A DNA stretch of 42,286 nucleotides from Pelagibacteraceae bacterium (GTDB lineage: Bacteria; Pseudomonadota; Alphaproteobacteria; HIMB59; GCA-002718135): positions 1 through 42,286 of the forward strand of contig JAGFWP010000033.1 in NCBI GenBank assembly GCA_017639935.1. The letters run 5' to 3'. Position numbers and translations under genes: made by a program. The notes beneath the pieces are model-generated. The model was not told the DNA's origin. It searched no databases and saw nothing but the letters and a program-made list of their open reading frames with translations. Of the stretch, positions 1-42,286 are shown in pieces (position 1 is the first letter of the stretch; every line of letters starts with the position of its first letter).

Positions 1-32
1 CTGGACAAAACAATTTATCTGATTTTTCTTTA

Positions 33-108
<76 letters not shown>

Positions 109-165
109 TTACAAACGAGTTTAATACATTCTAAACATTTAATTAAATTAGTGTATTATATTTTT

Positions 166-1161
166 GTGCAAAAAAATATTCTAGTTTTCACAAATGGAGA
201 AAAAATTGGTGATGGAATAATTAAACTTCCTTTATTAAGTGAAATTAAGAGAAGATTGCCTGATAGACAATTGATTTGGATGACTAACAAAGGTTCTACA
301 GTATATAATAATCAATTGAAAAATATAGCAGGTCAATTTATTGATGAGATTATAGAACAAGCTGATCTTAATCCTTTTTTTTGGCAAAGAATATCGAATA
401 AATATAATTTTAGTAAAAAAAAATTTGAATATATTTTTGATACGCAAAAAGCTGTTTTAAGAACAATAGCACTTAAAAGAATAAAATGTTCATATTTTAT
501 TTCATCGGCCGCATCAGGTTTTTTTTCAACAAAAAAAATTAAAAAAAAATCCATTCATATTTCAAGACAATATTATTTAGAAGATTTATTTAATTTACTT
601 GATATAATTAAAGAAGATGTAGTAGACAGAAATTTTAGGATTACAATACCTACTGACTTAAAGTTTCAACTGATTAAAATATTTGATAAAAATATATCAT
701 ATATAGGGTTATCTCCTGGAGCAGGTGAAAAAAATAAAATTTGGCCTATTGATAATTTTATAAAAGTAGGAAAATTTTTCGAAAATAAATCATATAAAAT
801 AGTTTTATTTCTTGGCCCAAATGAGAATTTTATTAAAGAAAAATTAAAATCTATATTCCCAAAAGCTCTGCTGCCAGAAGAACAAATTAATGATTTTTCT
901 GGCTATGAAGTTGTAATTGGATCCACAAATTTTCTATCTTGTGCTTTAGCAAATGATAGTGGAACTGGGCACATGTTATCAACAAATTATTGCCCTTTAA
1001 TTAAATTATTTGGACACAAAGATTCTGACAAATTTACCCGATCTGCAAATAATATTACAGCAATTAGTGCGAAAGAATTTGGAAGTACAGACATATCTGC
1101 AATTTCAACTGATTGTGTAATAAAAAAAATCGAAGACGTAATTAAAACATCAACAAAATAA
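166..1161 (+). CDS. Glycosyltransferase family 9 (heptosyltransferase-like)
   Basis: Likely transfers a heptose or similar sugar onto lipopolysaccharide core at the cytoplasmic face of the inner membrane. From GTG 166 the protein begins MQKNILVFTNGEKIGDGI, matching the usual GT9 start (strand, then a G-D loop). A mid-protein LSPGAGEKNKIWP segment and a C-terminal NDSGTGHML motif fit the nucleotide-sugar domain of the family. The open frame runs back to 76, inside tRNA-Phe, so the true start is GTG 166 or GTG 151; neither has a clear Shine-Dalgarno site. About 331 aa, near normal GT9 length. The acceptor sugar cannot be told from sequence. It converges with glpK across 70 bp that shows no obvious terminator hairpin. 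Confidence 0.8.
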   Translation: MQKNILVFTNGEKIGDGIIKLPLLSEIKRRLPDRQLIWMTNKGSTVYNNQLKNIAGQFIDEIIEQADLNPFFWQRISNKYNFSKKKFEYIFDTQKAVLRTIALKRIKCSYFISSAASGFFSTKKIKKKSIHISRQYYLEDLFNLLDIIKEDVVDRNFRITIPTDLKFQLIKIFDKNISYIGLSPGAGEKNKIWPIDNFIKVGKFFENKSYKIVLFLGPNENFIKEKLKSIFPKALLPEEQINDFSGYEVVIGSTNFLSCALANDSGTGHMLSTNYCPLIKLFGHKDSDKFTRSANNITAISAKEFGSTDISAISTDCVIKKIEDVIKTSTK

Positions 1162-1231
1162 AATATCTTCTGCTTAGGAAAAAAATAATTAGAGAGATTT
1201 ATATTTTATAATCAACATTAGTTTTATAAAC

Positions 1232-2713
1232 TTAACTAAATTTAATTAATTTGTTAATGGCATGATGCCATTTTTGTATCATTTTATTAATTTTGTTTTT
1301 ATTGATTTTAGGTTTTACAATTTTATTGCTTTTCCATAATTTTTCAATTGAGGTTGTACTTTTAATTAATCCGCAAGATAGTGCGGCTAAGTAAGCAGCA
1401 CCCAAAGCTGTAGTTTCACTATCTTTGGGAAGAATAATCTTAATTTGTAAAATATTAGATAAACTTTGAATAAAATTATTGTTATTGACCATTCCACCAT
1501 CAACGCGCATTTCTTTAATTTTTCTTTCGGAATCTTTTTGCATGCAGCGCACTAAATCAAAGGTTTGATAAGCAATACTATCAAGTGTAGCTTTAACAAT
1601 TTCTGCAATACCAGTGTTTCTTGTTAAGCCAAAAATTGCACCACGAGCATCAGCCTTCCAATGAGGAGCGCCAAGACCAGTTAGTGCAGGTATAATAATT
1701 ACATTTTCATTTATGTTTGCTTTAGAATAAAGATCATCACTTTGATGTGAATACTTAATAAAATTTAATTTATCACGCAACCATTGAACAGCAGAACCAG
1801 CAACAAAAATACTACCTTCGTAACAATACATTTTTTTCGATCCAATTTTAAAAGCTACAGTTGTCAGCAGTTTATTGGTTGAGAGTTTAAATTTGCTGCC
1901 AATATTCATTAAAATAAAGCAACCAGTGCCGTATGTGCCTTTTGATTGTCCGGGTTGAAAACATGCCTGACCAATAGTCGCAGCTTGTTGATCTCCAGCC
2001 ATTCCTCCAATTTTTATTGAATCTCCAAATAATTTTGTTTCACCAAAGTCATAAACGTTATCAACCACTTTAGGGAGAATAGACTTTGGTATTTTAAAGG
2101 TTTTTAATAAATCATTTGACCATTGATTTTTTTGTGCATCAAATAGCATTGTTCTAGAAGCATTAGTGATATCTGTTATATGCGATCTACCCCGTGTTAA
2201 GTTCCAAAGCAACCATGTATCTATTGTTCCAAACAAGAGATTATTACTTTGAATGAGTTTTTTTGAAATTCTATTATTGTCTAAAATCCATCTGATTTTG
2301 GTAGCTGAAAAATAGGGATCAACAACCAAACCAGTAATTTTTTGAATTTTTTTCTCCAAACCTTTTTTCTTTAATTTTTTACAAAAAGAAGATGTTCGTC
2401 GATCTTGCCATACAATTGCCTTGTTTATTGGCCGGCCTGTTTTTTTGTTCCAAACAACGGTAGTTTCCCTTTGATTCGTTATGCCAATGGAAAGTATTTG
2501 AGAAACTGACAATTTATTTTTTTTAATTAATTTACGGAGAAGATCTCTAACATCATGCCAGATTTCCAATGCATCATGTTCAACCCATCCATTTTTTGGA
2601 AAAAATTGCGTTAATTCTTTATTAACACTATCTATGCTGTTGAATTTAGAATCATATAAAATTACCCTTGAACTTGTTGTGCCTTGATCAATAGATAAAA
2701 TGAATTTTTTCAT
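1232..2713 (-). CDS. glpK: Glycerol kinase
   Basis: Phosphorylates glycerol to sn-glycerol 3-phosphate using ATP in the cytoplasm. The 493-aa length is typical. The FGGY-kinase signatures are present: N-terminal DQGTTSSR (residues 8-15), ITNQRETTVVW, IVWQDRRT, a central GGMAGDQQAATIGQ, GTYGTGCF, and a late VDGGMVNN followed by TTALGAAYLA. The start is ATG at 2711-2713 with no clear ribosome site, 15 bp after the parE stop, so it is probably read from the same transcript. No glycerol facilitator, glpD or glpR gene is nearby, so the link to glycerol uptake versus phospholipid turnover is open. Confidence 0.97.
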   Translation of the reverse strand: MKKFILSIDQGTTSSRVILYDSKFNSIDSVNKELTQFFPKNGWVEHDALEIWHDVRDLLRKLIKKNKLSVSQILSIGITNQRETTVVWNKKTGRPINKAIVWQDRRTSSFCKKLKKKGLEKKIQKITGLVVDPYFSATKIRWILDNNRISKKLIQSNNLLFGTIDTWLLWNLTRGRSHITDITNASRTMLFDAQKNQWSNDLLKTFKIPKSILPKVVDNVYDFGETKLFGDSIKIGGMAGDQQAATIGQACFQPGQSKGTYGTGCFILMNIGSKFKLSTNKLLTTVAFKIGSKKMYCYEGSIFVAGSAVQWLRDKLNFIKYSHQSDDLYSKANINENVIIIPALTGLGAPHWKADARGAIFGLTRNTGIAEIVKATLDSIAYQTFDLVRCMQKDSERKIKEMRVDGGMVNNNNFIQSLSNILQIKIILPKDSETTALGAAYLAALSCGLIKSTTSIEKLWKSNKIVKPKINKNKINKMIQKWHHAINKLIKFS

Positions 2714-2728
2714 ATCATTTTGATAAAA

Positions 2729-4663
2729 TCATATATCAAGATTGCTTGTGAAATTCGCATTTTCTTGAATAAACTTGAATCGAGACTCTGCTTTTTTTCC
2801 CATTAGAGATTCAAATAGCTTCTCAGTTTTTTTCTCTTCTTTTGCACCATGTTTTAAATTAATTTTCATTAATTTCCTTTTTTCTATATCCATTGTTGTA
2901 GTCCTGAGTTGGTCAGCAGGCATTTCTCCCAAACCCTTATAACGTGTGATTTGAGGAGTCATTTTTGAAGAATTTGATTTAAGGATCTTATCCTTTTCTT
3001 TTTCATCATAAGCATATCTATCAATATCCTTATAACCTAATTTATACAAAGGGGGCATCGCCAAATATAATCTGTTACTTGAAATAATTTTGCGCATATA
3101 TTTATAAAAAAAAGTAATCAGTAGTGTGGCAATATGCGAACCATCGACATCAGCATCTGTCATTAAAATTATTCTTTCATAACGCAGTTTTGAGAGTTGA
3201 AAGTTTTTGCCAATACCACATCCCAAAGCTTGGATAAGATTTTGGACCTCTGAATTATCAGCTACTTTTGAAAGCGATACACTATACACATTTAATATTT
3301 TTCCTCTCAGTGGAAGTATTGCTTGTTTCTCTCTTAGTCTTGCTTGTTTGGCTGAACCTCCAGCACTATCGCCTTCAACAATAAAAATTTCTGTTCCTTC
3401 GACTTGTCTACTTGTGCAATCAACAAGTTTTCCTGGAAGCCTATTTTTTTCTTTTATTGTTTTTCTTTCTAATTCCTTGATTTTTGTCAAATCAGTTCGT
3501 AGCAGTGATCTTTCAATTAAAACTTCAATTAATTTAAGGGAGTCCTTTTTGTTTGAATTAAGCCATAATAAAAAATTGTGCTGTATCTCTTGTTCTAATT
3601 TTTTTTGGACAACGGGCATTGCAATTCTTTTTTTAGTTTGCCCTTCGAAACTTGGCGAGTTAATAAATATCGAAATATATGAGTCTGAATAATCGAATAC
3701 ATCGCTGGTATTAATATTTGCTATTTTGGAAATCTGATTCTTTTGACCAAATAATTTTATGGATCTTAATAATGAATTTTTCAAGGCGTTTTCATGCGAT
3801 CCTCCATCAGGAGTCTCAATTGTGTTGCAGTATGACTTCAATGTTGATTTTTCTTGTTCATTGAAACTTGCAAATATTTCACATTTTTCATTAAAATTAA
3901 ATTCAATCTCGCTATGAAAAAATTTGGAAATAATTTTTTTTCTTTCGTTAATATTTTCTTTTACAAAATCTATCATGCCATTTGGGTAATAAAAAACTTT
4001 TTCGTTAGGGGTTTCGTCTTTGATTAGTTCTTTATCTATTTTGTATGAAATTTTTGTTCCTTTGACTAAAACTGATTTCATTTTGATGAAATTTATCAGT
4101 CTTTTAGGAGAGAGGTTTATTTCCTGAAAAATTTCCTCATCAGGAACAAATTTTATCTCGGTTCCTCTTAGCTTATGTGAACATTTTTGAATTTTGATTT
4201 TGTTTTTAACAAGACCTCTAGAATACTTCTGAGAATATATTTTGGATTTATTAAAAACCCTTACTTCTAATTGTTTACTAAGTGCGTTTACAACAGATAT
4301 CCCTACACCATGAAGTCCTCCAGAAGTTTTATAAACGTTACCAGAAAACTTTCCACCCGCATGAAGAGTTGTCAATACAATTTCTAGAGCTCTTTTGTTT
4401 TTATATTTAGGATGAAAATCAATCGGAATGCCACGACCATCATCTCTTATTGTTATTGATTTATCTTTGGCATAGTAAAAAGAAATATTTTTCGCGTGTC
4501 CAGCAACAACTTCATCAATAGAGTTGTCTAGTACTTCATTAACTAAATGATGCAGACCTTCTTCATTGGTATTTCCAATGTACATTCCGGGTCTTTTTCT
4601 AACAGGTTCGAGTCCTTCAAGAACTTCTATATCTCTTGCACTATATGTTTTCTTCTTTGTCAC
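2729..4663 (-). CDS. parE: DNA topoisomerase IV subunit B
   Basis: ATPase subunit of the enzyme that unlinks daughter chromosomes; it works with ParC, which is not in the window. GHKL ATPase motifs are clear: EVLDNSIDE (43-51), DDGRGIP (74-80), GGLHGVG (115-121). The TOPRIM domain shows EGDSAGG near 430 and DADVDGSHI near 500, and LPLRGKILNV lies between them. At 644 aa it lacks the long C-terminal insertion of proteobacterial GyrB, which together with its motif style favours ParE. The start codon is GTG at 4661-4663. It follows glnA after a terminator, so it probably has its own promoter in 4664-4700 or depends on read-through. GyrB is the alternative and is less likely. Confidence 0.93.
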   Translation of the reverse strand: MTKKKTYSARDIEVLEGLEPVRKRPGMYIGNTNEEGLHHLVNEVLDNSIDEVVAGHAKNISFYYAKDKSITIRDDGRGIPIDFHPKYKNKRALEIVLTTLHAGGKFSGNVYKTSGGLHGVGISVVNALSKQLEVRVFNKSKIYSQKYSRGLVKNKIKIQKCSHKLRGTEIKFVPDEEIFQEINLSPKRLINFIKMKSVLVKGTKISYKIDKELIKDETPNEKVFYYPNGMIDFVKENINERKKIISKFFHSEIEFNFNEKCEIFASFNEQEKSTLKSYCNTIETPDGGSHENALKNSLLRSIKLFGQKNQISKIANINTSDVFDYSDSYISIFINSPSFEGQTKKRIAMPVVQKKLEQEIQHNFLLWLNSNKKDSLKLIEVLIERSLLRTDLTKIKELERKTIKEKNRLPGKLVDCTSRQVEGTEIFIVEGDSAGGSAKQARLREKQAILPLRGKILNVYSVSLSKVADNSEVQNLIQALGCGIGKNFQLSKLRYERIILMTDADVDGSHIATLLITFFYKYMRKIISSNRLYLAMPPLYKLGYKDIDRYAYDEKEKDKILKSNSSKMTPQITRYKGLGEMPADQLRTTTMDIEKRKLMKINLKHGAKEEKKTEKLFESLMGKKAESRFKFIQENANFTSNLDI

Positions 4664-4701
4664 TTGTTGTTACTTTAACAAAAGAGGCTTATGTTTCCTA
4701 C

Positions 4702-4733
4702 AAAAAAACCGCTATCAATAATGATAGCAGTTT
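4702..4733 (-). terminator. Intrinsic terminator downstream of glnA
   Basis: Read on the minus strand, a 12-bp stem (arms at 4722-4733 and 4706-4717, one G-U pair) closes a 4-nt loop and is followed by a run of T (plus-strand A run 4702-4708). It starts 24 nt after the glnA stop and separates glnA from parE. Confidence 0.85.
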
Positions 4734-4756
4734 AAATGCATAAAATATATTTCTAT

Positions 4757-6187
4757 TTAAGCGTCGTAATATAAGTGAAATTCGTGTGGATGAGGTCTGA
4801 GATTTATTGGATCAACCTCGTTTTCCCTTTTATAACTGAGATAGGTTTCGATAACATCTTTCGTGAATACATCGCCTTGCAACAAGAATTTATGATCTTT
4901 CTCTAATGCATCTAAAGTTTCAGCTAAAGAACCGGGTGTTGATGGAATCTTTGATAATTCTTCTTCTGAGGCAGCATAAAGATTAATATCAGTTGGTTTG
5001 CCTGGATCGATTTTATTATTAATTCCATCTATTCCAGCCATAAGCAAAGCTGAAAATGCTAAATAAGGATTGGCAGTTGGATCTGGAGGTCTAAATTCCA
5101 TCCTTGTTGCTTTTGGACTTTGAGAGTAAACAGGAATTCTAACACAAGCACTTCTGTTTCTTTGAGAATAAACAATGTTTACGGGAGCTTCAAAACCAGG
5201 AACCAGTCTTTTGTACGAGTTTGTTGTCGGAGCACAAAAAGCAAGAAGGGCAGGAGCATGTTTTATTACCCCGCCGATATAATTTAAAGCCAGGTCACTA
5301 AGGTTGGCATAATTACCCTTTTTGTACATCAGAGTTTCTCCGTTTTTCCACAAACTTTGATGAACATGCATTCCTGACCCATTATCTTCAAATAGAGGTT
5401 TTGGCATAAAAGTTGCAGTCATACCGTGTTGTTTCGCTACATTTTTTACAACATACTTATATTTCATTACATCATCAGCCATTGCTAATAATGGAGAAAA
5501 TTCTAAATCGATTTCACACTGCCCCGCTGTTGCAACCTCATGATGATGAGCCTCAACTGACATACCTATATCCTGCATTGTCATTACCATTTCAGTTCTA
5601 ACATCCTGAAGCGTATCAACTGGGGGTAAAGGAAAATAACCTTCTTTGTGTCTTGGTTTATGACCTAGGTTAGGATTTTCATCCCCGCCACTATTCCAAG
5701 TTCCTTCTGTTGAGTCAACTTCATAAAAAGAAAAATTTGAACCTGAATCATACTGAACATTATTAAATACAAAAAACTCTGCTTCAGGACCAAAAAATGC
5801 CGTATCTCCAATTCCTGAAGATTTGAGATATGCTTCAGCTTTTTTAGCGATGTTTCTAGGATCTCTGGAATAATCTTCTAGTGTTAAGGGATCTTTGATA
5901 TTGCCATGAAAAACAATTGTTTTTTCTGAGAAAAAAGGATCAATAAAAGCAGTGGTGACATCAGGTAAAACAATCATGTCACTGTTATGAATTTCTTGGA
6001 AACCTCTAACTGAAGATCCATCGAAACCAAGACCTTCAGAGAAAATACTTTCATCTAAAAATTTGATTGGCAACGTAAAATGTTGTGTTGTTCCTGGTAT
6101 GTCAGTGAAACGGACATCAACCATTTTAACATCCAGATCTTTGATGTTTTTTAACAACTCACTTGGAGTTTTGCAGTTAAATTTCAT
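4757..6187 (-). CDS. glnA: Glutamine synthetase, type I
   Basis: Makes glutamine from glutamate, ammonium and ATP as a cytoplasmic dodecamer; the main ammonium assimilation step. The 476-aa protein has the GSI features in order: [22 protein letters not shown] (metal site), [28 protein letters not shown], an active-site [12 protein letters not shown] segment, and [10 protein letters not shown]. The adenylylation-loop tyrosine is kept ([11 protein letters not shown], about residue 404). The start is ATG at 6185-6187, with GAGG at 6198-6201 (minus strand) 10 nt upstream. The leader holds two glutamine-aptamer-like elements and a hairpin, so expression is probably controlled by glutamine at RNA level. 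It sits directly downstream of glnB and an aminotransferase gene and is closed by its own terminator. Confidence 0.98.
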
Positions 6188-6197
6188 AATAAAATAA

Positions 6198-6201
6198 CCT
6201 C
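6198..6201 (-). promoter_or_regulatory. Ribosome binding site of glnA
   Basis: Minus-strand GAGG lies 10 nt before the glnA ATG. It is followed by TT, so AGGTT can pair with AACCT in the 5' arm of the upstream hairpin (6218-6240). This makes it a candidate target of riboswitch control. Confidence 0.6.
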
Positions 6202-6217
6202 ATAGTTTTGTTACCAT

Positions 6218-6240
6218 TCAACCTTAACCATTAAGGTTGA
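6218..6240 (-). promoter_or_regulatory. Perfect hairpin between riboswitches and glnA
   Basis: Ten base pairs (6218-6227 with 6231-6240) close a 3-nt loop. On the minus strand it lies after the second aptamer and about 30 nt before the glnA start. No T tract follows it, so it is not an ordinary terminator. It is a candidate expression platform for the riboswitches. Confidence 0.6.
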
Positions 6241-6286
6241 TGCGAGTACTCTATCATGCTCTAGTTATGAAAGTTCTGCATTTGGT

Positions 6287-6336
6287 GCGCGTTCCTTCAG
6301 CTTTCACTTACTTCCGACCCAATGGGTTGAACGATT
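6287..6336 (-). ncRNA. Glutamine riboswitch (glnA RNA), aptamer 2, proximal to glnA
   Basis: Read on the minus strand, the element has the glnA-RNA layout: outer stem CGTTC pairing with GAACG, a hairpin ACCC-ATT-GGGT, the conserved junction GGAAGTA, and the 3' block GAAGGAACGC. It is the second of two consecutive copies in the leader of glnA, the classic target of this glutamine-binding family. Identification is by eye from the consensus. Confidence 0.85.
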
Positions 6337-6348
6337 TCTAACTTTTGC

Positions 6349-6410
6349 ATGCGTTCCTTCGACAATCAGTCTACTTCCGACTCAAACAATTAAGATGAGT
6401 TGAACGATTG
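6349..6410 (-). ncRNA. Glutamine riboswitch (glnA RNA), aptamer 1, distal
   Basis: This copy has the same layout on the minus strand: outer stem CGTTC/GAACG (extended by flanking bases), an ACTC/GAGT hairpin with a longer loop than copy 2, the conserved GGAAGTAG, and CGAAGGAACGC. Twelve bases separate it from copy 2. The conserved blocks are nearly identical between copies while stems and loops differ, as expected if the RNA structure is selected. It starts about 40 nt after the glnB stop codon. Confidence 0.87.
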
Positions 6411-6449
6411 AAGTTCTTTTATTTATTTCTTTAATTTTGTAAAGAAAAA

Positions 6450-6788
6450 TTAAACTGCATCGCTGCCTTTCTCACCAGTTCTAATCCTCATCACCTGTTC
6501 AATATTTGATACAAATATTTTACCATCTCCAATTTTTCCCGAAAAAGCAGCTTTTTTTATTGATTCAATTGCTTTTTCAGCAATATCATCTTCAACAATG
6601 ATTTCTATCTTTACTTTTGCATGAAATTCATCATCAAAGTCTTGGTCTTTGTCTAGACCTTCTTGACCTCTTTGTCTTCCAAAACCCTTAACTTCAATTA
6701 CAGTCATTCCAGATAAATCTATTTCATGTAAAGCATTCTTTACAGGTGATAGTTTGAAAGGCTTGATTATTGCTTCAATTTTTTTCAT
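6450..6788 (-). CDS. glnB: Nitrogen regulatory protein PII, with an altered T-loop
   Basis: Small trimeric signal protein that reads ATP/ADP and 2-oxoglutarate and controls nitrogen enzymes or transporters. The 112-aa length is typical. It keeps MKKIEAIIKPFKL, VKGFGRQRG with Gln39, Lys58, the B-loop GKIGDGKIFV, and the C-terminal RIRTGEKG. The T-loop has normal length but is changed: residue 51, the tyrosine uridylylated by GlnD in enterics, is Phe, and residue 46 is Asp instead of Tyr. The loop is also very acidic (DKDQDFDDEF). It is therefore probably not uridylylated. It starts 3 nt after the aminotransferase stop and precedes the riboswitch leader of glnA. Confidence 0.93.
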   Translation of the reverse strand: MKKIEAIIKPFKLSPVKNALHEIDLSGMTVIEVKGFGRQRGQEGLDKDQDFDDEFHAKVKIEIIVEDDIAEKAIESIKKAAFSGKIGDGKIFVSNIEQVMRIRTGEKGSDAV

Positions 6789-6791
6789 AAT

Positions 6792-7949
6792 TTATATTTT
6801 AGATAATCTATTAATGGCTTTTTCAATATTTTCCAATGAATTTGCATAACTTAGACGAATATACTTTTTCGCACTATCTCCAAAACTAGTACCCGGTACC
6901 AAAGCTACACCATAATTATTAAGGGCAACTTCAGAAAATTTTTCTCCTGAGAGATTGCTTTTTGATACATTCGGAAAGGCATAAAAAGATCCTCCGGGAC
7001 GAAAACAATTCATATTTTTTAAATTATTTAATTTTTCAAAAATAAAATTTCTTCTTTTTTCAAATTCTTTAACTATTTTATTTATTTCATCCTGAGGTCC
7101 TTGTAGGGCCTCCAGTCCAGCATATTGCGATATTGAAGATGGGCAAGAATGATCATTCACACAAAGTTTATTGGCAAAATCAATAAATTTAGTTGGCCAT
7201 ACACTCCATCCCAATCTCCAACCTGTCATACAGAATGTTTTACTCCAACCTTCTAGAATTATTAATCTATCTCTGATTGATTCATATTTTAATAGTGAGG
7301 GCATTGAATTATTATCAAAAATAATTTTACTATAAATTTCATCACTCATAATTGCTACTTTCGGGTATTTTTCTAGCATTTTTACAAGATTGCTAATTTT
7401 AGATTCATTCATAAACGATCCGGTTGGATTATTAGGATTGTTGATAATGATTAGTCTTGTTTTATTAGTTATCAATTTTGATAATTCATCAATATCAATT
7501 TCAAAATTGTTTTTTTCTTTAAGTATTAAAGGTATTGGTTTTGCGCCGCTGAATTTAATCATTGATCTATAAATAGGGAATCCCGGATCTGGATAAATAA
7601 TTTCAGCGTCTTTTTCACCAAATATTAGTGCTGCAAAAAAAATTACTGGTTTACCACCTGGAGTTATTAAAATGTTTTCAGGATTTACATTTGAATTATA
7701 TTTTTCAAATATGTGTTTTGAAACAGCTTCGCGTAATTCGATTATGCCATTTGACGGAGTGTAGCCATGCTTACCATCAATAATAGCTTTTACGGCCGCT
7801 TCGAGAATGTTTTTGGGCGTAGGAAAATCAGGCTGCCCAATACCTAAATTAATTATGTCTTTTCCCTCAGATTGAAGTTTATTGGCTTTAGCCAAAACTG
7901 TAAAAGCCGTTTCAGTTTCTAAATTAAATATTCTTTTGGAAACTTGCAT
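6792..7949 (-). CDS. PLP-dependent aminotransferase, class I/II (aspartate aminotransferase-like)
   Basis: Cytoplasmic transaminase that moves an amino group between an amino acid and a 2-oxo acid, likely aspartate or a related substrate with 2-oxoglutarate. The 385-aa protein shows the fold-type I motifs: INLGIGQPDFPTP (33-45), NNPNNPTG (170-177), SDEIYSKI, the PLP-binding lysine in WSKTF (Lys237), and the conserved arginine region KKYIRLSYA. It is the first gene of the minus-strand cluster with glnB and glnA, so a role in distributing newly assimilated nitrogen is plausible. It diverges from tRNA-His over 43 bp. The exact substrate cannot be fixed from sequence. Confidence 0.9.
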   Translation of the reverse strand: MQVSKRIFNLETETAFTVLAKANKLQSEGKDIINLGIGQPDFPTPKNILEAAVKAIIDGKHGYTPSNGIIELREAVSKHIFEKYNSNVNPENILITPGGKPVIFFAALIFGEKDAEIIYPDPGFPIYRSMIKFSGAKPIPLILKEKNNFEIDIDELSKLITNKTRLIIINNPNNPTGSFMNESKISNLVKMLEKYPKVAIMSDEIYSKIIFDNNSMPSLLKYESIRDRLIILEGWSKTFCMTGWRLGWSVWPTKFIDFANKLCVNDHSCPSSISQYAGLEALQGPQDEINKIVKEFEKRRNFIFEKLNNLKNMNCFRPGGSFYAFPNVSKSNLSGEKFSEVALNNYGVALVPGTSFGDSAKKYIRLSYANSLENIEKAINRLSKI

Positions 7950-7992
7950 TATTTTGATATAGCAAAAAGTGATATAAAATAAACATTATTAT

Positions 7993-8070
7993 GGCGAACG
8001 TAGCTCAGTTGGTTAGAGCGCGGGCTTGTGGAGCCTGATGTCGTGGGTTCGAATCCCATCGTTCGCCCCA
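7993..8070 (+). tRNA. tRNA-His (GTG)
   Basis: The cloverleaf carries anticodon GTG at 8028-8030 and acceptor arms GCGAACG/CGTTCGC. The extra G-1 typical of tRNA-His is encoded at 7993 opposite C73, and the 3' CCA is encoded. TTGATA (7954-7959) and TAAAAT (7975-7980) upstream may be a promoter, though the 15-bp spacing is short. Confidence 0.97.
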
Positions 8071-8137
8071 GTATTCCGTTATATTCACTTTCATAGTTGT
8101 TAATTATTCAGGATCAACATAAAAGCGAAAAATTAAA

Positions 8138-8222
8138 GGGCCGGTGGTGGAATTGGTAGACACGCATGGTTTAGGTCCATGTGCCGCAAGGTTTGAAGGT
8201 TCAAGTCCTTTCCGGCCTACCA
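8138..8222 (+). tRNA. tRNA-Leu (TAG)
   Basis: A class II tRNA of 85 nt. The acceptor arms are GGGCCGG/CCGGCCT, the anticodon stem is CATGG/CCATG, the anticodon is TAG at 8172-8174, and there is a long variable arm (TGCCGCAAGGTTTG). The 3' CCA is encoded. It ends only 9 nt before the trigger factor start codon, so the two are likely on one transcript. Confidence 0.96.
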
Positions 8223-8231
8223 TGAAAAAAT

Positions 8232-9584
8232 ATGAATATAAAAGAATTAAATTCTAAGAAATTATATAAGGAGTACTCATTAGAAATTCCTTTTGAAGAA
8301 GTTGATAAATTAATTAATGTCAAAATAAGAGAAATTATTCCCACAGTAACACTGCCTGGCTTTAGAAAAGGAAAGGCTCCCCTTAATATAGTTAAAAAAA
8401 AATATGAAAATAATATATTAAACGAAGTATTAGAAAAGATTATTCAGGAAAAGACAAAACAACTTCTAAATGAAAAAAAATTAAATGCCTTTAGGCAGCC
8501 AAAGGTAGAAGTAAAAAAATATAAACGAGATGAACCAATTGAATTTAACCTTAAAATTGATTTAAAACCTGAAATGAATATTTTTCCTTTTGATAAAATT
8601 ACAACCATAAATTACAGTGTTGATATTGATGAAAAAACTGCTGAAGATAATTATAAGTCTTTTTTAAACTCTCAAAAAAAATATTCTAAATTAAATAATA
8701 GTAGGGGAATTAAATACACTGATAAAGTTTTTGTAAATATTAAAACAAAAGATGATTCAGTACCTGAACATATAAAATCTCAAGATAATATACCAATAGT
8801 AACTGATTCAGATTATCAGGTATTGCCTGATATCAGCAGTAGATTGATTAAAAAGAACGCTAAGGTCGGAGATATATTCAAGTTGAAATTTGATTTAAAA
8901 GATCTTCTAAAACAGGATAAAGAAAAAAATGTAGAATTTGAAATTAATATTTTATCTATTGAAGAAAATATTCAATTTGAAATTGATAAAGAATTCTTAG
9001 AAAAAAATAATTTTAAATCTGAGAAAGAATTTAAAAATAACTTTAATAAAAATTTATCATATCAATATGAAATTTATTTAAGAGAGATTGGAAAAAAACA
9101 ACTTATGGATATTCTAGAATCAAAAAATAATTTTGATATTCCAGAAGGCATGCTTGAAGAAGAGTTTAATTTAATTTGGCACAAGGTTCAACATGCAAAA
9201 AAAGATGATAAGCTTGATGAAGATGATAAAAAATTAACAGAAAAAAAGTTAAAAGAAAGATATAGAAAAATTGCAGCAAGAAGAGTGAAATTGGCGATAT
9301 TGTTGCAACACATATCTAGTGAGCAAAATATTACAATCACAGAAAAAGAATTAACTGATGGGATGCTAAATTACGCTTCCCAGTTTCCTGGTCAGGAAAA
9401 AAAAATATTTGATTATTTTAAGCAAAATCCCGCAAGCATAGAGTCAATCAGAGGTCCTATTATTGAAAAAAAGGTTGTGAATTATATTGTTTCAAAAACA
9501 AAGAAAGAGACAAAAAAAATATCTGTTAAGGAGTTCAAAAAATTGCAAGAAGTTACTTTTAACTATAATAAGGAAAAAGAATGA
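8232..9584 (+). CDS. tig: Trigger factor, ribosome-associated chaperone
   Basis: Binds the ribosome exit tunnel and shields new chains. The 450-aa length is typical. The N-terminal ribosome-docking signature is present as GFRKGKAP (43-50). The middle FKBP-type prolyl isomerase domain (about 150-245) is recognisable only loosely: the usual aromatic pocket motifs are not evident, so isomerase activity may be lost. The C-terminal part is helical and lysine-rich. The start is ATG 8232, 9 nt after the tRNA-Leu CCA; an ATG at 8222 is in another frame. The stop overlaps the clpP start (ATGA), giving the usual tig-clpP-clpX-lon order. Confidence 0.95.
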
Positions 9585-10192
9585 AGAACCCCTTACAAAA
9601 TTTGACAAATAATCTTGTACCAATGGTAGTGGAACAATCATCTAGAGGCGAAAGGGCATATGACATATATTCTAGATTGTTGAAAGAAAGAATAATTTTT
9701 CTAACAGGTCCGATAGACGACAATATTGCAAGTCTTGTGTGCGCACAACTCTTGTTTTTGGAATCAGAAAATCCAAAAAAAGAAATATCTTTTTATATTA
9801 ATTCTCCAGGCGGGATTGTTTGGTCTGGATTAGCTGTATATGATACAATGCAATACATTTCTTCAAAAATTATGACTATATGTATCGGTCAAGCAGCATC
9901 AGCTGCATCATTGTTATTAGCGGCAGGAGAAAAAGATATACGATTTTCATTGCCCAATTCTAGAATTATGATTCATCAACCAAGCGGAGGCTATCAAGGA
10001 CAAGTAACAGATCTTGAGATTCAAACTAATGAAATTATCAAAACAAAAAAAAGATTAAACCAGATTTATGCAAAACATACTGGAAAGAATATTAAGGAAG
10101 TTGAATTAATAATGGAAAGAGATAAATATTTTTCTCCAGAAGAAGCAATAAAATTTGGACTAATTGATAAAATTGTGAAAAATAGAAAATAA
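9581..10192 (+). CDS. clpP: ATP-dependent Clp protease, proteolytic subunit
   Basis: Serine peptidase that forms the barrel degrading proteins fed in by ClpX. The 203-aa protein has the catalytic triad Ser107 (GQAASAAS), His132 (MIHQPSGG) and Asp181 (MERDKYFS). The residues just after the serine are AAS rather than the common MGA, but the triad is intact. The oxyanion glycine loop is present as NSPGG (74-78). Translation is coupled to tig through an ATGA overlap and to clpX through a one-base TAATG overlap. Confidence 0.97.
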
Positions 10193-11448
10193 TGACAAAA
10201 GAGAAAGATTCACTTTTTTGCTCTTTTTGTGGGAAAAATCAAAAAGAAGTAAAAAAATTAATAGCAGGTCCCACTGTTTTTGTTTGCGATGAATGTGTTG
10301 AACTTTGTATGGATATTATCAAAGAGGATACGGAAAACAATAAAATAAAAATAAAACAAAGTATACCCAAACCTAGAGAAATTTATTCAATTTTAAATGA
10401 TTATGTGATTGGCCAAAATAATGCAAAAAAAATATTATCAGTAGCTGTATATAATCACTATAAAAGATTATCTAATAAAAGTGTTTCTACTGTAGAAATA
10501 GCAAAATCAAATATCTTAATAATTGGCCCAACTGGAACGGGAAAAACTTTGTTAGCTCAAACTTTGGCACGAATATTAGATGTCCCATTCACAATGGCAG
10601 ATGCAACAAGTTTGACTGAAGCTGGTTATGTAGGTGAGGATGTAGAAAATATTATTTTAAGATTACTTCAGACATCAGATTATAATGTTGAAAGAGCGCA
10701 AAAAGGTATTGTTTATATAGATGAGATTGATAAGATTGGCAGGAAGAGTGACAATCCTTCTATTACCAGAGATGTCTCTGGAGAAGGTGTGCAGCAAGCA
10801 TTGTTAAAAATTATGGAAGGAACTATAGCTAGCGTTCCTCCACAAGGTGGGAGAAAACACCCACAACAAGATTTTTTACACATTGATACATCAAACATAC
10901 TTTTTATTTGTGGAGGTGCGTTCACGGGATTAGAAAATATTATCAACCATCGTTTAAAAGGATCCACTATTGGCTTTAATTCAACTTTAACTGATTTTAA
11001 CGAAAAAAAAATTGGCGATACATTAAGAATGCTTGAAAACGAAGATTTATTAAAATTTGGTATGATCCCAGAATTTATTGGCAGATTGCCTGTATGCGCA
11101 ACATTAGAAGAATTAGATGATAAAATGTTGATACGTATTATGAAGGAACCCAAAAATGCTATAATTAAACAATTTGAACTTTTATTTAATATGGACAACA
11201 TTGAATTAGAAATCAAAAATGATGCTCTCTTAGAAATTGCTAATTTGGCTGTTAAGCATAATACGGGAGCTAGGGGATTGAGATCAATTATGGAGAATCT
11301 CCTAATAGATCTAATGTTCGAATCACCTGATCAAAAGCAATTGAAAAAGATTGTGATTAATTCTGAGGTAGTAAAAAAAATGTCACAACCAATCCTTTTA
11401 TTTGCTAATAAAGACAATAATGAAAAATTAGCTGTAAATAAGTCTTGA
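10192..11448 (+). CDS. clpX: ATP-dependent Clp protease, ATP-binding unfoldase subunit
   Basis: Hexameric AAA+ unfoldase that recognises substrates and threads them into ClpP. At 418 aa it is full length. The N-terminal zinc domain has Cys10, Cys13, Cys32 and Cys35. The Walker A motif is GPTGTGKT (112-119), the Walker B region is [11 protein letters not shown], and the pore loop region GYVGEDVE follows. The C-terminal part has the sensor-2 style TGARGLRS. It directly follows clpP and is followed by lon after 30 bp without a clear Shine-Dalgarno site. Confidence 0.98.
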
Positions 11449-11478
11449 TTTTTTATTTATTACTATCATTTTAAACAT

Positions 11479-13872
11479 ATGAATAGTCCAATTATTCCTG
11501 TTCTGCCTTTAAGAGATATTGTAGTTTTTCCTCAAATGGTTGTTCCATTATTTGTAGGAAGAAAACTATCAGTTAATGCTCTTAACAACGTAATGAAATA
11601 TAATAAAAAAATATTGCTTATTGCTCAAAAAAATTCAGAAATAGATAATCCGAATTCTGAAAACTTATATCGTGTTGGAACATTGGCAAAAATACTTCAG
11701 CTGCTTAAGTTGCCTGACGGCACTATTAAAGTATTGGTAGAGGGACTCGAGAGAGTAAAAGTTTCTAAAATTCATCAAACAAAAGATTTCATTATAGCTA
11801 ATTATTCATTCATCAAACCCGTTGATAATAATGTGTCAAAAGCAAAAGCATTAATGAAAATTATTTTCGAGCAATTTGAATCTTATCATAAGATTAACAA
11901 GAAAATTCCAATTGAAACTTTTAATAGCATTCGTGCAAATACTGATTCTGATAAGTTAGCTGATGTTTTAATAACTAATCTTAATATCAGCCTGAGTCAA
12001 AAACAAGAACTCCTGGAAATAATTTCAACTGTAAAAAGATTGGAAAAGATTTATGATTATTTAATTGCTGAAATTGACACAATACAATTTGAAAAGAAGA
12101 TAAAGGGTAGAGTCAAACGTCAGATGGAAAAAACTCAAAAAGAGTATTACTTAAATGAGCAGTTGAAAGCTATACAAAAAGAACTAGGAGATAAAGAAGA
12201 CATTGATGATATAACCGAAATTGAAACAAAAATAAAAAAAATTAATCTGTCTAAAGAAGCTAAAGACAAATGTAAAAATGAATTAAAGAAACTAAAAAAT
12301 ATGAGTCCAATGTCGGCTGAAGCAACAGTTGTAAGAAATTATCTTGACTGGGTGATAAGCATTCCTTGGTTCAATCCTTCACCAATATCTAAAAACATTA
12401 ATAAAGCAAAAAAAATTTTAGAGGCAGATCACTATGGGCTTGATAAAGTTAAGGATAGAATTATTGAATATTTGGCAGTCCAAAAAAGAATTAATAAAAT
12501 TAAAGGACCTATACTCTGTCTAGTTGGACCTCCCGGTGTTGGAAAAACATCTCTTGGTAAGTCAATTGCTTCAGCAACAGGGAGAAATTTTGTAAGAATG
12601 TCCCTGGGAGGAATTAGAGATGAAGCAGAGATCAGAGGACATCGCAAAACTTATATTGGCTCTATGCCAGGAAAATTTATTCAGGGAATGAAAAAATCTA
12701 AATCTTCGAATCCTTTAATACTTCTTGATGAAATTGATAAACTTGGATCTGATTGGAGAGGCGATCCTTCTTCAGCTTTATTGGAAGTTTTGGATCCAGA
12801 ACAAAATCATAAGTTTAATGATAACTATTTAGAATTAGATTATGATTTGTCTGATGTTATGTTTGTTTGTACTGCAAACACTTTAAATATTCCTCCAGCT
12901 TTGCTTGATAGAATGGAGATTATTAGAATTGCTGGTTATACTGAACAGGAAAAAAATCAAATTGCTAAAAGATATCTAATCCCTAAACAACAATTAAATC
13001 ATGGATTGAAGAAAAAAGAAATTTCATTTAACTCATCTATTATAAATAAAATAATTCGATTTTTTACCCGAGAGGCAGGAGTTCGTAATTTAGAAAAGGA
13101 AATTGCAAAAATTTGCAGAAAATCAATAAAATTACTTGAGACTTCAAATAAAAAAAATATTATTCTAAATGAGAAAACACTTAATAATTTTTTAGGAGTA
13201 GAAAAATTTAGGTGTAGCGAAATTGAAAAGAAAAACTTAATCGGAGTTACAAACGGATTGGCATGGACAGAGGCTGGAGGGGAAATTTTGTCAGTAGAAG
13301 TTTTGCTATCTATAGGTAAGGGTAAATTAACAATTACAGGTAAGCTTGGAGAAGTTATGAAGGAATCTATACAAGCAGCTGTCTCATATGTTAGATCTCA
13401 ATCGTTGAGTTTAGGAATAAACCCTAAGGATTTTGAAAAATACGATATACACGTTCATGTTCCTGAAGGTGCAACACCAAAGGATGGGCCTAGTGCAGGC
13501 ATTGCAATATTTAATTCTTTAGTTTCATCACTAACTTCAAATAAAGTTAGAAAAGAAGTAGCAATGACTGGTGAAATCACACTTAGAGGCAGAGTATTGC
13601 CAATAGGCGGTTTAAAAGAAAAACTTTATGCGGCTATTCGTGTAGGAATAAAAAAAATATTAATACCTGAAGAAAACAAGAAAGATTTAGCTGAATTAGA
13701 TAAAAAAATTCTAAAAAATATAAATATAGTAGAAATAAATGAAGCTAGATCTATTTTAAAACATACCTTAGTTAAGCCTATTGTGCCTCTAAGTTTTAGC
13801 GAATCCCAGTCTATAAAAACTATAAAATCATCAATATCTTCAGAAAATATTGAAGAATCTACTGCTCATTAA
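11479..13872 (+). CDS. lon: ATP-dependent protease Lon (LonA)
   Basis: Homo-oligomeric AAA+ serine protease that degrades misfolded and regulatory proteins. The 797-aa protein has all LonA parts: an N-terminal substrate domain starting PVLPLRDIVVFP, a coiled-coil region rich in Lys/Glu (about 190-290), Walker A GPPGVGKT near 350, Walker B ILLDEIDKLG, and the C-terminal protease domain with the catalytic serine in PKDGPSAG (about 672) and lysine in GGLKEKL (about 713). It closes the chaperone-protease group before the HU gene. Only weak pairing precedes the T run at 13920-13927 downstream. Confidence 0.98.
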   Translation: MNSPIIPVLPLRDIVVFPQMVVPLFVGRKLSVNALNNVMKYNKKILLIAQKNSEIDNPNSENLYRVGTLAKILQLLKLPDGTIKVLVEGLERVKVSKIHQTKDFIIANYSFIKPVDNNVSKAKALMKIIFEQFESYHKINKKIPIETFNSIRANTDSDKLADVLITNLNISLSQKQELLEIISTVKRLEKIYDYLIAEIDTIQFEKKIKGRVKRQMEKTQKEYYLNEQLKAIQKELGDKEDIDDITEIETKIKKINLSKEAKDKCKNELKKLKNMSPMSAEATVVRNYLDWVISIPWFNPSPISKNINKAKKILEADHYGLDKVKDRIIEYLAVQKRINKIKGPILCLVGPPGVGKTSLGKSIASATGRNFVRMSLGGIRDEAEIRGHRKTYIGSMPGKFIQGMKKSKSSNPLILLDEIDKLGSDWRGDPSSALLEVLDPEQNHKFNDNYLELDYDLSDVMFVCTANTLNIPPALLDRMEIIRIAGYTEQEKNQIAKRYLIPKQQLNHGLKKKEISFNSSIINKIIRFFTREAGVRNLEKEIAKICRKSIKLLETSNKKNIILNEKTLNNFLGVEKFRCSEIEKKNLIGVTNGLAWTEAGGEILSVEVLLSIGKGKLTITGKLGEVMKESIQAAVSYVRSQSLSLGINPKDFEKYDIHVHVPEGATPKDGPSAGIAIFNSLVSSLTSNKVRKEVAMTGEITLRGRVLPIGGLKEKLYAAIRVGIKKILIPEENKKDLAELDKKILKNINIVEINEARSILKHTLVKPIVPLSFSESQSIKTIKSSISSENIEESTAH

Positions 13873-13985
13873 TCCTTATATTTAGCCATTTTATTGTTAA
13901 TTTCCTAATTTTCTGGGATTTTTTTTAAATTATTATTGACGACTATGAACTTCAAATAATAACCATACATTTACTTAATTAATTA

Positions 13986-13992
13986 AAGGAGA
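13986..13992 (+). promoter_or_regulatory. Strong ribosome binding site of the HU gene
   Basis: AAGGAGA lies 5 nt before GTG 13998 and fixes that start, since the nearby ATG is in another frame. It is one of the strongest Shine-Dalgarno sites in the window, fitting an abundant protein. Confidence 0.8.
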
Positions 13993-13997
13993 CGAAA

Positions 13998-14285
13998 GTG
14001 AATAAAAATGATTTAATAGCTTCGGTAGCATCTTCTGCAGGTTTGTCTAAATCTGATTCAACTAGAGCAATTGAAAGCTTATTGGATTCTATTACTAACT
14101 CCCTAAAAAGAGAAGAAAAAGTAAGTATAGTTGGTTTTGGGAATTTTAGTGTTAGTCATAGAAAAGCAACAACTGGGCGAAATCCTAGAACTGGAGAGTC
14201 AATACAAATTCCAGCATCTAAAAGACCAAAATTTACTGTAGGAAAAGCGCTTAAAGAAGCTGTGAATGTAGCAACAACAGAATAG
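13998..14285 (+). CDS. HU family DNA-binding protein
   Basis: Small basic protein that bends DNA and compacts the nucleoid. The 95-aa protein shows the HU/IHF fold: MNKNDLIASVASSAG, the dimerisation part VGFGNFSV, and the DNA-binding arm with RNPRTGESIQIPASKRPKFTVGK split over residues 60-85. The start is GTG 13998 with a strong ribosome site. Its position after lon is a common alphaproteobacterial arrangement and suggests HupB rather than IHF. A TTGACG at 13936-13941 could be its -35 box, but no convincing -10 sits at normal spacing. A strong terminator follows. Confidence 0.95.
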   Translation: MNKNDLIASVASSAGLSKSDSTRAIESLLDSITNSLKREEKVSIVGFGNFSVSHRKATTGRNPRTGESIQIPASKRPKFTVGKALKEAVNVATTE

Positions 14286-14309
14286 TATTTATAAAAGATT
14301 TTTTCTTGC

Positions 14310-14346
14310 ACCGGCTGTTAAATAACATTAACAGCCGGTTTTGTTT
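14310..14346 (+). terminator. Intrinsic terminator after the HU gene
   Basis: A perfect 12-bp stem (14310-14321 with 14328-14339) with a GC-rich base closes a 6-nt loop and is followed by TTTTGTTT. It ends where tRNA-Val begins (14347), so tRNA-Val either starts from read-through or from a promoter within this hairpin region. Confidence 0.93.
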
Positions 14347-14422
14347 GGGTGTTTAGCTCAGTTGGTAGAGCATCTCGTTTACACCGAGAGGGTCGGGAGT
14401 TCAAGTCTCTCAACACCCACCA
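14347..14422 (+). tRNA. tRNA-Val (TAC)
   Basis: Acceptor arms GGGTGTT/AACACCC, anticodon stem TCTCG/CGAGA, anticodon TAC at 14380-14382, T-arm with GAGTTCAAGTCTC. The 3' CCA is encoded. It is paired with tRNA-Asp 5 nt downstream. Confidence 0.97.
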
Positions 14423-14427
14423 AATGC

Positions 14428-14504
14428 GCGGGAGTAGTTCAGCTGGTTAGAACGCCGCCCTGTCACGGCGGAGGTCGCGGGTTCGAATCCCGTCTCTCGC
14501 GCCA
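14428..14504 (+). tRNA. tRNA-Asp (GTC)
   Basis: Acceptor arms GCGGGAG/CTCTCGC, anticodon stem CCGCC/GGCGG, anticodon GTC at 14462-14464, discriminator G73 as expected for Asp, encoded CCA. Confidence 0.97.
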
Positions 14505-14541
14505 GCACTACTTTGTTCATTTATTATTGATGACGTTAATT

Positions 14542-14547
14542 TATAAT
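14542..14547 (+). promoter_or_regulatory. Possible -10 box of the nuo operon
   Basis: A perfect TATAAT lies in the 116-bp gap between tRNA-Asp and nuoA. No good -35 hexamer is seen at 16-18 bp upstream, so the call is weak. Confidence 0.3.
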
Positions 14548-14620
14548 TGCAAAGTGCCACATTGTATTTCTTGAATAATTTGTTAAATGTATTACTTATC
14601 CAGCATTTATAAGGACTATT

Positions 14621-14986
14621 GTGTCATTTATCTTATCCGAATACTTACCAATATTAATCTTTATTTTTATAGGTTTTGGGATGGCTGTAGGTATGACAAT
14701 AATACCTTTTGTAATTGGTGAGTCAAAGCCAGATAAAGAAAAGCTATCTTCTTACGAGTGCGGATTTGAGGCTTTCGATGATGCCCGAGGTAGATTTGAT
14801 GTACGATTTTATCTTGTAGCTATTCTATTTATCATTTTTGATCTTGAGGTCGCCTTTCTTTTCCCCTGGGCTGTTTCTTTAGGTAATATCGGAATATTTG
14901 GTTTTTGGTCTATGATAATTTTCCTCTTTTTTCTTACAATTGGATTTATTTATGAGTGGAAAAAAGGAGCATTAGAGTGGGAATAA
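14621..14986 (+). CDS. nuoA: NADH dehydrogenase I subunit A
   Basis: Small membrane subunit next to the quinone site of respiratory complex I. The 121-aa protein has three membrane segments and the conserved loop [20 protein letters not shown] (residues about 42-61), followed by [20 protein letters not shown]. The start is GTG 14621 with AAGGA about 6-8 nt upstream. It opens a complete 14-gene nuo operon. Confidence 0.96.
14965..14969 (+). promoter_or_regulatory. Ribosome binding site deciding the nuoB start
   Basis: AGGAG sits inside the end of nuoA, 7 nt before GTG 14977. It argues for that start over the in-frame GTG at 14956. Confidence 0.75.
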
Positions 14987-15486
14987 ACAAAAAAGAAAAT
15001 AATGAAAATAATTTAAGTGAAAATTTAAATTCAAAAGGTTTTTTACTAGCCAATTTCGATAAGCTTCTTACTTGGGCGAGGACAGGCTCGTTGTGGCCAA
15101 TGACATTTGGTCTTGCTTGTTGCGGTGTTGAAATGATGCATTCCTATATGAGTCGGTATGATTTAGATAGATACGGGGTTATTCCTAGAGCAAGTCCACG
15201 TCAGTCGGATGTTATGATTGTTGCGGGCACATTAACTAACAAAATGGCCCCAGCTCTTCGTAAAGTATATGATCAAATGCCAAATCCTAGATGGGTAATA
15301 TCTATGGGTTCTTGTGCTAATGGAGGGGGGTATTATCATTACTCTTATTCAGTTGTAAGAGGTTGTGATAGAATTGTTCCAGTTGACATATATGTGCCAG
15401 GATGTCCACCAACAGCTGAGGCGTTAGTGTATGGTATTCTTCAACTTCAAAAAAAAATCAAAAGAAGGAATGATTCTAATTTATAA
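14977..15486 (+). CDS. nuoB: NADH dehydrogenase I subunit B
   Basis: Peripheral-arm subunit carrying the terminal iron-sulfur cluster N2, which passes electrons to quinone. The N2 ligands are visible: the double cysteine in [10 protein letters not shown], then MGSCANGGG and [11 protein letters not shown] chose GTG 14977 because of AGGAG 7 nt upstream; this gives 169 aa and a 10-bp overlap with nuoA. The in-frame GTG 14956 would add seven residues. Confidence 0.95.
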
Positions 15487-15488
15487 AA

Positions 15489-16097
15489 ATGAGTAAGATT
15501 GAAGATACTAAAAAAATCATATTAAAAGAATCAAATATTAACGTTATTCTTTATGATAATGAAAAATATCTTGGCATAATTGTTAATAATAAATCTGATA
15601 TTGTCTCAATTATAAAATTCTTAAATGATAATGACAAATTATTTTTTAAACAACTTATTGACATAACAGCAATTGATTATCCTTCAAGGGAATTAAGATT
15701 TGAAATTGTTTATTTGTTAATTAGTCTTAAACTTAATCAAAGAATATTGGTTAAGACATCAATTAATGAAAATGATAATATAGAATCAATATCTTCAATT
15801 CACAAAAACGCTAATTGGTATGAAAGGGAATGCTATGATCTGTTTGGCATTAATTTTTTGAATCATCCAGATTTAAGAAGAATTATGACAGATTATAATT
15901 TTGAAGGACATCCTCTTAGAAAAGATTTTCCATTAACAGGCCATAACGAAGTTAGTTATAGCGAAAAAGAAAAAAAAATTGTTTATGAAAAAGTAAAACT
16001 TTCTCAAGAATACAGGAGTTTTGACTATTCAAGTCCATGGGAAGGATTAAAAAATCAATTAATAGGTGATGAAAAAGTCAAAAAAGAAAATTTATAA
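15489..16097 (+). CDS. nuoC: NADH dehydrogenase I subunit C
   Basis: Structural subunit of the quinone-proximal peripheral arm (30-kDa family). The 202-aa protein ends with the family signature [30 protein letters not shown] and [10 protein letters not shown]. The N-terminal third is poorly conserved, as usual. It is a separate gene, not fused to nuoD as in enterics. The stop shares a base with the nuoD start. Confidence 0.94.
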
Positions 16098-17275
16098 TGA
16101 AAGAAATAGAGATTAATTCAACTACATTAAATTTTGGACCTCAACATCCCGCAGCTCACGGCGTTCTCAGATTAGTTGTAGAATTAGATGGCGAGATTGT
16201 TGAGAGAACTGAACCGCATATCGGACTTCTGCATAGAGGGACAGAGAAACTTATTGAGTATAAAAATTATCTTCAAGCAGTTCCTTATTTTGATAGATTG
16301 GATTATGTATCACCAATGTGTCAAGAACACGCTTTTGCTCTAGCCACAGAGAAACTTTTAAAGATTGAAGTTCCAATCAGGGCTAAGTACATAAGAGTTA
16401 TTTTTGCTGAAATTACACGGATACTTAATCATTTGCTTAATATCCCTGCTTACGCAGCTGATATAGGAGCAGTAACTCCTTTTTTATGGTGCTTTGAAGA
16501 AAGAGAAAAACTTATAGAATTTCATGAAGCAGTATCCGGAGCCCGTTTTCATGCAGCGTACTTTAGGCCAGGAGGGGTTCATCAAGATATGCCAAAAGGA
16601 ATGGAAGAAAAACTTTTTAATCACCTTGAAACTCTTCCAAAGTTTTTTGATGATTTGGAAGAGTTATTGACAAACAATAGAATATTAAGACAGCGTTCAG
16701 TTGATATCGGAGTGCTTACAAAACAAGAAGCAATAGACTGGGGGTGTACGGGGCCTATTTTAAGAAGTGCCGGTGTTGCTTGGGACCTAAGACGTTCTCA
16801 GCCATACGATGTGTATGACAAAGTAGATTTTGAAGTTCCTGTAGGAAAAAAAGGCGATTGTTTTGATCGTTATTTGATTCGAATTGAAGAAATGAGACAA
16901 AGTGTAGAAATTATCAAACAATGCCTTAATCAAATTGAACCAGGAGATATAGCTATTGATGATAATAAGATAACTCCGCCAAAAAGAAATAAAATGAAAA
17001 AATCAATGGAGTCATTAATTCACCACTTTAAGCTTTTCACTGAAGGGTACAGGGTGCCTCAAGGAGAAACTTATTTTGCTGTTGAAGCGCCTAAAGGAGA
17101 GTTTGGGGTTTTTCTTGTTTCAGATGGCTCAAGCAAACCTTACAGATGTAAAATAAGAGCACCCGGTTTTGCTCATCTACAAACTCTAGATCATTTATCT
17201 AAAGGTCATATGATGGCAGACATAGCGGCAATTCTAGGAAGTTTAGATGTCGTTTTTGGAGAAGTTGATAGATGA
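16097..17275 (+). CDS. nuoD: NADH dehydrogenase I subunit D
   Basis: The 49-kDa subunit that forms the quinone pocket with NuoB. The 392-aa protein contains [14 protein letters not shown] (pocket loop with the quinone-contact His), [12 protein letters not shown], and the C-terminal [20 protein letters not shown] and VFGEVDR end typical of the family. It is coupled to nuoC (TAATG) and to nuoE (4-bp overlap). Confidence 0.98.
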
Positions 17276-17862
17276 AGCACCCAGGAATGATAAATATAGT
17301 TTCTGATACTAGTAATGAAATATTTGAATGGTCTGAAAGAAATTTTTCCAAGGTTAAAATTGTTATAGAAAAATATCCAGCCGGAAAACAACAAAGCGCA
17401 GTTATTCCGATCTTAGACCTAGCTCAAAGACAGAATAATGGTTGGTTAAATAGAAGTGCCATTGAAAAAGTTTCAGAAACATTGAGCATGTCTTTTATTC
17501 GTGTGATGGAAGTTGTAAGTTTTTATTCAATGTTTAATCTTGAACCTGTTGGGAAAAATTTCATCCAAATATGTAGAACAACACCTTGCTGGTTAAGGGG
17601 TAGTAATAAATTGTTAGATGTTGTTAAAGAGGTTACCGGTTGCAATTTAGGTGAAACTTCTGAGGATAAGAAATTTACTTTAGTAGAGGTTGAGTGTCTA
17701 GGTGCGTGTTGTAATTCTCCTATGGTACAAATTAATGATGATTACTATGAAGATTTAAATGAAGATAACTTTAGAAAAGTACTTTTAAAATTAAAAAATA
17801 ATGAAAATATTAACAAGGGCTCTCAATCAGGAAGACGAGGCTCTTCGCCTGAAAAAAATTAA
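17272..17862 (+). CDS. nuoE: NADH dehydrogenase I subunit E
   Basis: 24-kDa subunit holding the [2Fe-2S] cluster N1a in the NADH-oxidising tip. The thioredoxin-like domain has the cysteine ligands CRTTPC and CLGACC. The 196-aa length includes a flexible alphaproteobacterial tail ending [14 protein letters not shown]. The start ATG overlaps the nuoD stop. Confidence 0.96.
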
Positions 17863-17867
17863 AATTT

Positions 17868-19148
17868 ATGCTTAAAGAAGAAGATAAAATTTTTAAAAAT
17901 TTATATGGAAAGGAAGATTGGGGTCTTAAAGGCGCTTATAAAAGAGGAATATGGTCAAACACAAATGCAATTCTAGCCAGAGGAAATGATTACATCATTG
18001 AAGAAATAAAAAAAAGCGAACTTAGAGGGAGAGGCGGAGCTGGTTTCCCCACTGGTTTGAAATGGTCTTTTATGCCAAAAAATTCTGGCAAACCTCATTA
18101 TCTTGTTGTTAATGCTGATGAGTCAGAACCAGGAACGTGTAAGGATAGAGAGATATTAAGAAATGATCCACATTTATTGTTGGAGGGATGTCTTGTCTCG
18201 GGTTTTGCAATGCACGCTCATAATTGTTATATTTATATTAGAGGTGAATATTATAATGAGGCATTAAATTTACAAAAGGCGATTGATGAAGCTTATGAAG
18301 CAAAATTATTAGGGAAAGATGCCTGCGGCTCTGGCTGGGATTTCAATATATACTTACACAGAGGAGCAGGGGCTTATATTTGCGGGGAAGAGACAGCATT
18401 ACTAGAAAGTTTGGAAGGCAAGAAAGGGCAGCCAAGATTAAAGCCGCCGTTTCCTGCAGAATCCGGTTTGTATGGGTTTCCTACAACTGTAAATAATGTT
18501 GAGTCAATAGCTGTTGCTCCAACAATTTTAAGAAAAGGAGCTAAGTGGTTTGCAAATCTTGGCAATCCGAAAAATACTGGAACCAAAATCTTTAGCATCT
18601 CAGGTCATGTTAATAATCCTTGCAATGTAGAAGAGGAAATGGGGATACCTTTAAAAGAATTAATTGAAACACATGCAGGCGGTGTAATAGGAGGTTGGGA
18701 TAATTTATTAGCCATTATTCCAGGCGGTGCTAGCGTTCCTTTAATTCCAAAATCAATCTGTGATACTGTTAAGATGGATTTCGATAATTTGTTAAAGGTT
18801 CAAAGTGGTCTTGGTACAGCAGCTGTAATTGTAATGAATAAGTCAACTGATATCATTGAATCAATAACTAGATTATCAAATTTTTATAAACATGAAAGTT
18901 GCGGTCAATGTACCCCATGTCGTGAAGGAACTGGGTGGATGTATAGAATTATGAAAAAAATGATTGATGGTAGTGTTCAACTTGAAGATATTGATAAATT
19001 AGATGATGTAACAAGACAAATTGAAGGCCATACCATATGCGCATTAGGTGATGCTGCAGCATGGCCAATACAAGGGCTAATAAGACATTTTAAACCTGAG
19101 ATTGAAAGAAGAATTGCAGAATTTAATAAAAAAAAGGAAGTTGCTTAA
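17868..19148 (+). CDS. nuoF: NADH dehydrogenase I subunit F
   Basis: 51-kDa subunit that binds NADH and FMN and carries cluster N3. The 426-aa protein shows [14 protein letters not shown] (NADH/FMN loop), [15 protein letters not shown] (FMN region) and the N3 ligands [11 protein letters not shown] with the later [13 protein letters not shown]. It is coupled to nuoG by TAATG. Confidence 0.98.
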
Positions 19149-21190
19149 TGCCTTTTATTACTATTGATAATCAAGAAATTGAATTTGAGGATGGGATGAC
19201 GGTTATGCAAGCATGTGAACTTGCAGGAGTAGAAATTCCAAGATTTTGTTATCATGATAGACTATCAATAGCTGGAAACTGCAGGATGTGTTTAGTTGAA
19301 ATGGATAAATCCCCAAAACCAATAGCTTCATGCGCTATGCCAGCTACAGAAGGTATGAAAATTAAAACCAACACTGATAGTATTAAAAGAGCGCGCAAAG
19401 GAATTATGGAATTTTTGCTAATAAATCATCCTCTAGACTGCCCAATTTGCGATCAAGGAGGGGAATGTGATTTGCAAGATCAAGCATTACACTATGGTTT
19501 AGACAGATCCCGTTATGAAGAAAATAAAAGAGCGGTAAAAAATAAGTATATGGGACCTCTAGTTGGCACTATTATGACTCGGTGCATTCATTGTACTAGA
19601 TGTGTAAGATTTTCAACTGAAATTGCTGGCGTTGATGATTTAGGATTGTTAGGAAGAGGAGAAAACGCAGAGATTACAACATATCTCGAGAAAGCTATTG
19701 AATCAGAACTGTCAGGAAATGTCATTGATCTTTGCCCTGTCGGAGCTTTAACTAACAAACCCTATGCATTTAAGGCAAGGCCATGGGAATTAAACAAAAC
19801 TGAATCGGTCGATATATTCGATGCTATGGGATCTAGTATTCGCATTGATACTTTGGGTAAAAAAACCTTAAGAGTTCTGCCAAGATTAAATGAAGAAATC
19901 AATGAAGAGTGGATTAGTGATAAATCGCGATTCGCAATAGACGGTTTATCAAAGGAGAGAATAGACATTCCATACATAAAAAGGAATGGAAAATTAATTT
20001 CAACTGAATGGGATGAAGTTCTTAATAGGATTACGCAGGAAATTTCGAAACACGGTAAAGAGAACACATTAGCATTGAGTGGTAAATTTACTGACATAGA
20101 AACTCTTTTTGCTACCAAATATTTTGTCCAATCATTAGGTTCAAATTTCTTTGATTGCAGATATGACAATGCTCAATTTATTGAGAATCAAAGATCTAGC
20201 TATCTATTTAATTCTTCTATTCAAGAAATAGATAATGCAGAAGTGATATTACTAGTAGGCACTAATCCAAGATGGGAAGCAAGCGTGTTAAATGCTAGAA
20301 TTCGGAAATCTTATATAAATAATGATTGCAAAATAGGTCTGATTGGAAAAAAAATAGATTTAACTTATGAATACTCCCATCTGTCAGACAATATTGAACA
20401 TCTTAATGATCTGTTAAATGACAGATCCCCTTTTTCTGAATTGCTGAAAAATTCAAAAAAATCTTTAATGATAATTGGCAATTCTGCAATTAACTTTCGT
20501 GATGGCAAGGAAGTATTAAATGTATGTTCTGAAATTGCAAAAAAATATAATATTTCAACTAACAACTTCAATGGTTTTAATGTTTTGCAGCAAGATATTT
20601 CAAAAGCAGGGGCAATTGATATAGGATTTTACAATAATGATTTTGCACAAAACTTCGATCAAAAAATTAAAGACCACATTAGTAAATTCAATCCTGTTGT
20701 CTTTCTTTTGTCCTGTGATGAGATAAATCATTCAATTTTAGAAGGCGCCTTTATTGTGTATTTAGGACATCATGGTGATGTCTTGGCTCAATTAGCAAAC
20801 GTTGTTTTACCGACACCTGCCTATACTGAAAAATCATCCACATATGTGAATATGGAAGGTCGCGTTCTTCAAACTACAAGATGCTACCATCCTTTAGGAG
20901 AATCAAAAGAGGAATGGAAAATTTTTAGATCTTTAAGCAATAATTTTTCGCAAAAACTTAGATTTAATAATTTATCTGAGCTTAGAAATGAAATATCAAA
21001 TCTTTTTCCAGTTTTCAAAGAAATTAATAATTTACCATCTTCTTCAAAGTTAGATTTTGGTTCTGCAACAAAAATTGAAAACAGAGTTTTAGAATATAAT
21101 ATTAAAAATTTTTATATGACAGATGTAATAAGTCGCGCCTCTATTACGATGGCTAATTGTTCTAGGGAAATATTAAATAAGGTTGCTTAA
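19148..21190 (+). CDS. nuoG: NADH dehydrogenase I subunit G
   Basis: 75-kDa subunit with the longest iron-sulfur relay of complex I. The 680-aa protein begins with a [2Fe-2S] ferredoxin domain ([15 protein letters not shown]), then [19 protein letters not shown] (His/Cys-ligated N5) and [12 protein letters not shown] with a later [10 protein letters not shown] (N4). The C-terminal half is a molybdopterin oxidoreductase-like domain without a clear cofactor role. The extra N7-type cysteine cluster of enteric NuoG is not evident. Confidence 0.96.
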
Positions 21191-21194
21191 TTAT

Positions 21195-22214
21195 ATGGAT
21201 AATAGCCTTTCTCTGATCAATGACTTAATTATTCCAGGTTTAATAATAGTTGCACAAATTTTAGCTATTATAATTCCAGTGTTACTATCAGTTGCTTTTT
21301 TAGTTTATGCCGAAAGAAAAGTCTTAGCATTAATCCAATTGAGGAAAGGGCCAAATATTGTAGGACCATTTGGTTTATTTCAAAGCTTTGCCGATGCATT
21401 AAAATTACTTGCAAAGGAAAACATTATTCCTAACAGATCGAATAAGATAATTTTTTTAATTGCTCCGATGATTACGATGGTTTTAAGTCTCATTGGATGG
21501 GCTGTCATTCCTTTTGCACCAGGCTGGGTTATATCAGATATTAATGTTGGCATTATGTACTTGTTTGCAGTTTCGTCTCTTGGTGTTTACGGCATAATAA
21601 TGGCGGGTTGGGCAAGCAACTCGCAATACCCTTTTTTGGGCGCATTACGATCAGCGGCTCAAATGGTATCATACGAAGTTTCAATTGGTTTTGTAATCAT
21701 TACAGTTCTCTTATGTGTCGGTTCTTTAAACTTAACTAAGGTAGTTGAAGCACAAAGTACTGTTTGGTTTGCCATACCATTACTGCCAATGTTTATAATT
21801 TTTTTTATTTGTGCTTTAGCTGAGACAAATAGACTCCCTTTTGATCTTCCAGAAGATGAAGCTTCACTTGTAGCAGGTTTTTCTACTGAATATTCTTCAG
21901 CATCTTTTGTTTTGTTTTTTTTAGCTGAATACGCGAGTATGATTTTAATGAGCGCTATGACGGTAATACTTTTTTTGGGCGGATGGCTTCCCCCTTTTGA
22001 TATAGCTCCCTTTAACTATATCCCATCAGTCTTTTGGTTTATGCTAAAAATAACTTTTATTCTTTTCTTATTTCTTTGGGTGAGAGGAACATTCCCAAGG
22101 TACAGATATGATCAACTTATGAGACTTGGTTGGAAAGTTTTCCTACCTTTGTCTTTATTCTGGGTTGTGGTAACCGCAGGTTTTTTAGTTATGTTTGATT
22201 TACTTCCAACGTAG
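21195..22214 (+). CDS. nuoH: NADH dehydrogenase I subunit H
   Basis: Membrane subunit at the junction of the two arms; it helps form the quinone chamber. The protein has about eight membrane segments and the conserved [20 protein letters not shown] and [20 protein letters not shown] loops. I chose ATG 21195 ([10 protein letters not shown], 339 aa), just after the nuoG stop; an in-frame TTG at 21183 would add four residues and overlap nuoG. Confidence 0.96.
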
Positions 22215-22216
22215 AC

Positions 22217-22705
22217 ATGCTTATGATAATTAAAACAATTAAATCTTTTGCTCTACTAGAATTATTTAGGGGGATGTTTTTAACCTTCAGATATATTTTT
22301 AAAGCTAAAGTTACAATTAACTATCCTCATGAAAAAGGTCCGTTAAGCCCTCGTTTTAGGGGAGAGCATGCGCTCAGAAGGTATCCAAACGGTGAAGAGA
22401 GATGCATAGCCTGCAAATTATGTGAGGCAATATGCCCAGCGCAAGCTATCACCATAGAAGCGGAGCCAAGAAAAGATGGTAGTCGCAGAACTGTTCGCTA
22501 TGACATAGATATGACTAAATGTATTTATTGTGGTTTGTGTCAGGAATCTTGTCCAGTCGATGCTATAGTTGAGGGCCCTAACTTTGAATTTTCGACAGAG
22601 ACTAGAGAAGAGCTTATGTATAATAAAGAAAAATTACTTTTAAATGGTGATAGATGGGAACATGAAATCGCCCAGAATTTACAATCGGATTCATCCTACA
22701 GGTAA
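22217..22705 (+). CDS. nuoI: NADH dehydrogenase I subunit I
   Basis: Ferredoxin-like subunit carrying clusters N6a and N6b, linking NuoG to NuoB. Two [4Fe-4S] motifs are clear: [12 protein letters not shown] and [12 protein letters not shown] in the 162-aa protein. The N-terminal amphipathic segment likely rests on the membrane. ATG 22223 is a possible alternative start two codons later. Confidence 0.97.
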
Positions 22706-22706
22706 T

Positions 22707-23324
22707 ATGTTTCTATATTCTTTTTCTTTTTATTTATTTTCCACCATTGCCGTTCTTTCAGCTTTGATGGTTATTAGCGCAAAAAATTCTGTTCATTCAG
22801 TTTTGTTTCTCATTTTAAGTTTTGTTAACTCTTCAGCTCTGTTTGTTTTACTAGGAGCTGAATTTTTAGCAATGATACTTGTTGTCGTATATGTTGGGGC
22901 TGTCGCGGTTTTATTTTTATTTGTAGTTATGATGCTTGATATAAATTTTATTAAACTTAGAGAGGGTTTCCTGCAATATTTGCCTTTTGGTGTTTTACTG
23001 GGCGCAGTATTGCTTCTCGAGCTTTCTATGATATTTTTTTCCAATAGATTATCAAAAGTTACTTTAGTTGAATTTTCTACCAAACCTATATTTTCTGATT
23101 TTGAAAACACAAAAGATTTGGGCAATGTTTTATACACTGAGTATTTTTATCTATTTCAATTGTCAGGCTTGATTCTTCTGGTTGCTATGATCGGATCAAT
23201 AGTTTTGACCTTAAGGGATCGCAGTGGAGTAAAAAAACAAATAATTTATGATCAAGTTAATGTTGATACTGTTAATTACATAGAAAAGAAAAAAGTGAAA
23301 CTCAGAGAAGGTACTAATGTTTAG
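22707..23324 (+). CDS. nuoJ: NADH dehydrogenase I subunit J
   Basis: Hydrophobic membrane-arm subunit with about five membrane segments; it includes the conserved [20 protein letters not shown] and [19 protein letters not shown] helices, the latter with the pi-bulge region important for coupling. I chose ATG 22707, one base after the nuoI stop (205 aa). The frame is open further up to ATG 22644, but that would add an extra non-hydrophobic 21-residue piece inside nuoI. Confidence 0.95.
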
Positions 23325-23628
23325 CATTTCTCTTCAGCATTTTCTTTTTCTTGGAGCTATTTTGTTTACGATTGGTATCCTTGGTATTTTTTTAAATAAA
23401 AAAAATGTGATAATTATATTAATGTCGATTGAAATAATTCTTCTAGCCGTAAATATAAACTTTATTGCATTTTCAAGTTTTTCAGGAGATCTATCCGGAC
23501 AAATTTTTGCAATGCTAACCTTAACAGTGGCCGCAGCTGAGGCAGCCATTGGTTTAGCAATACTGGTCGTATTTTTTAGAAATCTGGGATCAATCTCGGT
23601 TGAGAAAATAAGTAACTTAAAAGGATAA
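23317..23628 (+). CDS. nuoK: NADH dehydrogenase I subunit K
   Basis: Small three-helix membrane subunit in the proton path. The 103-aa protein keeps the two buried glutamates at Glu39 ([12 protein letters not shown]) and Glu75 ([12 protein letters not shown]). It overlaps the end of nuoJ by 8 bp. Confidence 0.97.
23619..23625 (+). promoter_or_regulatory. Ribosome binding site deciding the nuoL TTG start
   Basis: AAAAGGA is 6 nt before TTG 23632, supporting this rare start codon for nuoL. Confidence 0.65.
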
Positions 23629-23631
23629 TAG

Positions 23632-25536
23632 TTGATTACATTTGTTGTTTTTTTACCATTAGTTGGATTTATTTATTGCGCATTTCTAGGAAAATTATTT
23701 GGAGATAGAAATTCACAATTAGTAACGAACATACTTCTATTTGTTTCAGCAATATTATCATGGATAATTTTTTTACGATACTTGGGACCTACTGAAACAT
23801 CAACCCTTCAAATTCTTAATTGGATGATGTCAGGAACATTCTCCGCTGATTGGAGTTTAAGAGTTGATGCATTAACAGCAACAATGTTAATTGTTGTTAC
23901 AACTGTATCTGCTTGCGTTCATCTTTATTCAATCGGCTATATGAATAAAGATAAATCTATTTCCCGTTTTATGGGATACTTGAGTTTATTTACTTTTTTT
24001 ATGTTAATGCTTGTCACTAGCGACAACTTATTACAAATGTTTTTTGGTTGGGAGGGAGTGGGCCTTACATCCTATCTCTTAATTGGATTTTGGCATCACA
24101 AAGAATCTGCCAATAAAGCTGCGATTAAAGCATTTATAGTAAACAGAGTTGGTGATTTCGGTTTCATACTTGGTATCGCAGGTATTTTTTTTATTTTTGG
24201 GTCAGTTCAATTTGATATAATATTTGATACAGCATCAAATTACAAAGACCATACTTTTAGTTTTTTGAGTTTCAATTTATCGACGATTAATACTTTGTGT
24301 TTCTTATTATTCTTAGGGGCAATGGGCAAGTCAGCGCAATTAGGCCTTCATACATGGTTGCCAGATGCTATGGAAGGGCCAACACCCGTGTCTGCCCTTA
24401 TTCATGCGGCCACTATGGTAACAGCTGGGGTTTTTATGGTTGCCAGAATGAGTCCTTTATTTGAGTATGCTCAGTTTACTAATTTATTCATTACTTTTAT
24501 TGGAGCAACGACAGCAATAATTACGGCAAGTATTGCGCTAACACAAAATGACATAAAAAAAGTTATAGCTTATTCAACTTGTAGCCAATTAGGGTATATG
24601 TTTTTTGCAGCTGGCCTTGGCGCATACAACGCATCAATTTTTCATCTTACCACCCATGGTTTTTTTAAAGCGCTACTTTTCTTATCTGCTGGTTCAGTGA
24701 TTCATGCAATGCATCATGAGCAAGATATGAGAAAGATGGGAGGATTATTTTCTAAAATACCTTTTACGGGCACAATGATGTGGATAGGCTCATTAGCTAT
24801 TATTGGTTTCCCTTATTTCTCAGGGTACTATTCAAAAGAAAGTATTTTAGAAAATGCCTATTTTGCTTCATCCAACATGGGGCTCTATGCTTATACGGTT
24901 GGAATAATCACAGCTCTCTTAACAGCTTTTTATTCTTGGAGATTGCTGTTTATGACATTTCACGGAACAACACGCGCTTCTAATGATACTTTTCATAAAG
25001 CGCATGAATCGCCAAAAGTTATGACCGTGCCCCTAGTTTTCTTATCAGTAGGATCAATATTCTCAGGTATTTTTTTATCAGACTATTTCATCGGCTCGAA
25101 AGAAAATGATTTTTGGTTTGTTTCACTTATTCTTTCCCATAATGACCATCATCTGCCTTTCTTGCAAACATTGATAATAAAATTATCTGTTGCCTTAGGG
25201 GTTTTATCCGCAGCTTTAGTTTATTTCTATCGCAAAGAGTTGGCTAATTCTTTGGCTCAAAATCTAAGCCCACTTCACTCATTGTCTTTTAATAAATGGT
25301 ATGTCGACGAATTGTATAATAATATTTTTACGAAATCATTCTTTTATTTATCTTCACTTTTCTGGAAAAGAGGGGATGTACGACTCATTGATGAATATGG
25401 ACCAAATGGTGTTTCTCGATTAATCAATATTTCTTCAAAGTTTCTTAGCCTTGTTCAGTCTGGCTATCTTTATCATTACGCCTTTGTGATGTTGGGCGGA
25501 TTAGTAATAATTCTTACTTGGTTTTTTTATTATTGA
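23632..25536 (+). CDS. nuoL: NADH dehydrogenase I subunit L
   Basis: Distal antiporter-like proton-pumping subunit with a long lateral helix at its C-terminus. The 634-aa length is typical. Conserved parts include FFGWEGVGLTSYLLIGFW, NKAAIKAFIVNRVGDFGF, HTWLPDAMEGPTPVSALIHA and ALTQNDIKKVIAYSTCSQLG. The start is TTG 23632, three nt after the nuoK stop, with a Shine-Dalgarno site. Confidence 0.97.
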   Translation: MITFVVFLPLVGFIYCAFLGKLFGDRNSQLVTNILLFVSAILSWIIFLRYLGPTETSTLQILNWMMSGTFSADWSLRVDALTATMLIVVTTVSACVHLYSIGYMNKDKSISRFMGYLSLFTFFMLMLVTSDNLLQMFFGWEGVGLTSYLLIGFWHHKESANKAAIKAFIVNRVGDFGFILGIAGIFFIFGSVQFDIIFDTASNYKDHTFSFLSFNLSTINTLCFLLFLGAMGKSAQLGLHTWLPDAMEGPTPVSALIHAATMVTAGVFMVARMSPLFEYAQFTNLFITFIGATTAIITASIALTQNDIKKVIAYSTCSQLGYMFFAAGLGAYNASIFHLTTHGFFKALLFLSAGSVIHAMHHEQDMRKMGGLFSKIPFTGTMMWIGSLAIIGFPYFSGYYSKESILENAYFASSNMGLYAYTVGIITALLTAFYSWRLLFMTFHGTTRASNDTFHKAHESPKVMTVPLVFLSVGSIFSGIFLSDYFIGSKENDFWFVSLILSHNDHHLPFLQTLIIKLSVALGVLSAALVYFYRKELANSLAQNLSPLHSLSFNKWYVDELYNNIFTKSFFYLSSLFWKRGDVRLIDEYGPNGVSRLINISSKFLSLVQSGYLYHYAFVMLGGLVIILTWFFYY

Positions 25537-25537
25537 T

Positions 25538-27022
25538 ATGTTTGATTGGCCAATAGTAAGCGTTACAATTTTTTTACCTCTTTTAGGATCATTAATTATT
25601 TTATTTATAAAAGATGAAGAAACATCATCTAGCAATGTTAAGTGGGCAGCTCTTTTCACATCATCGGGAACTTTTATACTTAGTTGCTTAATCTGGTTTC
25701 TTTTTGACCCCTCTATTGGAACATATCAATTAAGTGAAAAACATAAATGGTTTGATGATTTTAATTTTAATTATCATGTGGGCGTAGATGGAATATCTTT
25801 GTTTATGATTTTACTCAGCACATTTTTAACACCATTTTGTATTTTAGCTAGTTGGAGAAGCATAACAAAAAAAATTAAAGAATATATGATTGCTTTTTTA
25901 CTTCTTGAAACTTTCTTGGTTGGAATGTTTTCATCAATAGATATGTTGTTATTTTACGTTTTCTTTGAAGCGGTTCTAATACCTATGTTCCTTATAATTG
26001 GTATTTGGGGTGGTGAACGACGCATATACGCTTCATTTAAGTTCTTTCTTTACACATTGCTGGGCTCAGTTTTAATGCTGATTGCTATAATTGTTATGTA
26101 TCAGATCACGGGTTCGATGAACGTAGCTGAATTACAAGGCAATTTTTTTCCTAAAAATGTTCAAATTTATCTATGGCTAGCTTTTTTTGCTTCTTTTGCT
26201 GTTAAAATACCAATGTGGCCATTTCACACTTGGTTACCAGATGCCCATGTTGAAGCACCTACCGCAGGATCTGTTATTTTAGCAGGTGTTCTTTTAAAAA
26301 TGGGCGCGTATGGATTTATAAGATTTTCAATTGGTATGTTTCCAGAAGCTTCAGAATTTTTTTTACCTCTAATATTTAGTTTGAGTGTTATAGCTATTAT
26401 TTACACCTCTCTAGTAGCTTTTGCACAAACTGATATGAAAAAATTAATTGCCTATTCTTCAGTAGCACATATGGGCATTGTTACCATTGGAATATTTGTT
26501 CTCAATCAACAGGGTATGGAGGGGGCAATGATGCAAATAATCAGTCATGGCATTGTATCGGCAGCATTGTTTCTGTGCGTAGGTATAATTTATGACAGAA
26601 TGCATACAAGAAAGATTAATTTTTATGGAGGTTTAGTTAATCGTATGCCGAAATATGCTGTTGTTTTTATGATTTTTATGCTTGCTTCTATCGGATTACC
26701 AGGAACAAGTGGTTTTATAGGTGAGTTTTTAACTATCTTAGGAGCTTTTAAACACAATACATTTTTAGCATTTTTTGCGACTACAGGAATTATTTTATCT
26801 GCTGCGTATATGCTGTATCTTTATAAAAGAGTTATCTTTGGATTACAAACAAACGAAAAATTAAATGATATTCTAGATCTTGATTTAAGAGAAATGATTA
26901 TAATGATACCCCTTATCATTGTTGTCATTATTATTGGTATTTTCCCTAATATTTTTTTAGAACCAATGCGCTTACCTATTGAAACCATTATTAACAATTA
27001 TGAGATTGTAAATGGAAAATAA
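25538..27022 (+). CDS. nuoM: NADH dehydrogenase I subunit M
   Basis: Antiporter-like proton-pumping membrane subunit. The 494-aa protein has about 14 membrane segments, the conserved YVFFEAVLIPMFLIIGIWGG (with the key glutamate), MWPFHTWLPDAHVEAPTAGS and TDMKKLIAYSSVAHMG. It starts one base after the nuoL stop and overlaps nuoN by 11 bp. Confidence 0.97.
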   Translation: MFDWPIVSVTIFLPLLGSLIILFIKDEETSSSNVKWAALFTSSGTFILSCLIWFLFDPSIGTYQLSEKHKWFDDFNFNYHVGVDGISLFMILLSTFLTPFCILASWRSITKKIKEYMIAFLLLETFLVGMFSSIDMLLFYVFFEAVLIPMFLIIGIWGGERRIYASFKFFLYTLLGSVLMLIAIIVMYQITGSMNVAELQGNFFPKNVQIYLWLAFFASFAVKIPMWPFHTWLPDAHVEAPTAGSVILAGVLLKMGAYGFIRFSIGMFPEASEFFLPLIFSLSVIAIIYTSLVAFAQTDMKKLIAYSSVAHMGIVTIGIFVLNQQGMEGAMMQIISHGIVSAALFLCVGIIYDRMHTRKINFYGGLVNRMPKYAVVFMIFMLASIGLPGTSGFIGEFLTILGAFKHNTFLAFFATTGIILSAAYMLYLYKRVIFGLQTNEKLNDILDLDLREMIIMIPLIIVVIIIGIFPNIFLEPMRLPIETIINNYEIVNGK

Positions 27023-28460
27023 TATTTTAGATTTACTTTTATTTCCAGAGTTTATTCTTTCAGTTGGCGCGATAGCAATATTATTAATTGGATTATTTAC
27101 AACAAAAAAAACTTTTTCATCTACCTCAAATTTATCTGTTATTCTTTTAATCGTTGTTGGTATTATTATTTATATCAATAAGAATATATCTTTTGCTTAT
27201 TTTAATACTTTTTTTAAAGAGTCATCATTTATTTTATTTTTCCAAATTCTGGTAGTTATTGGGAGCATAGCAAGCATTATTATTTCTTCTAATTATTATA
27301 AAGATATAAAATTATTGAGGTTTGAAATTCCAGTTTTAATTCTTTTCTCAACTTTAGGAATGTTAGTTCTTATTGGGTCAAACAATTTAATGTCGATGTA
27401 TCTTGGAATTGAATTACAAAGTTTGGCTTTATATGTTCTTGCAGCTATTAGACGTGACTCATTGCAATCAGCAGAATCGGGAATAAAATTTTTTGTTTTG
27501 GGAGCGTTGTCATCAGGAATTTTATTATATGGTTGTTCATTAATTTATGGTTTTACTGGTAGCACAAACTTTAATGATATTTTCACTTCAATAAGCTCTC
27601 TGGATAATCTGAATTTAGGTATTATTTTTGGATTAGTTTTTATTTTAGTTGGTTTGGCATTCAAAGTATCAGCAGTACCTTTTCATATGTGGACTCCGGA
27701 TGTTTATGAAGGTGCGCCAACCGCAGTCACTGCTTTCTTTGCTATTGTTCCCAAAGTATCTGCTGTGGCCTTAATTTATCGTTTTTGTTTAGAGCCTTTT
27801 GGAGATTTTTATAAAGAATGGAGTCAAATAATTATTTTTTTATCAATTGGTTCGATGTTTCTGGGATCGATTGCAGCTATTGCGCAAACAAGTATCAAAA
27901 GACTGCTGGCTTATAGCTCTATTGGTCATATTGGTTATATATTAATAGGCCTAGCATCAACTAATGCTGCAGGCATTAAAGGTGCCGTAATATATGTGTT
28001 AATTTATGTATTAATGAACATAGCTATCTTTACCATCATCCTGTCTCTTAAAATCAAAGATAACTATGTTGAAAAAATAAATGATTTATCTGGGCTTAGT
28101 AAAGATAAACCAGTTTTCAGCATATGCATTGCTATAACTATGCTTTCAATGGCAGGCATTCCACCTTTTGCAGGTTTTTTTGGTAAATTTTATATTTTTA
28201 TAGCAGCCTTAGAGGCTGAATTATTTTATTTGGCAATTCTGGGTGTTCTTTTTAGCGTGGTTTCTGCATTTTATTACCTTAGAATAATAAAGATAATGTA
28301 TTTTGATGATTTAAAAATACCAAATTATCAAACTAATATTTCTTCAAAGGCGTCATTAATATTATTTTTCTCAATATTAACAATTACGATGTTTATATTT
28401 TATCCTTCATTAATTATTAATATAGGTTCCGATATTAGTATTGAATTTTTTAATAATTGA
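27012..28460 (+). CDS. nuoN: NADH dehydrogenase I subunit N
   Basis: Third antiporter-like proton-pumping subunit. The 482-aa protein has about 14 membrane segments with YLGIELQSLALYVLAA, FKVSAVPFHMWTPDVYEGAP and SIKRLLAYSSIGHIGY. It ends the nuo genes; the stop shares a base with the birA start, so the transcript very likely continues. Confidence 0.97.
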   Translation: MENNILDLLLFPEFILSVGAIAILLIGLFTTKKTFSSTSNLSVILLIVVGIIIYINKNISFAYFNTFFKESSFILFFQILVVIGSIASIIISSNYYKDIKLLRFEIPVLILFSTLGMLVLIGSNNLMSMYLGIELQSLALYVLAAIRRDSLQSAESGIKFFVLGALSSGILLYGCSLIYGFTGSTNFNDIFTSISSLDNLNLGIIFGLVFILVGLAFKVSAVPFHMWTPDVYEGAPTAVTAFFAIVPKVSAVALIYRFCLEPFGDFYKEWSQIIIFLSIGSMFLGSIAAIAQTSIKRLLAYSSIGHIGYILIGLASTNAAGIKGAVIYVLIYVLMNIAIFTIILSLKIKDNYVEKINDLSGLSKDKPVFSICIAITMLSMAGIPPFAGFFGKFYIFIAALEAELFYLAILGVLFSVVSAFYYLRIIKIMYFDDLKIPNYQTNISSKASLILFFSILTITMFIFYPSLIINIGSDISIEFFNN

Positions 28461-29206
28461 TGAACCATAGTAAAATTGAAGACATCTTACAAAACAATAG
28501 TTGTAATTATATTCATCTTAATTCAACGATATCAACAATGGATGATGCTAAAGAATATTTAGAGAAATTTCATTCAAATGTAGTTATTTTAGCTGAGGAA
28601 CAAAAAAATGGAAAAGGTAGAAGAGGAAATATATGGATTAGTCCTCCAGGCAATATATACTGCTCAATAGCACTTAATAATACTATTCCGATTAATGAAT
28701 ATTATTTGTTTAGTATGCTAACAGCGGTATCTGTTAAGTCAACATTAGAAAATTTCGGAGCAAATGAAATTAAATTTAAATGGCCAAATGATTTTTTTTT
28801 TAAAAATCATAAATTTGGCGGTATGATTTTAGAAACGCATAACTCTAAAAAAAACGATAAATATGTCATTATAGGAATAGGAATTAATTTTGCTTCATCT
28901 CCGACAATTGAGGATCACAAAACCACTTTTATAAAGAAATTTGTTAAAATGAATACTAAGCTAATTTTTCTTTATAAATTTTTTAATAATTTTTTCTTTT
29001 ATTGGCGTAACCACAATGAACGAAAGAAAGAGATTTCTTCTAAATTTTATAACTCATTGATGTTTTTAAATGAGAAGATTGAAATTAATACTGGTAATAA
29101 TCGCAGTATTCAAGGGATTTTTAAAGGAATTAAATATGATGGTTCATTAATTTTAGATAAAGATAATGAATTGGTTTCTATTTATTCAGGAAACATTAAA
29201 ATATGA
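28460..29206 (+). CDS. birA: Biotin--protein ligase
   Basis: Attaches biotin to carboxylase carrier subunits through biotinyl-AMP. The 248-aa protein is the catalytic type without an N-terminal DNA-binding domain, so it is not a repressor. Motifs: NGKGRRGNIWISPPGNIY (biotinyl-AMP loop), KFKWPNDFFF, KFGGMILE and IIGIGINF. The start is ATG 28460, sharing a base with the nuoN TGA stop; a TTG one codon earlier is possible. Its place behind nuoN and before coaX is a known alphaproteobacterial arrangement. Confidence 0.94.
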   Translation: MNHSKIEDILQNNSCNYIHLNSTISTMDDAKEYLEKFHSNVVILAEEQKNGKGRRGNIWISPPGNIYCSIALNNTIPINEYYLFSMLTAVSVKSTLENFGANEIKFKWPNDFFFKNHKFGGMILETHNSKKNDKYVIIGIGINFASSPTIEDHKTTFIKKFVKMNTKLIFLYKFFNNFFFYWRNHNERKKEISSKFYNSLMFLNEKIEINTGNNRSIQGIFKGIKYDGSLILDKDNELVSIYSGNIKI

Positions 29207-29958
29207 TTGTTATAGACATAGGAAATACCAATATTGTTATAGGTATATATGTAAAATCAAAATTAAGTCACGTTTATCGTTTTGAAACAAAATCAAAAAA
29301 ATTTCTTAACAGAATTAAAAAAACAATCAATAAAAACAAAATTGACAAACATAAAATTGATTATAATTTATGCGTTGTCTCATCCGTTGTACCTAAAGTC
29401 AGCAAAACTATTGTTAATTTTTTTAAAAAAATTGGTCTGCAGGTTTATGTTATCAATTATTCAAATATTCCGACTAATGTAAAATTTAAAATTAATAATC
29501 CAAAAGAACTAGGCAATGATCGCATTGCAAATACTATAGCGGCAATTGCAAAATATGGCAAAGACTGCTTAATTTTGGATTTTGGCACAGCAACAACTTT
29601 CGATATAATAAAAAATTACACCTATCAAGGTGGTATTATAGCTCCCGGCGTTACTATTTCACACGACACTCTTGTAAAAAACGCATCACAATTAAATAAA
29701 GTTTCAATTTCTAAAACAAAAAAAATAGTTGGCAAAAATACTATTCAAGCAATGAAAAGTGGATTTTACTGGGGATACACAAGTTTGATAAATGGAATCA
29801 TAGAAAAAACAATAAATGAAAAAAAATATTTACCTACCATAATCTTAACAGGAGGCTTAGCGATTACTTTTAAAGAGCAGATTGAAATGAAATGTTATTA
29901 TGAGCCTCATTTGACTTTACAAGGTTTGTATCTTATTGGCTTAAAAAAAAATGCATAA
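29203..29958 (+). CDS. coaX: Type III pantothenate kinase
   Basis: Phosphorylates pantothenate, the first step of coenzyme A synthesis. The 251-aa protein has the ASKHA-fold motifs of CoaX: IDIGNTNIVIG at the start, NNPKELGNDRIANTIAA, ILDFGTATTFDII and the C-terminal ILTGGLA. It overlaps birA (ATGA) and rnj (8 bp). Confidence 0.96.
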   Translation: MIVIDIGNTNIVIGIYVKSKLSHVYRFETKSKKFLNRIKKTINKNKIDKHKIDYNLCVVSSVVPKVSKTIVNFFKKIGLQVYVINYSNIPTNVKFKINNPKELGNDRIANTIAAIAKYGKDCLILDFGTATTFDIIKNYTYQGGIIAPGVTISHDTLVKNASQLNKVSISKTKKIVGKNTIQAMKSGFYWGYTSLINGIIEKTINEKKYLPTIILTGGLAITFKEQIEMKCYYEPHLTLQGLYLIGLKKNA

Positions 29959-31624
29959 TCCTGATCACCCTTTTGTACTTCCCAGTAAAGGTGTTTATTT
30001 TGTGTCTCTTGGCGGAATAGGGGAAATAGGGGCAAATTGTTATTTATATTGTTGTGATGGGAAATGGCTGATGATTGATCTTGGCCTTGCTTTTGCGGAT
30101 GAAAAATATCCAGGAATCGATCTATTAGTTCCAAAAATTGATGTTTTAGACAAATTATCCAATCATCTAGAAGCCATCATCATTAGTCATGGCCATGAAG
30201 ACCATGCTGGCGCCGTAGCATTTTTTGCGGATAAAATTCATTGCCCTGTTTATGCAACAGGTTTTGCTAGGTCATTGATAGAAAGTCGATTAAAAGAATT
30301 TGGAAAATTAGATAAAGTAGATTTAATTTCAATCAATCCAAAAAAAAATATAAATCTAAATAATTTTAAAATAGAATTTATTTCAACCACACATTCAATT
30401 CCTGAACCATATTCAATAATAATTAATACAAATTATGGGAAATTATTGCATACAGCAGATTGGAAAATAGATTCTAATCCTCTTTTAGGCGATCAATTTG
30501 ACTCACAAGCTTTTAAAGATCTAGGCAATGAAGGGTTGCTGGCATTAATTGGTGATTCAACAAATGCAGATATTCCTGGATTTTCAAAATCAGAATCCGA
30601 GGTCAGGAAAGAATTATCTGGGGTTTTTTCTCGATACAACCAAAGAATAGTAACTACCTGCTTCTCATCCAATATTGTCAGGATGGAAAGCATTGCAGTT
30701 GCTGCAAAAAAAAATAACAGGAAAGTTGCTTTGGTAGGAAGAAGCATGAGAAAAACAATTGAAGCCGCTCTTAAAAATGGTTTTATTGAAAATTTATCAA
30801 ATTTTATTACTGAGGAAGAGGCATCCTATATACCAAGGGAGAATTTGGTTGTCATATGCACGGGAAGTCAAGGTGAAAAAAGATCTGCCTTGTATCGCAT
30901 TGCTTATAATTCACATAAACACATACATCTAGAAAGAGGTGATTTAGTAATTTTTAGTTCCCGGGATATTCCAGGAAATGAAAAATTAATTAATAATTTA
31001 AAAAATTTACTCATAAAACAAAAGGTTGAAGTTATTACAAATACTGACGATTTAGTACATGTATCAGGCCATGGGTATGCAGAAGAAATTAAAAAAATGT
31101 ATGATTGGACCAGACCATACATTTCTATACCAGTACATGGCGAGGCAAAACATCTTGTTGCCCATTCAAAACTTGCGCAGTCAAGTCAAGTTCCATTTAC
31201 TAAGATTTTAGAAAATGGAAAGTGTATGAAACTTGCTCCTGATGAACCAAAATTTTATGGAACTATTGAAACAGGAAAAATGTTAGTTGAAGGAAAAAAA
31301 CTATATGATTCTGATTCAAGTTTTATAAAAGATAGAAGGAAATTTTCTTTTGAAGGAATAATATTAGTTTCTATTATTATTCATCAAGATTATACCCTTC
31401 ACAAAGACATAAAAATATCTTTTAATGGTTTGCCAGATCATCAATATGTAAATATTGTTGATATTTTTAAAGAAATATTTGCCAAAGAATATTTATCAAT
31501 GAATAATGAAAAAAAATCATCAGATATAATAGTGAGTGACTTAATTAAAAAAATAATTAGAAGGATATTAAGGCAAGATTCTAATAAAAAACCTGAAGTT
31601 AACTCACATATTATGAGAATATAA
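29951..31624 (+). CDS. rnj: Ribonuclease J
   Basis: Metallo-beta-lactamase-fold nuclease for RNA processing and decay, with endonuclease and 5'-3' exonuclease activity in studied members. The 557-aa protein has the zinc motif ISHGHEDHAGA, an FISTTHSIPEPYS His site, LLHTADWKID, GDSTNAD, the beta-CASP motif around ICTGSQGE, and VHVSGHGYAEE/IPVHGEAKH. It ends the nuo-birA-coaX-rnj run, followed by 150 bp before proS. Confidence 0.96.
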   Translation: MHNPDHPFVLPSKGVYFVSLGGIGEIGANCYLYCCDGKWLMIDLGLAFADEKYPGIDLLVPKIDVLDKLSNHLEAIIISHGHEDHAGAVAFFADKIHCPVYATGFARSLIESRLKEFGKLDKVDLISINPKKNINLNNFKIEFISTTHSIPEPYSIIINTNYGKLLHTADWKIDSNPLLGDQFDSQAFKDLGNEGLLALIGDSTNADIPGFSKSESEVRKELSGVFSRYNQRIVTTCFSSNIVRMESIAVAAKKNNRKVALVGRSMRKTIEAALKNGFIENLSNFITEEEASYIPRENLVVICTGSQGEKRSALYRIAYNSHKHIHLERGDLVIFSSRDIPGNEKLINNLKNLLIKQKVEVITNTDDLVHVSGHGYAEEIKKMYDWTRPYISIPVHGEAKHLVAHSKLAQSSQVPFTKILENGKCMKLAPDEPKFYGTIETGKMLVEGKKLYDSDSSFIKDRRKFSFEGIILVSIIIHQDYTLHKDIKISFNGLPDHQYVNIVDIFKEIFAKEYLSMNNEKKSSDIIVSDLIKKIIRRILRQDSNKKPEVNSHIMRI

Positions 31625-31673
31625 ATGCGCCTAATTATAAATTTCCCTGTATTTTTTTTTAATAAGGTTCTGT

Positions 31674-31778
31674 ATGAAAATATTTATAAAAAACATAAAT
31701 TCGTCACAAAACTGTAATATCTACTGCGATATACGAATTATTATGGTAATTTTAATTAATCATTTTTTTAAGATATGA
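31674..31778 (+). CDS. Possible small ORF upstream of proS (34 aa)
   Basis: ATG 31674 is preceded by AAGG with a 6-nt spacer, and the frame ends in a TGA that overlaps the proS start as ATGA. The product would be a small, partly hydrophobic peptide with two cysteines and no proline; I recognise no family. In DNA this A+T-rich an ORF of this length could be chance. Its ribosome site and coupling geometry are the only positive signs. It overlaps a possible RNA hairpin. Confidence 0.25.
31698..31739 (+). promoter_or_regulatory. Possible structured element upstream of proS
   Basis: AATTCGT (31698-31704) pairs with ACGAATT (31733-31739). Stacked on it, ATATC (31717-31721) pairs with GATAT (31728-31732), leaving a 12-nt bulge and a 6-nt loop. 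There is no T run directly after it. It could be a leader structure or a chance inverted repeat. Confidence 0.3.
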
Positions 31779-33076
31779 AATTTTCAAACTATTTTAGTCC
31801 AACTTTAAATGAAAATCCTGCTGAGGCTGAAATTATATCACATAAGTTAATGATACGTGCAGGATTAGTTAAACAAGCTAGCGCTGGTATTTATTCTTGG
31901 CTTCCCCTAGGTTTAAAAGTTTTAAAAAATATAGAACAGATAGTTAGAGAAGAGCAGAATAAAGCAGGAGCCATAGAAATATTGATGCCAACAATTCAGT
32001 CAGCTGATTTATGGATTAAGTCAGGACGTTATAAAGATTATGGAAAGGAAATGTTGAGAATTCAAGACAGGAGCGGAAGAGAAATGCTTTATGGACCTAC
32101 TAATGAAGAATTAATAACTGACATTTTTCAATCGTATGTGAATTCATACAAAGACCTTCCATTAAATCTATATCACACACAATGGAAATTCAGAGATGAA
32201 GTTAGACCTAGATTTGGCGTAATGCGTGGAAGAGAATTTTTAATGAAAGATAATTACTCGTTTGATTTATCCCAAGAAGAAGCAAAAATTTCTTATGATA
32301 AAATGTTTACAGCATATATCAAAACTTTTTTGAGAATGGGGCTAACACCTATTTCTTTAAGAGCTGACACAGGTCCAATTGGCGGCGATTTAAGTCATGA
32401 ATTTCAAATTCTTGCTAAAACTGGTGAAAGTACATTGTATTACGATAAAGAGCTTGAAACATTAGATCCAGAAAAAATAGAGCCAGAAAAACTTCAATCG
32501 TATTATGCTGCAGTTGATGACATCCATGATGAAAAAAACTATCCAATTAATCAAGATCAACTTAAAATATCAAAAGGGATAGAAGTAGGGCATATTTTTT
32601 ATTTTGGTACTAAGTACTCAGAAAAGCTGGGAGCTTATGTACAAGATAATAAAGGTGAAAAAAGACTTGTTCATATGGGTTCATATGGAATAGGAATTTC
32701 AAGGCTTGTGGGAGCTATTATTGAAGCGTTTCATGATGATAGAGGTATTATATGGCCAATACCAGTGGCTCCATTTCATATATCTCTTATAAACTTAATG
32801 ACTGAGGATGATAAATGTAATGAAGTATCTGAAAATCTTTATAATAATTTAGTAAAAAAAAACATTGAAGTTTTATATGATGATAGAAAATTCAGTATGG
32901 GAAAAAAATTATCTGATAATGATTTAATTGGTATTCCTTATCAAATTATAATTGGCAAAAGAGATCTTAAGGAAAATTTAATTGAGGTTAAAGATCGCAA
33001 AACCTACGAATCCCAAAAATTAAATCCAGATCAAGCCTTCAATTTTTTAATCAACGAAATTAATTCAAAAATATAA
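31775..33076 (+). CDS. proS: Prolyl-tRNA synthetase (short form without editing insertion)
   Basis: Class II synthetase that charges tRNA-Pro. The 433-aa protein is the alphaproteobacterial form that lacks the large editing insertion between motifs 2 and 3 found in enteric ProS. Motif 2 is at [20 protein letters not shown] and motif 3 is [14 protein letters not shown]. The C-terminal anticodon-binding domain includes [20 protein letters not shown]. The start is ATG 31775. Without the insertion it probably cannot clear Ala-tRNA-Pro itself. Confidence 0.97.
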
Positions 33077-33078
33077 TT

Positions 33079-34329
33079 GTGCTTTCAACTTATGAATTTT
33101 TATTAATTAAAAGATTTCTTTTTTCAAAGAAAACAGATGGATACATCTCTGTTTTTTCTTACTTCTCTGTAATAGGGATAATGATTGGGGTAGCTGCTAT
33201 TATTATTGTTATGTCTGTTATGAATGGTTTTAGAGAAGAATTAACCACAAGACTTTTAGGCATCAATGGTCATTTGAATATTTATAGTCAAAGTGGTCAA
33301 ATTGCGCATAATGAAATAAAATTAATAAACGATCTTAAGATAAAGAATATAAAAATTTTTCCATTAATTGAAACACAGGCTTTATTAATTAGCAATGAGA
33401 CATCAAAGGGAGTTTACCTAAGAGGTTATGAAAATATAGATCTGATGGACACTCATTTTTTAAACAACAAGATTGTTAAGGGCCATTTATTTACAGATAA
33501 TCCTAACGATATTGTGATCGGATATGCTTTGGCTAATAGACTAGGATTGGCAGTTGGCGAAAAAATTAAAATTGCAATACCCAAAACTGATAAAACAATT
33601 TTTGGAAATATTCCTAGATTTAAAACATTGCAGATTATAGGTGTTTTTAATGTCGGAATGTATGAATATGACTCTAACTTTGTTTTTACTAATCCAGTTG
33701 TGCCAAGAAAACTTTTGATGATTGAAGATAATAATTACAACAAAATAGAGCTGTTTACTTATGATCCAAACAACATTGAACAAGTACAGTTAGAAATTGA
33801 TAATAAAATAAAAACTATGAATAATCAGCTTTATAGTTTGTCTTGGAAAGAAAATAATTCATCTTTAATAAATGCTTTAAATGTTGAAAAAAATGTAATG
33901 TTTTTAATTCTGACCCTGATTATTTTAGTAGCCTCAATGAATATAATTTCTGGTTTAATTATTTTTGTAAAGGAAAAAAATAAGGATATCGCAATTTTAA
34001 AAACAATTGGATTAAGTAATTCTAGTCTTATGAAAATTTTTATGTCTATAGGATTATTAATAGGTTTAATTGGCACCTCTCTTGGAGGACTTTTAGGTGT
34101 TATTTTTTCAAAAAATATTTCATCAATTCAAAATATATTAGAAAAATTATTCAAAACAGATTTGTTTGCTAAAGAAGTCTATTATCTATCATCCCTACCT
34201 TCTCGTCTAGATCAAATTGAAGTTTTATATGTTGTTCTGATTTCTTTGATTATTTCCCTATTTGCAACTGTTTTTCCAGCTTATAGATCTTCATTAATAG
34301 ATCCAATTAAATCATTAAAAAATGATTAA
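33079..34329 (+). CDS. Lipoprotein-releasing ABC transporter permease, LolC/LolE family
   Basis: Inner-membrane part of the system that extracts outer-membrane lipoproteins and hands them to LolA. The 416-aa protein has one N-terminal membrane helix with the typical start FLLIKRFLFSKKTDGYISVF, a large periplasmic domain (about 50-265), and three C-terminal helices (MacB/FtsX fold). Only one permease gene is present here, so a homodimer is likely. The start is GTG 33079, three nt after the proS stop. It overlaps lolD by 8 bp. Confidence 0.92.
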   Translation: MLSTYEFLLIKRFLFSKKTDGYISVFSYFSVIGIMIGVAAIIIVMSVMNGFREELTTRLLGINGHLNIYSQSGQIAHNEIKLINDLKIKNIKIFPLIETQALLISNETSKGVYLRGYENIDLMDTHFLNNKIVKGHLFTDNPNDIVIGYALANRLGLAVGEKIKIAIPKTDKTIFGNIPRFKTLQIIGVFNVGMYEYDSNFVFTNPVVPRKLLMIEDNNYNKIELFTYDPNNIEQVQLEIDNKIKTMNNQLYSLSWKENNSSLINALNVEKNVMFLILTLIILVASMNIISGLIIFVKEKNKDIAILKTIGLSNSSLMKIFMSIGLLIGLIGTSLGGLLGVIFSKNISSIQNILEKLFKTDLFAKEVYYLSSLPSRLDQIEVLYVVLISLIISLFATVFPAYRSSLIDPIKSLKND

Positions 34330-35002
34330 TAAAATTATTAATATTAAACATTTAAATAAAAGTTATTCATTAAAGAATTCTAATCTCCTAATATTAGAAA
34401 ATATTAATTTTGAGCTTCTAGAAAGTAGCGTTGTTTCCGTTATGGGTCCTTCAGGTTGTGGAAAATCTACTTTCTTAAATATTATAGGATTGTTGGATTC
34501 AGAATTCGAAGGAAAATATGACTTATTAAATAAAAATGCAACCAACTTATCAGTTAGTGAAAAAAATTTATTAAGAAATAATTCCATTGGATTTGTTCAT
34601 CAATTTTTTCATTTAATTCCAGAATTAACTGTATTGGAAAATATAGCTTTACCTAAAATGATTCAAACCAATAATACAAAAGAATCAATTGTTTCTGCTA
34701 ATTATTTAGTAAAGAAATTTGCTCTTACAGAAAGAGTTAATTTTAAACCCTTAAATCTATCAGGCGGCGAACAGCAAAGGGTTGCCATTGCTAGAGCCTT
34801 AATAAACAATCCTCAAATTATTATAGCAGATGAAATGACTGGAAACTTAGATGAAGAAACCTCAAATACTATATTTGATTTTTTTCTAAATGAAATTAGA
34901 AACAATAAAAAGTCACTTATTTATGTAACACATAATGAAAAATACGCTAAAAAAGCAGATATAAGATATGCAATTTCAAAAAGAAATATTATAAATATAT
35001 GA
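34322..35002 (+). CDS. lolD: Lipoprotein-releasing ABC transporter ATPase
   Basis: Cytoplasmic ATPase powering lipoprotein release with the adjacent permease. The 226-aa protein has Walker A GPSGCGKST, the signature LSGGEQQRVAIARAL, Walker B IIIADEMTGNLDEET and the H-loop VTHN. The usual DEPTGNLD of LolD reads DEMTGNLD here; the catalytic glutamate is kept. It is coupled to dnaE by an ATGA overlap. Confidence 0.95.
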   Translation: MINKIINIKHLNKSYSLKNSNLLILENINFELLESSVVSVMGPSGCGKSTFLNIIGLLDSEFEGKYDLLNKNATNLSVSEKNLLRNNSIGFVHQFFHLIPELTVLENIALPKMIQTNNTKESIVSANYLVKKFALTERVNFKPLNLSGGEQQRVAIARALINNPQIIIADEMTGNLDEETSNTIFDFFLNEIRNNKKSLIYVTHNEKYAKKADIRYAISKRNIINI

Positions 35003-38000
35003 CACCCTATCCTTATATTCACTTAAGGGTACAATCTTCATATTCACTTGCTGAAGGAGCCATAAAAATAAAAAGAATTGCTGAATTGGCAAAGAAAAAT
35101 AATATGCCATCAATTGCATTAACAGATAATAATAATCTTTTCGGAGCACTTGAATTTTCACTTGAATGTGTAAAATATGGCATACAGCCCATCATTGGAT
35201 CATCTTTAAATTTATTGGATGTTCAAGAAAATCACAATTCCTCTCAAATTAATTTATTAGTAAGAAATGAAGAAGGTTATAAAAATTTATTATATTTATC
35301 ATCAATAAGCCATACAAAACAAAATAATATTGTGGGCATAAGAATTGAGGATCTAAGAAATCATACAAATGGATTAATATGTTTCATTGGAGGTCGATTA
35401 AATCCTTTATATATGTTAAAATTACAAAATAAGACTAAAAAAATATATGATTTTATAAATACTTTTTTAGATTTTTTTTCAGATAATTTTTATTTCGAAA
35501 TACAAAGAATTAATGACAGTCAGTTAGATGAATATGAAAATAATTTTATCGAATTATCAACAAAATATAAAATTTCTTTGATTTCATCCAATAATGTTAA
35601 ATTTGAAAAAGCGAGTGATCATAATGCTCATGATGCGCTTTTATGCATTTCTCAAAAGGCGACTATAAATCAAGATAATAGAATATTTTCTAATTCTGAG
35701 ACATATTTTAAATCATCAGATCAAATGTACGAATTATTTCATGGTTTACCTGAAGTAATTGAAAATAATTTTAACTTAGCTTTAAAATGCCAATTTTTTC
35801 CAAAAGAAATTTTACCAAAGCTTCCAAAATTTTCAAATGTTGAAGGGTTTAGCGAAAATGAACTATTAATAAAGAAAGCTAAAAGCGGTTTAATAGAAAG
35901 AGTGAGATTATATGATCTTCCTGAAGAATCTTATAAAAAAAGACTGAACTATGAATTAGAAATAATCAATAAAATGGGATTTGCAGGTTATTTTTTAATT
36001 GTTGCTGACTTTGTTAATTGGGCTAAAAAAAATGAAATCGCAGTTGGCCCCGGAAGGGGGTCTGGGGCAGGAAGTGTTGTTGCTTGGGCTCTTTCGATTA
36101 CTGACTTAGATCCAATAAAATACGGACTTTTATTTGAACGTTTTTTGAACCCTGAAAGGGTTTCGATGCCGGATTTTGACATAGATTTTTGTCAAAACAG
36201 AAGAGATGAAGTCATTGAATATGTAAGTAATAAATATGGAAGTGATTGCGTTGCCCACATAATTACATTTGGTACATTAGCTTCTAGAGCTGCTGTTAGA
36301 GATGTTGGCAGAGTTTTAGAGGTTCCCTATTCAGAGGTTGATCAATTTGCAAAACTTATCCCTTATAATCCTGCAAATCCTTTAACTTTAGAGGAATCTA
36401 TTAATTCTGATAAAAATTTAAAGGAATATGTAAATAAAGATGAACGAATATCAAACATTGTAGATATTAGTTTAACATTAGAAGGACTGCATAGACACGC
36501 ATCAACGCATGCTGCAGGAGTAGTCATTGGAGATTCAAATTTAATGAATAGAGTTCCCTTATATAAAGATCCTAATACTTCTGTTAATGCTACACAATTT
36601 TCAATGAAATATGTTGAAAAAGCTGGACTTATTAAATTTGATTTTTTAGGCCTAACAACCCTTTCAATCATTCAAGATACTATAAAATTAATTCATAAAA
36701 CAAACAAAGAATTTAATTTAAGTAAAATTCCAATGGATGATAAACAAACATACAATCAACTAAGCAAAGGTGATGCTGTTGGTGTATTTCAATTAGAAAG
36801 TTCAGGTATGAGCAGTGTTTTAAGGCAACTTCAACCAGATAAATTTGAAGAAATTATTGCAGTAGTAGCTTTATTTAGGCCTGGACCAATGGAAAATATA
36901 CCTTCTTTTTGTAATAGGAAACATGGAAGAGAAAAGATTGAATATCTACATCCTTTACTAGAAAAGATTTTGAAAGAAACTTACGGAATCATTGTTTATC
37001 AAGAACAAGTGATGCAAATAGCTCAAATCTTATCAAATTATACTCTTGGTGAGGCAGATTTGCTCAGAAGGGCAATGGGGAAAAAAATTCAAAAAGAAAT
37101 GGATGATCAAAAAAATAGATTTGTGGAAGGTTCTAAAAAAAATGGAATTAATGTTGGAGAATCTTTGATCATTTTTGATTTAGTTGATAAATTTGCTGGA
37201 TACGGTTTTAATAAAAGCCATGCCGCAGGATACGCGCTGCTTGCTTATCAAACAGCTTATCTTAAAACTAATTTTCCATATGAATTTATGACCGCGTCAT
37301 TGAATTATTCAATAGATCGAACAGACAGAATTATTTTACTAAGAAAAGAATTAAGTAAATTAAATATTATATTAAAAAAACCAGATATTAATTATTCTAA
37401 TTCAAAGTTTTCAATTGAAAAAGTTGAAGGCGCAAGATCTATTAGATTTGCTTTGAGTGCAGTTAAAGGTGTGGGGGTCGGATCAATGAATAATCTTGTA
37501 AGTGAAAGGGAATCAAATGGAAAATATATTGATATCATTGATTTTATGAACCGGCTAAAAGGAGACGTTATTAACAAGCGTCAACTTGAAAAATTAATTC
37601 AATCAGGCTCTTTCGATTCTGTATATAAAAATAGATCTAAATTATTTATAAATGTTCCAAATTTTGTTGAAATTTATGGCGGTATTGATAACACAAATAA
37701 TAACCAAAAATCTCTTTTTGAGGTAGAAAAACTATCATTTGAGGATAAGAATATATTTAATCAAGAAATTATTGAATGGCCTTCATCGGATTTATTAAAA
37801 AACGAGCTTGAAGTATTAGGATTTTATTTTTCAGATCACCCCCTGTCTCTTTATCCAAAAAATTATTTTGTGAAAAATAATATTGTTGATTTTGATGATG
37901 TTATTGCAAATACTGATATTGATCATTCAAAAATTGTAGGAGCTATTTTAGATATAAAAGAAAGATCGAACAAGGACGGTAAAAAATACGCTTTTTTGAC

Positions 38001-38406
38001 TATATCAAATTCTAAAACTCAATTTGAACTGTCCATATTTAGTGATAAATTAAGGGAATTCAGACATTTGATTAAAGAAGGAAATGTATTAATTTTTTAT
38101 ATAGATATATCTAGGGATAATGAAAATATTCGAATGATAATTAGAAAAATAGAAGATTTAGATAGAGTGTTTTCTCAACAAAGACAAAAGTATAATGTTT
38201 TTTTGCCTGACATAAGCGATTTGAAATTGATTGATTTATTACTGAAAAATTCTGATAGTAATTTAAACGAGATTTTTATTTTTTATAATAAAAATAATAA
38301 ATTAGTTTCTTTAGATTTTTCAAAAAATTATGAAATATCTGATTATTCTTATTTAGATCAACTTAATGATGCGAAAAAAATTGATTATTCTATTGATTTT
38401 TTATAA
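34999..38406 (+). CDS. dnaE: DNA polymerase III alpha subunit
   Basis: Replicative polymerase of the chromosome. The 1135-aa protein has the PHP domain first, then the C-family polymerase core with VGPGRGSGAGSVVAW, catalytic aspartates Asp392 and Asp394 in MPDFDIDF, and the third in KFDFLGLTTL, followed by a helix-hairpin-helix region and an OB-fold near 990. In the PHP domain the metal-site motifs are degraded: HLRVQS instead of HLRVHS, and TDNNN instead of TDHGN, so PHP nuclease activity is very unlikely. It overlaps lolD and ends at an A+T-rich terminator. Confidence 0.98.
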   Translation: MTPYPYIHLRVQSSYSLAEGAIKIKRIAELAKKNNMPSIALTDNNNLFGALEFSLECVKYGIQPIIGSSLNLLDVQENHNSSQINLLVRNEEGYKNLLYLSSISHTKQNNIVGIRIEDLRNHTNGLICFIGGRLNPLYMLKLQNKTKKIYDFINTFLDFFSDNFYFEIQRINDSQLDEYENNFIELSTKYKISLISSNNVKFEKASDHNAHDALLCISQKATINQDNRIFSNSETYFKSSDQMYELFHGLPEVIENNFNLALKCQFFPKEILPKLPKFSNVEGFSENELLIKKAKSGLIERVRLYDLPEESYKKRLNYELEIINKMGFAGYFLIVADFVNWAKKNEIAVGPGRGSGAGSVVAWALSITDLDPIKYGLLFERFLNPERVSMPDFDIDFCQNRRDEVIEYVSNKYGSDCVAHIITFGTLASRAAVRDVGRVLEVPYSEVDQFAKLIPYNPANPLTLEESINSDKNLKEYVNKDERISNIVDISLTLEGLHRHASTHAAGVVIGDSNLMNRVPLYKDPNTSVNATQFSMKYVEKAGLIKFDFLGLTTLSIIQDTIKLIHKTNKEFNLSKIPMDDKQTYNQLSKGDAVGVFQLESSGMSSVLRQLQPDKFEEIIAVVALFRPGPMENIPSFCNRKHGREKIEYLHPLLEKILKETYGIIVYQEQVMQIAQILSNYTLGEADLLRRAMGKKIQKEMDDQKNRFVEGSKKNGINVGESLIIFDLVDKFAGYGFNKSHAAGYALLAYQTAYLKTNFPYEFMTASLNYSIDRTDRIILLRKELSKLNIILKKPDINYSNSKFSIEKVEGARSIRFALSAVKGVGVGSMNNLVSERESNGKYIDIIDFMNRLKGDVINKRQLEKLIQSGSFDSVYKNRSKLFINVPNFVEIYGGIDNTNNNQKSLFEVEKLSFEDKNIFNQEIIEWPSSDLLKNELEVLGFYFSDHPLSLYPKNYFVKNNIVDFDDVIANTDIDHSKIVGAILDIKERSNKDGKKYAFLTISNSKTQFELSIFSDKLREFRHLIKEGNVLIFYIDISRDNENIRMIIRKIEDLDRVFSQQRQKYNVFLPDISDLKLIDLLLKNSDSNLNEIFIFYNKNNKLVSLDFSKNYEISDYSYLDQLNDAKKIDYSIDFL

Positions 38407-38433
38407 ATTTCCTTGAAATTTTGTTTTTTTTTT
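38405..38433 (+). terminator. Probable intrinsic terminator after dnaE
   Basis: A 7-bp A+T-rich stem (AAATTTC with GAAATTT, 38405-38411 and 38415-38421) with a 3-nt loop overlaps the dnaE stop codon and runs into TGTTTTTTTTTT. The stem is weak but the T run is long. Confidence 0.5.
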
Positions 38434-38461
38434 AGTAACTCACTTAAAATTAATCTTAGCA

Positions 38462-38507
38462 CACAGAAAAAACCGGTGTTTTTATTTCTGTGGAGGTTTA
38501 ACCGGAG
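38462..38507 (+). promoter_or_regulatory. Structured leader upstream of rpsB (possible S2 autoregulation site)
   Basis: An 8-bp stem (CACAGAAA at 38462-38469 with TTTCTGTG at 38485-38492) closes a 15-nt loop. The loop can pair onward in two exclusive ways: AAACC (38470-38474) with GGTTT (38495-38499), or CCGGT (38473-38477) with ACCGG (38501-38505), the latter covering the GGAG ribosome site at 38504-38507. This looks like a leader that controls rpsB translation. The S2 role is inferred from position. Confidence 0.5.
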
Positions 38508-38513
38508 AATATA

Positions 38514-39293
38514 ATGAATTTACCAAAAGTTACAATTGAACAACTTTTAGAGGCAGGCGTCCATTTTGGCCACAATGTTAGAAGATGGAATCCAAAAATG
38601 GAGCAATATATTTTTGGTGTACGAAATAAAATACATATAATTGATTTAAGGATAACATTGCCATTAATTGATGTTGCTTTATCTAAACTTCACGAAATTG
38701 TATCTAAGTCTGGAAAAGTTTTAATAGTTGGAACTAAAAAACAATGTTCAAAAATAGTAAAAGAAGTATCTTTAGAAACCCAGCAGTTTTTTGTCAACAA
38801 AAGGTGGTTGGGAGGAACGCTCACTAATTGGAAAACAATTTCTAATTCCATAAATAAACTAGAAGATCTTGAAATTATTATCAACAAAAATGATTCTAAC
38901 AACAACCTGTCAAAAAAAGAATTGTTAAACCTATCTCGCGAAAGAGATAAACTTATATCTAACATAGGTGGTATCCGCACTCTTGCTGGTAAACCAGATT
39001 TATTAGTAGTATTAGATGCAGTTAAAGATAAACTTGCAGTTTTAGAAGCAAATAAACTTGAAATTCCTGTTATTGCAGTTGTTGATACTAATGCTGATCC
39101 AGATTTGGTAGATTATCCGATACCAGGTAATGATGATGCTATTAGATCAATTAATCTTTATATTGAACTATTTAAAGCAACAATATTAGATGCCAAGAAG
39201 CATATAAAAAATTTAGAATCTGAAAAATCAGATGCAGAAAGTGATAATAAATTAATAAAAGAATCTGCCTCAGATAAGAAAACAAAAAAGTAG
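38514..39293 (+). CDS. rpsB: 30S ribosomal protein S2
   Basis: Ribosomal protein of the small-subunit body. The 259-aa protein has [19 protein letters not shown] near the start, [15 protein letters not shown], and the C-terminal [20 protein letters not shown]. An acidic and lysine-rich tail extends past the conserved domain. The ATG has GGAG 6 nt upstream inside a structured leader. It starts the rpsB-tsf-pyrH-frr-uppS-cdsA cluster common in proteobacteria. Confidence 0.98.
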
Positions 39294-39298
39294 TAATT

Positions 39299-40168
39299 AT
39301 GTCAAGTCTATTGGATAATATAAAAAGTTTAAGAGAATCAACAGGAGCTGGATTCTTAGATTGTAAAAAAGCACTTCAAGAGAATAATAATGAAATAGAA
39401 AAGTCAATTGATTTTCTAAGAAAAAAAGGATTAGCAAAAGCCGTTAAAAAATCTTTAAGAGAAGCAAAAGAAGGAGTTGTTGGAGTTTTTATGAATCAAA
39501 AGGCTGCTGCAATTTTAGAAATCAACACAGAAACAGATTTTGCAGCAAAGAATGAAATTTTTTTAGACTTTGTTGATGAAGTAGGCGGGTATGTTTTGAA
39601 TGTTAACAATTCTATGAGCTTTTCATTAGAAGATTTTTTAAATCAATCTATAGGAGGAAAAAAAATTTCTGAATATTTTACAGATATTATAGCGAAAATT
39701 GGTGAAAATATTGTTTTAAGAAGATTATGTTTTTTTAACAAGGATTCAAATTCTGAGCTTTATTCATATATGCATAATCCTTATAGACCAAACATAGGTA
39801 AAATAGGTGTTTTGTTGAAAGCTGAAGTACAAAATAATAACGAAAACACTAAACAGTTTGGAAAAAATTTATGTATGCAAATAGCAGCAAGTAAGCCTCT
39901 TGCTTTAGATGTAGACAAATTAGATTTATCTTTAATTGAGAAAGAGAAAGAAGTGCAATTAGCTACAATCAAATCTTTAGGAAAATCAGACAATGTAATT
40001 GAAAAAATATTAGAAGGTAAAATGAAAAAATATTTTTCAGAAATAACATTATTAAATCAACCATATATTTTTGATACTGATAAGGATGTAAGAAAAGTAG
40101 TTATAGATTTTTCGTCTAATAATATATTTAACATTATTAATTATGAGCTATTTGTTCTAGGGACTTAA
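39299..40168 (+). CDS. tsf: Elongation factor Ts
   Basis: Exchanges GDP on elongation factor Tu. The 289-aa protein begins with the UBA-like domain [16 protein letters not shown] and continues with [15 protein letters not shown], the contact region with EF-Tu. The second core half includes [12 protein letters not shown]. Its stop shares a base with the pyrH start. Confidence 0.97.
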
Positions 40169-40875
40169 TGATTGAGAAAAACAGAATATTACTAAAAATA
40201 TCTGGAGAAGCTTTACTAGGGGATTCTCAATTTGGTTTAAATATTAAGACCACAACATACATAGCTAATGAAATAAAAGAAGTGTATAAAAATAATTACG
40301 AAATTTGTTTAATTATTGGAGGGGGTAACATATTTCGTGGCATTCAAGGCTCATCAGAAGGTATAGATAGATCAACCTCGGATTATATGGGTATGTTAGC
40401 AACTGTTATTAATGCTTTGTCAATGCAGAGCGCTCTTGAAAATATTGATGTCCCCACTAGAGTTCAATCAGCAATATCTATGTCTCAAATAGCAGAACCA
40501 TATATTCGAAGAAAAGCAATTAGACATTTAGAGAAAAAAAGAATAGTTATTTTCGCCGCAGGTACTGGTAACCCTTTTTTTTCTACAGATACAGCAGCAG
40601 CCTTAAGAGCTTCAGAAATGAATTGTAGAATAATAGTTAAAGGGACTAAGGTTGATGGAATATATGATAAAGATCCAATTGCTAATAAAAATGCAAATTT
40701 TTATAAAAAAATTTCTTATTTAGAAGTTCTTAATAAAAACTTAAGAGTTATGGATAGTACTGCAATTAGTTTGGCGAAAGAGTCAAAAATTCCAATTATT
40801 GTAGTTAATCTAGGTACAAAAAGTTCTATTTTAAATGCTATAAAAGGTATAGGAAAATTCAGTATAATTAGTTAA
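40168..40875 (+). CDS. pyrH: Uridylate kinase
   Basis: Makes UDP from UMP as a hexamer of the amino-acid kinase fold. The 235-aa protein has [55 protein letters not shown] and [13 protein letters not shown], all typical of PyrH. It is translationally coupled to tsf. Confidence 0.97.
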
Positions 40876-40884
40876 TATGAAATT

Positions 40885-41433
40885 ATGGAATCAAATCTAA
40901 TAAAAGAAAAAATGGATAAAGCTTTGTCTTTTTTTGAAAAAGAGTTAACTTCTGTAAGGACTTCACGTGCAAATTTATCTATGCTAGATAATATTCAGGT
41001 TGATTCTTACGAGACAAAAACTCCAATTAACCAACTTGGGAATATAAGTGTTCCTGATCCAAACTTGATCACAATACAAGTTTGGGATGTAAATTTAATT
41101 AAACCAATAGAAATTGCAATTTTAGAATCTAATCTTGGAATAAATCCACAAACAGATGGCCAATTAATACGATTGCCAATACCAAAATTGAGTGAAGAAA
41201 GAAGAAAAGAACTTGCAAAAGTTGTATCTAATTATTCTGAAAGTTCTAAAATTACTATTAGAAATATTAGAAGAGAAATAATAGATTCTACAAAAAAAAA
41301 GGAAATAGACAAAAATATATCACAAGATGAAATGAAAAATATATTATCTAATATTCAAACAATTACTGATGAATATATTTCAAAAATTGATTTAATAACA
41401 TCCAATAAACAAACTGAAATATTAAAAGTATAA
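40885..41433 (+). CDS. frr: Ribosome recycling factor
   Basis: Splits post-termination ribosomes together with EF-G. The 182-aa protein is near the usual 185 aa and has TSRANLSMLDNIQVDSY, the hinge regions, IPKLSEERRKELAK and the C-terminal helices. It lies 9 nt after pyrH. Confidence 0.97.
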   Translation: MESNLIKEKMDKALSFFEKELTSVRTSRANLSMLDNIQVDSYETKTPINQLGNISVPDPNLITIQVWDVNLIKPIEIAILESNLGINPQTDGQLIRLPIPKLSEERRKELAKVVSNYSESSKITIRNIRREIIDSTKKKEIDKNISQDEMKNILSNIQTITDEYISKIDLITSNKQTEILKV

Positions 41434-41434
41434 A

Positions 41435-42127
41435 TTGTTATCATCCAATAAAATAAATCATCTTGCAATAATTATGGATGGAAATAAAAGATGGGCGGAT
41501 TTACATAGAGCAAGTTTAAAAGAAGGTTATCTAAAAGGTTTAAATAAACTAAGTGAGATAGTTTCTTTTTGTTTGGAACAAGATATAAAATATCTTACTG
41601 TGTATGCACTTTCTGTTGAGAATATGAAGAGAGTTTCAGTTTCTATAATTTTTGATATTATTAAAAAACATAAAAATAAAATTTTTGAAGAGTTTAATCA
41701 CAACAATAATGTAAGAATTAATATAATTGGAGAGAGAGAAAAAATACCTCTAAATATCAAAAAAGAATTTCTGAAAATTGAAAAAAAAACACAAAATAAT
41801 AAAAAATTAAAACTAAATATAGCTTTTAATTATGGAACAGAAATAGAATTTCTAAAAATTGTAAAAAAAATTTCTAGTTTATACGGGAATGAAGAAAAAA
41901 AAATAACATATGCTTTGTTAAAAAAACATATGTATTTACATGGTAGTCCCGACCCAGATTTGTTAATTAGAACTGGCGGATTTCAAAGATTGAGTAATTT
42001 TATACTTTTAAATTTAAGTTATACTGAAATTTTTTTTATAAAAACATTGTGGCCTGACTTAAGTAAAATTGAGTTATTAAAAATATTCAATAAATATTAT
42101 AAAATAGAAAGAAAATATGGACTTTAA
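41435..42127 (+). CDS. uppS: Isoprenyl transferase, probable undecaprenyl diphosphate synthase
   Basis: Cis-prenyltransferase that should make the C55 lipid carrier for cell wall and LPS synthesis. The 230-aa protein has the family signatures IIMDGNKRWA (Asp15), YLTVYALSVEN, and SPDPDLLIRTGGFQRLSNF, but is divergent: DGNGRWA reads DGNKRWA, the position of enteric His43 is Tyr32, that of Glu81 is Ser70, and the usual GGE reads GGF. The start is TTG 41435 directly after the frr stop, with no ribosome site, so coupling is likely. Its operon position supports UppS. Confidence 0.88.
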   Translation: MLSSNKINHLAIIMDGNKRWADLHRASLKEGYLKGLNKLSEIVSFCLEQDIKYLTVYALSVENMKRVSVSIIFDIIKKHKNKIFEEFNHNNNVRINIIGEREKIPLNIKKEFLKIEKKTQNNKKLKLNIAFNYGTEIEFLKIVKKISSLYGNEEKKITYALLKKHMYLHGSPDPDLLIRTGGFQRLSNFILLNLSYTEIFFIKTLWPDLSKIELLKIFNKYYKIERKYGL

Positions 42128-42286
42128 TAATTTAATGAATAGGCTTTTTACAAGTTTGTTTTTAATCTTTTTTTTACTTATTCTTATATCTTATTTTGAA
42201 ATATATATTCCTTATGTAATTATATTAATTTACTTAATGATTTTCTATGAAATATTTTTTTTTTTTAAAAATAAAAAAAGTAGATC
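42117..42286 (+). CDS. cdsA: Phosphatidate cytidylyltransferase, N-terminal part (cut by window end)
   Basis: The first 56 codons are visible from ATG 42117, which overlaps uppS by 11 bp. They code for a short polar start (MDFNNLMNRLFTSLFL) and two hydrophobic segments, matching the N-terminus of CdsA, which makes CDP-diacylglycerol in the inner membrane. No catalytic motif is in view; the call rests mostly on the conserved frr-uppS-cdsA order. ATG 42135 is an alternative start. Confidence 0.7.
   Translation, partial: MDFNNLMNRLFTSLFLIFFLLILISYFEIYIPYVIILIYLMIFYEIFFFFKNKKSR

Follow-up and report, generated by a model that had tools for sequence, protein, structure and literature searches.

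Tandem glutamine aptamers in the glnA leader of a marine alphaproteobacterial family, and a proposed translational mode of action

The leader of glnA in the window, by which we mean the whole stretch of 42,286 nucleotides analysed here, carries two type 1 glutamine-riboswitch aptamers in a row, and such tandem arrays are the rule in the alphaproteobacterial family to which this genome belongs. We hypothesise that the pair controls glnA, most likely at the level of translation, with high glutamine lowering glutamine synthetase, and we give this reading a probability of roughly one half. A wider and more tentative proposal, which we hold to be possible but clearly less probable, is that this RNA sensor replaced the GlnD-PII-GlnE cascade, that its two aptamers pull on the ends of a single linker, and that a helix formed by this linker (PL) inverts the ON response known from cyanobacteria, so that glutamine would repress both glnA and ammonium uptake.

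Two aptamers in the glnA leader

A preliminary description of this DNA had placed two glutamine aptamers on the minus strand at 6287-6410, and had proposed the Rfam glnA covariance model as a check. When this search was run (RF01739, cmscan, gathering score 35) it returned exactly two matches in the window, both full length (1-53 of 53) and on the minus strand, namely aptamer 1 at 6408-6348 (61.4 bits, E 2.6e-11) and aptamer 2 at 6335-6286 (62.0 bits, E 1.7e-11), and the earlier coordinates were therefore correct to within 2 nt. E values of about 1e-11 rule out chance matches. There is no match to the type 2 model (RF01704, Downstream-peptide) in the window, and no further RF01739 match elsewhere in the 1.33 Mb genome. 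Plain folding was uninformative for this leader (z -0.64). The elements of the leader, in the order of transcription, are as follows.

6450-6788, minus strand: PII protein, 112 aa (PF00543), with a T-loop lacking the YRGAEY motif
6439-6444, minus strand: -35-like hexamer CTTTAC of a candidate leader promoter, at a conserved position
6416-6421, minus strand: -10-like hexamer TAAAAG, 17 nt after CTTTAC
6352-6406, minus strand: glutamine aptamer 1, from the P1 strand CGUUC to its partner GAACG (RF01739, 61.4 bits)
6334-6351, minus strand: linker CATGCAAAAGTTAGAAAT, the predicted 5' strand of helix PL, whose first base is C60 of aptamer 1
6290-6333, minus strand: glutamine aptamer 2 (RF01739, 62.0 bits)
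6255-6272, minus strand: putative switching strand TTTCATAACTAGAGCATG, which complements the linker (PL) and, over part of its length, the glnA start
6218-6240, minus strand: hairpin UCAACCUUAA-UGG-UUAAGGUUGA without a T-run, between the switching strand and the ribosome-binding site
6198-6201, minus strand: probable Shine-Dalgarno GAGG, 10 nt before the ATG, from a reading of the sequence
6182-6189, minus strand: glnA start codon region UUAUGAAA, complementary to UUUCAUAA of the switching strand
4757-6187, minus strand: glnA, type I glutamine synthetase, 476 aa (PF00120; TIGR00653, 662 bits)

Both copies have the architecture of RF01739, that is, a three-way junction closed by P1 (CGUUC/GAACG), with CGGAAGUA in J2/3 and a C directly after P1, and they also share GAAGGAACGC. 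P2 and P3 are unlike between the copies and yet keep their pairing (P2 is ACUCA/UGAGU in one and ACCC/GGGU in the other), which bears out the earlier remark that the inner stems differ with compensation. The features of the three-way junction are conserved across the tandem loci described below, and the glutamine-binding residues are conserved, each copy being predicted to bind glutamine.

On the minus strand the gene order is an aminotransferase (7949-6792), PII (6788-6450), the aptamers and then glnA, whose start lies 102 nt from the end of aptamer 2. The aptamers thus occupy a leader position before a nitrogen-metabolism gene, and this gene, of type I, is indeed the glnA that had been supposed. 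A generic sigma-70 scan missed the candidate promoter; in all 38 distinct regions upstream of glnA, nevertheless, CTTTAC comes 38-40 nt before aptamer 1 and is followed about 17 nt later by a -10-like TAATTA or TAAAAG, and from this we infer a transcript whose 5' end is close to the start of aptamer 1. In the arrays before amt1 and the ATP-grasp gene, for example at loci L016 and L045, there is a palindrome of the form TATGCA-N5-TGCATA about 75 nt upstream of aptamer 1. It has a fixed place in all 65 distinct regions upstream of amt1 and ATP-grasp genes and is present in none of the 38 upstream of glnA, and may be an operator or a terminator belonging to the preceding gene.

Hosts, regulated genes and the protein glutamine sensors

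The order HIMB59 (= AEGEAN-169) comprises two GTDB families, HIMB59 and GCA-002718135 (PMC10734472), and on this structure the window's family is probably GCA-002718135. Among 60 relatives searched, 34 have RF01739 matches, all of them within the window's own family, where the riboswitch is present in 34 of the 35 or 36 genomes sampled, with 2 to 8 aptamers each, the window's own genome counted among the 34, and two members (G001 and G008) without it; in the sister family it is found in 0 of 24 genomes. In a sample of 385 genomes from the class, RF01739 occurs only in the window's family and in one other (f10), there as a single aptamer, and among 399 genomes from the phylum only in the window's own genome. 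The tandem pattern was also found in at least 120 stretches of GTDB contigs, nearly all in records titled as single-cell genomes or MAGs of marine Alphaproteobacteria. Hence the alphaproteobacterial host that had been deduced from neighbouring genes is upheld by the same arrays, with the same linker, in many contigs of this class and throughout the family. One record titled Chloroflexi bacterium (L103) carries the same amt array, and is probably a mislabelled or contaminated MAG contig.

Two aptamers are present at 136 of 143 distinct loci, the remaining seven being the three single-aptamer loci of f10 and others which lie at contig ends or contain unread bases. Downstream of these 143 loci are glnA (42), ammonium transporters (about 60, two in a row in some genomes) and a circularly permuted ATP-grasp gene (33), which is followed by Alpha-E and transglutaminase genes. 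This ATP-grasp gene (CP_ATPgrasp_2) lies under glutamine aptamers in two alphaproteobacterial families (L045:2555-5747; L033:1590-2996), tandem in the window's family, with Alpha-E and transglutaminase downstream, and single in f10, which hints that the little-known operon is part of glutamine or nitrogen metabolism.

The protein sensors of glutamine show the reverse distribution. GlnD occurs in none of the 36 genomes of the window's family, its own genome included, and in all 24 of the sister family; for GlnE the figures are 0 of 36 and 22 of 24. The PII proteins of five sampled genera in the window's family are missing the T-loop motif GHTELYRGAEY, which the sister family keeps in its two PII types and f10 in one PII, and the PII of the window (6450-6788) likewise has an altered, acidic T-loop; the motif that is uridylylated elsewhere thus appears to be lost in this family. 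Two neighbouring families therefore contrast sharply, one having GlnD and GlnE without the riboswitch and the other the riboswitch without either protein. As this is one contrast between two lineages it counts as a single event, and the pattern does not show that the riboswitch caused the loss or made up for it. G001, one of the two members without the riboswitch, is missing type I glnA and PII too. For NtrC (TIGR01818) every genome gave matches through shared domains, none above the cutoff, and we therefore draw no claim from them.

The linker, the switching strand and the sign of the response

The linker between the aptamers is 16-18 nt long and near-invariant across the 136 tandem loci (many loci were collected by a pattern requiring GCATGC after aptamer 1, and the linker is the same in those found by the Rfam model alone). 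It consists of CATGC, one to three A-rich bases, AGTTAT and an A-rich end. A second conserved block lies 3' of aptamer 2, reading ATTTCATAACTAGAGCATGA in glnA arrays and, in most of those of amt and ATP-grasp, AATTTCCATAGCTAAGCATGA, and is complementary to the linker, such that CATGC faces GCATG and, after a small internal loop, AGTTAT faces ATAACT. In our model the two strands would form the helix PL, enclosing aptamer 2. The window has its own version, AGTTA-GAAA against TTTC-A-TAACT, with a duplex energy between linker and switching strand of -11.2 kcal/mol. As the linker is misplaced between gene classes in the MAFFT alignment (A1), the test of PL used duplex energies and shuffled strands in place of pair counts on that alignment. 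Every distinct variant forms the duplex, with a mean of -10.0 kcal/mol; shuffled strands average -3.8 (sd 1.8) and equal the real duplex in 0.85% of cases. Both sides have changed in a few variants (GGTTA/TAACT at L044; the linker TTTGAA with TTCATAACT), most pairs being invariant, and the case for PL therefore rests on complementarity, with limited covariation.

The fact that most PL pairs never vary, together with the existence of phage tandem arrays that have linkers of 8-11 nt and no such strand, would also be in keeping with two aptamers that act independently, the complementarity being incidental or serving mRNA stability, protein binding or the like. However, the complementarity is kept in every variant, including those with matching changes (L044, the TTTGAA linkers and the window), and fewer than 1% of shuffled strands match it, so that we regard independence as improbable.

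When the downstream part is folded alone with RNAalifold, the glnA block pairs with the start codon (TTTCATA/TATGAAA) and the amt block with the Shine-Dalgarno (TTTCCAT/ATGGAG), which suggests a translational switch in both kinds of leader. Compared with 206 other starts, drawn from 273 kb of the window's genome, the match of switching strand to start stands at a median 7th percentile in the glnA group, the 16th for ATP-grasp and the 24th for amt, and swapping strands and starts between gene classes indicates a match that is only modestly specific. Pairing that hides the start is likely across the glnA group; for the window by itself the case is weak, 32% of other starts pairing as well, which is no better than chance. 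For the arrays before ATP-grasp, a reading of the sequence suggests as target a small ORF upstream, whose end lies next to the ATP-grasp start.

The hairpin that follows the switching strand raises the matter of transcription attenuation, in which certain members would use it as a terminator, with the switching strand as antiterminator. Other leaders have a hairpin at the same place, with changing sequence, and in some glnA leaders (e.g., L005, L070, L091) it is followed by 5-7 T; in amt2 the switching strand CATAGCTA is, on reading its sequence, complementary to the 3' arm of the hairpin, TAGTTATG. Yet there is no terminator-like site or T-run after the hairpin in the window, and none of these T-runs in amt1 leaders or several other glnA leaders, and we consider attenuation distinctly unlikely.

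The translational mechanism that we propose would use a transcript in which promoter, aptamer 1, linker, aptamer 2, switching strand, spacer hairpin, ribosome-binding site and start follow each other in this order. At low glutamine the switching strand would be held by the linker in PL, leaving the glnA start open. When glutamine binds, G23 enters at the foot of P1 and pairs there with C60, the base just 3' of P1 (PMC11477058), and bound glutamine would in this way draw C60 into the aptamer. C60 of aptamer 1 would be the outermost pair of PL, and P1 of aptamer 2 would be abutted by its inner end, so that binding at either aptamer should loosen PL, and the two may act cooperatively. Once freed, the switching strand would cover the glnA start or, in amt leaders, the Shine-Dalgarno. 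If PL keeps the start free, the same C60 chemistry would give an OFF switch, which would suit glnA and amt.

When C60 of aptamer 1 is blocked in a crude folding model, the expected PL pairs of amt leaders fall from 10.3 to 3.7 and their start-hiding pairs rise from 0.35 to 4.3. The glnA leaders are in the start-hiding fold in every state of the model, which consequently predicts no switch for glnA, and the competition for C60 involves one base pair only. With both P1 stems forced, the best fold of the window contains PL, which would also suit an ON switch. In such a switch of opposite sign, glutamine-bound aptamer 2 would bring linker and switching strand together, PL would form, the start would be freed and expression would be turned on. 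The type 1 and type 2 switches of cyanobacteria are ON switches (PMC6316151), and PL encloses aptamer 2 and folds compatibly with both P1 stems. On the other hand, it would make little physiological sense for glutamine to stimulate, by positive feedback, its own synthesis and the uptake of ammonium, and C60 of aptamer 1 should be unable to pair with both G23 and PL, to judge from PMC11477058; we take the ON reading to be unlikely. Because the modelled glnA leaders hide the start in every state, and because the forced fold contains PL, it is mainly from physiology that we infer repression by glutamine.

Comparison with known systems

Earlier work had already described the aptamer class and, from marine metagenomes, its tandem copies next to glnA, PII and amt genes (Weinberg 2010, PMC2864571). 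A 2018 review describes glutamine riboswitches as restricted to cyanobacteria and ascribes their occurrence beside glnA, PII and amt to strains not in culture (PMC6316151), whereas we find that these arrays belong to widespread ocean alphaproteobacteria. The host family and the mutual exclusion with GlnD and GlnE appear to be new. The anatomy of PL and switching strand also appears new, although an earlier description of linker pairing is possible (Ames 2011, Klahn 2018).

The arrays resemble type 1, or glnA, RNA (RF01739) in having all conserved blocks of the aptamer and in lying upstream of glnA. They differ in their host, an alphaproteobacterial family, and in a conserved linker helix and switching strand that lie outside the 53-nt Rfam model, and the cyanobacterial members studied are single-gene ON switches. 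Tandem glutamine aptamers are also common in viral contigs (L164-L253, IMG/VR), upstream of small phage ORFs. These marine phage arrays likewise have two RF01739-like aptamers in a row and a translational anatomy, but their linker is 8-11 nt long, PL is absent and a Shine-Dalgarno hairpin starts directly from C60, which closes it in 33 of 34 distinct cases, with stems that covary (CACCT/GGGTG, CATCT/AGATG, CAATCT/AGATTG, CACTC/GAGTG). Since C60 closes this hairpin, glutamine binding should open it, matching the cyanobacterial ON response (PMC6316151). In one phage-like contig (L202:4394-4834, minus strand) two aptamers with a 25-nt linker precede a short ORF similar to the N-terminal portion of a glutamine synthetase of the eukaryotic type (GSII).

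Type 2 (RF01704) shares the ligand and a related core, but is picocyanobacterial and occurs with other genes. In the tandem glycine riboswitch, too, a single leader contains a pair of aptamers with the same ligand, joined by a structured linker (predicted in the present case). Its linker pairs with the 5' leader. The glycine aptamer is unrelated, and here the linker would instead pair with a strand 3' of aptamer 2, which offers a concrete model, open to mutation, for how two aptamers might be coupled in a tandem riboswitch and its output inverted.
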